Assembly: GCF_003073045.1 (NCBI RefSeq)
Contig: NC_037603.1
Location: 16,064,192-16,128,191 of the forward strand
Reading direction: 5' to 3'
Length of the DNA stretch: 64,000 nucleotides
DNA from: Pomacea canaliculata
Lineage: Eukaryota; Mollusca; Gastropoda; Architaenioglossa; Ampullariidae
The notes under the pieces are model-generated. The model was not told the origin of the DNA. It saw only the letters and a program-made list of their open reading frames with translations, and ran no database searches. The translations under genes were made by a program, and so were the position numbers. Shown here piece by piece: positions 1 through 64,000 of the stretch (position 1 is the stretch's first letter; each line of letters opens with the position of its first letter).

Positions 1-942
1 GAAATACCAGATGGGATGATGCAGCGAAATATATTTATGTTTGTATAAATGTTGATGTGTCTATGAGTGCCTGTCTATTTGTGTGTCTATGTGTTTACTG
101 ACATTATATCCAAGTCTTAAGTTTGCTTCTTGTTGGTTGCTTCATGTAAACATAAACATTTCTGTTTTTTGTTTGTTTTTTCGTTGTTGCTTTTGTAAAA
201 TGTGGTGAGCCTGACTTTGTCAAGGATCCCATGCTGTATATGCTTATGGATCATGATTATGAACATCATCAACTAAATAAGTGTTGTCTTGTCAGCTTCA
301 GAAATACAGATGGTGTTCTACTTAACACAAATATAAATGTAAAATGTTTACAAAATCGTCTTTGTTTAACTCCAAATCGTTCACTAAAGATCTGTCTTGT
401 AGTCTATGTACAATGTACAGGGAGAAAAAGTGGTTATTTTATATGACCAAACAAGACAAAATGACAATTAAACATGCACTTTTAAAATCTTGTTTTAAAG
501 TTTCATAATATGTGAAAGTAGCAGATGAACAATAAATTAACTTGGGAGTGATTTGGTCTGATAAGGCTAATCAGCATTATATTATATATATAGACAGAGT
601 GTGTCAAAGTACTTATGACAGAACTGGTGCATGTTCTGATAAGAATTAATTTTTTTTCAAAAGTGCTATAAATTTATCCGTCGTGAACAAATTTATGGTC
701 ATTATAAATTGTTTCCTTCTTTCTGAGTCTGCCTCTGCGAATCGGTATTGTTCAATTATAGTTGAAAGAAATATATGTACAACAATCAAATTATTAGATG
801 CAATCCTTTTTCCGGAAAACAAAAGTTTACTTTATAAACAAAGCATCACTGAGAAAAGGTAGAAAGACGGGTCAAGTAAGGAAAAAAAATCTGTACATTT
901 GACACACGTATGCTAACATTATAAGTTTACGAGTGTTATCAC
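1..942. other. Intergenic or intronic, no gene recognised
   Basis: AT-rich sequence with no coding block I can support. Because the S28 exon ends at 943 on the minus strand, this stretch is probably the start of its first intron; the remaining exons must lie beyond the left edge. Confidence 0.5.
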
Positions 943-1146
943 CTGCATAAAAGTTCGCGTATCGGCGTCGTTGAAGTGATCAAGCGTCTGGTTAAACCAC
1001 AAAGCAGACGAGGGGCTGTCTGCTAGCTGGGAGGGTCGGGATGGAGGTGGTACCATTCCTTTTCTAAGTCGCCCTCGGAAGAAACGGGGCGTCCAAGCAG
1101 CCGACAAGCCAAAGAAACAAATCATCCATATAACAAAAAGCTTCAT
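943..1146 (-). CDS. S28-family serine carboxypeptidase, first coding exon (partial)
   Basis: Peptidases of family S28 (lysosomal Pro-X carboxypeptidase, DPP7, thymus-specific serine protease, nematode K12H4.7) are secretory or lysosomal enzymes that cleave after proline or trim peptides. The exon starts at ATG 1146 with a hydrophobic signal peptide (MKLFVIWMICFFGLSAAW), then a basic, proline-rich stretch, then LWFNQTLDHFNDADTRTFMQ. That last block matches the conserved N-terminal motif of S28 proteins (W-F-x-Q-x-L-D-H-F-N, normally followed by QRY), and NQT is a possible N-glycosylation site. The exon ends at CAG followed by GTGATA, a fair donor. Only about 68 of the family's usual ~500 residues are here; the catalytic Ser-Asp-His part would lie left of the window. 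K12H4.7-like is the nearest impression, but the exact subfamily is an inference. Confidence 0.75.
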
Positions 1147-1736
1147 GTCGAAAATGCACAGTTTACAAAGCCTAAAATATAATCTAACTTCAAAATTCCG
1201 TCGATGGAGCTGTTATACAACGCCAAACACCGTTTAAAGTTCCGCTTCTGTGCATCGTCTGAAACTAAACAGAACGAGTCATGTGCAGATGTCACATGAT
1301 GTTATTATTATTTCGTTTTTAGTGATAATGTTTAACTCAGAGAAAGAGTTAAAGCGTATAAGCAAATACTGCAGTGTAAATTTATTCCCATTATGTTTTT
1401 GTTTGTTTTGCTTTCTAAGTTAAAGATGTATGCTATCTTAATTATTTTACGAACTATGGATTTGTAACTAATTGCTGCTCCCTACAATTTTGCTGTCCGA
1501 AAGTACACACTTCCGGTCCTATGACTTGCATGTGATCTGTTACCCGGCTATTTTGTGTAATGAATCATTTTCGCTCACGTCCGTGTTTTAAGTGCGCATA
1601 GTTTGCTTCAATAACTTAATTCTAGACAACCCCTCACGCCAAGAGCTCGTGGGGGTTTTTTTTTTCAAACCTTTCACATTTTTATATCAAATGATAAGAC
1701 CAAGTCAGAAGTCCGCGGCAACATGGACTATATACA
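1147..1736. other. 5' flank of the S28 gene
   Basis: This holds the 5' untranslated region and promoter of the minus-strand S28 gene. I see no clear TATA box or other recognisable element and no second gene. Confidence 0.35.
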
Positions 1737-1923
1737 TGTACTGGACTGCTGGCAGACGATTTTTTTTTTTTCCAGTTAACTACTAAAACGAGGTATTAGA
1801 CGACAAAGCTTCCGGTTTAGTCACATTCTTTGTTTAGGCTCGCCGAGACTAACAGCGGAGAACTTCGCAAGAGGCTAAGAGTTGGTCTTGACAGACAGAC
1901 AGCAATCCACTTATACACGTCCT
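1737..1923. repeat. Palindromic MITE, copy 1 (partial)
   Basis: It contains the blocks CTGCTGGCAGACGATTTTTT, CAGTTAACTACTAAAACGAG, CAAAGCTTCCGGTTTA, TTTAGGCTCGCCGAGACTAA and CAACTTCGCAAGAGG-type text, then a run matching CAGCAATCCACTTATACACG. The same blocks recur at 11796-11966 in reverse orientation and at 35871-36177. Only one terminal arm is kept here. I read it as a non-autonomous DNA transposon; no open reading frame is attached to it. Confidence 0.6.
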
Positions 1924-4106
1924 TGGTAGGGCTGTGGAGTTAGAGGCTGTCGGCATTATCATAGACTGCAAGAAGAGTACTCTAGCCAAGTCCTTACCTG
2001 CTGCAATAGCACTAATGAACTTTGTGATGCGACTGAGAAGCGTCGCTGGAAGATTGAGTGAACGCTTATGTGTAGTTGTGACTGTTTGAATTATTCATGT
2101 TTATATGGAAACTCCTAACAAATGAAAATTTCTGCCTCTGTGTACCGTAAGCTGTAGTTTATGCAGCAGACAACTTTTCAAGAAATATGCCACTCAAATA
2201 ATTTATGGCACAGCTGATGTCCCCATCCATTCCAAATGAATACTTTTCAGTTGGTTATGTACAGAGGTGTTTAAGCTTCAATTTCATGCTTGTTAGGAAA
2301 AATACGGCTACTATGTCGGTGCCAGGGTGCAACTGGAGCAGCAACAGATTTGCTTACCTTAATTAGAATGTTGAAAATACACACACATACTTTAAACACA
2401 ACTTGAAAAAATTCACTACAGACACCTTTAAAAGACTGAGATTTAACTCGTAACTAAATTCTCATATCATTTTATTGGAACAGTGATCCCTTTAAAAGTT
2501 ATATCTCAGTAATTTAAATGGTTTTATACTTCCCAATTTCATATCATAGTTTGGGGAAAAAAAATCTGGCTATATACAAAAGACTACACAGGAATGTCAG
2601 AAGTTATTTGATCAAAAAATCACACTAATCATCCAAGTGAATTTAAACATTATCAGCAATGATGAGTCGTTCTTCAAAGAGTGGTTCTTCTGCAAAAGCA
2701 AAACCATGTTGACACAATTTTAATGCTATATTAAATGCAAAAGGATGTACAAAATAATATACAATGATATGTTTGAATTTTAGTTTTACAAAACTTGTGG
2801 AACATTTTTTTTTTATATTGCAAACTTTAAAGTTTTCCATAAAGGCAATTTAATTATTGGTCCAACAAATGAACAAAAATATGCTTAAACTTACAGCCTG
2901 GAATGTACTTGTAGTTTGGCAATTACATCTCTGCACTCATGTCATGCATATAAAATCCTTACAAAATCATCATATTTAAATATGCCATGGCCTTACCAAA
3001 AAAATAGAGGGAATAATATATTTTAGAAAACAACCATAGTATAGTTTAATAGGGTAAAAAATAACAATTTTACCTTACAAAGGCTTTGACATTACTAATA
3101 AATTGCAACAACACTGTAGTCTCTGAGTCACTGGCTTATTAACAACAATCCCATCCATTCTCGCATCCAGTACAAACTGCTGTGCATTCATTTCTTTGCA
3201 GGTTACGGCCCTATTTCTCTGAACTTCTTTTTCCCTACATCCCAGCCAGACAACTCAGCTCTTCATCTGATGACCATGTCCTAACTATTACTGTGACCAG
3301 AACAGCATACGCTTACAGGAGTTTGTGTAGCGAAATAATGAAACTCTCTCCCCTTACATATCCATCACCTATCCACCACTGACTTCCTTGAGCATTACTC
3401 ATAATTACAGTCCACATAATGCTAGTCCTTTTCTCACACACCCCACCCCTTCTTTGTTTATTGCTACTTCTCTACTCATCTTTCTCTGCTGAATCACAAC
3501 ACTCTTAGTTCTTGTTACCTGATTACCTTTTGTGTTTGCTATTATATTTTATTAGATATCTGTACTGTTGTTCATCCTTCAGTTCATTTATATGTTGTCT
3601 ATGACTTGTTCTTGTCTCAATTGCTAAGAACATGCACCTTATGTGTGTATGAACTATACAAATTATGCATTTATTATTATTACTATTATAATAAAAATGA
3701 ATTAAACATCTGTCTAAAAAACAAAGTATGGAATGGAACAGAAGATCAGTTTCTGAAAGATGTACATACTTCATGATGAGTACTAAAGAACTGGAGACCA
3801 GGCAACCAGCTTAACTACATCCAATAATGGTGTGACTAAGAAAACGGAGTTCACAGTTCACCATTCTCCTTAATAGAATTGTCTTCACTTTCACTTTAAT
3901 CTGCACTGTAAACTCTGTCTTAAAGAAATTGGAATAAAACTATTTTACAACCACCATATCTACAGGTTAAAAAAAAAAAAAAAGAGTATGGTAACTAGTA
4001 TCTTGGTTAACACCATCCACAATACAATAATATCATGCCAGGACTGTGCCAGAGCTTGAACACAAACTGCATTGACACAGACCGGACAGTGCTATTTATA
4101 ATAAGT
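1924..4106. other. Intergenic, one weak candidate exon
   Basis: Mostly AT-rich sequence. The one item of note is on the minus strand at 2689-2643: after TTTTGCAG an open frame reads EEPLFEERLIIADNV and stops. It could be a terminal exon, possibly of the membrane-protein gene just upstream on the same strand, but nothing ties it to a gene. I see nothing else. Confidence 0.3.
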
Positions 4107-7100
4107 CTACGTAAGACGTCCCAGGATGGTCCCAACTGATATGAAGAAAATCATAAGAATAACTTCTTCTTTGTAACAAAGTTGAAGACAATTCAGACGG
4201 TGCTCTCTGGCATGTTTGTATAAGAGGTAGCAGGGCACCACAACATGAAACAGATCTGGTATCATCAGCCCCAAGTTACGAACGTTCTGAAAGGAGTGGC
4301 CTTCACCTTGCAACACGTGAGCAATGAACTGGTCAGAGCCACTGACAATGATGTGCACCAAGTTGATACTGATGATGGTAGCCACCTTCCATGAAGACAA
4401 ACTGTTATCACGGTTACAAAGGTTGAGGACGATGGCTGTGGTGATCATTTCGGTGATGGTAAATAAAAAGTGATGAGTGAAATAGGTGTATAGTTCCTCA
4501 TTGTAATAACTAAAAAATGACCTGAAATGATAAAACAGTAAATCATGATCAATTAGGCTAGATCTCTGAAAGTACTGGTACCAACCCAACAGTATACTTA
4601 TACTAGAAAGATTATTTCAAAACAAAGAAACCTTGTGTAAAATAAGCAGGTATTTCTTAAAAAATATTATGACGTCTTTGATCTTAACAAGAAATTCTTT
4701 TTGTGGCAGGATGCGAGCTTAAAATAACATTTTTTAAATTATATTTCAAGGACGAGGTACTTCAATTTCTATGCTTGCACAAGCACATATACAGAGACAC
4801 ACAAACTTACCACCATGAATAATAATGTGGATACAAGTTTACAACATAGAGCAAAAGCATGCTTCGGCGGATTGGCACTCCTGAGCGAAAAAGCCCAACC
4901 AAGTAACGCAGACTTTCATAGAAGAGTAAAATGAAGACAGTTGTGAACACCCAAATTTGGAATGTGGAGCTGGTCGCATTGAAATACACATGCTTGTACG
5001 TCACCATTCCTGGGTTCTCATAACGACCTGCATATAAACAGGAAAAGGAAACACTTACAGTCATGAATAAACTGCTCAATTAATTTGATTATTTCACTTT
5101 AACATGCCAATAGATAAAAGCTCATTACAATAAACACATCACAGGATTTAAAAAAATTAAATAAAAATTAGTCAGTTTTCAAGCACATTTTACCCTTTGC
5201 TTTCAAGTGAAATAATATTGCTTCCCCAAGGAATTAAAGACACAAATAAGACTCAAAATGAACATGTGTTATTATAAAAGAACACAAAAAAAAATTAAGA
5301 AATAAATTTTATAGTTAAAGCTGTTATCTTTGAATAACAAACCACCTCTGAATACTGTGTCAAAGCAGGAACAGGTGCATCCATAGCGATCAATCTTGGG
5401 TTTGTCAGGCACCCATATTTTCATGTAGAACACGCCTGTTTATACATGAAGATAATGATGATTTGTATTACTTGTGTGGATGAGTACATGGGCACACACA
5501 CACACAAACATACACATAAAATTATTAGATTTTGACAGTCAAGAAAATAACTCTCACCCACTTTATACCCCACTTCCTCCCCTTCCCTTAAAAAGCCATA
5601 AAAAAACAGACCAATATGAAGGTATGGCAAGATGACAATGAGGAAAGATGCAAGGACAAAGGCGAAGAACTTGTCAAGGAACTTGTTCTTAACGGCAACC
5701 TCATGAAGCTCTGTAAGACGATCTTCTACATACTCCTGCATTTCTGGCAGTGCCCGCCTTTTTTCCCGCCTGTCACATAAGCAAGTGATATGTTTTAGTA
5801 CACATATGAGTGCTGCAATGCTCTGATTACAATACAGTCATCAATCAACAGCATAAAAATGCATCTAAAAGACAGTCAGACACCGACATAAGGAGAGACA
5901 GAAAGATACCCATAGGAACAAATACAGGTACAACTGTCTGACAAGGACTGGCAAACGTTATCATTTCCTGACAACATGGAAATCAGCATGTATATAAAAA
6001 AAATGTACATTTGTTAAGATGAAACCATAACTTCAATAGCATTTTGTACATCACTGCTTACATTTTCCTTACACCTCTACTCAATGCTATCTGAAAAGAA
6101 ATTGTGAAATCAACCACAACTTCTAAAACTGAAACAAATGACTTTGCTATCCTTCAAAAATCTAACCTGCTAACATTACAGATAAGTATTGTTTCCTGCA
6201 TTTATGCAGACAGTGATACCAATCCATTCATGCAAAAGCAAATAAAACAAACCTTTAAAAAAAGACAAACTAAACACAGCAAATATAACCAGAAGTGACA
6301 GCTGACAAAATAACAAGGCTGTACATGCCACAATAGGCCTACTACATGGCTACAGTTATCCAAGTGAAAATGATAACTAAATTACGAGAAATCTTATTTT
6401 TTCTGCAAAATTTTTCTTGTTCAAAACAAGTATACACTTTTATAGCATTTTCATAATTCACGAACACATACATAAGCACACAGACGCACTATGGGAGCAG
6501 AAAAAGGTAAGACTTTCCAAAGAAAGTGAGAGTAGGTTTCCAGCAAGTGGTACTTCATTCTGGGTGAGGACTAGAGAAAAGAATTGTAGACCTGATATAA
6601 GACGTCTGGTCTCAGGAATACAAAGTCTGAGGGTATCAGAAGAGTAGTGGGAAGAACAAGGCAGAGTGTAGACATGAAATAAATAGGGCAGGTAACTGGT
6701 GAGCAGACATTAAGACACTTATAACAATGAATGTTGACTTCATACAATGAATATGTTTATAAACTGGGAGTAGATGAAGCCCTGTGATCAGTTTTGTTAT
6801 GAATACACTGGAGAATTGAATGGTGGAGTTAGGAAGGCCAGCAAGAAGACAGTGACTGTAGTCAGTGCAAGTCAAGACAAGGACTATAACAATTTTAGTG
6901 GTAGCATCTGTGGAAAGATGCTTTTAGATCTGGCCACGATCGGGGATGGGAGGAAATTTGTTGGTTTACTCTGAGCCAGCAACTAAGGCTATATCATGGC
7001 AGCCCCGTAAACAAATGCCACACACAGAGATAAAAAAAGTGTGCCCGAGATGAGAGCTGAAACCAGGACAGCCAACCTTCACTGCACTGGTGACAGGCCC

Positions 7101-10100
7101 ATCTGGCAAATGCATCGCAAATGATAACCAAGAATGACTTGGCAGTATAGGTTACAAAATAATGCATGGGCAGTGTTGTTAGTTACAGCACAGCTATGAT
7201 TGTATGCATCTTTGTTTACTGCCCAAAGAAGCTTCATGTTCTTCTGATAGATGTTTAGATTTCGTACAGAATGCCAAATGCACTCACAATGAGAATTGTG
7301 TTTGTTCTGCCTCTCGCTGTATGAATTTTCTCAACTACTTCATGATAACTTATTCTTCATTGGTTCCATATTTGATGGCTTTCGGCCTCTAGCAGTTATG
7401 GATTATTATATAAAGTGACCAATGCCTTGACGACTGGAAAGGTATTGTCAAAATCACATCATCTATGTCATTATTCTTATCATCCTCAATTTGTGATTCC
7501 TACAAATAAGCACAGTATTTTTTGACTATGCTTTTCAAAAGATGCATCAATAATGTCAGTTCAAACTTTCCAATGTCAGAACCATTTTTGGGCATATAAA
7601 ATTACATTCAAAAGAAAGGATTCATTAAAAGCATTAAAGGGAAGTTCTTTTTATGAAAAAAAAATGGGTATCCAAGGGATTCCGTTGCAGCAAACATCTC
7701 AAGCAGCAAAATGCGGTTCAAACTGTTAGGTAAAGTGCTGCATTACCCATTCTTCTTGGTCAGGTATTTGGCATATCTCCTTAATAAGCCAAAACACCTT
7801 TCTATCACTGACATCACTTCAGCTGATTAGCAGCCACAGTGGCTCAGCAAAACTCAAGGTTGAAAGGTTCAGATGTCATGGAAGAACTGCTTTTTCATCC
7901 AGCTGTGTTAACAGAAGATGAATATCACTGACATTCACATACACCTGAGGAAATCCTAAGCCATAATTCATCAATTAGCGTATAAGTGCGGGCACAGACA
8001 CAGATACTGAGCAACATTTGCAGGTAAGTTCATATTCACTACTAGAAAACCATACACAGATGAGCACTTCAAAAGCACACTTCACACTACAGCTAAAGCA
8101 GCCCAAAGATGTGATAGAAATGGGAGCTATCTACTTTTTAGTCAAACTACAAACATGCATATATATAGATAAATTATTGCTAGAAATGCATAATGCGATA
8201 TATAAAATGCTGTCTACAGCATACATCTATTCAGAGAGAAATATATTACATCTAGAGTTGCTCTCATCTATTCAGCTCTATAGCCATCGCATATAGCATG
8301 GAATTTTTTTGTGATCTTAGGCTAGTTACTATTCTGTTGCTGAAGTCCCAGCATTTTCTGTTCTCACAGTCATACCCAATATCTTTGTTCAAAGGATTCA
8401 GAAAACAAAAGGCTTTCTTTGCAACAGAGGACAGTTTTCTCCTGTAAAGAAAATTGTGTTAAAGGGGAGTGAAAGATAAAAGAAATTGCTGCTGCCATTA
8501 CTCATTTATCCACCCTTTTTTATGTGGGTGAGGGGAAAGCGGGTGGAATGATGCCAACTCTTCTGTCTCAGCATCCAAATGGATGCTTCCCCTTCCCCCA
8601 AACACACATACACAAAATCATGAGTCCATTTCAAAATGACTCCTGTAATCTTCTATGTTTTGTGTACACAGTATCACATTGCTATATTTCCAAATCAGAA
8701 GATTTCAGATGCTTTGCAATACAAATGTCTTCTGATGTATTTTTGGATGTACACACTTTAACTTACAAGTGTCATAACATTTGATTTTCTGGCCATCACC
8801 TTTTACTTTTTACTTTTTCCTTGTTATCCCTCATTTCAATTTCCACAATTAAGTTGCTTTTGTACCTAGCAAATAATAGCTTAAAATTTAGTATCCAAGT
8901 GTAATACATAGTTAAAAACATAAAATCACATAGATGTATATGCAATTTATATAGATATACAAATTTTAAGTTGAAATGCAGTAAAAATGCATAGTACAGT
9001 TAAATGAATCAAAAAAATACACAAAATACAAAAACTCTCAGGACTGCATAGGTAGACACAAATTCCTTCATAAGCATTAGTAGTTGCTGGAGATATACTG
9101 TAACTAATTTCCTACTGGACAAAAAAGCATACGTGTTATACATAAAAAGCATGATTTTTTTTTAAGAGGCAGAACTTTCTCACACAGTAATGGAAGGTCA
9201 GTTGATCCTATTGAACAGATGGGAGCAAGGCTTGGGTATGATCCATTGTTCACAGGGGAGTTGGGCATGGAGTTATGTACTGCTAATAAACTGCCTGTAA
9301 TGAACTGGGTGATAGGGATATTTTAGTAAGCTGGAGTTTTTTTTTTAAACACCAGTTTATAATAATGATGGATGTGAAGGTGTGTACCATTAATGAACTG
9401 TCTTTAATAAACCAGGTGCATAAACTTTATCTACATGATATAAGCAATGAGCGCAAACTAAAATGATAGTAGAACTGACTAGTAAATGAGATTGTAAATG
9501 GAATCATAAAAGAATTTAGTATGCAGCAAGAGTGGTCACTGCATCTAAGATGAATCAGCCTAGCCAAAGAAAAGTAAGATGATGTTGAGTATTTTGTTTC
9601 AGAATACAAAAAGTGAGAATAGAACCATAAGAAGAATATGCGACCATACCAGAATATGTCTAGAACTGTGTCAGTTTAGGACTACAATATGCTTGGCAAA
9701 TTTGAAATATTGAGACTAATAATGTTATTTTCAAGCCAACAGAATATTAATTATACAGGAAATCATGAAGAAACCATGAGTTACAGCACAACATATTTCA
9801 TAGTACAACACCAGTTATTAGACTTCAAATATCACCCATGTTAATACTGATAAAACTCAAAATACATTTGAAACATATGTATAACTCAAAGGCATGTGAT
9901 GCCATAAGCTTTACCTGCTTGGAACCAAGTTCAATAAGCTCATCTCCCCTCTGTCCAACAGATCATACCTACTACCTCTGTTAAACTTTCCTTCTCTCCC
10001 CCCAACCCCTACCTACCTACAAAAGCGGTGCTGTGACCATTCTCTCTATATATATATACTTGCATATGTTGTTCATGTCTCATTCTAAGCATGGTTCCGA

Positions 10101-13100
10101 GAAGTGTGAATATGTGCTATACAAATCATGCTTTATTATTATTTTATTTATACATATACACACAAATTTATACCACAGACTTATATGATCTATAAAAGAA
10201 AAGATTTGAACCAAAGAGCTAAGTTTTCATAATTGGGAGAAATGTGGCCAAAGGTATCATGTGTAGTCACATAAACAACAAAATTGTTTCATAACTTAAA
10301 AATCCCGCTCCTCATTCTCAGTTATAAAAAGAAGGTAAAGTGGAGAATATGTTGATCTTTCTGCAGAGAAAATGAGAAAATACCCTTACTTTTGGTCTAA
10401 AGGACAGTAAAAAGAGGCAACATTTATATGCTTCTTTATATCAGGGGTGGGGAACCTTTTTTCTGTCAAGGGCCATTTTTTATATTTAGAAAATCCTTTA
10501 CGAGCGATACAAAATTATCACTCAAAAGTCAGCCAGAGATAATCGCTTGTCATTTCTCTTTTAAATCGTAATTTGGTCGAACATTTAAATAACTCGCCTT
10601 TAATATGATGGCTTATACTGTTTCACCACCACAGCTGGCTTATTATTTGAAAATTTACGTTACTATTATGTGTCATTTCATATAAATTTCTTTTGCAAGG
10701 AAAAAAAGTTTAGATTTATTTAATTTCGAGTCTCGCCTGGGGTTGCCTTGGCAGGGCCAGACCATATGATTTCGCGGGACGTTCCCCACCTCTGACTTAT
10801 ATGGTGATAAAGGACTATACAGGAGACTGTAATAAGACAGGCAGCAGATGTAGGAAGTCAGATCCTTTTCTCTTTTTTTATTTTTTCACTTGTCCTTAAA
10901 TGTCTCTTTTCAATGATTGAATGAAGAAGAAGCTGTAATAAGTCATTCAACTGATTAAAAACTAAAAACGTGAACTGGCCTCCAGGGAGAGGGAAGGAAG
11001 CTTTGTTTTGCTTTTTGGCGTCAGAGATAATCGCTTGCAATTCTGTAGTTTACTTACCTCTTTTAAATTGTAATTTCGACAGCTTCACTTATAAATGGGT
11101 TTTAAATGTAAATTCCATTGCCACCCAGGATATGCCATATGAAGCACGCTGGATTTGAGGCGGAAACTTCAAAGTGGGGATACATCCTAACAAATTCAAA
11201 CCATCTACAACTCCGTCCAAGTAAAGATGTGAACCGTGTTCAGCGAGGATATCTAGTGGTTGCTGTCAGAGAAAGAGGCTCCCACAGACTACTACATGTA
11301 TCACCACGAACTTATATCCTTCGTTCATGTCATCACGAACTAATATCCTACAGCTGTTACTTGTTTTACAAGAGTCATGTCTGCAGTGACAATAAATCCC
11401 TGATTCCTGATGGAGGTTTCGCCCACCTTGATGTGACTTGGTGGACAAATAACGAGTGAGGGATGCCACAAGGGGAACAGAGCGAGATATTTGACCATCA
11501 ACAAACACAGTCTGCGTCAGGGAGATAGAAGTTGAACCACGCTAGTGCGGGTGTGTAGTCTATGAAGGAGCAGAGAGTGGTCGATGGTGTCGAATGAAGC
11601 AGACAGGTCCAGTAGAGTTAATGCAGAAATATCACCACTGTTAATGGCAGATGATATGTTGGTGGTCACTTTAATTAGAGTAGTTTTGGTACTGTGTAAA
11701 GGTCAACAAGAATGTCACTAGCCAAGATATCATAAAGCGCAAATGGGGCTGGATAGTACACACCCTGCGCAAACCAGCTGACACGTTGCCAGACAGACGT
11801 GTATGGGTGGATTGCTGTCTGCCTGCCAAGACCAACGCTTAGCCTCTTGCGAAGTTTTAGTAGTTAATCTGAAATGTGAATAAACCGGAAGCTTTGTACA
11901 CTCCTGCCTCGTTTTAGTAGTTAACTGGGGAAAAAATCGTCTGCCAGCAGTCCAGTAATACAAGTTTGTGATATATCACTTGTCACATTTCATCGTGAGG
12001 GAAAATCCATTTGTCAGAATCGACACAAGCCTGACGAGAGAGGAGGACAGGGGGAGTCTGGTGTACCCGGGCCCACGACTGTGAAGAGGACCCGGCCTTG
12101 GTCAGCCCTGTGTGCTATCTATAGCGCTCTATTATCCAGCTGCGCTCTTGCTGTATGACATGGATCTCCGTACATGTTTGTTTTTTATTTATTGGTAGGA
12201 GAGTGCCGTGCATGCAGACGACGTGCTCTGCCCATATATAGTGCTTGGGCCGTTAGCAGGAGCTATAGTATGTGGACTGGGAGGACTGGCATGCCTCCAG
12301 TCAGTGATCGAGGATGCAGCTCCTGTGGAGATAATTAAGCTGCTTGGCGTGTCAGGTGAAGATAGGTCGTGCCTCACTGCCGCAGAAGGAGATGAGAACT
12401 ACTGTAGTGCAGATATTCAGAATGGTTGTAATTAAGGCTATTAAGATGTCAAACATAGATGTCTTCTTGGTAAGGTTTTCTGTTTCTATACAGAACTTCC
12501 GTATTTCTTCATCGTCATAGTTTGAGGCTATTCCACACCTGTGTGTATTTTTCTGTCAAACTATCAACTTCTGCTCAATTGTCCGTACTCTAACCTTCTC
12601 CTGCTTTCCATGATCCTCGTTATCTACCCCCACCCACTCAGCGTCCTCAATTACTCTTCTCTCTCTCCCCATTGACTCGGCCTGAATCATTGACACAAAG
12701 GCAAGCCAACTCTTAATTTCGTGACTTTTTATTCGAGTTCTTTCAACAAGTCATCAAAACGTCCACTAGAGTTAGTTAAGGTATACAAAAAACGTTGGTT
12801 TATATATGGAATGATTGAAAATGTATGTGACTGTGTCAAGAGATAAATATTTTACTCGTTGCTCAACCTGTTATAAAATATATAAAACATATCCCAAAAA
12901 CTTAAACAGATATCCCACAAATATATAGACAAATATCCCAATAAATTTTCCTCATCGGCTAATTAAAGCAGACATACAATTTGAAGAAAAGAGGCCAATC
13001 ATCTCTTTGTTTTGTACGCTTGCGCACGCACACACGCACCCTCCACACAAACACACACTCTGTTTTAATATGAGAAAGCACAGGATGTGCGCAGGCATAC

Positions 13101-13284
13101 CTGCTTACATAATTCATGCGTTCAACATATCTAGCATAGAGAATTTTCTCACATAGTATCTACAATAATCATGACAAATGCCAGAATTAAGATTTCGCAG
13201 CTGAACATCGAAGAAGGCCTTCACGTCTGTGTGGGCGCTACGTGGACATGGCTTTGACAGATCCACTTCACCACCATCCGCCAT
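4107..13284 (-). CDS. Multi-pass membrane protein, family not recognised (5 exons seen)
   Basis: Exons with consistent phases: 5769-5558, 5435-5346, 5027-4811 and 4521-4107 (stop). A likely first coding exon lies at 13284-13153 (MADGGEVDLSKPCPRSAHTD...). The protein has a first hydrophobic helix (FFAFVLASFLIVILPYLHIG), a loop with DRYGCTCSCFDTVF, then helices around FQIWVFTTVFILLFYESL, SMLLLYVVNLYPHYYSWW, HFLFTITEMITTAIVLNL, VATIISINLVHIIVSG and LMIPDLFHVVVPCYLLY. It ends in a last hydrophobic stretch, so about seven membrane spans are likely. A conserved-looking HHFLFTITEM...HIIVSGSDQF core suggests an old family, but I cannot name it. Exon 1 ends in phase 0 while the 5769 acceptor needs phase 2. 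Either an exon is missing in the 7.4-kb intron, or the acceptor at 5735 (in frame, weak pyrimidine tract) is used. Joining exon 1 to the rest is an inference. Confidence 0.6.
5770..10441. other. Long intron or intergenic DNA, no exon recognised
   Basis: If 13284-13153 is exon 1 of the membrane-protein gene, this is part of a 7.4-kb intron. It is AT-rich. Apart from a short dispersed repeat near 6969 I found no convincing exon in either strand; an extra exon needed to reconcile the splice phases may hide here. Confidence 0.4.
6969..7090. repeat. Short dispersed repeat, SINE-like
   Basis: The block CCAGCAACTAAGGCTATATC recurs nearly unchanged at 15216-15237 (CCAACAACTAAGGCTATATC), in both cases preceded by a TTTACNCYG-like start and followed by a CACGG/CATGG box. 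Short conserved heads like this are typical of old SINEs. No tRNA-like box pair could be set out with certainty, so the class is an inference. Confidence 0.35.
10442..10794. mobile_element. hAT-type non-autonomous DNA transposon (MITE)
   Basis: The left end CAGGGGTGGGGAACCTTTTT and the right end ACGTTCCCCACCTCTG are inverted and match the well-known CAGGGGT..GGGNAAC termini of hAT/Charlie-like MITEs. The flanks CTTTATAT (10434-10441) and ACTTATAT (10795-10802) agree at six of eight positions, as expected of a decayed 8-bp hAT target duplication. The 353-bp interior has no coding capacity. Confidence 0.75.
10795..11702. other. No gene recognised
   Basis: Contains open frames of up to 113 codons on the plus strand (11118-11459), with no recognisable domain, no plausible splice context and an overlapping open frame on the other strand. 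I treat them as chance frames. Confidence 0.4.
11703..11792 (+). mobile_element. LINE 3' end fragment
   Basis: The text AATGTCACTAGCCAAGATAT followed by an AAGCGCAAATGGGG block matches 27208-27248 almost base for base. In translation it corresponds to the C-terminal tail of an endonuclease-reverse transcriptase (the K-R-K-W-G/R-W-I-G-H-T-L-R-K segment common to RTE/jockey-like LINEs). It is cut off where the palindromic MITE begins. Confidence 0.6.
11796..11966. repeat. Palindromic MITE, copy 2 (partial)
   Basis: Reverse-orientation copy of the 1737-1923 repeat: CGTGTATGGGTGGATTGCTG, CTTAGCCTCTTGCGAAGTTT, TAAACCGGAAGCTTTGTACA and CGTCTGCCAGCAGTCCAGTA in that order. The outer ACAAGT end is kept on the right. 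It abuts the LINE tail at 11703-11792, so it probably inserted into or recombined with it. Confidence 0.6.
11967..13152. other. No gene recognised
   Basis: Two overlapping open frames (12208-12435 plus, 12189-12377 minus) lack splice context or recognisable domains. The rest is AT-rich with a short CA-rich patch near 13027-13058. Nothing else is seen. Confidence 0.4.
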
Positions 13285-16200
13285 GCTTGTGTTTCTAGAA
13301 GATCGATAAATCAATCAATCGATAAATTAATCAATCAATCGCGAAGGATGTATATCACACTAAATGAAGGCAAACAGAGTAAATTACAGTTTGTGAGTTT
13401 ACAAAGTCATTTTGCTCAACAGCACAGCCTTACAACACATTATCGGAGTGGTTGCCCAACTATAAAGCTGCGACCAAATAACAAAAATAATGAATAACAC
13501 ATTCGTGAATGTAGGTCCGAGGAATAAGGCATAAACAAATAATTGGAACCAGCTGGAGGATTGTCGCCCAACAACTAATCGATAATACCCTGTCAAATGT
13601 ATGTGTGCACCAAATTTCGATCCTCCGCAACTGATCGATACATATCTACACGCGTTTGAGAATTTTATACACGAGAGGCTCGTGATTGGGATTAACAGAG
13701 ATGTCAGAGATCCTGAACTACAGGACATGTCACGTGTCACGATACAGCTTCACTTCTGCTTTTTGGCTCAGCTGAGTACAATGGGTGCTGTTCTGAGCAC
13801 GGCTGCTGAAAGACAGTGTAATGGTGGCCCATAGAATACTTCACAATTATTGAATAAGCGTTAAGAGTCTTTTGAGTAATGTTGCACCATAGACCTCGTT
13901 TTCAAAGCCGGACGACCTCTGAACTTACCTCTTTGACGATGACCTTGTCACCTTTCTCTTTGATGACGATCTTGTCTTTGCCGTCGCGAATGACTGTCTT
14001 GCTGACATGAGGGTGGTGGTGTGGGTGGTGTCCTTCCTTGATGACGATTGTCTCAGGGCCCGCGTTCAGAACAACCTATAGACAGACAGACACGTGTATA
14101 TATATATAATAGAAACAATAACACAAACACAAAGACACAGTGTTAAACTAGATCTCACGAGGTGCTCTGATGTACATTCATGATATAAAGGACGTGCAAG
14201 TGCCTGCTTGTCTGCTGAGAAACAATATTTTCTGTTGCAACATTTTTGTGTATTTTTACGGACAATATACTACTGATATCTCTGACTAGAACATCATGGC
14301 GGCCATTGACCTAACTCTGGTGTCACTCACCTTTCCGTGTGGATGGTGATGGTGATGGTGAGGAGGTGTCACAACATACGTTGTGCTGGGCTGTGGAGGT
14401 GGCGGGGGGTACACCATATGGGGTGGGGGTGCGGATGGGTAGGATGGGTAGGGTGGGTAGGCTGCTGCTCCCGCGGGTGGTTGTGGTGGATAGCTGGGAT
14501 AGCCCGGGTAAGATGGGTATCCTCCACCTGCAGGATGTCAAGAAAAATGTGAGAAAAAGTCCCTCGAATACAAGTATGTACATAACAGAGCATCACAGTT
14601 TTGCAGCTTCAGTTATGTAGCATTAACAGTTGGTGACCGCCATATCTTCAAATTATATTCGCGACAATTATTTTTCCGGCAAAGAGTATAATATAAATAT
14701 TATTTTCGAGAACATTAAACAGCTTTCTTTCTCTTACATTTTCTTCTACCTCTACCACTCTCTGAGAGAGAAAGAGTATTTATGTGAGAGGGAAAATGAG
14801 ACCCCTTGTCACGGTTGTCTTCATTGTCTCCATTATTCTATTCCTGTTTGTCCGCGAATTAGCATGCTCCTAGCACGAGTAAGTCACCCGTGTTTAAAGT
14901 CTCTCTTACACACACACATAAAAGCTGAGACTGTAAATTGATTCCACGCATATACTTATATCTATGAAATTTATTAAGCAATAGAATACGAGCACCGATA
15001 TTTAAATATTGACTTTTGCGATCTACTGAACTGTAGGAGGAAGGCTGACAGCTTATACCGGGCTTCGTTGTAAAATCTGTTGAAAAAATATATATATATT
15101 TTTTTTAATAGGCAGCGGATGCTTGAAGAAAAATGCTGTTGGGTATGTTTGTAGATAAGGAATGACAGCATCACGTTGCAAGCAAAATTCATGGTTGTTT
15201 TTTAGTTTTACGCCGTGCCAACAACTAAGGCTATATCACGGTGTACTTATCAAAAGAAATGAATTAAAATATTGTTGTCAATGTGTCCAGCCTGATAAGC
15301 TTCCCTATAGAGTCATCACATGCAGCCTACGTGATGACTAAAAAGATATTGTTGTGAACTTCGCACCAGTCGAAGGCGGACATAACTACGATAGTCAGTA
15401 TTGTCACGCGGAGCAAGGTCGACAAACTGTTTTCTTATTCCGCAACATGAGATCAGACTGTCGGCAATAAAAATCATCAGATCAGCCTGTCGACACTAAA
15501 GGTCGTTGTTAGACGAGTAAAGTGTCGAAGGTCAGCCTCTAAAATCCCTTAAAGTCCAATACACTGGATTGGCAAATGTGTTGGCAAACGTTTTAATTTT
15601 GCATGTTAATCAAAGTTCCAAAGTTTTCTGCAAAGCCATTGCAGTTTCCTATGATCTTTACACCTATTTTTCAAACTTCGACATTTGCCCGAAAGATCTT
15701 TTAAGTGTTTCATGCTCATGCACGTACAATACAATTTCACAAACGGTGGGCACATGAAAAGAAATATTCAAGTGCTACTTTTGCCATCTGATGAGATTGG
15801 GTGACAACGTGGGCATCGATTAATAGAGAAGCAGACATATTATAATAAAAGGCATGTACAACCATAATGCGCGCAGTTGTTTACACAAGTATACTCTGCG
15901 GCATAAATCCTCCCTCTTCCCCATCCCGTATGGCCGTATGTCGAGTATATTTCTCAGACAGAGGCCCTGTGTAATTCTGATTCGATTAAATACTGCTATT
16001 TTTAAAACTATACATTTTTTTCAGCTCAAGACTCGTGCATCATCATCATCTCTGTCTGTCGCATGATAAACAGTTGGAAGAAACCCGAACTACCTTGACT
16101 ATGCTGTTCTGGAATGTTCTCACAACGCTTTATATTTAAATATGTATAGTCAGACAATTAAAACTTTTTTTTTTTTAAAGGACTTGAAATAATAATCTAT

Positions 16201-16479
16201 CTCTTGGTAGTCTATACCGAGCGCGGTACATGTCGGCATTTTCTTGTGTTAGAATGTAATTCGCTCAAGACATTACCAGAATAATCAAACTGACTTTAAA
16301 AAGTATTTTTATATGATAACATTTGCTGGCTTGTAGGCTTGCGAAGTTTTGTCAGGATTTCTCGCTACAGCATATCTTGCCTAGTATATTTTTTGTTTTC
16401 CCCATTAATTGTCATTCTACTTCTATATGACTATAGCTTAAATTAACAGCAACTCATACGCACCTGGATATTGAGCCAT
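13268..16479 (-). CDS. Small Pro/Tyr/His-rich protein, four exons
   Basis: Exons: 16479-16464 (MAQYP), 14527-14331, 14075-13929 and a short last exon 13294-13268. All borders are GT/AG and the phases fit (1, 0, 0), giving about 128 residues. Residues 6-40 are a YPSYPGYPSYPPQPP-type low-complexity stretch. Then come a proline run, a VTPPHHHHHHPHGK histidine block, and a basic/hydrophobic alternating tail in three similar steps (TIVIKEGHH, KIVIKEKGD, KVIVKE). The last exon would add KHKHGGWW and stop. There is no signal peptide or membrane helix, so it is probably cytosolic or nuclear. The Pro/Tyr part resembles annexin A7 or spasmolytic-like PY-rich tails in style only; I do not recognise the family. 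The alternative is read-through of the third exon, ending VSSEVVRL. Confidence 0.65.
14600..16400. other. Intron of the Pro/His-rich gene
   Basis: Lies between exons 1 and 2 of the minus-strand gene. It holds the second copy of the short CCAACAACTAAGGCTATATC repeat (15205-15245) and otherwise AT-rich text. Confidence 0.5.
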
Positions 16480-19178
16480 GGCGTCTTAGTATTTTTCAGA
16501 GCAAGAAATCACGACTTGTTGGGTCCACTGATTCCTTCAGAACTGTTATTTGCTGGTAAGGGCCGGTCTTTTGAACGTTCGGCTGTGGTGTTGCGCAAAG
16601 TCACGTGTCCGATACCCCCACGCTGTGGTGACAGAGGGGACGTCACAGACGTATGTGTCAAGGGTCTATACAAAGAGGTCTATCTGGCTATCACGAGACT
16701 TTGATGACTAATTCAGTTTCCGGTCATAGTACATCAGTGATAACTGAGTATTAGTTTCTGTTATACTGTCTGTGAACTAATCCGTCACCCTCACACAGAC
16801 TATAGCATCCACAGACACACAGAAAGAAATGTGCGTGAAAGAAATGTATATCTTTAAAACAATTAAACAAATTTCGTGCTGATCGATGACCACGCAGGTT
16901 TGTCCCAATGAAACGCTATAAAACATAGCTATGTTCAGTTAAAAAGAAAATCAGAGGAGATGCAGAAAACATCGCGAGCTGAACTATAGATATGAAGTAT
17001 TATAAACTCTCATACTGCAGTGCACGTTAGTCATAACAGTTGATAGCTTGAACTACTGTTGCGACATATTATAGCATGAAAATAAGTAATATTAATATGT
17101 GAAATGGCTTTTTTCGCAAGTTCTTTGTCTAGATTTCGTTATTAAATTTAACAATAAGAAACGTGTGATGATAACGACACCAGACTGACTTGCAGTACAT
17201 GAGAGCATTACTGGTGTAACGTACTCAAACTTCCCAGCAGGACTAAACGTCTCAGTTCAAACTTCCGATGGAATAGTTAGCTTTGTTCGCAACACTATTC
17301 AAAATGTTTAGAAGTAAAACAAGATGCTGACAGACACGTGTCAAGTATCCTTGGTAAAAATCAAGGATGAAAGAGAGGTGAAACATTATTACCAGCACAG
17401 ATTTTTATGCTGTTAGCATGAGACCACTTTGTAATAAAACTTGGAATTATAAGTTTTATGTAACTCGATCGTTTCATCGTCACTGGTTTCGAAAGTACTT
17501 GGATATAAGAAAAAAAAAAAAAAACGTTCGATTTTTTTTCACTTCGAATCTATAGTAAATGTTGTTAATGGGGTTTTTTCGGGAGTATATGGGTGAAAGT
17601 TTAATTGGGCCTTAGAAACACAGATTCAGAGTTTTTACATTTGTCAGAATATGAAGTGTTTTAATTCAGGTACGAAATCATTAATGGCTTTTGTGGTGTT
17701 TATAACCACAAATGTTTTGGTAAATCAATAATAACTTGTCAAAAATATAAATAAGACATACCAAAGTATTGAGGGTAAGATTTTTGCTACTAGACATTGC
17801 CTTACAAACATAAGAAACTCCTTTCCTACTAATATTCAATTTTCACAAAACACTAGCAGCCATATGAATCTTTTGGATAGGTTTCTAAGATAATTTTTTA
17901 GAACTTTGATTATTGAATGAAATGCTTCTGGCTTGCATATTACAATAAAAAAAATAAATGTAGGTTATGTTTGATGAGCCATGAAAAAATCTGAGGCTCA
18001 TACAAGTTGTTCCCTTATATTACTGCCGTGTGCTTTAAGATTATTATCACTATCATTAGTATTTGAGGCTCAAACAAGCTTACATTACTGGTGTATGCTT
18101 TAAGACCATGATCAGTGTCATTATTATGGGGCTCGGTGCCACGTCAGGTCTACCAACTCCTTGGGCAAATTGAAGAAGCACGTACTTGGCAACAAAGAGA
18201 GTGCTGTAGAAGCGTACAAAAGGTTAGAAGACTTTTTAAAAAAAATACATCATGCTTCTAATGATTGAAGGCTACATTTCTGGTGCATATTATTATGGAT
18301 TCACTTCTAGCATAGAATGTCTTCTAAAATTTATTGAAATAGGCATATACAGAGCACTGTATGTATTGAATATATTTAACAGAGTCTATAATTTTCTATT
18401 GACATTAGTGATAATGAACTTGATATTTGTGAATCTGGTGGAACCGTGAAAACAGAAGGGAAAGCAGTTTTGTTTGTTAAATTACATTAAAAGGAAGTGT
18501 AGAATGTACTTGTTCTTGAAAGAGCATTCTGATGTAATAAACAAGAAGCCATATTTAGAAGATAAAATGCTGCTTATATTATGATTGTCTTTAATGTTTA
18601 AAAAAGTAGTTTCAGATTGTTACTGCTAGCAAACATGCTTAGGGGTAACAACATTGTTCTTGGAGAGGGATGTTTAAAGTCTCAGTAATTTATACATGAA
18701 ATGTGGAGAGAGAAAAACTTTGTGAGTTTGAATCTACTTTGAGTCAGTAAATCAGGGATGATTTTCTTCCAGTTTTAAAGTTGGATGTCCTTAAAACACT
18801 CAACTGATGTGTTATATCTCTTGTGCTACACCACCTTAACTCCTAAAATGCTGACCTTGTACAAACATTTGACTTATTTTTATGCCTAGATCTCTAAATC
18901 TCTAAATGTATGCTAAAACTTATTTACATGACATTAGCTGACTTGGAAAATTAGTTTTTGAGACTGTGATTTCTATGTCCCCAAGAAAAGTTAGTGATAC
19001 ATAAGATACATATGGTGCCTAAAAAGAGCAACGATAGCACAAAGTGCCTAGGGGTCAAATGGTGAGACACAGTGCCTTCAGGAAATGTTGAGACATGAAG
19101 AGAGTAATGGCAAGACAGTTGTGGCCTACAGAATGTAGTGGTGCCCTTTTCAATAAATAGTCCTAATTAAGTTCTTTT
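16480..19178. other. Intergenic, no gene recognised
   Basis: AT-rich with several poly-A tracts (for example 17510-17524). A CACGTG box lies at about 16602, upstream of the minus-strand gene. A frame at 18119-18223 reads CHYYGARCHVRSTNSLGKLK and is followed by AG/GTTAGA, but it has no clear acceptor, so I do not call an exon. Confidence 0.35.
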
Positions 19179-19770
19179 CAGGCTTTGAGTATGCTCACAT
19201 CAGTGATTTGATGTGTAATTATGTCCTGGACGATCTACTCCAGCATATGTTTCATTGGTGAAGGTCTTTCTTTACTTTAAACTCTGATCTTTGATATTCC
19301 TGCTACACAATAAAAATAACATTTTACGTTCACATACCTGCTGGTGTCTCTGCTTTAACATGGTCAGGCTACTGCAGAATCTGTTTTCTGCTTCCAACAG
19401 GTGAAGAGCCTAACAGAAAGAGACCATGGACTGTGTGGCTCTTCTACCCAGCTTGCAGGTCTGGAAAACAGGGCAGCTTTCTATTGGAACCATTTCCTAT
19501 GTTGAGTCGACTTGATGTGTGTGAGTGGCAACATACTGTTACTGTTTACATAGCACATGAAATGACCAGCGTTTCTACTTTAATGGGAGTAAATTGTCAG
19601 CTGTTTCACATTATTTCCAGGCGTTGAGTACACTCACATCAGTACATGTTGTGATGTGTAATTATGTCCTGGTACATAGAGTCTGGCAGATTATGTTATG
19701 TCTCGGTCTCGTTTGCTTTGAATGCTGACCGTTGACTTACCTGCTACATAGTACAAAATAATTGTGTACA
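19179..19770 (+). repeat. Diverged tandem duplication, ~440-bp period
   Basis: The block AGTATGCTCACATCAGTGAT...GATGTGTAATTATGTCCTGG at 19188-19229 returns as AGTACACTCACATCAGTACA...GATGTGTAATTATGTCCTGG at 19626-19671. Similar following text (CTGATCTTTGAT / CTGACCGTTGAC, CCTGCTACA) continues for about 80 bp in both. Confidence 0.5.
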
Positions 19771-19830
19771 CTTTTATAGTAGTTATGAACATCAAATTTG
19801 TACCTGAATATCATAACTGACTCTTCTTCT

Positions 19831-19950
19831 CAGCTGACAGTAAATAAAAGTACACTGGTGTGCTGTTGCACAGCTGACAGTAAATAAAAGTGCACTGGTG
19901 TGCTGTTGCACACTGACAGTAAATAAAAGTGTATTGGTGTGCTGCTGCAC
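19831..19950 (+). repeat. 40-bp direct repeat, three copies
   Basis: CTGACAGTAAATAAAAGT followed by a GGTGTGCTGTTGCA-type tail occurs three times head to tail with a period of about 40 bp and few differences. It sits just upstream of the candidate terminal exon at 20026. Confidence 0.75.
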
Positions 19951-20025
19951 GTGGTATGATATTTGAAGATTGTATAAACTTTGTGTTCACAATAGTAAGT
20001 GAGAAAAAGTGTTTTCCTGTGTTTA

Positions 20026-20150
20026 GAAACCAGAGAAGTCCAGCACCCAAGATGAAGCTATTTGATGACGGCAGTAATTTTGACTTGCCTCCCCATGATG
20101 TACAAACATTGCTGAAAGAAGCCAGGTTTGATCATCAGTCATCGCCATGA
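20026..20150 (+). CDS. Candidate terminal exon of an unknown gene
   Basis: After GTGTTTAG an open frame reads NQRSPAPKMKLFDDGSNFDL and continues PPHDVQTLLKEARFDHQSSP to a TGA at 20148-20150. About 105 bp downstream there is an AATAAA at 20255-20260, so the layout is that of a last exon plus short 3' UTR. Hydrophilic with an acidic and a helical stretch; no domain is recognised. Upstream exons were not found with confidence. The frame can be extended upstream to an ATG at 19929, so it could also be a chance open frame. Confidence 0.4.
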
Positions 20151-20658
20151 AAGAGGGACGATACAAGAAAGCTGTGCGTTGTTTTCACAGCATCGCCACA
20201 CCTTGGGTATCATTTCACATGCCTACTGCTGTGCCAGTTTAAAAGAAAAAAATGAATAAACTCTTTGTCAACTGATATGTGCTGGACTTGTGCAATCAAA
20301 ACAGACAGGGGAAGTAGCAGTAAAATAAATTACCCAGCCATACTGTATTATATAACATATAAGAGTTAGTATAGGTAAGGAAAAATGTGGAAAGTTACAG
20401 CATTTCAGTCCCCGGAAAAGTCAGTGTTTAAAGAAATTCTTTAAAAAATCTGGAAATTTTCTAAAAATTATGGGCCAATGAGCCATGTGATTAGTCACTC
20501 GTGACTTAATCTCCAGCCCACATGGCTTTAGGTTGTCATCTGCTCGATGTGAAGACTCCGCATATAACAGTTTGTGGCACGAAAATAAGCAGTAACCAGT
20601 GAAAGTGGAAAATAATATCAGGTCAGGACATAGCATGGAACTCTTATAAATCTTTATA

Positions 20659-21563
20659 CAGTGGTACCTCGACATACGAGTGCCCTGACATACGAGTGTT
20701 TTGAGATACGAGCCGCCGAGCGAGCGATATTTTGCTTCGAGATAAGAGCAAGATTTGAGATACGAGGAATCGCACACTACACCGCTGCACACGACCCCAA
20801 CATGCGGGGCGGATATTGGTGTCGTGTGCAGCGTCTAACAGTTTCTCCCACCTCAGACTAGACCTCAGTCTGTGTGCTTGTTTCCCTCGTTTTCGAAGCA
20901 TTTTTGATAAGTTGGGTTCGCGTTTTTTGTGCTTTTTGTACATTTACAAAACATTATCACATTTATTTTTGTAACCATGGGTCCGAAGAAGAAGATGATG
21001 TCTATTGAATTAAAGCGCGAAATCGTAGAAAAGCATGAGCAAGGTGTGCGAGTAATTGACTTGGCGAGGATGTACGGGTGTAGCACATCAATGATGTGAA
21101 CTGTGCTTAAACAGGAGTTGATAAAGGGTACAACGCCAGCTAGGGGCGTTACAATAATTTCTAAGCTCCGGACTTCTCTCCATGAAAAAGATGGAGAAAC
21201 TATTGACTGTGTGGGTGACAGAGAAGCAGCTATAAGGAGGAACCTTAAGCACCATGTGTGAGAAGGCACGAGCGATTTACGGTGATTTGCTGAAGCAGAA
21301 CCCACACACTTCCACAAACGAAGAATTTAATGTTTTTATAGAATATGTATTTGTTATTCATAAATAAATGTTTCTTCTTGTAAATACACTTTTTCTTATT
21401 CAAAAACACTTAACAAAAACAACTGAGGTGGTATTTTGGGAGCTGGAACGGATTAATGGCATTTCAATGAATTTCAATGGGGAAAATTGCTTTGAGATAC
21501 GAGCAATTTGACATACGAGCAAGGTTACGGAACGAATTAAACTCGTATGTCGAGGTACCACTG
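20659..21563 (+). mobile_element. Tigger/pogo-like DNA transposon, internally deleted
   Basis: Inverted ends CAGTGGTACCTCGACATAC (20659) and GTATGTCGAGGTACCACTG (ending 21563) bound 905 bp. The left flank is TA, as expected of pogo/Tc1 elements; the right flank reads CA, so that copy of the target site has changed. Inside the ends the direct motif GA(C/G)ATACGAG recurs several times, typical of Tigger subterminal repeats. A transposase start lies at 20977: MGPKKKMMSIELKREIVEK, then EQGVRVIDLARMYGCSTS, the N-terminal CENP-B-like helix-turn-helix. The frame meets a stop at 21097 after 40 codons and the DDE catalytic part is missing, so the copy is a dead deletion derivative. Confidence 0.88.
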
Positions 21564-22343
21564 CATTGTTTCTTCTGTGCATGTTACCATTCAGATGGTT
21601 TTCAGCATAATGCTTACATTGCTAAAAGAAAAAAACACTAGTTACTATCAAATACCATGCAAAAAAAAAAAAAATGCCCAAAATAATAGAAAACACAACA
21701 TGACACTGAAATAAAGAATGCTAAAAGCATGAATGGACTTGTTTGTTAAGAGACTACACCACAAGATATGCACCAAATATGGAATGATTATGTAGTTGTT
21801 TGCATGGAACTGCAAGTTGCCTGAACTTGTTCATGACTATGCTTAATGTTTGATAAAAAAATACAAAGAATTTTTAGAATTGTCTTTTTCCTATCCTGAC
21901 ATTTTAAGTTTACAAGCTAGTTTATTTTTTAAGTTGTCCATTTTAAAGTATGTACATCTCATTAGTGTTATGTCCAGACGTAGATTTTGTATGCAGAAAC
22001 CATTTATGTATGACTTATCTAAATGAACTGTTGGCTTTGCAAATTTGGGCTGAGATTAGTGTATGCTTTAAAATAATTAATCAGTTTAAAAAATATTTCC
22101 ATTTTTATTGCTAAGAAATTATGTTCATAACTTACATAGAGTACCCTATATTCTGTGTAGACAGAGCCAGTGGTCACCACAAAACATGTAAATAAAACTT
22201 AAGGCAGCAGTTATTTATTTTGTGAGTCTCTGTTTAAAGAGTTTATCATAATGTTGCAAGTTCTGCAAGAAGAGTAGGAATACTTGAATATAAACTACCA
22301 GAACAGCTGTTTCTTTTGAAAAGATTCAAAAACAAAATAGCTC
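21564..22343. other. No gene recognised
   Basis: AT-rich sequence with a poly-A tract at 21660-21674 and nothing that looks coding. Confidence 0.4.
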
Positions 22344-22460
22344 ATGGCAGCCATTAACTGTCGCATTGTTCATCAGAACAAGTCACAATTGACCATCCTA
22401 GAACTTGAAAACTTTTTTCGGGAGGAAGGTTTGGGTGGAGAGAAACTCTTAAATGTTGAG
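22344..22460 (+). CDS. Possible short coding exon, unknown gene
   Basis: ATG at 22344 in a fair context (CTCATGG) opens 39 codons reading MAAINCRIVHQNKSQLTILE and LENFFREEGLGGEKLLNVE, ended by GAG followed by GTACAT, a usable donor in phase 0. Codon use and hydrophobic pattern look protein-like, but no partner exon or known domain is seen. It lies upstream of the evectin gene on the same strand, and its phase does not fit that gene's first coding exon. Confidence 0.28.
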
Positions 22461-22984
22461 GTACATATTGCTAATTAATATTTCCTGCGAAGATTGGGAT
22501 GTTATTTAACAACACAGAGTTATCAAAAACTGTGAAGTACAAGGATTAGCAGGTGAAGAACAATAACTGGTTGCTCATGTTGCATTGTAAAAGTACAATC
22601 TTTGTATTTCTGCATTCAATGACTAAAATTTAAATGTTCATGTTTAATTACGAAGAACGACTGCGATCCAACAAAATCGCTTGCGTATCCGTATGTATGC
22701 GAATTAATATAGTGGATATGGAAACAGCTTGAAAACAATCGACTGACATTAAAACATCGCTGTTTATCGTTAACTACAACAATCTAAACAGCATGAGAAT
22801 TAGCCTGAGTGTTTCATACGAAGCTACACCCCAGCGAATGAGCAATTTCATCTTTACTGAAGCGCAATAAACGCTCATCAAAATAACCGACTTTGACCTT
22901 TAATCTAGAACAATCACGAAGGTAAACACACGTCCATGGAACAATTAAGGCGATGTTTGTGTACAAAGCCATGTGGGGTGGAGA

Positions 22985-23185
22985 TTAAGTCACGTGAGCA
23001 AGTGGCCAATCACACGGCTCGGGTTAGGTCCCTACATAACACCGACACTACCACGTGATCAAACGCAAAGGTAGGCTAGCCAAGACATCACGGTCATATG
23101 ACCAGAGTTCCGCCAAGCTCTACGAGGAAGTAAACAACGCAAGAGAATTTTCTAGCGAACGCTACTCCTTAAGGTAACAACTTTC
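22985..23185 (+). promoter_or_regulatory. Probable promoter and 5' UTR of the evectin gene
   Basis: GC content rises here over the AT-rich background. Two CACGTG E-boxes (22991-22996 within AGTCACGTGAG, and 23052-23057) flank a GGCCAATCAC CCAAT box. GTCACGTGA resembles the CLEAR element bound by TFEB/USF-type bHLH factors. A non-coding first exon ending near CTTAAG/GTAACA at 23174 is plausible, since the translated exon at 24894 is preceded by an AATAACAG acceptor (24856). Assignment to this gene is inferred from position and strand. Confidence 0.4.
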
Positions 23186-23199
23186 ACAGCTTTCTGTCA

Positions 23200-24079
23200 A
23201 AGCTGTTAAGCATTTACTACGATTATTAGAGTTGTAGTTTTTGATGCCACATTTATTCCATTGATTTATTTGTTTCTCACTTCAACTTGTTTTTCTTTGA
23301 TTACAACCCTACCCCAGTGGCCTTGACGCAGACGATTCTCGCAATATTGTAGTAAGTCGCACAATGTGATATGAGTATCATCTAGTATTGAGTGCTATTT
23401 AGTAGTGCTGCGTGATTTAAGTAACGTTTACATAGTATGATACACATATAATCACCTGTGATCTTGACAGTAAAATTTATATCAAGCAAGATCGAATTAG
23501 ATTACTCCCAAAATCTTTCGGAAACAAAACATTTGGACCAAAACTATGTGCATAATGTATCTGTCTCATTAAACTAAACAGTACCAGACAGACCTGAAAG
23601 CCCTGCGGTGGCAAATAGTTAAGGTAAAGAAAAAAAATCATCCCTATCTGGAAAGGAATAAAATGTGATTTAAAGCATTTGGCCGAGCACAAATGCATTT
23701 TATGTAAATGGTTAGCTTAACAAGCTACAAACAACATATAACACTCACACATACGAAAAGCACAATAATTCCACCAGAGAAAATCTTCCAGTGTAATATT
23801 GTAGTGACTATCAATACTATGTGTTACATTGTCAAGAAGTACATTTAGATTTTGCTAATTTTTGGAGTAAGCAGTAAAAATACAGTAATGTTATTAATGA
23901 GATAAATGTTATACCAATATATATGCAAAGAGTGACAGGACAATGCTAACAGCCAGAGGCAATGGCTACATCACTGCAGAACAGTATGCCTTATAAATAT
24001 GAGCCATACAAAGAGAAAGCAAGATATTGTGTGCCGTGTATACATACATGTGCATGTGTGTTTGTATATATATATATAA
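23200..24079. other. 5' intron or intergenic DNA, nothing recognised
   Basis: AT-rich. If the promoter above belongs to the evectin gene, this is its first intron. Confidence 0.4.
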
Positions 24080-24581
24080 AGGTCTCTCTGAAAAGTAATG
24101 GCACTGGGTCACAAACATTTTTTTTCAATTCCAGACAACAACCTCTTCCAAGTAATCCGCTACATGTCTAGTGCACATTTCCATCTTTTTCTGCCATGCT
24201 TTTATGCTTTGCTGGACAAGAGTTGTGGTAGGACAAATTGTGACTGCTTCACCATGACAGTGCATCTACTCACAATGCCCTGAGCATCTAGCAGTTCCTG
24301 GCTGAGAAGAACTTTGCTATACTGGAACAGTCTCACTATTCCCATGGTCTTTCTCAATGTGATGTTTTTCTGTTTTGAAGGCTTGGAAGCCATCAAGAGG
24401 GCCATAATGAGGGGCATCCTAGAAGAATCCTTTTAGTAGTGCATAGAAGCATGTCAGAGAATGATGGAGAAGTGCATTAGACTTGAGGGGGATTGCTTTG
24501 AATGGGAAAAAATGTAGTTTGTTGTTTGGAATTGAAGTAAGTTGTTTGTGACCACAGTCCTGTTACTTTTCAGACAGACCT
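24080..24581 (+). mobile_element. mariner element, internally deleted
   Basis: Ends are inverted: AGGTCTCTCTGAAAAGTAA on the left and TTACTTTTCAGACAGACCT on the right, extending inward to GTCACAAAC / GTTTGTGAC. The interior keeps the 3' part of a mariner transposase on the plus strand: HHDSASTHNALSI, QFLAEKNFAILEQSHYS and GLSQCDVFLF can be read. These correspond to the H-D-N-A-x-x-H and S-P-D-L-x-x-x-D-x-F-L-F motifs of the catalytic domain. In-frame stops and small frameshifts interrupt it, and the first half of the gene is gone. It sits upstream of the first coding exon of the evectin gene. Confidence 0.8.
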
Positions 24582-24893
24582 CATATATATCTATATAGAT
24601 GTGAAATGTGCTTCTACTTGCATTTGTGTGTTGAACTTAAGCAAGTATTTATTTACATTTTATAGCAAAGGCATAAGTAGAGATTAACATTTGCTTACCT
24701 GCATATGAATATCATAAATTGTCCTATAACAATGTACTAGATTAAGGAACATTCACAACTTTTAGGCTTTTCTTGTCTTTATGTGCTAAAGGTGAAAAAG
24801 GTCATATTTATGTGCATTTGTTTCGCTCATTACATTTGACTGTTTGTCAATAACAGATCAGAAGCAAGCTAGAGTCGCTGTTATTCATTCAAC

Positions 24894-27814
24894 ATGAGTG
24901 CAAGTCTGGACATTGCTAAAGCAGGCTGGCTGTATCGTCAGAGTAAGTGTTTCAACCGGAAACTTCATATCTGCATCACATTTTCTATTATTTATAATGT
25001 CTGTTGTTAAACATTTGATAAGAAATATTAAAATATAGTAAATATTTACTATAAAAGAATGCGTAATGATTTTTGAGGTAATGAATTGCTATAGTAGTTA
25101 TAATAATCATGTTCAGGTTCAGTGCTGCGCAGATGGAAGAAAAACTGGTTTGTGCTGTACCGAGATGGGGTACTCCGCTATTTCGAGTCACCAGAGAGTC
25201 CCCGTGCTGAGGAGGTCTTTGTGATACGCTCTGTTTGCAAATGCATCAAAACAGGAGATGAGGTAAGCAAGCAAATGTGCGGTATCTTTATTTTTTCATA
25301 GTATATATATATCTTTATATAAAATACATATATGTATATAGGTGATTATGGAAAGGTACACACATGCAATGCACAGACGTGCATGCGTGCCCACCCTGTT
25401 TTTACCCATCCCTTTTTCTCATGTTAATTTCCCAACCAATCTATGTTGTTATGTGCAACAGTTAGCAGCTGTCACCACCTTCAGCCTTAGTGGCTGGTTT
25501 GGTGTAAAGGTCCGATTTTCCCATTCCTCCACCACCTTGAACCCTCAACTGTTAAAAATATATCTCTGCTAAGCACCCAACGCTTTAAAATGTGAGGGTT
25601 AAGGGAAAGGTCAGAGAGAGAGAGAGGGAAGAAGATAAACATGGAGTATGAAGCTAATGTGGTGGTTTGTCTCCCTTTTGCATGTCTGTTATACTTTGTT
25701 TGGCTCACTCTCTGTATACAGGATACGCATTAAATGGTTAGTCCTTATCATCAAAATAGAATGGCTGTCTCTTAGGTTGATAATCAAAGTTACTGGATTC
25801 GGGGCAAAATTGTTTAAAAAGGGGTAAGGGTTTCTTTTATCTACAGCCGAGTCCATGCACTGAAAGAAGTGAAATATGTGCCTTTTGTTTTGCTCATGCA
25901 GTTCTCAGAGCCCCATTTGTTTGATTTATAAACATTTTGCTTGCATATTGCTTGTATATATATGTATATATGCTACATGCGCTTGTATATAACAGCAGTA
26001 AATTAGTCTTCACAACTACTACAGTGGCAAGGAAAAGTCACCACTAATATTTTATGTAAAGATATCACCTGTGACACCACCTGACGGCATCAGCAGTGCA
26101 AAGGCATGCATGCTGGAGCTGAAGATGCATGATGGGAGCAACCTTCTATTGTGTGCTGAGAGCTACGATGACATGAAGTTAGTCACTATATATTTATGAG
26201 TGCATGCATAACTGCATCTACATGTGCATTCTTGTGTATGTGGATAGACAAAGCTTTTTATTAAAAAATGTATAACAGTGCATTCACTTTCACAAATGAT
26301 ATGCTTGATGACTATTTTTAAAAATGCTTGAAGTTCTTTTGTTGCAATTTTAATGTAAATGCATTTCTACATACACATAATCTCTCTCCCACCCCTAACT
26401 TCAGAGGGTGAGTCAGAAAAGCACTTAAGTAATTAATTTTTGTGAAATAATCAAATAAAGTGCCCCTTATTGTATAAATGCATTTTAAGTATCAAAAGAG
26501 GAGGGGGGAAGAATTATGTGTAACTCCACAATTATAGGCATATGCTTAATATTTATGTAATGTTGAGTCAAAATTATAGTTACTGCTGTTATGCTCTTTG
26601 CTATAGTAAAGTTTCAAAACATTTATTTATTTGTTGTGCACAGGTGACTACACTGAGGTCTTGTTGGGTTTTGGGATATCATTTATAATGTAAAGAGTTT
26701 ATGTCTACAGGGCGTGGCAGATATCACTAGAAGAAGCCCGAACAATGCAGGCACCAGTGAACATGATGCCACCATATACTCGAACGGTGCCCATCCGGTA
26801 TGAATATGGTTACCCATATGGATATTCTGGATATCCAGGACAGGTCATTGCAAGACCACCTACAGCTCATGGTAAGCTTGAAAATGCCTGAAAAAAAAAG
26901 TATTGAAAATCTTCAAATAGATCCTTGCTCTTTTTAAAAATTAAGATTTGTTGACCTGTTTGAATATAATCAACATTGAGGCTTTTGATGAATGTTTGTT
27001 TAGAATATGTGCAAATGACATTGCTCACGCACAATTGATATATCAAGATTCTATAGTCTGGTTACAAATAATGGTTCTAAAACTTGGAGAGTGACAAACA
27101 CCATCTACAATAAGCTACAGACCTTTACCAACCTATGCCTATACCATATTCTGGGAATAAGATGGCCTGAAAAGATCTCCAAGATCAGCCAGTGGAAAAG
27201 AACCACCAGAATGTCACTAGCCAAGACATCAAAAAGCGCAAATGGGGATGAATAGGACACACCCTGTACAAAGCAGCTGACTCCATTGCCAAGCAGGTAC
27301 TTGGCTGGAATCCTCAGGGGAAGAGGAGAGTTGGGAGACCAAAGCAGACTTGGAAAAGAACAGTAGAAAGCGAGGCAAAGGACGTTGAAACCACATGGGC
27401 CTAACTGAAGAGGGCTGCCCAAAACCAGGTCCACTGGCGAGGTGTTGTGGCCGTATGCTCCTCGAGGAGCAGCAAGGACTAAACTTACAAATTATGGCAA
27501 AATGATGTTTATGATGTATTAATACCACTTTATTGCTGGAAGTTGTAGGTAGTAGCTGAGACAGCATTTACTGAAATGATTATCATCTTTGAGAAAATGT
27601 TGGCAATGATGAACACAACTGTGATGATGATGATGATGAACCTATTTTTGCAGTGGTGCAAACCCCAAATGGCACAACAGTGATCAATTCTGGCCCTCCT
27701 ACGCAGGTGGTGTATGTTGATGACTACCCATACCGTGGCTATGACTATGGTGCAGGACTCTTGACAGGGGCAGTGGTTGGCTCAGCACTTATGTGGCCTC
27801 TGTGGTTGTGGTGA
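24894..27814 (+). CDS. PLEKHB2: Evectin / PLEKHB2-type PH-domain protein, complete
   Basis: Evectins are small PH-domain proteins held on Golgi and recycling-endosome membranes by a C-terminal hydrophobic anchor; human evectin-2 binds phosphatidylserine through its PH domain and serves endosomal traffic. Five coding exons with matching phases: 24894-24942, 25117-25262, 26062-26177, 26711-26871 and 27654-27814, giving 210 residues (human about 222). The PH domain covers residues 8-105: KAGWLYRQ, then SVLRRWKKNWFVLYRDG (first two strands), and the closing helix AWQISLEEARTMQ. A Pro/Tyr/Gly-rich linker (YEYGYPYGYSGYPGQ) follows, then GAGLLTGAVVGSALMWPLWLW, matching the glycine/alanine anchor at the evectin C terminus. 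The Trp-rich final residues are distinctive. Intron 4 carries a LINE tail. PLEKHB1 is the other possible orthologue; invertebrates usually have one gene ancestral to both. Confidence 0.93.
27110..27485 (+). mobile_element. LINE 3' end (endonuclease-RT C terminus) in an intron
   Basis: Translated pieces read LQTFTNLCLYHILGIRWPE, AKTSKSANGDE and SRYLAGILRGRGELGDQ, ending in STGEVLWPYAPRGAARTK. This is the common C-terminal tail of RTE/jockey-like LINE proteins (H-I-L-G-I-R-W-P ... W-R-R-T-V-E ... R-W-R). It is 5'-truncated, with stop codons and shifts. It lies inside intron 4 of the evectin gene in sense orientation. Confidence 0.75.
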
Positions 27815-29270
27815 TCTGGGTACATGAACACCAGTCCCAAAGACTTGATCAGGCAATCACCAGGTGTAATACTATAAATGTGGCCAATGAACTTTTCAAG
27901 TACAAAATGTGATAATGTTAGTTGTTGGTACTGTGTTGGTACCATGGTGTTTTCAGGCATCTGCTTCATCTAGTAGCTTCAGACTGTAGACTACATTTTT
28001 CCTTCTATATTTTTTAATGTGTGGCTAGTTTCCAAGATTTTTCTGCTTGAATTATAACGCTTGCAAACACACAAACATCAGAAAAGTTAATGTTGTCCTG
28101 ATAAACTAGCTTGTTTTGTCTTCAAATTGTCAAAAAGCATCTTCTCATCTTTGTGACATGTACTTCAGTATTTTGTGTACCTGTATGCATTTCCACATCC
28201 ACACATTCATGTATGTTCACTTTATTTGTTTTTTTCAACGTTAAAAATACATACAAGTTTATTTTGAAATAAATTTTTGTGCAATCTTTCTGTTTTAATC
28301 TGGTGACAAGAAGGCACCATTTTGAAGTTTAACCTGTGACTTCCAGTTAGAAGGGTACAAATCTTACTTCATTGAATTATCTAGTCTTTCAGTCAGAATA
28401 TATTGGTGTGTTGAGAGCATTTTTTATTCTTAAATTTGCATATATTTTTATGTCTCGTCACTGAAGTAGAGCATCAAATGTACATAGAAGCAAAATTTAA
28501 TAGAGATGAATTGTGTTTATACATGTCTATAAATGTGCAGTAATGCTGTAAAAAATGTATTTTTTGTTGTAGGAATTCTGGCAAAATTTTATTGACTGTA
28601 TTATTTGATGTACTTTTTTTGCTGCCATCTCCAAGAAGCTTTTTTTCTTGCAGAAGTTCAAGTTAAGGTTAGCTTTCAGTATTCTGTCTGCTTTTCTCAT
28701 GGCCTTATGCAAATAAAGTATAATGAAATATAAATTAGCTTTTGACTAGATTTTAATCTTGAAAGTATGATTAAGAAAACATCCACTGACAAGATCGTAT
28801 GGTTCATTGGTCCTAGTAGGCATAAATACCTTTTATAACAGTAGGTCCTTCACACCTTTCTCTCCCGCCCCCTCCCCTACCCCCAATACTCGTGTGTGTA
28901 ATGCTGTTTGAAATTTTCAGTTTTGTTCAGTAATCTTTGCATTGTTGTAGCCATACTTTACTGTTCTTGACAGTTGAGATTGACATGAGTTTTCCTGACA
29001 TCTGCTTTGTCTAGTAACACCATATTGTAAATGACATTTCTTGCTTTTAGTAACTTATTTTATCCTGAAATTGTCAAAAAATCTTTCTCATCAACCATCA
29101 TGGAAACTTCAAATGGGAAGAACATACTTGTTTTAAATCTACATCATATCATTTTGCAGCATATACTTAGAACAACATTGGTACAATCCACTACTACCCA
29201 TTTAGCAGAAGTATTCACTGTCATAATAAACCCATAATAGGTATGTTACTTAGTTTATTCCTTGTTACTT
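27815..29270 (+). other. 3' UTR and downstream flank of the evectin gene
   Basis: AT-rich 3' sequence with AATAAA at 28268-28273 and again at 28712-28717; either could set the mRNA end. No other gene is seen. Confidence 0.5.
28268..28273 (+). promoter_or_regulatory. Poly(A) signal, evectin gene
   Basis: Canonical AATAAA about 450 bp after the stop codon, followed by a T/GT-rich stretch. The second AATAAA at 28712 is an alternative. Confidence 0.45.
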
Positions 29271-29475
29271 CTTGAGAAGCATAGGGCCGCAACAACAACT
29301 CGCCAGTGGACCCAGTTTTGGGCAGCCCTTTAGTTAGGCCCATGTAGTCCCTACGTCCTTTGCCTCGCTTTCTACTGTTCTTTTCCAAGTCTGCTTTGGT
29401 CTTCCAACTCTCCACTACCTCTGAGGATTCTAAGTTCCTGTTTGGCAATGGTGTCAGCTGATTTGCACAGGGTGT
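29271..29475 (-). mobile_element. LINE 3' end fragment
   Basis: Reverse-strand copy of the 27290-27470 tail (AACTCGCCAGTGGACCCAGT, GGGCAGCCCTTTAGTTAGGC and TTGCCTCGCTTTCTACTGTT read on the plus strand). It is 5'-truncated and has point changes and small gaps relative to the intronic copy, so the two are independent insertions of one family. Confidence 0.7.
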
Positions 29476-30913
29476 GACTAGTGCATATATACCTCCTGAT
29501 GGAGGAGTTCATGGCATTTACAATCTTCACACATGTTGCATACACAGACGTGCTTGCACGTGCACAAATTATTTATTTTGAGCCTACTCAAGATGAGGGT
29601 AACCTGGTGAGATTTAACCTTTTTCTTCAGCACAGTACCAATAATCTGGAGAAGAAATTGAGCTAAATTTTCAATCAGAATTAAAAATATATCTCATCAT
29701 TGGACCCGAACAAAAAACTACAAATGGGCGACCATGACCAAAAACTATACCCTACTTCACTTTGACCTCACTTTAGAAACAGTCATGTGAATCTTTACAG
29801 AGATGTCTTACCGTTGGGATTTGTTTTATGGATGTAACTGGCAAAGTCACACGTGCGTGTAAATTAGCACACGGTCAATGCTCACCGAACCGTTACAGAC
29901 ACCCCGTATCTCCGCACGAAGCAAGATTAACCATAATAAGGCTCACAGAACAGTTATAAGACAAAGATTAACAACAATAATAATGTTCAGAAGAGTTATA
30001 AGAGAAAAAGAACTATAATTATGCTCGCACATCACTGCCAAAAATCAGATTAATAATGTTCCCAAAACGGCCACAGGTCTTCTGACCTCAAATACTTGCG
30101 CAAAACACAATCATAAGAGCAATATCTGTTACAAGTGTTTATCTTTAGGTAGACAAAATGACCTCGACTGTCCTCATTTGCCATGAAAGGAAAAGGGTAT
30201 GTCGCAGGAGGAATTGGCAGATTACATCATAGGGTTTACAAGATACTTGTGTGCGTTTGTGAGCCTGACAGTAGGGGATAGCGGCGTGGTCACTCACAGA
30301 ACCGATGAACCGACTATTACATTTCGTTTACAGTCATCTGGGTGGAAATGTTGAAGAGCAACCATTTAACAACTTTGAGGAAATACCACCATTTTACTAA
30401 GCGTCATCACAAAATGTAACATACGAGGATGGGTGGGGAGATGATGGGGTGAGGCTACCAGTCTGTATGACAGTATTAACTTCTAATGCCAGCACGAGCT
30501 ATATGTATGACTGTCTCTCGCACACACACAAGAACGTGGAAAACTTTTAGCAGTACCAAGAAAACTGAAGAGCATTGCAAGCACATGGAAGGGTGGGTTC
30601 GAATAAGAGATAGTAACTAGGGACCCAACCTTCTCACTGATTACTGGACAACATCTGGCGAGCTCTGTTGATGACGCCATTAAAATACAACGCTTGCAAG
30701 TCACGAACAGCTATCGGACGTCTTGATTTAGTATTTATTTCCCTCCTTCCCTTAAAAAAAATGTCCAGGCAATGTCGGTCAGATCAACTGATTACGTACA
30801 TGCGTACAATGTGTTTGTGTGCACGTACGCTCACTCAAGCACATCCAACCTCTTTCAAAAGCATTCATTGTCAGAAGGTGCGCTACAAACTTAGATGTTG
30901 ATATCTATCTCCT
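29476..30913. other. Intergenic, no gene recognised
   Basis: No coding block or repeat that I can support. Confidence 0.4.
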
Positions 30914-31360
30914 ATTACATTACTGTTGTTCACTGTCGTCTCACACATTGCACCGTTTGTTCACTAACATTACACAGTGTTGTTCACTGTAATACACGAC
31001 AGTATTGGTTTACCGTCATCATAATTACAGGAGGGCATTGTTCATGTCATCGCCTTCACATGGCAGCCTTGTTTACGTCATCATGCGTTACAGAACAACT
31101 TTGTTCATGTCGTCACGAAATTACGCGTCATCATTGTTCATGTCATAAATTTCAAAACAATATTCATGTCATCGTACATTACATAACAGTGTTATGTCAT
31201 CCTATATTACAAAACAGCATTGTTCACATCATCAAACAAGACAGTACTGGTTATCTCATCATATATTACAGATCATCATTGCTCACGTCATCATATTATG
31301 GAAGAGGTTTGTTCATGTTATCAAATTGCAGAACATTATTCATGTCATCATAAATCAAAA
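30914..31360 (+). repeat. Degenerate tandem array with GTTCATGTCATCA-type core
   Basis: Between these points the sequence repeats a loose unit of roughly 40-50 bp: ATTACAGAACA-like text, then TTGTTCATGTCATCA-like text. The core recurs about ten times with heavy drift (GTTCATGTCATC, GTTTACGTCATCA, GTTCATGTCGTCA, GCTCACGTCATCA, TTCATGTCATCA). The open frames here follow the repeat and are not evidence of a gene. Confidence 0.65.
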
Positions 31361-32409
31361 GAAATGCTAGTGCTGGATCGACTTCGATACACTTTTCTTT
31401 AATTATCAACTTGTTTCTTCACTCTTTGCTTCCAACAGTCATTATTTTTGTACCACGCTCCCTACAGCCAACCACCGTCACAGTCCTGCTGCGCACCGGA
31501 CCATGTCACTTCGTATTATCAAAAGAATCTGCTGCCTACCATTTATTCACATCTTTCTTTGAGGGACAAAAGCCCAGAAGGAGCTCTCAAAACCGATGCC
31601 ACCAGAGTTTTAGTCAGTGCCAGTCGGCTGCCACCCGAGGACCGGGACAGGCTATAAAAGAGATTCCACAGGTGGGCTGACCAGCGCTTGCTGATAATCA
31701 ACTGGGCTGCAACAGGTGGGTGACCACTATAGATAGGATGTTCTGAGAACAAACTTTTGCAAGTCTCGATACGTTTGGATAATGAAGGATCTGGCAGAAA
31801 CCAAGTCCCTCTCTACCCAGTATTTTGCTTGATATATTTATTCTAATTAATTCATTTAATGTTTTAATTCTTCTTCTTCTTCTGCTGATCGATAACTACA
31901 AAAGAAAGGCTTGAATGACGGAATGAAGAAAAGGAAGTAAAGAAGGTCGAAGACGGGAAATTGGTGTTTGATTGATTGGCTCACAGGAAATGGCAAAAAT
32001 AATCTGGAAATTGAAAAAACGCAAATAATGCTCATTCTGTGATAAGCGACACGTGTCGCCGAAGATTTTTATTTCATTTTTTCCGGTCATTTCTAACCCA
32101 ATATTTTGTATCTAGTGTTGCCTAAACAGAAGATTTATTAACTATTTTTGACCACGATCCGAATAACGATTCTTTTAGGTTCCGTTATAGGTCTATTTGT
32201 TACGGTTAAAAGTTAACAAGAGCAGTAAATAAAATTTAGTTGGAGATGACAGCAAAAGTTAAACCGGCAAAGATGGTAGTCATAGCCCGTTATAGTGCTT
32301 GTCGTGGTTATCATTCGTGTCGTAGCTGCAGATAGTAGCAATAGCACTATGTAGGGTGATGTCTGCGAGGTCTCAGAAAGGGTCACGTGATTTCTGTGCA
32401 GACCACAAG
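31361..32409. other. 5' flank of gene A
   Basis: Holds the presumed promoter of the secreted-protein gene A. No clear TATA box or other element. Overlapping frames at 31411-31752 on both strands show no domain. Confidence 0.4.
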
Positions 32410-35400
32410 ATGCGAACTCTGCTGCTGCTGATGCTGGTGGGCTCCGCCCTCACGCAGACGACCACCCACAAGCCCAACATCTTCCAGAGCCTGGGCAGTG
32501 TCTTCTCAACCACCTTCGATTCTCTGACGGTCTCTGTTCTCACCTGTCTTGTGTCAACTGACGGTCTCTGTTCTCACCTGTCTTGTGTCAACTGACGGTC
32601 TCTGTTCTCACCTGTCTTGTGTCAACTGACGGTCTCTGTTCTCACCTGTCTTGTGTCAACTGACGGTCTCTGTTCTCATCTGTCTTGTGTCAACTGACGG
32701 TCTCTGTTCTCACCTGTCTTGTGTCAACTGACGGTCTCTGTTCTCATCTGTCTTGTGTCAACTGACGGTCTCTGTTCTCACTCTGTCTTGTGTCAACTGA
32801 CGGTCTCTGTTCTCATCTGTCTTGTGTCAACTGACGGTCTCTGTTCTCACCTGTCTTGTGTCAACTGACGGTCTCTGTTCTCACCTGTCTTGTGTCAACT
32901 GACGATCTCTGTTCTCACCTGTCTTGTGTCAACTGACGGTCTCTGTTCTCACCTGTCTTGTGTCAACTGACGGTCTCTGTTCTCACCTGTCTTGTGTCAA
33001 CTGACGATCTCTGTTCTCACCTGTCTTGTGCCAACTGACGGTCTCTGTTCTCACCTGTCTTGTGTCAACTGACGGTCTCTGTTCTCATCTGTCTTGTGTC
33101 AACTGACGGTCTCTGTTCTCACCTGTCTTGTGTCAACTGACGGTTTCTGTTCTTACAGATATTTGAAATATGTGTGTGTGCGCGCGCGCACGTGTTTATA
33201 TGTGAAGGTGTACACTTATATAGTATTGGTGTTCTCTATAATGGATATATATCTTTCTCAGGATGCTCTTGGAGACTACTTGAAAAGCCAGGGCACAAAT
33301 CTCCTGCATAATCTGCTTCCCAGTCTGGCAGGAGAGTTCCTTCAGAGTAAGCTTCTGTAGAGATATTTGCCTCCCCTGTGTATGTGTGCGTGCTTGCGTA
33401 CGTCCGTGAAAAGAGAAAACTTTTATTTAAAGGAAAAAATAGATCATTAGTAAAGTCCTCATCCTTCCTTTGAGGTTCTTCATTTGGTCTCTGACTAGGC
33501 TCAGCTTATTATCATACTAAATACGATGTTGATGATAACAGTGTGAAGCCCCAGTCTCTACTGACGATCATGGCGATGTGTTGACAGGTGGCCTGTGGAG
33601 TTTGGTAGATGCAGCCATACACCCGGGAGGGACACCCGCTACTGGCAAGCGCAACATTGCTGAGTAAGTAGAACGTACTGCTCACATCATCATCTGCATG
33701 CACGTGCACATGCATGAGGGACCCGAGCTCAAGAACACGCAACTAACCCACAGGTCTGGCGTCCATGCACACACATTCATTTGCACCTCTCTTATATATA
33801 TATATGCGTGCACACATTATAAGCTGTTATTTATAAACACTGAGAGATGATAATTGTAGCTTGAAGTCACCATGAAAAGGTTTTTCGTGTTTGTTGTTAA
33901 AAACAAAGCAACAATGCGACGGTAAAGACAACTGTTTTGACGATGATGACGAAGGTGATGATGATGATGATGAGCAAAATGACATGATGATGATAATAAT
34001 GATGATTAACAGGGATCTGGAGAGTCTGAAGCAAAGTGTGCAGCTGGTGCTTCACCAGGCGGAGGCTGAAGCGGAGGACATCAAGCATGCTCTTCAGAGT
34101 CTGGTGGGCAAAGTGCTGACCGGCCAGCTGTCGCTCACCGAGTTCCAGCAGTTGGTCCCCAAGTTCCAAGGTGGCGATCTTCTCCACAACAATTTTTGTG
34201 CTCAGTTGTTTGTTGGTACAGCTCTGCTAGTTTAGCCACAAGCCAGAGAACAAACAATCAAACAGACATAAAAACAAATAAAAAAGAACAATAAAAATAT
34301 TTTCAAATAAATAATTAAATTACTTGTTTGAATAAATAAAGAAGGAAAGTAGAAAAATGTCAATTAACCGACCAGTTCACGACTATTACTGGCAAAAGTC
34401 ATTTTATTCCGATGTTAAACTTTTAAAGTACTGAATAAGTCTGCTCTTTTGAATATGAGCAATACAATTGTGTCTTCATATTCATTCATCTCGAAACTGG
34501 CGAGGTGTTCGCGTTACCAGTCGTAGGAGAGCTCTGATGGCAGTGCTCTGGGGATCTTCTCAGGCACTGCTGCACTCCATCAAATGTCCCCTTCGTTGTC
34601 TCTTTTACCTGCACGCTAATGATTACTGATTTAATATCTTAGACAATAAGAACGTAGATGATGCTGAGTGTACGACTGTTGTCACAGAGATAGCTAACGA
34701 GCTGCTATCCAAGCTGAGAGAGGGAGTGCTGACGGAGGTACACAAGTTGGCAGGCAACAAGAGGGAGTTACTGGACCTCAGCCTTCTAACCCACCTGCTG
34801 CAAGGTCTGGAGACTCAGGGCCAGGCGGTGAGTCAACGAGTTCCTTCATCCACCCTATTTCATGGCCCCCTCCCTATCGTCTCTCTACCTCGCCCTCGAT
34901 GAAGCTCCGTTTAATGGAGTAAACATTGCGGCAGATCTTCATTTTTTAAAATTATTATTTTGAATTCTGTACAGAAATAACAATACTGACTCCTGTGTGA
35001 TCGAATACGAAAGCTGGCTTTATATTCTGTTAAAATGTCTCTTAAAATTTCTACTGTGTGTATGTTTGTTTTACAGCTCTTGCGTGTAATAATGTGTGTA
35101 AGCTATAACGTGATTTAGTTCAAATTCTTCTGTGTTGACTAGTCACGGTGTACAGAACTTTATGGTCTACACATCTTCGCTGACTGCACATGCTTTGTTG
35201 GCCTTGTCTTCATCTCATCACCAGTCACACCCCGCATTCAGTGGAAAAAAATTGACAGTGAAATTGTGTGTGCAGGTCTTTGGCCAGGTGCTTCAAGAGA
35301 TCCAAGCTTTGGCTAACCCTGGCAACTTACTGTCCCTCCTGACTGAAGCTGCCAGCAAGCTGGGCTTGACCAACGTCTTGGGTGCGTTTTTCACGCACAT

Positions 35401-35621
35401 ACACACAGGCGCGCGCACACACACACACACACAAGCACGCACACACAAGCACACACACTCAAGCACACAGGCGCACACACAGGCACACACACACACACGC
35501 ACGCACGCACGCCATTCGCTCGACACGCTATATACAATTATTACACTAATAATCCATTAGTTGTGTAAGTGTGTGCTGCTGTGTTGATGTTCCAGGCTCT
35601 TTGGCCGGTTTGATTGGCTAA
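32410..35621 (+). CDS. Secreted helical protein of an unrecognised family ('gene A')
   Basis: Seven exons: 32410-32529, 33262-33346, 33588-33663, 34013-34170, 34643-34827, 35276-35381 and 35596-35621. Phases agree throughout, giving about 251 residues. The start MRTLLLLMLVGSALTQ is a signal peptide; an in-frame ATG at 32356 would spoil it. The mature chain is leucine- and alanine-rich amphipathic helix: LGDYLKSQGTNLLHNLLPSL, LKQSVQLVLHQAEAEAED, TEIANELLSKLREGVLTEVH and SLLTEAASKLGLTNVL. One cysteine (DDAECTT) is seen. Residues 84-95 (HPGGTPATGKRN) are the only loop-like part, with a GKR that could be a processing site. Every donor is GT and every acceptor AG, but the first donor (ACG/GTCTCT) is weak and lies at the edge of the minisatellite. 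AATAAA follows at 35693. Paralogue of gene B at 63233. Role unknown; a lipid-binding or glandular secretion protein is a guess from helix content. Confidence 0.75.
32524..33150 (+). repeat. 34-bp minisatellite at the first splice donor of gene A
   Basis: About 18 head-to-tail copies of CTGACGGTCTCTGTTCTCAC plus CTGTCTTGTGTCAA. Most copies are identical or differ by one base (a TCATCTG variant, a GACGATC variant, one copy with two extra bases). The first copy starts inside exon 1: its CTGACG is the last six coding bases, and GGTCTC spans the donor. The last copy decays to GACGGTTTCTGTTCTTACAG, which resembles an acceptor. The unit is not a multiple of three and carries stops, so it cannot be translated through. 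Confidence 0.93.
33941..34008 (+). repeat. GAT-rich simple repeat
   Basis: Imperfect GAT/GATGAT microsatellite just before the acceptor of exon 4 of gene A; it takes the place of a normal pyrimidine tract. Confidence 0.7.
35390..35515 (+). repeat. CA/CACACG microsatellite in the last intron of gene A
   Basis: Imperfect (CA)n with interspersed GCGCAC and AAGCACAC units, starting a few bases after the exon 6 donor. The open frames on both strands here are due to the repeat. Confidence 0.85.
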
Positions 35622-35692
35622 GCTGACCAGTAATGTCTGGAGCAGTACAGCGAGGTGAACACTCGTCACGATCGAGCTGTTGGTCAACTAAA

Positions 35693-35698
35693 AATAAA
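35693..35698 (+). promoter_or_regulatory. Poly(A) signal, gene A
   Basis: AATAAA 72 bp after the stop codon, fitting a short 3' UTR. Confidence 0.55.
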
Positions 35699-35870
35699 AG
35701 AAGAGAAATGTTAATTGAAAGAGTTTTTTCTTGCGGCATGGTTGTTTACACTGCGAAATTTAACATGGAGGCTTGTTTAGACCGCGAGTACGTGGCACTA
35801 CACAACACGACGTGAAATGACACATTACAAATGACACATTACTACGTCATACTACCACGTACTAACGTGT

Positions 35871-36177
35871 ATAGGTGGACTGCTGTCTGTCTGCCGCGAC
35901 AAATGCTTAGCCTCTTGCCTAGTTCTCCACATGAATGCACGAACTTGTATTGCTGGCAGGCGATTTTTTCCAGTTAACTGCTCAAACGAGGCAGGTGTGT
36001 ACAAAGCTTCCGGTTTATTCACATTCATTGTTTAGGCTTACCGAGACTAACAACGGAGAACTTCGCAAGAGGTTAAGTGTTGATGAATGTTACTAAACCG
36101 GAAACTTTGTATACATCAGCTATTTTTAGTAGTTAACCGGGAAAAAAATCGTCTGCAAGCAGTCAAGTAATACAAGT
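35871..36177. mobile_element. Palindromic MITE, copy 3 (most complete)
   Basis: 35943-36177 is a 235-bp near-palindrome. The left arm ACTTGTATTGCTGGCAGGCG ... CAAAGCTTCCGGTTTA matches the reverse complement of the right arm TAAACCGGAAACTTTGTATA ... GCAAGCAGTCAAGTAATACA. A further inverted piece (35871-35934) of the same family precedes it. Arms of about 85 bp and no coding content mark a foldback-type or MITE element. Copies 1 and 2 lie at 1737 and 11796. Confidence 0.75.
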
Positions 36178-37232
36178 TTGTGATACTACACAACACAACA
36201 CTTACTACCTTACACTGTGCACATCGCATTACACGACACTGTGAACAGTCACACCACTAACTATATACACAACACAACTTACTCGCACCACACAGCAATG
36301 ACTACATATCGCATTACAAGCATGAAATGCTTTCCACTGTTCAAATTCCCAGCACATCGTTTACACTTGAAACCACTGTCAGTTTTATGATGGCAAGCGC
36401 TTTCATGACAGGTAATCTCTTGTAAGTCTGAAGGACAAGCGACCGAATGTGATGCCGAATGAAATGATATTATTTGAGCGTTCACTGAAATAACATCGTA
36501 ATGTCTGTTCACGATCTCAATTCAGTCCTGTTGCGATTCTGTTTATTACATGACACAAGATGAAAATGATTATAGAGATAACATTATGTCAAACAAACGA
36601 AATGATCCTCTTTTTATATCAGAATTTTTTTTTTTATATTTAGGATGTCATCAAGTCATAAACAAAGTTTGTATATATAAATAGTGTCCACACACACGAG
36701 TCAAATGTTATGAAAAAATCTGCAATCTCGTTTTTATCCTGTGATTACCCCCACTCTAACAATACCACACTAAGTAGCCGCGTACTGACCATCCTCCAGG
36801 ATGTAGTCCCTCTTCAGGAAACTCGCAGCTGCAAGAGCAGAAATGTGCATCCTTGGCAGGTGAATGTACACACTCACACACACAGACAGCAACCTAACAC
36901 ATCTACCTGACTACACTAACAGGTGAGTGCATGACCAACGATGCCGTGGACCCGAAGTTGGCACGCACTGATTTTTTGTTTGTTGGTTGGTTGGTGTGGT
37001 TTTTTTTTGTTTTTGTTTTTGTTTTTTTTATGTTTGTTTGTTGTTTTTTGTTTGTTTTGTTTGTTTGTTGTTTTTTTTTTTGTTGTTCATTGAGATTTTC
37101 TGGGCTGTGTCTGATAACAGTGAAAGACAACTTCCTGACTATCATCTGATAACAATGAAACACAACTCAGATACTGCATCGTCTGCGGAGTGAAAAGTTG
37201 TCTTTCTCATCTGTCTTCATTGTTGAGTCAGT
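36178..37232. other. No gene recognised; T/G-rich tract
   Basis: 36970-37088 is an irregular (TTTG)n/poly-T tract. On the minus strand at 36840-36802 a phrase reading ASFLKRDYILEDGQYAAT sits after CTCTTGCAG, but it is too short and isolated to call. Confidence 0.4.
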
Positions 37233-37919
37233 TCAGTCATCAACACAAAGCTTTTTGTCATTGTCGTCACTAATGTCCCTGTCATCAACGTCATCTCTTT
37301 TCTGTTCCACGAACTCATGTTTGCCGTGAGGAATGCTTTGCGGACCATTGTCATGATGTTCAGTATTTCTATAGGACAGGTGAGGTGGGAGGTATGGAGG
37401 ACACTGTTTACCTGTGTCGTGTAGACTGCTGATGGACTTCATCGTGAGAAAGCCAGTTACAGTGACAGCCATAAATTCCTTCTCAAACGGCTTTGATTTT
37501 CTGAGTAAAACCAGTCGTGGGCTGTTTGTAACGGGAACCGGCGCGTCATCAGCCCCGCTGGCACAACTTTCAGCACCGACGCGAGTTATCTTCGCTTCTT
37601 CACGGTTGTCTGTCAGGTGGTAGGGCGGTCTCAGGTGGAGGTGTCCACCGACCAGAAGTTCTGGCTCCATGTCGTGGTGCTCCTCCTCCTCCCAAGATGT
37701 TGTCTTTTTGTGGAAACAGCTGAGAGCAGTGAGGCAGGAGGAGAGGCTTTGAGTCTTCTTTCCTTTCTTGACGACGTCAGCGACGTCAACATGGACGTCA
37801 GACGAGCCGCCGGGTCCACGTGAGGCTGACATCGTTGAGTTTGGTGTTGGAGGCGATGAGAGTTTGCAATGTGCCATCAACTTTAAAGGTGAGCTTAGAC
37901 CAAGTGGTGTTTCTTCCAT
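37233..37919 (-). CDS. Hypothetical ORF or exon, acidic C terminus
   Basis: An open frame of 228 codons from ATG 37919, the longest single frame in the left half of the window. It could extend upstream to an acceptor-like TTATAG near 37981 (TGNDVFHKYQPSPKVFIRII before the ATG). It has no signal peptide or membrane span. Middle part is Ser/His/Glu-rich (TTSWEEEEHHDMEPEL); the end is strongly charged (KRDDVDDRDISDDNDKKLC). No domain is recognised. Overlapping frames of 60-69 codons run on the plus strand, so base composition may be keeping several frames open. It may be a last exon of a minus-strand gene or chance. Confidence 0.38.
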   Translation of the reverse strand: MEETPLGLSSPLKLMAHCKLSSPPTPNSTMSASRGPGGSSDVHVDVADVVKKGKKTQSLSSCLTALSCFHKKTTSWEEEEHHDMEPELLVGGHLHLRPPYHLTDNREEAKITRVGAESCASGADDAPVPVTNSPRLVLLRKSKPFEKEFMAVTVTGFLTMKSISSLHDTGKQCPPYLPPHLSYRNTEHHDNGPQSIPHGKHEFVEQKRDDVDDRDISDDNDKKLCVDD

Positions 37920-39068
37920 GATTATTCTGATGAAAACCTTGGGCGATGGCTGATATTTATGGAAGACATCATTGCCTGTCTATAATTATTTCTTCTAGAA
38001 AACCGAGATTTGACGTTTCGGGGTAGAAAATTTAGTTAAACTTTTTCCACAGTGACTAAACACTGATAGGCACTCTTTGTTTAAGCCTTCTTCTACAGTT
38101 TCAGTGACAGGATTCAACCAGAACGGTTTCCCACACTGAGTAACCTGATGTCAAAGTCCGTAAATCGGTAAATCATTCCGAAAGACATTTTTAGTTTGAA
38201 TGCTAAGTTCTGTGTTCGCACTTCAACGCCCTCACACGAGATGACGGATGTCCAATGTTTTCAGATGCTCACCACTTTGATGTGACACTTGACAGTCAAG
38301 GGAAACAACTGCAGGCAAATCGTTATCTCTTTGAAAAACCCTTAAACTCTTAGTCCCTCAAAATAGACATGATAGCAAAGCAAAAGTTCTTTTTCCTTCT
38401 ATGTCTTTGATCGTCCGTCCGTCCGTCCGTCCGTCCGTCCGTCCGTCCGTCCGTCCGTCCGTCCGTCTGTCTGTCTAGGCGCTGCTCCTATATTGCTATC
38501 CTACACCACTATCTTGTAGCTTTTGGTTCTCTGTATCTATAATGAATGTACTGTGCTAAGTTATCTGTGAAGAACGTGCTATAATCATGCTATACTCCGT
38601 GCTAAATGTGCTTGGCTGTATTATGTGTGATGAATGTGTAGTACAGAACTATGCTTTGCTATCTGGAGGATTCATTCACAGGCCCGTCTGCCCTCCTCAA
38701 GTCTCCGAGAGCCTCCCTGAGCGTCGCTTGTGACCCTCTCGTGTTGGGGTCAAGGTTCAGTGTGGACAAACAGCATTTTGTAATGAAAGAATTACTAGTC
38801 CAGCTTCAACTCCATTTCCCCGCTTTCTGTATCAATCTGTTTTCGTAGCAAGTGAAAGTGAGTATTCTGAACGGGAGAAAGATACATAGTAAGAGAAGTG
38901 ATTGGGTGAAGAAATGAATAGAGTAGGAGTGAAAGAGTAAAAGAAAAAGGTATTGGAAGATTGAGTGATAATGTAGTGAAGCCGGCCTGAGTCCATCACT
39001 CGCCGATTATTGCCGACACTTTGAGAAAAGATTACGACAGTAGTTCTACACCAAGTGTTGCTCCTCTT
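37920..39068. other. No gene recognised
   Basis: Contains the CCGT microsatellite (38412-38477) and otherwise unremarkable sequence up to the rDNA-derived block. Confidence 0.4.
38412..38477 (+). repeat. (CCGT)n microsatellite
   Basis: About 13 perfect GTCC tetranucleotides followed by three GTCT variants. Confidence 0.95.
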
Positions 39069-40815
39069 TTCACCAGACCCTCTTCGAAGCGGAAAGTGTT
39101 TTCAATGTTCTGAATAGGACCATCTTTTTACACAAAGCCAAGTACTCTAAGCTTCAATGTCAAATATCGATTTGAGTTCATGGGGATTTAAATGTTTTGC
39201 ACCAGACCCTCCCTTTCAAATAGTTTGGGGAAAATTACACCAGACCCTCCCTCTTCCGCGACTTGGCTCCTCTTTGCACCAGACCCTCCCCTTCAACTCG
39301 AACATAAACTTTTTTCTCAGTTCTGAATTAGACCCTCTCCTTGCGTCACTGTACGAAACCCAAGTACCCTAAGCTTCAATGGCAAACATCGATTTGACTT
39401 CATGGAGAAAATTTAATGCTTTGCACTCTTCTTTGCACCAGACCCTCCCGTTCAACTGCTTTCGAGCACCTTTCGGGACGCCTGCTCCCAATATATATAG
39501 CGGCGACCTTGACCATCCCTGCCTTGTGCCACGCCCGTCCCATTGCACCAGGCCTCCACGCACTGACCTCCTCCAAGAGCACAAGGCCCTCCGGGCACCA
39601 GACCCTCCCATTCAAATGGTTTGGGGAAAATTATTTCAAAGTTTGACACCAGACTCTCCCTCTTGCGACTTGGCGAACACCAGGTAACCTAAGCTTTAAA
39701 TGCAAAAGTGAAGTAGCTGAGCTAGATTAAGAATTTTTGGCACCAGACCTCCCCTCTTTCGTTTTAAAAAAAAAACAGGGGGGAAGTGCTACGGCCTGAG
39801 CGGCTAAGGGGCCTGGCTGGTCCTGCCACCCTAACAAAGAGCCACCAGACCCCTCCCATTAATCGATTGGATTTCGCGCAAAAGACTTGGGTGCTCTAAA
39901 TTATTGTCTAGAAAGACTAAGTTTACACCACACCCTCCCTCTTCCGCGGACCGAAAGATTGGCGAAAATCAGGTACCCAAGCTACTTCAATGCCAAACAT
40001 CGATTTAAGTTTCATGGCAGAGGGCTCGATTTAAGTGTTTTGTTACTAGAGCCTCTTCTTTGACTGTGTGTGAACCTCTTGTTCAACTGGTTTTGGCGAA
40101 AATTATGTTTAAGTTTTTGCAACAGACTTTGTCCGTGAGGAAGATGCCCTGGTGAAAATCAGGTAAGGTTGTAGGTGTAAAAGTGAATTAGCTTGAGCTA
40201 GATTTAAGAATGATTGTTTAGAGCGGGCTGTTTCCCGGTTGTCACGCGGTATTCTGGGGAGTCTTCTCCCTAGCCTGACTAGTGAAAGTCTGTAGGTAAT
40301 ATTGAAAAAAAAAATCTGTAGGGGGCGATAATAAGCTGTTTTGCGACTCACAATAGCGACAGGCAGCGGTACATGGTAGGTGGAGAAGTGGCGGTGAATA
40401 GCATCCACCCCACCTAGATACCAAATCACACTACTTCATCGCCAATACAATTTGACCGACCGCTTCGCGCGAGCCCGCTTTCAAAGTTCACGGCTGCCCT
40501 CACCTCAAGCCTGCAAGAGCACAGGCGGCACAGATATTGTTAACGGCTGCCGACACTGTGCTTTTTAGGTTTTTGTGCTCATAGTCGGACCGTGTACCGG
40601 CGTACCATTCGTTGGCAGTTCGAGCATCCGAGGCTAGAGAAATATCATTCATTTGCCTCAATCATTCATCTTTCCCAGTTCGGTTTGATATTTCCCCAGT
40701 GTATTGGGTAGGGCCATAAGGGACCCCGTGGGCATTGAATGTTTCTTAACTAAATGCCTCATCTCCCGAATAAACCTCCGACTTTCCATCCGGTTTCTGC
40801 CGGTGGTTGCCTGAG
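39069..40815 (-). repeat. rDNA-spacer-derived block, unit 1 (distal part)
   Basis: Built of CACCAGACCCTCC-type motifs in loose tandem, with one promoter-like box at about 39485-39506. From 39600 to 40560 it runs parallel to 55700-56430: CCCTCCCATTCAAATGGTTT, GTGCTACGGCCTGAGCGGCT, AGCTAGATTAAGAATTTTT and GTTAACGGCTGCCGACACTG recur in the same order. It has far more small insertions and deletions than the second copy. In rDNA orientation (minus) it lies downstream of the truncated 18S. Confidence 0.75.
39485..39506 (-). promoter_or_regulatory. rDNA promoter-like box in spacer
   Basis: CCTGCTCCCAATATATATAG (plus strand) followed by CGGCGACC; preceded by the TTTCGAGCACCTTTCGGGAC block shared with the other boxes at 49013, 49451, 55571 and 58831. 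Confidence 0.5.
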
Positions 40816-41055
40816 GCTGATCCCCGTCAAATCCTGTAATTTCAGATTGCAACCATATAAGCTGCCCGCAGAGGTGATGATACAACACCTCCGGAGCGCT
40901 AGTTGGCATTCGTTTATGGTCAGAACTACGAACGGTAGCTGATCGTCTTCGAACCTCTGACTCTCATTCTTGACTACTGGCAAATGCTTTCGCAGTTGTT
41001 CGTCTTGCGATGATCGAAGAATTTCACCTCTAACACCACAATACGGATGTCCCCG
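40816..41055 (-). rRNA. 18S rRNA-like fragment, copy 1, distal half
   Basis: On the minus strand this reads the 18S middle segment: GGTGAAATTCTTCGATCATC, GACGAACAACTGCGAAAGCA, GTCAGAGGTTCGAAGACGAT and CATAAACGAATGCCAACTAG. These are the universal 18S blocks around residues 900-1050. Homology then thins: a TATGGTTGCAATCTGAAATT / GGATTTGACGGGG remnant is the last recognisable piece. It is the continuation of 47102-47848, separated by the LTR element. Confidence 0.88.
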
Positions 41056-41526
41056 TGTTACGACCGTAGCGGTAACTTGGCTCGTTTAAAGATCTGGAAA
41101 TCTGCTGTGTCACACTTTCCCGTACAAAGTCACTTCAGTCATCCGTTGAACAGAAGATAGAACACGTATACAGCGGCTCACACTGTAAATATTTCTCAGT
41201 ATTATTTCAAATGTTCAACAACTCAACGTTATAATCACATAATTCAGCGGACTGCCACACAGGCTACTCCATCCTCTTATTTCCAACTCACACAGAGTGC
41301 TACTAACAAACTCACACAGAGTACTACTAACAACTCAGAAAAATCGAATAACGGGACCACCTAGGTCTTACCCAGCTTTTTATAGATCCCTTCAAAAATG
41401 CTAAAAATGCAAATTGTTCTAAAAAAAAAAATATTAAAAAAATTAAGACGCAGTACGCCCTGGCCTTTGACAATCGCCACTTCCTGCCAAGGCCCCGTCA
41501 AACTAAAAATACTCAATTTCGTAACA
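41056..41526 (-). repeat. 3' LTR of the 18S-inserted element
   Basis: 471 bp, pairs with 46637-47096. It shares CGTAGCGGTAACTTGGCTCG, CACACAGAGTGCTACTAACA, AAGACGCAGTACGCC and CTCAATTTCGTAACA with the other LTR. The two differ mostly by small length changes. Confidence 0.9.
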
Positions 41527-44500
41527 TACCCTCCCACTTCAAGAAGAAACTCCGCAGGACTTTCTTCTACAAACATACGAAATAAAACAAACATTTTAAG
41601 GTATCATCCATCTTCCCAACCAAAAACCAAAGTAAAAGCATGATCTCTCCTCACATCAAAACTAACCAGTCTCTTAACAATAAAGCTACTTAACAAAACT
41701 TCACAAACATGTAATTGTTAATCACAGTATACTTTCATCGGATTGTAGTTATATTCAGCTCAGTTCAGTTCTTTGAGCCAACCCGGCTCAAGAAATCAAA
41801 GCACCAACGTTGTCCGGATCCCTTTACAGAGTCAAAATGCACGTCAAAGTTCTGCAAAAACAGGGTCCACCTCATCACGCCTATTGGATGTTCTCAAATC
41901 GTGCAGTGTTTCAAATAGGTGATAGCGAGGGTTGTGGTCTGTCCGTATGGTAAACCTAACTCTTCTAGGTATAACCGCGCAATCCTCACCGCCCATACGA
42001 TGGCTAAACAATCTCCTAATATTTCGATAGTGGAGTATCTTGTTATCTCTCAGCTCCATTCAGCTTTCTGCTTGCGTAGCAAACAGGGAATAACTTTCCT
42101 TCGTGTTTCCTGCCATCAGAACGCCCTAATCCCTGTATCTTTGATGTATGCATCTGTGCTTAAAACGTACGATTTTAAGAAGGATCTGGGAGCTGCAGCA
42201 CGGGGTCAATAAAAGCTGGTCAGGAATGTTTTGACGTAACAAATGCCCGCTCTTGCGCGATTCACCCACTCGAGTGAATTTTGGCTGTCCTTTCTTTAGA
42301 AGGTCGTGAAGAGTGCGGTGCCGTCACGGCTGCGAAGTGAGATTAGCATATGCCACTCCCCGATAGTAAACAAGGACATGCCAGGCCAAGGAAACCATAT
42401 AGAACGTAATATCACTGCTTCTTATTTTGTGGCCTTGGTGCATCTCTCACCTTCTTGACATTGTCCTCGTGCACTCCTTTCAATAGTGGATGACTCCGCT
42501 CAGACGGACCAAGGTTAAGACGATGCCCTATGAAGTCTACGTCATCAGTGCCGAGATACCTTACTAGGCTATTCTGGCAGTCAGGTTGTTCTCGACGATG
42601 CGATCAAGCAGCAACGCGGGAATCACGCGAGATGATTTCCCAGAGAAGTCTGAGTGTGAACCCGAGTATATGTGTCGGTGAGTAGTGCACGATACCTGGA
42701 ACTCCAAGTCGTTATGTAATCTATATATCTCTTTTGTTTTAAACCCTATCCTCGAATGTTGCACCTGATTTTTCATTCAAACGGCATTCCTCAAAATTCG
42801 TATTCTCACACTCATCGAGGGTGTAACGACGCTGTTTTTCTGGATGTCCTCTTCGGGTATGTCCACTTGCACAATAACCCTTGCTTAAATTCGATCTTCG
42901 TAAAGAATCTGGCTCACCTGCGTAAGAAATCTAGCTGTCGGAACAGATCAGCCGGCGTCCGCAGTGGCTCCGTCAAAAAACCGGGCGGACTGGGGGTCCA
43001 AGTGGGTAAGTTTATTAAGTTTCCTGAAGTCGACGCACACTGTTGCTTCTCCATCTTTCTTTCTCACTACCTACAATCTGCGACGCGCATAGCAATACGA
43101 AGTGACTTGGGACTCCCGATTAATTCCCCGCAGACGCAGCATTTCCTCGATATGCCTTCTTCAAAGACTCCCTGGTAGCAATATGGTATCGGGTAAGGCT
43201 TACATCTGACCGGGACGGTCCAATGAAGTTAAATCGTATCTCGTTGCTGGATGAGAGGTTAAAACTTACCAGTTTTTCGGCCCCGGTACGTGATCCGTAA
43301 AAGATACAGCTGATTTTGTCTCACAGTGTTCCTTTGTAGCTCTCACGCCCTTGTTGGCTGGACAGATTGAGCCCGTAAACCAGGTTGTCCACCGACTCAC
43401 CATGGTGTATGTCTCCAGTTCGAGGAGGTCCATCACCCCAACGTCCTAGCGACACACCGACCATCTTCATCGCTCGTGAAATGGTGGCCACTTGAGCATG
43501 ATGCCCATTCTGAGTGTGCTCAAGCTTGGCGGCCCATTAGCAATCGAAGCGATTGCGTATCTCTGGGTATATACGTTTTCACGCCCGCTCTATCTGGATC
43601 ACATCTCTACTATGATACGGCAAACTTGAGATCACCAACAACGCATGTATGGCAATTGGGCGTGTAACACCTTCTCTTTCTTTTAAAGCAAGAACACGAC
43701 ATAAGTCATTTCAGGCCCTTGACGTCTCGCTATGCGCCGGGGTACTGTAAAACGGACTTTCCATTGCATAATCAGTTTATTGGGTTCTGTTCTGAGAGGT
43801 ACAGGAAAAGAGAAGGTGTTGTTTAACACTAGGACTTAAATAAGAAGAATAACTGTCGCCGGGCTTGAACGTTAAAAATGGGCTGTTTCGTCTTCCGATC
43901 ATAGAAATGCTTGGGCCTTTCTTGAGCCTTCTCTAGTTCAGTCATTGCAAGCGCTGTAAGGTTTCTTCCAACCTTTCCGCAGCTCGAATACATACTGATA
44001 GCTGTTCCGAATTTCGGGTTCGTTGACCTCTTGGTCCATAGCTCCTTAAAATGTGCATTGGGACCTCGTACCACCAATGGTTCGTCCCAAAATAACAGTG
44101 TTCAAAAGGTGAAAACCCGTAGCCTCTTGGGTGACCTCCCGATAAGCGAACAGCATGCGTTGACGTATCGGTCCCACTGTCGTAGGCTGGTCGCGGCATA
44201 GTTTCTTAGCATGGCCTTAAGTGGTACGGTTGAATCTCTCGACAAGTCCATTACACATCGGTGGTATGGGGTGTGTGGTAATCTGGCGAATGTGAGGAGC
44301 CTGGAGACCTCTTTCATGCATTCAGACACAACTGCGGTCCAAAATCGTAAGTATTTCTTCTGGCACTCCAAGCGCGGCTGAATATTCCAATCAAGGCTTC
44401 AGCGACGGTCTCAGTATCGATCTTCTTCAGAGGACCGCTTCTGGGTACCTGGTTGCGTAGTTCAACTAGCGTCAGGATATAACTATGTCCTGACTCGCTG

Positions 44501-46636
44501 GCAGGCTTAATCTCACCTATGAGGTCTACCGCTACCGCTTAAAAGGCACCATCGATCAGCGGCATTTCTGTAAAGGTTACCTTAGCCACCTTGCCTTTTA
44601 TGCTACGTTTCTGACAGGCATCGCAAGACTGGCAAAAGCGGGTTACATCTCCGGAGATGCCAGCCAGTAAAAAGCTGCGTGACGTTGTCCAAAGTCTTCC
44701 TGACACCTAAATGACCACCCATGATGGATGAATGTGCGACGTCCATCACTGACGCCGTAAGGGAGCTGGGACTAGCACTTGGCGGACCGGCTGCCTTATG
44801 GAAGTTTCGCTGGCGGAATATGCGGTACAACACCCTCCTTTCTCTCAAACCTGATCTTTCGTCATCTTCTGTGTACTTGGCGACCTGCTTGCGACATTGA
44901 TCCAGTGTCGGGTCATCTCGCTGCATCCGAATGAGTTCTTCTTTATCAATGTCAGGCATTCTCACGTTCGGTATGACAGCTAAAGCTTGGGTTTTTACTT
45001 TTTCTTGGGCCGCCTGTTGCTCTAGTCATTACAGCACATGTGTGTTTCCCACTCTGGGGTCGGGGTCATCAGCGGCTCTAGCGCCTTCAATGTTGCCGAT
45101 GATCAGATATATGGCGGGTTATCGAGGCATACCGCATTCACTGGCACTGAAATACGGCGATGATATTTCAAATCAGCAGTCGGCACATCCTGAGTATGCC
45201 CGTGGCAGCATCTGAGCCTCGAGCTGATTAACCGTGAACTGGCCTTCTAACACAAGGTCTTTCCGGATGACAACTCCAGAACACCCAGTGTCCCTCAGCA
45301 CTGGTGACGTTGTTACCTCCCACCTGTCCGCGTGACACCGGCATACTTACCAATGTCGCCGGTCGTTCTCATGGTAAACGCGCAGTCTACCACTGGAGTG
45401 TGACGCTCGTTCTGGGTCGTGCTGTCAGTAGCGATCGTGTGTTGTCGTCGGCCCTCATAGCTTGGCCTTTGGATCTCCCTTAACCAAATGGGCTACGTTT
45501 GCACTGACATCAACAGGACGACGATTCGAGGTTGCGGAGTCCGTCGTGTGTTTCTCCCTCCAATGTTTTGGCGGCTGGTTGAATGTCGTCATCGAAGTTT
45601 GTCGGGCACGCCATGGCTTTTGTGACCCTTTCCACCGGCAGGAATAACACCGCAGCTCGTTGCCTTGATGCCGATCGTAACCTTGGCTGCGCTGGGCAGA
45701 TGTGATGTTCTGGCCGTGTCGGCTGCAGACAGGGACCCTCTTAACCTGGCTGTGAACTCTCTGCCTTGCGACTGCAGGTATCTCTGTCGCAGCATTGACA
45801 TGCTTTTAGGCTTGGTTCTTCTTGCTGCTGTAAGAAGACTGCCAAGTCTTTGGGGCAGGCTTCGAGAACTGCTCTTTGAGTAATATATACAACAGACCGT
45901 CGAAGTCCGTCTTCTGCCCCGCTGCTCTCCATCTATAAAGGTATGCTCTTAACTTTCTGTAAACTGCTCCGGGGCTCTCCCCTTTCTCTGGTTTACTTGC
46001 ACGGAAACGTCGCCTAAAGCCGTTCTCCGTGAAGTCAGTATCCACTCACACGCTTGCTTTAATGATAATAGTCTTGAACTGCTCTGTCGGCATGCGTGAA
46101 TAAATGTCCAGTGGCATGCCCCGACAGTAACGCACTGAGCGACACCGCCCACTTCACATCGTGGCCAACTAGACAGCTCAGGCATGGCGCTCGAACCGTT
46201 GTAAATAACTGTCCATACTGGTTTTTCCGTCAACAAAAATTTTTTCGGCAACTTTGGCTCTCACACTTCACAGGACACCTCGACATTGGTGACTGCTGGC
46301 CTCAGACGCGCCATCTCTAATTCCATTGCACGCGTTGTCTTTCTCTCTTTCATGTTTCCAGTTGTAATTTCCGTAGTTCTCGCTCTGCAGCTCTTTCTTC
46401 TTTTCTCCTCTCTTCTTTGTTCTCTTTCTTTCTGCTCTCTTTCCCTCTCCTTTCTGTTCTACAAACTCTTTTCTCTTCTTTCTCCAGGCCTAATTCTTTG
46501 CCTAATTCACGAGCTCCTTCGTAACTTCCATGCTGTCACTCAAATCAAAAGATTCACTCAACAGTTCTCTTGTCCTTTCTACAGAAGCTTCTTTGCAACG
46601 GAAACGATGACGGTGCAGATCCGGACGAGCCCCCAA

Positions 46637-47096
46637 TGTTAGACGACCGTAGCGGTAACTTGGCTCGTTAAAGATCTGGAAATCTGCTGTGTCACACTTT
46701 CCCGTACAAGTTTCACTTTCAGTCATCCGTTGAACAGAAGATAGAACACGCGACTATACGCGGCTCACCTGTAACGTATTTCTCAGTTTATTTCAATGTT
46801 TCAACACTCACGTTATAATCACATAATCAGCGGACTGCCACACAGGCTACTCGCATCTCTTATTTCCAACTCACACAGAGTGCTACTAACAACTCACACA
46901 GAGTACTACTAACAACTCAGAAAATCGAATAACGACCACCTAGGTCTACCCAGCTTTTAAATAGATCCCTTCAAAAATGCTAAAAATGCAAAATAAAAAA
47001 AAATATTAAAAATTAAGACGCAGTACGCCTCTGGCCTTGACATCGCCACTTTCCTGCCAAGGCCCCTCAAAACTAAAAATACTCAATTTCGTAACA
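46637..47096 (-). repeat. 5' LTR of the 18S-inserted element
   Basis: 460 bp, with the same start and end as its partner. The tRNA-Pro-type primer-binding site follows directly (46621-46636 on the plus strand). Confidence 0.9.
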
Positions 47097-47101
47097 CCCC
47101 G

Positions 47102-47848
47102 TCTGTCCTCTTAATCATTGCCTCGTGTTCCCAAAACCAGCAAAATAGAAGCGAGGTGTTATTCCATTATTCCATGCACCATTATTCAGGCTGACGAGCT
47201 GCTTTGAACACTCTAATTTCTTCAAGTATGCTGACATCCAACTACGAGCTTTTTATTCGCAATAACTTTAATATATGCTATTGAGCTGGAATTACCGCGG
47301 CTGCTGGCACCAGACTTGCCCTCCAACTGATCTCGTTAAAGGGTTTAAAAGTGTTCACTCATTCCATTGCGAACCTCAAAAGAGTTCCGTATTGTTATTT
47401 TTTCGTCACTACCTCCCAAACGCTTGGGAAATGTTGCGCGCCTGCTGACTCATGCTCCCCTCTCCGGAATCGAACCTGATTCCCGTTACCCGTAGTCAAC
47501 ATGGTAGGCCTATCACGTACATCGGACATTTGAAAGATGAGTCGCCGGCTCGAGCCATGCGATCGGCACAAAGTTATTCCAGAGTCACCAAAAGGGACTG
47601 GGCCGAAACAGACTGGTTTTGAACTAATAAAAGCGCTCTTTTCCCGGCTTTGACCGCTTCGGAGCTGGTTTGCATTGTATTAGCTCTAGAATTCCACAGT
47701 TAGCCAAGTAGAAATGGATCAATCTAAGGACCTCGACTGATTTAGATGAGCTTTGCGGTTTCACCGTACAAGGGTGTGTACTTAGACATGCATAGCATGG
47801 CTTAATCTTTGAGACAAGCATATGACTAACTGGCAGGATCAACAACAA
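47102..47848 (-). rRNA. 18S rRNA-like gene, copy 1, 5' half
   Basis: On the minus strand it opens GTTGATCCTGCCAGT, then CATATGCTTGTCTCAAAGAT, the universal start of 18S rRNA. It runs through the TTAGCTCTAGAATT block, CCGTAGTCAACATGG-type text and the GCGGTAATTCCAGCTC block to the LTR element. Compared with the uninterrupted copy at 56660-57658 it carries many scattered one- to few-base gains and losses (for example a repeated CATGCATAG near the start), so it is a pseudogene or poorly resolved sequence. Several loops are shorter than in typical animal 18S in both copies. Confidence 0.9.
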
Positions 47849-48383
47849 TGCTCAATGGCTTCACGGAACCGATTCCACGAAGGCAGTCGCCGCGAGGCCG
47901 CGGTTCTGCGTCCGTGCGTGCATTTCGTTCGGTAGCGCGAAGGGCGCTTGCTTTTCGCTCTTTGCAACCGATTATCATCGGTTCAACATTTCCACCTGCT
48001 GAGCGTTCACCCGATCGACACGGCGCGAGCTCTTCACTCGAGACACAGTCAAGCGTTATTCGATACGCCGACGCGGCTGGCCGAGATGAGCAGGAGGACC
48101 AACCCTCTCTTGCTCAAACCAGCTCGCGCCTGAGCCTCGTGGGAAACGCGACAGCGAAAGCCGCGCGAATCGCCAGCGAGCCAACCCGTACCACACGCTT
48201 CTTCGGTCCGCTTCGAAACCGGCTCGCGGGTAGACGGGACGCAGACAACGATCACTTTCGACCGAGGGCGTCGCACCCGCCGAGCGAGCGCTCATTTGCC
48301 AACTGGGTGAGCACTACATGGCTATAGTAACCTTTCTCTATTGCCATGTTCACTTTCTTCGCGCCTTTCGCACACACTGCTCC
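47849..48383 (-). other. 5' external-transcribed-spacer-like segment, unit 1
   Basis: GC-rich stretch of about 535 bp between the 18S start and the promoter-like box; near-identical to 57659-58187. Open frames here on both strands (up to 159 codons) reflect high GC content and are not taken as genes. Confidence 0.65.
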
Positions 48384-48402
48384 CCATATATATAGCGCGA
48401 TT
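48379..48402 (-). promoter_or_regulatory. Putative Pol I gene promoter box, unit 1
   Basis: Minus-strand CGCTATATATATGGGGAGCA, about 540 bp upstream of the 18S 5' end. The same box sits at the same distance in unit 2 (58188-58210) and is repeated in the spacer. An AT-rich TATATATA core just upstream of the start site is a common design of invertebrate Pol I promoters. Function is inferred from position and duplication. Confidence 0.55.
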
Positions 48403-49012
48403 TTACCTTCCCCTGCCTTGTGCACGCCTCCCCTAGCACCAGGCAACGCCCCGAGCCAGACCTCCGATCTAGACCCTCCGCACCAGACCCTCCGCACAGA
48501 CCTCCGCACCAGACCCTCCGTTCGGTTTATACTTGAACGAAACGAGGTTCCCATAAGTTTCTAGCATTAAATTGAAGTTACTATAGCTAGAAGTGTGTTT
48601 TCAAAGTGTTGCCACCAGACCCTCCTCTATGCACCAGACCTCGATCGAACCATTCAGTTGGCACCAGACCTCCGCACCCGACCCTCCCTTTCAGTATACT
48701 TGAAGAAAACGACGTACCCCTAAGTTTTTTTCGACTATCAAATAGAATTACTAGTGAGTGGAAGTGTGTTTTTCAAAGTGTTGCACCACACCCTCCCCTC
48801 GAACAAACATTTTCAAAGTTTGGCACCAGACCCCCGCACACAGACCTCCTGTTTTGTATCCTTGAAGGAAACGAGGTACTAATGAGTGGAAGTGTGTTTT
48901 CAACCCTGAGCGCTCATTTGCCGATGAAAAAAACACAACTGGGTGAGCATTTTATATCTAGGAAACTTTCATTCTTGACACGGTTCCTTTCGAGCACCTT
49001 TCGGGACGCCTG

Positions 49013-49032
49013 CTCCCCATATATATAGCGCC
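49013..49032 (-). promoter_or_regulatory. Spacer-promoter-like box
   Basis: CTCCCCATATATATAGCGCC on the plus strand, in the conserved setting TTTCGGGACGCCTG before it and GACCTTGACCATCCCTGCC after it. Confidence 0.5.
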
Positions 49033-49448
49033 GACCTTGACCATCCCTGCCTTGTGCCACGCCTCCCATTGCACCAGGCCCTCCGGGCACCTGACCCTCC
49101 CTAAGCACCTGACCCTTCCAAGGCACCAGGCCCTCCGCGCACCTGACCCTCCCTAAGCACCTGACCCTCCCCCTGCACCAGGACCTCCGGGCACCTGACC
49201 CTCCCTAAGCAGATGACCCTCCCATTCAAATGGTTTGGCGAAAAGTTTTTTCTTTTTTTTTGCACCAGACCCTCCTCTCTGCACCAGACCCTCCCTTTCA
49301 AATGGTTTGGGGAAATGTATTTCTCCGTTTTACTCCAGACCCTCCCTTTTCCGCGACTTGCCGGTGAAAGATACACAACTGGGTGAGCATTTCATATCTA
49401 GAAACATTCTTTCTTGACACGATGCTTTCGAGCACCTTTCGGGACGCC

Positions 49449-49470
49449 TGCTCCCAATATATATAGCGCC
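49449..49470 (-). promoter_or_regulatory. Spacer-promoter-like box
   Basis: CTGCTCCCAATATATATAGC on the plus strand, in the same conserved setting as the box at 49013, which lies 438 bp away. Confidence 0.5.
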
Positions 49471-50000
49471 GACCTTGACCATCCCTGCCTTGTGCCACGC
49501 CTCCCATTGCACCAGGCCCTCCACGCACCTGACCCTCCCAAGGCACCAGGCCCTCCGGGCACCAGACCCTCTTCATTGCACCAGACCCTCCCATTCAAAT
49601 GGTTTGGGGAAAATTATTTCAAAGTTTTACACCAGACTCTCCCTCTTCCGCGACTTGGCGAACACCAGGTAACCTAAGCTTTAAATGCAAAAGTGAAGTA
49701 GCTTGAGCTAGATTAAGAATTTTTGCACCAGACCCTCCCCTCTTTCGTTAAAAAAAAAAAGGGGGGGGGGAAAGTGCTACGGCCTGAGCGGCTAATGGCC
49801 TGGTCCTGCCACCCTAACCCACCAGACCCTCCCATTCGATTGGTTTGGGGAAATTATTTCTAAGTTTACACCACACCCTCCCTCTTCCGCGACTTGGCGA
49901 AAATCAGGTACCCAAGCTTACTTCAATGCCAAACATCGAGTTTAAGTTCATGGCCAGAATTTAAGTGTTTTGTACTAGAGCCTCTTCCTTTGCTCCAGAA

Positions 50001-50008
<8 letters not shown>

Positions 50009-50043
<35 letters not shown>

Positions 50044-51581
50044 TTTTCATAATACTTAAATACACCAAACAGATACAATAAATATACAATATTTAACATC
50101 GTAGGAAAAACAACCACAAACGCACAAGGCACAGTCAAAAAACAAATCATGCAACAAATATGCGCACACTTCCATGTCAACCCCATATGAATGTAAGTTA
50201 AGCACTTCTCTCAAGCCCTGAAGCAAAGCACGACAGTAACAAGAAATTACATCCAACAATCATGTGACCTAATACCTCCACACAGCACACATATTAAAAA
50301 CACTTTCCAGAAATGTGCAGTTTGTTCTAGCATAAATCAAAATTTGAATGACACAAAAAAACTGCAACCATATTGTTCTCACAAAAACTTATTTCTCCTT
50401 TGTACAAAAAAAAAAAAAAAAAAAATTGCACGACAGTACCTACACCCTCACTATGTAGGAATGTTTGCATAATAGAAATTCACAAATTTATTTAATCTCG
50501 AGGCAACAGCCAACAAACTGTTATTCAGAGCAATAATAGCAGACCCATTTTTATTCACATCAGCTAACAATGAAGAATCAAAATATTTTCTATATAAAAC
50601 AGCAAATTTTTTTTTTTTTTTTAAACCATGAAATATCACGCAAATTGTTCAGTTATACTAAAACTTGTGAAACTGTACAGGCCAAAGTAATTTGGTTCAG
50701 CACAAAGTACAGTCTCTCTCAAAGCAGAAGTCTTTTACACTTGCCTTCAGACATTATGACTACAGATGCTACGAGGAAAATTTTCCAACCTGAGTGAAAT
50801 GCAAATCTTCCCCATGCAATCTCACAAACAAACAAACAAACCAAAAAAAAAAAAAAAAAAAAAAAAAAGCGCATTTATACAAATGGCTGATAATCAAACA
50901 AGTATTTACATATTTTAACAGAACTTCCATCTTCATTGGTTGCATACCACCGACTGCAAAACACTTTCCAGAAATGTGCAGTTTGTTCCAGCATAAATCA
51001 AAATTTGAATGACACAAAAACTGCAGCCATATTGTTCTCACAAAAAACTTATTTCTCCCAAGCCCTAAGCGCATTTATACAAATGGCTGATAATGAAACA
51101 AGTATTTACATATTTTAACAGGGAAGCAAGACAGATAAGAATGTGAAAAGAAAGACTAACTAGACTATTAAAGAAAGTGTTGTGGAGACTGCCAAATGTT
51201 GGCAGTAAAGCACGAATTAAGACAGAATGGATAAAAATTGCACCAAAAATGTAAATGAAAACAGATAAAGGACACCTGAGGCTTAACACAGTTTTAGCAG
51301 TTAAACACATGGTTTGATGACGTTGCCAATGGAAGTAACAGTAAGCAAGACTGTACATTTGTTCTACACCTGAGAAACATAAATAAACAAACAAAAAAAA
51401 AAAAACAACAAAAACAAACAAAACAAAAAAAAAAAAAAAAAAAAAACACATAATTTACAAAAAAAACAAACAAAACTATGGATGTCACAAAACACAAACA
51501 CAAAAGAGGGAGGAAGAGGAATGTGGAAAACAAACAGGATTCGCAGGCTTTTCATTAGACCACAATGTAAATGCATTCTCA

Positions 51582-51616
<35 letters not shown>

Positions 51617-54600
51617 CAGAAACATTCAATGTGTGAAGAAAAGCTGCTCATATGGTATCCATTTTAGTGCAAAACATTCTGGCTTACTATTTATTGTGTA
51701 ATAATATTTTTCTACATGATATCTTTTTTTTATTTCCAATACAAATGAGTTCACATTTAGATGAATATTGAAACATTTGCACCGGTAAATATAAAACTTG
51801 CCATAATTAGAATAAGGCTGAATATCTTATCTGTCATAAGCTCATTTTGGACTCCAAATAGTATTAACTGTTTCTTTACTTCTATCTGCTCACAATGAGC
51901 ACATTTTTCTTTTAACTTAGTAAAGAGATCATTCCAAAATTTTTTAACAATAATACAATCAAAAAACAAGTGGTTCTATAGATTCCCTTGACTGATTGCA
52001 GAAGGTGCAAAGATCTGAATCTCTAAGTTTTATTTGATATAATAGTGTGTTTGTAGCTAAAACACGATGCAGAATACGATATTGAAACCACTGAAGTTTT
52101 GTATCCATTGTAACAATAAAGGGTGAGCAAATATTTGTCCCCACTGAGGTCTGGAAAAACTTTTTCCCATTTTCTAATGCATGTAGGAGGCGTCTGTGGA
52201 CACAACAGTTTATTATATATACCTTTTGTGCCTTTTTATGCTTGTTTATGGCTAACAGTGGTGCATAGCATGTAGTATTTCTATCTGATTGTTTCCATAA
52301 GTGACCAATCTTTCTTTTATATCTGACAATGGCCATGATTCTACTGTAATACTCGAGAAAGTTTATATTTTGCCATGTATTTGTTGGAATATTTCAAATT
52401 TCATAGGTATTTCCATTATTATCAAGTAAATCCCAATTTTCATAATATTACAGTTTAACCATTTTTCTACTGTTTTTTGTGTATCATTTTTGGACAGAAA
52501 AGTATTAAAAAATAACGGTTCATGCAGAAATTCTGTAAGTGACAAGGGGTAAATCTAGTGCAAAAGTCAGAAAAAATAGCGAATACATCTTTCCAAAACA
52601 CATTTGTTTCAGCAATATTTTCCAGAAAGTATCCTCCATACTGTTGAAAATTTAAAATCTGTGGATGAATTGAATTCAAAAGGTACTTCCAGCCTGCATT
52701 TGATGTACAAATCTTCCTTATCCATGTCAGCTTGAGTGCATTATGAAAGCATTGATATCCACTACCTTTAGTCCCCTTCTGAGTATTTCCTGATAACAGT
52801 GGTTTTTTAATTTTGTGAATTTTCTTCTTCCAAATGAACTCAAAGGCTGACTGACTAATTTTCTTAAGAATATTCTTACCAGGACAGGGAAGAGTAATAA
52901 ATAGATGAGTAAATAAAGACAGTATAAGGGATTTGAATACAGCGTTTCTCCCTATTGGTGTGAGATCTCTCGCCTTCCATTCCATCATAATCCTGTGCAT
53001 TTTAGTAAAATTCTTTTGGTAGTTAATATTTATCACAGCTTCAAGGTCTAGAGAAAAAGTAATACAAGAACTGTAAATGTTTCGGGATTCCATTGAATTT
53101 TTATTGAGTCATATAGCGTGTTCAAGCAGCCTCGATTAATACCAATCCAAATTGCAGCAGTTTTATCAAAGTTAATATTGAGACCTGAAAACAGCAAAAC
53201 TTCTCCAATTCCAAACAGTTGCTTCAAAAGATTCTTTAGATCCATCAAGAAACAATGACATGTCATCAGCAAATTGTGACACTAGGAATGATTTGCTTCC
53301 ACAACTATACCTTTAATATCAGCATTATCTCTAAGTAGAATGGAGAGAATTTCCGCACATATAAGGAAGATATATGGCGGAAAGAGGATCGCCCTGTCTG
53401 CAACCTCGTTCTATACGAAAACGTCGAGAGACACAGCCATTTACAATAAGGCAAGATTCTGCATCTTTATAAAATACATTTACCCACCGTAAAAGATCTG
53501 GTCCAAAATTAAACAGTCTAAGGGCTTTCTGAATAAATGAGTGTGCAATGGAATCGAAAGCTTTCTCAAAGTCCACTAGCAGTAGCAAACCTGGCTTCCG
53601 CTGTAACTGAGTATAGTATAATATATATCATATACTAGTCTAATATTATCTGCAGTCGATCTTCCTTGCCATAAAACCTCTCTGATCCTCGTGAATAATA
53701 AATGGCATAACTCGCTTTATAATCTCTGAGCTATACAGGTGAGGCATTTTATATGACACATTTAATAAAGAGATTGGGCGCCAATTTTTTAACAGATGTT
53801 TGGGTTTGTCTCCTTTTTGTATTAGTGTTATAAACCCCCTGTCTCCTGTTTTAACAGATAAACTGCCCATTTGAACCCCTCATTTAATGATCTTATTAGA
53901 GAATATTCCTAAATCTTTCCAAAAGAATTTGAAGAACTCTACTGGGAAACCATCATTTCCAGGGCTTTTATCATTCTCATTTCTCTAAGAGCTCTGCATG
54001 CTTCTTTTCTGTTATTAAACCTTCTAATTCATTCTTTTCATCTTCAGTTAGTATTGGGAAGTTATTTTTTCTCCAGACAGTTTGGCTTAACTCCATTAAT
54101 TCAGACTCCTTACTTCTATACAATTCTCTATAATATGCTTCAACATTCTTCTGTAATCAGTTTTTGATCGCAAAGGATTTCCCCATTTTCTTTCTCTATT
54201 GTCTTCATTAATTACTTACAAAATGTCTTTTTTTCTCTAAATTACGAAGTATTTTAGAATTTTTTCTCCTTCGAAAATCCATTTTGCTTTCGATCGTATC
54301 CTCAATCCTTCAACTCTATGTTCGCCTAATATTTCTGTAGTTCATTTTGCAGTGCCTACAAGCTGTAATGGTGGAGTCTTCAGTCATGTTTTTCTTCTAT
54401 GTTACTTATTTGTTGTTTTAGCTCTTTCTTCTTGTAATCTGCTTCTTCTTTTTTGGCAGATGCATAAGCTATCTGGCTCCCCTAATCTGTAAAGTAACAT
54501 TTCAAAAAAAAAAGTTGATCACTTATTTGGAGGTGAAGATCAGAAGGAGAAATGGAGTCCAGTGATTCACGACAATATGGTAAAGCTGCATATTGTTCTC

Positions 54601-55470
54601 TAGTCTCGCAATGACCTTCTTGGCTAATTGTATGGACTCCTCATCTTTAAGAAGGGTTTATTAAACTTCCAGAATGTCTCTGCATTTTCCATGATTTTTT
54701 CCTAGCTGAAGTGATATCATTATAGGGGAATGGTCAGATCTATAAGATGGTTCTATTTTGCTGAAAGTAACTTCCGGTAAATGTTGTCTGATATCAGAAA
54801 GAAGTTCTAACCTAGCCTGTTTGTAGTGGGTGTCTCTTGCGCCAAGTGAAACCTTTAGTCTCAGAATGCATCTCTTCTCCAAATATCAAACTAGATTAAA
54901 CTCTTCATAATGTTTTTTTACTATTTTCTCGAATTGGGATTATTTATTCTTTTATAGTTGCAAATAATCAAGAGTTGGGTTTAAACCAAAAGGTTCAATC
55001 ACCAGTCATGATGAATAGACTTTTTCCTCGATTATGCGAGCTTTTCTTTAAGTTACTGTAATAAAGCTGGACTATCAGTATTATGGGCCATGAAGGTTAA
55101 CTAGCAGATAATCAGAGTCATCAATGCACACTTTTAAAATCATAAAGTTTCCAGCTGGGATCATTGTATAGATCTTTGTATTTGTATTCGAAGTTATTAT
55201 TGATTAAATGCAGACCCTTAGCGTTTGAACTGTGAGAATTAAAGTAAACATCATATCCCATTTTGCTTTGACATAGTTTCTATTTTTTAGTAAAATGAGT
55301 TTCTTGAATACAGTATACGTCTGTATTTTTTCTTTAAGAAATGGAGAATATCATCTCTTTGTATTCGGGTCCCAACCTCGACAAATTCAGTAGACATATA
55401 GTTAACTTATCCATTATTTTTTTAATTAGGAAAGAAAAAAAAAAAAAAAAAAAAAAAAAAAACAACAACA
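50009..55470 (-). mobile_element. L1/Tx1-like LINE inserted in the rDNA-type spacer
   Basis: A poly-A tail (poly-T on plus, 50009-50041) marks the 3' end. On the minus strand: an apurinic-type endonuclease start near 55410 (MDKLTICLLNL) with a later SDHSPIMISLQL motif (about 54.73 kb). The RT follows, with LIQKGDKPKHLLKNWRPISL (53.8 kb), DFEKAFDSIAHSFIQKALRL, GCRQGDPLSA (53.4 kb) and the catalytic SQFADDMSLFLD (53.26 kb). The C-terminal tail has KLQWFQYRILHRVLATNTL and a DLCTFCNQSRESIEPL CCHC-like motif (52.0 kb). These fit the L1/Tx1 group. The long 3' UTR (50.0-51.7 kb) contains internal duplications. No ORF1 is found, so it is truncated at or just before ORF2. Stops and frameshifts break the endonuclease and RT into pieces. 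Confidence 0.88.
50309..51120 (-). repeat. Internal direct duplications in the LINE 3' UTR
   Basis: A ~95-bp block (AACACTTTCCAGAAATGTGC ... AAAACTTATTTCTCC) lies at 50309-50398 and again at 50960-51057. A second block of 54 bp (GCGCATTTATACAAATGGCT ... TTTACATATTTTAACAG) lies at 50868-50921 and 51067-51120. Copies are nearly identical. Confidence 0.85.
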
Positions 55471-55489
55471 AACTAGACTGCCCAAAAAA

Positions 55490-56480
55490 GATACACAACT
55501 GGGTGAGCATTTCATATCTAGAAACATTCTTTCTTGACACGGTCGCTTTCGAGCACCTTTCGGGACGCCTGCTCCCAATATATATAGCGCCGACCTTGAC
55601 CATCCCTGCCTTGTGCCACGCCTCCCATTACACCAGGCCCTCCACGCACCTGACCCTCCCAAGGCACCAGGCCCTCCGGGCACCAGACCCTCTTCATTGC
55701 ACCAGACCCTCCCATTCAAATGGTTTGGGGAAAATTATTTCAAAGTTTTACACCAGACTCTCCCTCTTCCGCGACTTGGCGAACACCAGGTAACCTAAGC
55801 TTTAAATGCAAAAGTGAAGTAGCTTGAGCTAGATTAAGAATTTTTGCACCAGACCCTCCCCTCTTTCGTTAAAAAAAAAAGGGGGGGAAGTGCTACGGCC
55901 TGAGCGGCTAATGGCCTGGTCCTGCCACCCTAACCCACCAGACCCTCCCATTCGATTGGTTTGGGGGAAATTATTTCTAAGTTTTACACCACACCCTCCC
56001 TCTTCCGCGACTTGGCGAAAATCAGGTACCCAAGCTACTTCAATGCCAAACATCGATTTAAGTTCATGGGCAGAATTTAAGTGTTTTGTACTAGAGCCTC
56101 TTCTTTGCTCCAGAACCTCTTGTTCAACTGGTTTGGCGAAAATTATGTTTAAGTTTTGCAACAGACTTTTCCGTGACATGGTGAAAATCAGGTAAGGTTT
56201 AGGTGTAAAAGTGAATTAGCTTGAGCTAGATTAAGAATGATTGTTTAGCGGGCTGTTCCCGGTTTGTTATTCTGGGTCTTCTCCCCTAGCCTGACTAAGT
56301 CTGTAGGTAATAAGCTTTTTCACAAGCGACAGGCCAGCGGTACATGGGTAGAGACGCATCCCACCCGGACCTTCGTTTCAAGTTCACGGCTGCCCTCTCA
56401 GCCTGCAAGTATTGTTAACGGCTGCCGACACTGTGCTTGGTTTTGCTCATAGTCGCGGCCGTGGTACCGCCGCGTACCAT
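55490..56480 (-). repeat. rDNA-type spacer, right of the LINE
   Basis: The first ~630 bp (55490-56120) repeat 49370-50008 almost base for base, so the LINE is flanked by direct copies of the same spacer segment. It then continues into CTTGTTCAACTGGTTTGGCG and the distal segment shared with unit 1. The promoter-like box is at 55569-55590. Confidence 0.8.
55569..55590 (-). promoter_or_regulatory. Spacer-promoter-like box
   Basis: GCCTGCTCCCAATATATATA on the plus strand; duplicate of the box at 49449. Confidence 0.5.
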
Positions 56481-56659
56481 TCGTTGGCAGTTCGAGCATC
56501 CGAGGGCTAGAGGAATATCATTCCCATTACATCCTTTCCTTCGGTTTGATATTTCCCCAGTGTTATTGGGTAGGGCCATAAGGGACCCCCCCGTGGGCAT
56601 TGAATGTTTCTTAACTAATGCCTCATCTCCCGAATAAACCTCCGACTTCCATCCGGTTT

Positions 56660-57658
56660 CTGCCGGTGGTTGCCTGAGGCTATCCCCGTCAAATCCTGTA
56701 ATTTCAGATTGCAACCATATAAGCTGCCCGCAGAGGTGATGATACAACACCTCCGGAGCGCTAGTTGGCATCGTTTATGGTCAGAACTACGACGGTAGCT
56801 GATCGTCTTCGAACCTCTGACTCTCATTCTTGACTACTGGCAAATGCTTTCGCAGTTGTTCGTCTTGCGATGATCGAAGAATTTCACCTCTAACACCGCA
56901 ATACGGATGTCCCCGTCTGTCCCTCTTAATCATTGCCTCGTGTTCCCAAAACCAGCAAAATAGAAGCGAGGTGCTATTCCATTATTCCATGCACCATTAT
57001 TCAGGCTGACGAGCCTGCTTTGAACACTCTAATTTCTTCAAAGTATGCCTGACATCCAACTACGAGCTTTTTATTCGCAATAACTTTAATATATGCTATT
57101 GGAGCTGGAATTACCGCGGCTGCTGGCACCAGACTTGCCCTCCAACTGATCCTCGTTAAAGGGTTTAAAGTGTACTCATTCCAATTGCGGAACCTCAAAA
57201 GAGTTCCGTATTGTTATTTTTCGTCACTACCTCCCAACGCTGGGAAAGTTGCGCGCCTGCTGACTCATGCTCCCTCTCCGGAATCGAACCCTGATTCCCC
57301 GTTACCCGTAGTCAACATGGTAGGCCTATCACGTACCATCGACATTTGAAAGATGAGTCGCCGGCTCGAGGCCATGCGATCGGCACAAAGTTATCCAGAG
57401 TCACCAAAAGGGACTGGGCCGAAACCCAGACTGGTTTTGAACTAATAAAAGCGCTCTTTCCCGGCTTTGACCCCGCTTCGGAGCTGGTTTGCATGTATTA
57501 GCTCTAGAATTCCACAGTTAGCCAAGTAGAAATGGATCATCTAAGGAACCTCGACTGATTTAATGAGCCATTCGCGGGTTCACCGTACGAGGGTGTGTAC
57601 TTAGACATGCATGGCTTAATCTTTGAGACAAGCATATGACTACTGGCAGGATCAACAA
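56660..57658 (-). rRNA. 18S rRNA-like gene, copy 2, 5' ~1 kb only
   Basis: The uninterrupted copy. From the minus strand: GTTGATCCTGCCAGTAGTCA, CTTTGAGACAAGC complement, CTAGAGCTAATACATGC-type block, GAGCAGCCGCGGTAATTCCA-like block, GGTGAAATTCTTCGATCATC, and GACCATAAACGATGCCAACT. After that come only a shortened TATGGTTGCAATCTGAAATT / ATTTGACGGGG remnant, then unrelated sequence. The 3' ~700 bases of 18S, ITS, 5.8S and 28S are absent. Universal blocks of the first half are well kept, while variable helices are shorter than usual. I read it as an 18S-derived satellite unit rather than a working rRNA gene; a strongly diverged functional copy is less likely because the 3' domain is missing. Confidence 0.9.
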
Positions 57659-58187
57659 CAATGCTCAATGGCTTCACGGAACCGATTCCCACGAAGCAGT
57701 CGCCGCGAGGCCGCGGGTTCTGCGTCCGTGCGTGCATTTCGTTCGGTAGCGCCGAAGGGCGCTTGCTTTTCGCTCTTGCAACCGAATCATCGGTTCAACA
57801 TTTCCACTTGCTGAGCGTTCACCCGATCGACACGGGCGAGCTCTTTCACTCGAGACACAGTCAAGCGTTATTCGATACGCCGACGCGGCTGGCCGAGAGG
57901 AGCAGGAGGACCAACCCCTCTCTCTGCTCAACCAGCTCACGCCTGAGCTGTGGGAAACGCGACAACGAGAGCCGCGCGAATCGCCAGCGAGCCAACCCGT
58001 ACCACACCTTCTTCGGTCCGCTTCGAAACCGGCTCGCGGTAGGACGGGACGCAGACAACGATCATTTTCGACCGAGAGCGTCGCACGCCGAGCGAGCGCT
58101 CATTTGCCAACTGGGTGAGCACTACATGGCTAATAGTAACCTTTCTCTATTGCCATGTTCACTTTCTCGCGCCTTTCGGCACACCTG
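57659..58187 (-). other. 5' external-transcribed-spacer-like segment, unit 2
   Basis: Same length and text as 47849-48383, with fewer small gaps. GC-rich; several overlapping open frames on both strands are not taken as genes. Confidence 0.65.
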
Positions 58188-58210
58188 CTCCCCATATATA
58201 TAGCGCCGAC
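58188..58210 (-). promoter_or_regulatory. Putative Pol I gene promoter box, unit 2
   Basis: Minus-strand GTCGGCGCTATATATATGGG, about 530 bp upstream of the 18S 5' end, followed by GAGCAGGTGTGCCGAAAGG. It shares the downstream AACTGGGTGAGCA block with the spacer copies. Confidence 0.55.
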
Positions 58211-59020
58211 TTTTACCTTCCCTGCCTTGTGCCACGCCTCCCCTAGCACCAGGCCCTCCGCACCAGACCCTCCGATCTAGACCCTCCGCACCAGACCCTC
58301 CGCACCAGACCCTCCGCACCAGACCCTCCTGTTCGGTATACTTGAACGAAACGAGGTTCCCCTAAGCTTCTAGCATTAAATTGAAGTTACTAATAGCTAG
58401 AAGTGTGTTTTCAAAGTGTTGCACCAGACCCTCCTCTATGCACCAGACCCTCCGATCGAACCATTTTCCAAGTTTGGCACCAGACCCTCCGCACCCGACC
58501 CTCCCTTTCAGTATACTTGAAGAAAACGACGTACCCCTAAGCTTCGACTATCAAATAGAAGTTACTAGTGAGTGGAAGTGTGTTTTCAAAGTGTTGCACC
58601 ACACCCTCCCCTCGAACAAACATTTTCAAAGTTTGGCACCAGACCCTCCGCACCAGACCCTCCTGTTCTGTATCCTTGAAGGAAACGAGGTACTAATGAG
58701 TGGAAGTGTGTTTTCAACCCTGAGCGCTCATTTGCCGATGAAAAAAACACAACTGGGTGAGCATTTCATATCTAGGAAACCTTCATTCTTGACACGGTTC
58801 CTTTCGAGCACCTTTCGGGACGCCTGCTCCCCATATATATAGCGCCGACCTTGACCATCCCTGCCTTGTGCCACGCCTCCCATTGCACCAGGCCCTCCGG
58901 GCACCTGACCCTCCCTAGGAACCTGATCCTCCCTAAGCACCTGACCCTCCCAAAGCACCAGGCCCTCCGCGCACCTGACCCTCCCCCTGCACCAGGCGTG
59001 AGCGACTATTGACCTGGTCC
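58211..59020 (-). repeat. rDNA-type spacer, unit 2 upstream
   Basis: Tandem CACCAGACCCTCCG repeats (six in a row at about 58250-58330) and the longer GTATACTTGAAGAAAACGA blocks also seen at 48530-48900. One promoter-like box lies at 58829-58848. Confidence 0.8.
58829..58848 (-). promoter_or_regulatory. Spacer-promoter-like box
   Basis: CCCCATATATATAGCGCCGA on the plus strand, in the same setting (TTTCGAGCACCTTTCGGGAC) as the other spacer copies. Confidence 0.5.
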
Positions 59021-59099
59021 TGTGGCTTTACCATTGCCACGGCTTTGACACCGCGGAGTGTATCGCAGCCTCCGGAGCATAAAGTTTCTTTACATATTC

Positions 59100-59265
59100 A
59101 GGAGGAGGCACAAAATCATCCATAGTCACCAAAAGTTACGGGGCCGAGACCCGACTGGTTCAGAACTAATAAAAGCGGCTGTGACACGGGGTCAGAATAG
59201 TTGGAAAGTTTAGCTCTAGAATCGCCTCAGTTATGCTCCCCATACATATAGTGCCAACCCTAACC
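59100..59265 (-). pseudogene. Degenerate 18S fragment fused to a promoter-like box
   Basis: TAGTCACCAAAAGTTACGGG, GACTGGTTCAGAACTAATAA and TTTAGCTCTAGAATCGCC follow the order of 57400-57510 in the 18S copy, with heavy divergence. The text then passes straight into TGCTCCCCATACATATAGTG (59234-59253), a worn copy of the promoter box. It marks the right edge of the rDNA-derived block. Confidence 0.65.
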
Positions 59266-60234
59266 TTCCCTGCCTTGTGCCTCGCCCCCTTCCCACCCGT
59301 TTAACCGGGTGGATGCTATTTACCGGGTAAACGAGTTGGCGGAAGGCAGTGGGAGTCTTTCTAGCGGCAGTCAACCGGCGTCTGCAGGTCATGTAAGTGA
59401 TGTAAATAAACACAACACTGTTTCCTAACAAGTCACAAAACAACAATGGTGGAGAATTTCTGGGAATATAGGCCACTACCACAGGGAACCTCGGTGGTTG
59501 TGTTTGCTGTCAACGTGGTTGTCACGCAGCCAAGTGTGATGACCATCAGCGGCTTGATCACACCTCTCCACGGGGGCCGGTCGACTCGACCATCAGTTGA
59601 TTGAAATACGCCACAGGTCGACTGGTCCTCAACCCTGTCATCTATTCCAGAACTCACCCATGAAATAAATCCATTTTGATGTACTGTCCTTTTTGGTTCT
59701 TGCTTGATGGATGTCGAACTTGCTTCTCACGCGCACAGGTGTGTGTGTGCTCAGATGAAAAATTAGAGGGCGGGTTCAGCTTGTTGAGTTGTTTTTAACA
59801 AATATATTTATTTATTTCGCTAAATGACTAATTGGAATCAACGAGAGCAGTAAATCTCACCTGTCACATCTTACAAAACTATAATGTGTGATAATTAATC
59901 TCATCCATCACACGTGGCCCAATGGTGGGGCATGAAAGTGATGCATTTGAATGAGAGAAGGTACAGAAGAACGAACAGTTCGCATACACTTGTTGCTATA
60001 TACATGAGCGGGAATTTCAGTTGTGTGTCACGATGGCAGACGACTTCTGTGATCTCAAAACAAACCAAACTATTGCATGCATGCGCGTTGATATGTAAGT
60101 GTGTGTGCGCGCGTACGCCATGCGTTTACCACTATACGCCTTCTACATCTTGCCCCAAGCCATTACACCTGTTTAGATGGAGATGGCCCCGAACCTGGTT
60201 ATATTCGAAAGATTCCTCTGCAAGGTATGAACAG
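59266..60234. other. Edge of the rDNA block and flank
   Basis: Contains small inverted ACCCGTTTAACCGGGT and TTTACCGGGTAAA palindromes (59295-59330). A 52-codon frame from ATG 59446 (MVENFWEYRPLPQGTSVVVF...) has no support beyond being open. No gene is called. Confidence 0.4.
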
Positions 60235-60410
60235 AGTGGGATCTGAGTGTAAGCCAGGTATTTGTACATCACATGTCTCTGGCTGAGTGGTTCTACAAGC
60301 ATCCCCATCCCGAAATGAAATTGCTGGCAAGAGAAAAAGGGTATTCAAGTGTTTTCGAGAAAGTCTGGCACATGCTGTGTGGATCCTTAGAGGAACCAAA
60401 CTGTCTTTGA
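60235..60410 (+). CDS. Candidate terminal exon or small ORF, unknown
   Basis: After an ATGAACAG acceptor-like site the frame reads WDLSVSQVFVHHMSLAEWFY and continues KHPHPEMKLLAREKGYSSVF, EKVWHMLCGSLEEPNCL, then TGA at 60408-60410. The amino-acid pattern (aromatic and charged residues well spaced) looks like real protein. An ATG lies at 60273. A possible preceding mini-exon ends at CTGCAAG/GTATGA (60224). No domain is recognised. It may also be a fragment of a dead gene. Confidence 0.36.
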
Positions 60411-60658
60411 TATTTTGAGTTCAGTTACCCCCAAAGAAATATCACAGCTGACTTTTTTAAACAAAGGATTTTAAATACAAACTATACGAAAACTTTTGAA
60501 AGAGAGATTTTTGTTTTATTTAGTGTCTAGACTGCTCGTAAAAAGCGAAAGACCAAAAAGTGTGATAGCAGATTTCACATGTGACAGAAGCCCATAACCC
60601 CGAGTCCATTGTTGACCCCGATCTCGAAGTGTTCTCTTTCTGCTTATCTCAGTCTCAC

Positions 60659-60730
60659 CTGCCTGCTTACGTCTTTGTCTTGACGATAAATGGCGTCCTT
60701 CACCTGTGAACACAGCTCACTGACCGACAT
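60659..60730 (-). CDS. Candidate first coding exon, minus strand
   Basis: ATG at 60730 opens 24 codons, MSVSELCSQVKDAIYRQDKD then VSRQ, ended by CAG/GTGAGA, a good donor in phase 0. The remaining exons would lie to the left. No family is recognised from so short a stretch. It faces the plus-strand candidate at 60235, so at most one of the two may be real. Confidence 0.4.
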
Positions 60731-63232
60731 CGTGATACAGGACAGGTATGGCAATGTAAACGCTGACTCTAGCTAGTGTCAAGAACGACCGCAGATGAAA
60801 ATCTTGATGGAAGACAACGATGGAAAAATCGACTGCCATCTTGGACATCAACGTGTGTCCGCGCCCACTGGCGCACCTGTGAAATGAATTTTTATTTCAT
60901 ACGTGTTTGTATGTATGTATGCGTGTCAATGTAAATGTACATTTAGTCTCCAACTCAAAACTTGAATTATTTAATTTGATTGCAAAGAAGCAAAGTTTCT
61001 ATCATGGGCAAAGATCCAAATCTGTGCACAGGTTTTTGAATTATTTGAATTACTTCTCTGGAAGATAAACCGTTCTCGTACTTCTTCTACACGAAAGCAA
61101 GAATGAACCAGAAGGATGTAAACACAATCACTACAAGACTACAGTAGTGGTATTAACAAGTCAACGGCCTTACAGCAAGAAGGGCTTGACTGTGTGGCAG
61201 CCATCAGACCCACATAGATAGTGGGCAATGCTATGAGGACATCACGATGGTCGTGACTGGAACGTGGACACAGCGCGTGCACACTGAACTCAAGTCGGGC
61301 ACTCAACAATTAAAAAACAAAAGTCAAACTTTCGAACTCTGCAGCACAGACATTTGTTTACTACGACTTTCTAGGTATACCGTGTCTAAGATTTCAGGCT
61401 TCAATTAAACTTTAGAATAGATATACCAAGAAGATGGTAGAAGGTAATGAAAATCGTCCAGAAATAAATGCATTGGTTTAAGGAGAAAGCATAATCAGAA
61501 AGTTCATTTTGTTTTTGTTTTGATTTTTTTTTTGTTGAAACAGTAGCCCAAAAATACAATAAAAAAAACAGCACAAGTTATTAAAGCTCACGTGACAGGG
61601 TAAGTCACTAGAAGTCGCGTGACATTGTGGTCTACTTGCCCGAGGTGAGAACAAAAACGAACAGGACATTGTAAAACATACTCCTGAGTATATACAGGAT
61701 AGTTCTTTTCATTTTTTTTCTTTTTTTCTCTATATTCTTCCTCATCTATCCACTCACCCACGCACAAACTCACACACTCACTCACTCGCAAGCACCGACT
61801 AGTTAGTCTATTAGCTCATCTATTATCTCCTCGATTGGGTTCCCTTCCTTCACGTCCTACACCATTGGTATTAACCTGATGCTGACCAACAACCACAACA
61901 AGCTAATCTTCAGCTTGGACAAGGGTCCAGCTCGACATTTTCCACAAAGCAGTCATAAGATGAGATACAGCAGTCAACTGAAATCTTTACTGGTCATGGG
62001 GTCAGTTTTTTGTCCTCACAGAATTGCGTCAGTCGTCATTCTTATCGCTTCCTAACGATCGTGAGGTCGTTCTGTAGTATTTTAAGTTTGTTGGGCAGGA
62101 AAGGAGGCAGACACGGGAGGTGGTTTTAATCTTCTGTGTACCTTTTTTTTCTTTTACACATTCGACACTTATCTTACTTTGCATTCTGGGCAAAACTGGT
62201 ATAAAAAGGACCCCCACCTGTTCACGCTATCTGACATTGGATCATCAGGTGAGAAACTATTTTCACTTTCTCTCGCACGAAAACAAAATTCCGTTGAAAG
62301 AATTTGCTACGTTTGAGATGGTTTGAATATAGGATGTTATCCGTCACATTTAAAAGTAACAAACAAATCTCGCATGTTGCCAGAGTATCAAAACTATTTA
62401 ATAGTAAAAAGAAGAAATAAAATAATAAAAAAAACATCCTGACAACAATAAACCCATGACGAACTGTAATGGAAATACTTTCTGAAGATTGGAAGGAAGA
62501 TACAACCTTACTTACGGGGTTTAGAGACACTCACTGACACCTGAACAGACAGCTTCTGTCAGACAATCATTAAATATTTCTGTAATTATCTACTTTCTGT
62601 GTCTGCCCATGAACTTTCAAAACGTATGTGGAGTTTCCAGATATGGCGCGAGTAATTCAGGAGAAGGGTTTAATTTAGCAACTTCTTCTTCAAGTACGAA
62701 GGTTTGGTGATTACAGAAAAATGTTTAAAACATTCTTTTCTACTGCGTCATATGAAGACAAAAGTAATAGATGATAACCTTTTCTCTACACCCCCTACCT
62801 CCACCACATCTTTTCATTCAGTATTCTTACAACATTCCCTTCTTTCTATTCTGTCGAAAAAGACAGACGGAATGACAACAAGAGTGCAATTTTTATCCAT
62901 TTTTTTTTTTTTTACTATGGGCTGAGCTGAATAAAAAAATTAAGGGACTACTCCGTTTCTGTTCTCGAGATACAAGCCTTCTAAACATCACAATGCGCAG
63001 AAAGAGGTCTGAATATGACTTACCATATATGGTTACAGCTCTCCTATAGCCCTAACATTATAAGTGTATCCTCATAATTTCTGATGCCAGAGTCTTTTAA
63101 CCTGTGTGTGTGGAGGCAAGTATCTGTAAATACTATCATGAACCGAGCTACGCAAAATATAATTTGCACCTTTTTGCATCATTTTAAATCAGAAAATAAA
63201 AAAAGTATCGGATTTTTCCAGAACTGCCCACC
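60731..63232. other. Intergenic, 5' flank of gene B
   Basis: No coding block that I can support. There are short poly-A/poly-T tracts (61524-61535, 62899-62914). The AT-rich AGAAAATAAAAAAAGTATCG stretch just before gene B may be part of its promoter or leader. Confidence 0.4.
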
Positions 63233-63928
63233 ATGAAGGTTGCTGTTGTTGTCGTGCTGCTTCTCGTCGCTGGTCAGCTGCCCAAGAATGAGGCTGCCTT
63301 CCTGAGTTCGCTCGGGGACTTCTTCAGCAGCGCCTTGGAGTCGTTCAGCAACACGGCACTGCAAGCGCTCGCCAACGTTGGAGAGCGACTTCTCCGCAAT
63401 GTGACTGCAACCACCACAGGCCTCTTGTCGGAGACAGGACAAAGTGTGTCTAAATACATATTATATATACTATTGATATGTGCTACATATACTTTACAAA
63501 GCCTTTATCCAATACATCTGTATTCAGCTTCGCTCTTTCTTTGCATGAAAAAAACACTTGAAGTGATTCCTTGCTCCAAATGATTTTCAAATGATTTCTT
63601 TGTGAGATCAGCGCTCTTTTCCACAATTATTACTACCATTAAAAAAAAAAATTGTTCGGGTTGTTAAAAAAATTGGTACGCATGCGAATAGATACCGACT
63701 CAGCGTGCATGTTGTTTCTACTAACCTTATCAGACTTCTTCTGTTACCAAACAAACTAAAGCGCTAAGGCATGCTCCTTAGGAGACTGTCGGACTGTTTG
63801 TGTCGATGCTTGTCATTGTATAACCCAAACCTTTACTTTAACTGTTTTGCAGTGTTGCTCTTTGAACTCGGCGACCTCGCAAACTCTAAGAGCGGAACCG
63901 GAAGTACAGGTGGAAAGCGTGACCTCAG
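63233..63928 (+). CDS. Secreted helical protein, paralogue of gene A ('gene B', partial)
   Basis: Exon 1 63233-63443 and exon 2 63853-63928; later exons are beyond the window. It begins MKVAVVVVLLLVAGQLPKNE, a signal peptide in a good start context (CCACCATGA). The mature part FLSSLGDFFSSALESFSNTA and LQALANVGERLLRNV is amphipathic helix with an NVT glycosylation site. Exon 2 ends SGTGSTGGKRDLR. Compare gene A: FQSLGSVFSTTFDSLT, NLLHNL and GGTPATGKRNIAE. Exon 2 here and exon 3 of gene A are both 76 nt, entering in phase 1 and leaving in phase 2. Gene B's first exon (211 nt) covers the part that gene A splits into two exons (120 + 85 nt). Function unknown. Confidence 0.75.
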
Positions 63929-64000
63929 GTGACCCTTACTGACTTTCCTGACTAAAGTCACCATAAATTTGTCTTCAAAATGGGAACTCTGCAAGCTATA

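Follow-up and report, generated by a model that had tools for sequence, protein, structure and literature searches.

Can a minisatellite turn part of an uninterrupted exon into an intron? This question is raised by a locus of the gastropod Pomacea canaliculata, in which a tandem array of 34-bp units straddles the predicted border between exon 1 and intron 1 of a gene, here called gene A, and in which a paralogue, gene B, has no intron at the matching point. The locus lies in the window, the 64,000-nucleotide stretch of DNA that was analysed (mean GC over window rows, 40.7%), and positions are numbered from its first base. A first-pass annotation had proposed that the array starts exactly on a splice donor and that either tandem duplication of exonic sequence made the intron or an intron was lost in B.

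The models of both genes are predictions from reading frame, splice sites and mutual homology (Table 1). Gene A is predicted to consist of seven coding exons (32410-35621) that encode 251 residues, and gene B of five coding exons that start at 63233, run beyond the window end and encode 250 residues. The two proteins are 32% identical; aligned over their full length they score 202, whereas shuffles average 59.1 and none of 500 attains that score. Four introns are common to A and B, with matching phases (1, 2, 1, 0), and two, introns 1 and 6, are private to A. The models bear out the earlier statement that B lacks the first of these, its exon 1 of 211 nt standing against 120 + 85 nt for exons 1 and 2 of A, with both ending in phase 1. 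No trustworthy match to the protein family was found in Pfam, NCBIfam or solved structures; the best Pfam match of B, Apolipoprotein (E 0.00013), reaches 22.2 bits against a cut-off of 90. Rfam gave no match over 30000-38000. A profile of A and B, run over 291,808 bp, had no hits above its inclusion threshold beyond the exons of these two genes, and genome-wide searches that took B, A or a 52-aa segment of A as query recovered only the exons of the query gene itself. As the search with A did not recover B, these genome searches are insensitive and would miss distant relatives.

Table 1. Coordinates of the array, the splice features and the predicted exons of genes A and B (window numbering)
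Feature	Position	Strand	Basis and remarks
Gene A exon 1, coding part; 40 codons, signal-peptide-like start, ends in phase 0	32410..32529	+	Gene model; aligns with gene B exon 1
34-bp minisatellite, 18.5 copies	32524..33153	+	TRF; opens with the final 6 coding bases of predicted gene A exon 1
Gene A intron 1; 732 nt, phase 0, holds the array, absent from gene B	32530..33261	+	Gene model, splice scoring
Proposed donor GT of copy 1, ACG/GTCTCT	32530..32531	+	+3 is a pyrimidine and +5 is not G; lowest score among 10 donors
3' partial copy and following bases; ends in acceptor-like TTCTTACAG, breaks the frame with the first donor	33137..33158	+	
Non-repeat tail of intron 1; 103 nt, ends in TCTTTCTCAG, the coding acceptor	33159..33261	+	Splice scoring
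Gene A exon 2; 85 nt, ends in phase 1	33262..33346	+	Gene model
Gene A exon 3	33588..33663	+	Gene model
Gene A exon 4	34013..34170	+	Gene model
Gene A exon 5	34643..34827	+	Gene model
Gene A exon 6	35276..35381	+	Gene model
Gene A intron 6; 214 nt, phase 1, absent from gene B	35382..35595	+	Gene model; ordinary donor and acceptor
Gene A exon 7, including the stop	35596..35621	+	Gene model
Gene B exon 1; 211 nt, uninterrupted at the matching point	63233..63443	+	Gene model
Gene B exon 2	63853..63928	+	Gene model
Gene B exons 3-5 (past the window end)	64351-64532, 64736-64905, 65292-65405	+	Gene model

In TRF, the array at 32524-33153 has a period of 34, 97% matches and a score of 1195. Listed copy by copy, it comprises 18 full copies (17 of 34 bp and one, copy 8, of 35 bp) and one partial copy at its 3' end. 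Eleven of the 18 full copies are identical to the consensus, and copies 1-4 are identical to one another. A CAC to CAT change is found in copies 5, 7, 9 and 17; copies 12 and 15 read GACGAT in place of GACGGT and have no GT at that spot, and copy 15 carries one T to C change in addition. The array looks young or well homogenised. The exact 9-mer ACGGTCTCT is present in 16 copies, so the earlier claim that each of about 18 copies repeats the exon/intron border applies to these 16 and fails for copies 12 and 15. At the position of the 9-mer, the 3' partial copy reads GACGGTTTCT, and together with the next two bases (33137-33158) it reads CTGACGGTTTCTGTTCTTACAG. When the edge copies of this one haplotype were compared for homogenisation, the 3' partial copy proved the most diverged, and the copy at the 5' edge was the consensus. 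The unit is 68% pyrimidine and contains no AG; the sole AG within 32524-33158 lies at 33157, which leaves 32524-33156 (more than 630 nt) free of the dinucleotide. The array also holds 19 branch-point-like CTGAC motifs. On the minus strand, the consensus unit contains a near-consensus donor, CAG/GTGAGA, with a score of 7.14, higher than that of all 10 plus-strand donors scored in A and B.

Because the donor of copy 1 is very weak, the border between exon 1 and intron 1 was placed by homology and frame rather than by donor strength. Splice sites were scored with generic consensus frequencies, weights that may not fit this species. On this scale, the copy-1 donor scores -4.01, while the remaining nine donors predicted in the two genes range from 1.08 to 5.75 (median 2.09), and a score at least as high as that of copy 1 is reached by 41.8% of all 3718 GTs present in the window. 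It alone among the 10 A/B introns has a pyrimidine at +3. The alignment of A and B across the junction is ungapped over 40 residues (score 71 against a shuffled mean of 29.6; 0 of 2000 shuffles). This is what excision of the entire intron near this position should give, and the ungapped match is the reason for preferring donor 32530. The mature part of exon 1, aligned with B on its own, reaches a score matched by 4 of 2000 shuffles. Exon 2 on its own is not in register with B: against B 18-70 it aligns at another place, with a score that 21 of 2000 shuffles reach, and against the whole of B 148 of 2000 do so; the predicted match of exon 2 to B is one that rests on collinearity. We infer from these comparisons that exon 1 ends at 32529, with copy 1 as the donor in use. 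The array does lie on the predicted exon 1 border, as had been claimed, but it begins 6 nt before the proposed donor and not exactly on it. If one array were placed at random in gene A, its left end would fall within 6 bp of one of the 6 donors in 2.4% of cases, and either end within 6 bp of any of the 12 borders in 9.7%; as the border itself is read from the first GT of the array, this coincidence is suggestive, not strong.

The reading frame narrows the choice of splice sites considerably. With the acceptor at 33261, 6 of the 101 GTs tried leave the full frame open to the natural stop, and with the acceptor at 33158, 2 of 86 do so (32553 and 32580), adding 42 and 51 residues. When the 16 GTs lying in ACGGTCTCT were combined with both acceptors, an intact protein resulted from copy 1 with 33261 only; with copies 1-6 as donors, all other pairings run into a stop after 53 to 90 residues. 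The acceptor at 33158, used with the first donor, gives a truncated product of 90 aa and was rejected in this pairing, and unspliced read-through meets a stop after 61 codons. The GT at 32437 is in frame with 33261 and is the strongest of the six (3.38); its use removes 31 residues, and it was set aside on that account. It is conceivable, if improbable, that the splice model is wrong, with exon 1 ending at 32437, for example, or within the first copies, or that the haplotype is damaged, a good donor having been overwritten by the array and splicing being poor. The weak copy-1 donor would fit either case, as would, for a wrong model, the GTs that keep the frame open with one acceptor or the other; yet the seven exons hold an intact frame of 251 aa, and the phases of four introns match those of B. 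Moreover, the 31 residues that a donor at 32437 would delete include part of the exon-1 mature sequence aligning with B, and the four in-frame GTs other than 32530 and 32437 score only -5.0 to -10.85.

Intron gain by tandem duplication of an exonic AGGT segment, the Rogers model, is described in two sources (PMC4974935; also PMC2891723), with ATP2A1 and 24-bp repeats in fission yeast genes given as examples in the former and Drosophila cases in the latter. The locus resembles such cases in having tandem copies, an intron that spans several of them and a homologue without the intron. It differs in that the unit has no AG, the acceptor lies beyond the array and there is hardly any exonic source, only 6 of the 34 bases of the first copy being exonic. 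No AG/GT proto-splice site is present in the unit. Its similarity to neighbouring sequence was assessed by local alignment, under strict and loose scoring, against dinucleotide shuffles for seven stretches: exon 1 before the array, the last 60 bases of that part, the 200 upstream bases, the intron tail, exon 2, the first 50 bases of exon 2 and exon 1 of gene B. None of the seven rose above the shuffles, of which 139 to 496 in 500 scored at least as high; the range narrows to 322 to 496 in 500 for three of them, namely the part of exon 1 that precedes the array, exon 2 and exon 1 of B. An exonic origin of the unit, tried as a candidate, is thus not borne out, and no exonic segment reappears at the start of the next exon, exon 2 being no more unit-like than shuffles. 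As the unit lacks AG, the array supplies no acceptor of its own; together with a coding acceptor 103 nt past the array and the lack of an exon-like source, this means that the array alone did not furnish the intron. The proposal of the first-pass annotation that exonic tandem duplication made it is therefore not supported, and the sequence argues against the array having made the intron by itself.

The 3' end of the array was taken in the same annotation as a final copy that had drifted towards an acceptor. Its acceptor-like character is confirmed: it combines a pyrimidine tract and TACAG with a CTGAC that resembles a branch point, and CTGACGGTTTCTGTTCTTACAG scores 3.2 against 2.9 for the coding acceptor. 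The direction of the change is another matter, since the acceptor-like form could equally be the older state; the 3' partial copy is perhaps the most ancient of the array and not one on its way to becoming an acceptor.

A broader version of the same idea holds that an uninterrupted exon received an insertion, or underwent an expansion, at the CTGACG point and that the added sequence became an intron, with B keeping the ancestral exon; the change would have been tolerated as unspliced or misspliced RNA with early stops is degraded. We regard this as unlikely. It would agree with the lack of an intron in B, with the early stop of the unspliced reading and with the acceptor-like sequence at the array end, although the latter, joined to the first donor, truncates the protein. 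The weak donor speaks for a young intron, given that splice sites are reportedly weaker in novel introns of Drosophila (PMC2809761). Multiple intron gains are likewise reported in hemocyanin genes of Caenogastropoda, including P. canaliculata, but the same source calls the high gain rate specific to the hemocyanin gene (PMC8599328). Tandem repeats lie near the donor in both introns private to A; the repeat of intron 6, however, is a CA-rich tract (35396-35510, TRF) that begins 14 nt past the donor, is of another kind and does not lie on the border. The features that speak against the array as sole maker (a unit without AG, an acceptor outside the array, no exon-like source) weigh against this version too, though, judging from sequence, insertion of the array together with its tail may have created the intron. 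A more elaborate scheme, which we consider quite improbable, would make the array both intron maker and rheostat: an insertion bringing 19 CTGAC motifs, 16 copies of one weak donor and about 630 nt without AG would have split an exon of gene A in two, and, as the protein results only when the first of these donors is joined to the far acceptor, repeat number would set the level of correct mRNA, the remainder passing to nonsense-mediated decay.

As A has a second private intron, intron 6, the difference in introns between A and B need not involve the array at all. The common ancestor may have had both extra introns, with B having lost the first and the last, a history to which we give slightly less than even chances. 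Since this is a statement about how the introns came and went and about nothing else, it can hold alongside the reading favoured below, and the two estimates are not mutually exclusive. The introns private to A stand at the ends of the gene, with the four shared introns between them, which speaks for such a history; against this, two separate precise losses are required, and whole-genome searches with A and with B gave no third relative, although the search with A missed even B.

The repeat unit itself looks locally born. In the whole assembly (440,159,624 bp, 24 contigs), 17 matches to the unit with at most 3 mismatches were found, all inside this array, the 35-bp copy not being covered by the 34-bp mismatch pattern used for the count. 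A DNA search of the assembly with two units found no locus besides this array, and in the 291,808 bp around it the best match outside the array has 11 mismatches of 34. A dispersed or mobile origin of the unit was rejected, as the genome searches match only this locus. Introner-like elements would account for an intron in one paralogue only, but the unit occurs at one locus; no dispersed introner-like copies of it exist in the assembly at 3 mismatches or fewer, a statement that concerns the unit, the 103-nt tail having been searched only within other queries. Other repeats occur in the surroundings. An identical tandem unit (CAACTCACACAGAGTACTACTAA) is found twice, 5.6 kb apart, at 41284-41337 and 46867-46919 (TRF). 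Arrays of the GCACCAGACCCTCC type lie at 48456-49591, 55631-55712 and 58246-58997 (TRF), and long stretches are shared between reading frames at about 47.8-49.0 and 57.6-58.8 kb; together, these suggest a duplicated segment. Beyond the window end, in window numbering, an array of a 30-bp unit (11.1 copies) lies at 77050-77383 and a long array of units of about 156-157 bp at 164281-168861.

The reading that we favour, with a probability of roughly 55%, is that a minisatellite private to this locus expanded where it stands and came to cover the 5' splice site of gene A intron 1, the intron not having been made by the array alone. Intron 1 would be older than the array, which probably grew through slippage or unequal exchange and expanded locally across the donor, whereby each unit would carry a copy of the exon/intron border. 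For a 251-aa product in line with the paralogue, the spliceosome would join the GT of copy 1 to the 33261 acceptor outside the array; the remaining GT copies and the acceptor-like array end would be decoys, whose use with the copy-1 GT or the acceptor as partner would truncate the protein. Against in-place growth over an existing splice site stands the very weak donor, which is not expected of an old, well-spliced intron. The stronger in-frame GT at 32437 also counts against it, though its use costs residues, as does the failure of exon 2 alone to fall into register with B.

The array is best read, by analogy, as a 'mirage' minisatellite of the kind reported in amphioxus. Amphioxus mirages are minisatellite-like tandem duplications of intron/exon borders, known in the globins BflGb6 and BflGb9, in Adh3 and in PGBD5; splicing is reported to be intact and edge copies to escape homogenisation, and a route to new introns has been suggested (PMC3087553; PMC3902484). 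In gene A, the units likewise span the exon/intron border, the array beginning 6 nt inside predicted exon 1, whose end is the inferred one. The unit of 34 bp compares with reported lengths of 10-72 bp in amphioxus Adh3 and about 150-160 bp in the globins. The gene A array differs from amphioxus mirages in its 18.5 copies, its mere 6 exonic bases and its mollusc host; in addition, normal splicing is reported there and is a prediction here, and the exon-side edge copy is the consensus, unlike the edge copies of amphioxus, for which an escape from homogenisation is described. The titles and abstract openings listed from the open literature showed no mollusc minisatellite on an intron border, which is not proof of absence in print. 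A minisatellite that provides multiple splice donors is also said to exist in human IFI6 (6-16), reportedly with a short unit and with strong donors in use. The gene A array resembles it in being a minisatellite with (here predicted) donor sequences and differs in that its unit shifts the frame and its donors are weak, copy 1 only of the 16 giving an intact protein.

Border-spanning minisatellites are already known from amphioxus, and the oddity of this one is that the same very weak donor recurs in sixteen copies. The case is modest and clearly delimited, and it does not demonstrate that an intron was born here. Should the splice model prove right, gene A would place a mirage minisatellite like those of amphioxus, lying across an exon/intron border, in an animal that is not a chordate. 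The likeness of its copies suggests recent turnover and perhaps variation between individuals. The locus is a natural test of the way in which a spliceosome picks one donor from many that are weak and identical, and comparison with outgroup snails could test whether border arrays accompany intron gain.
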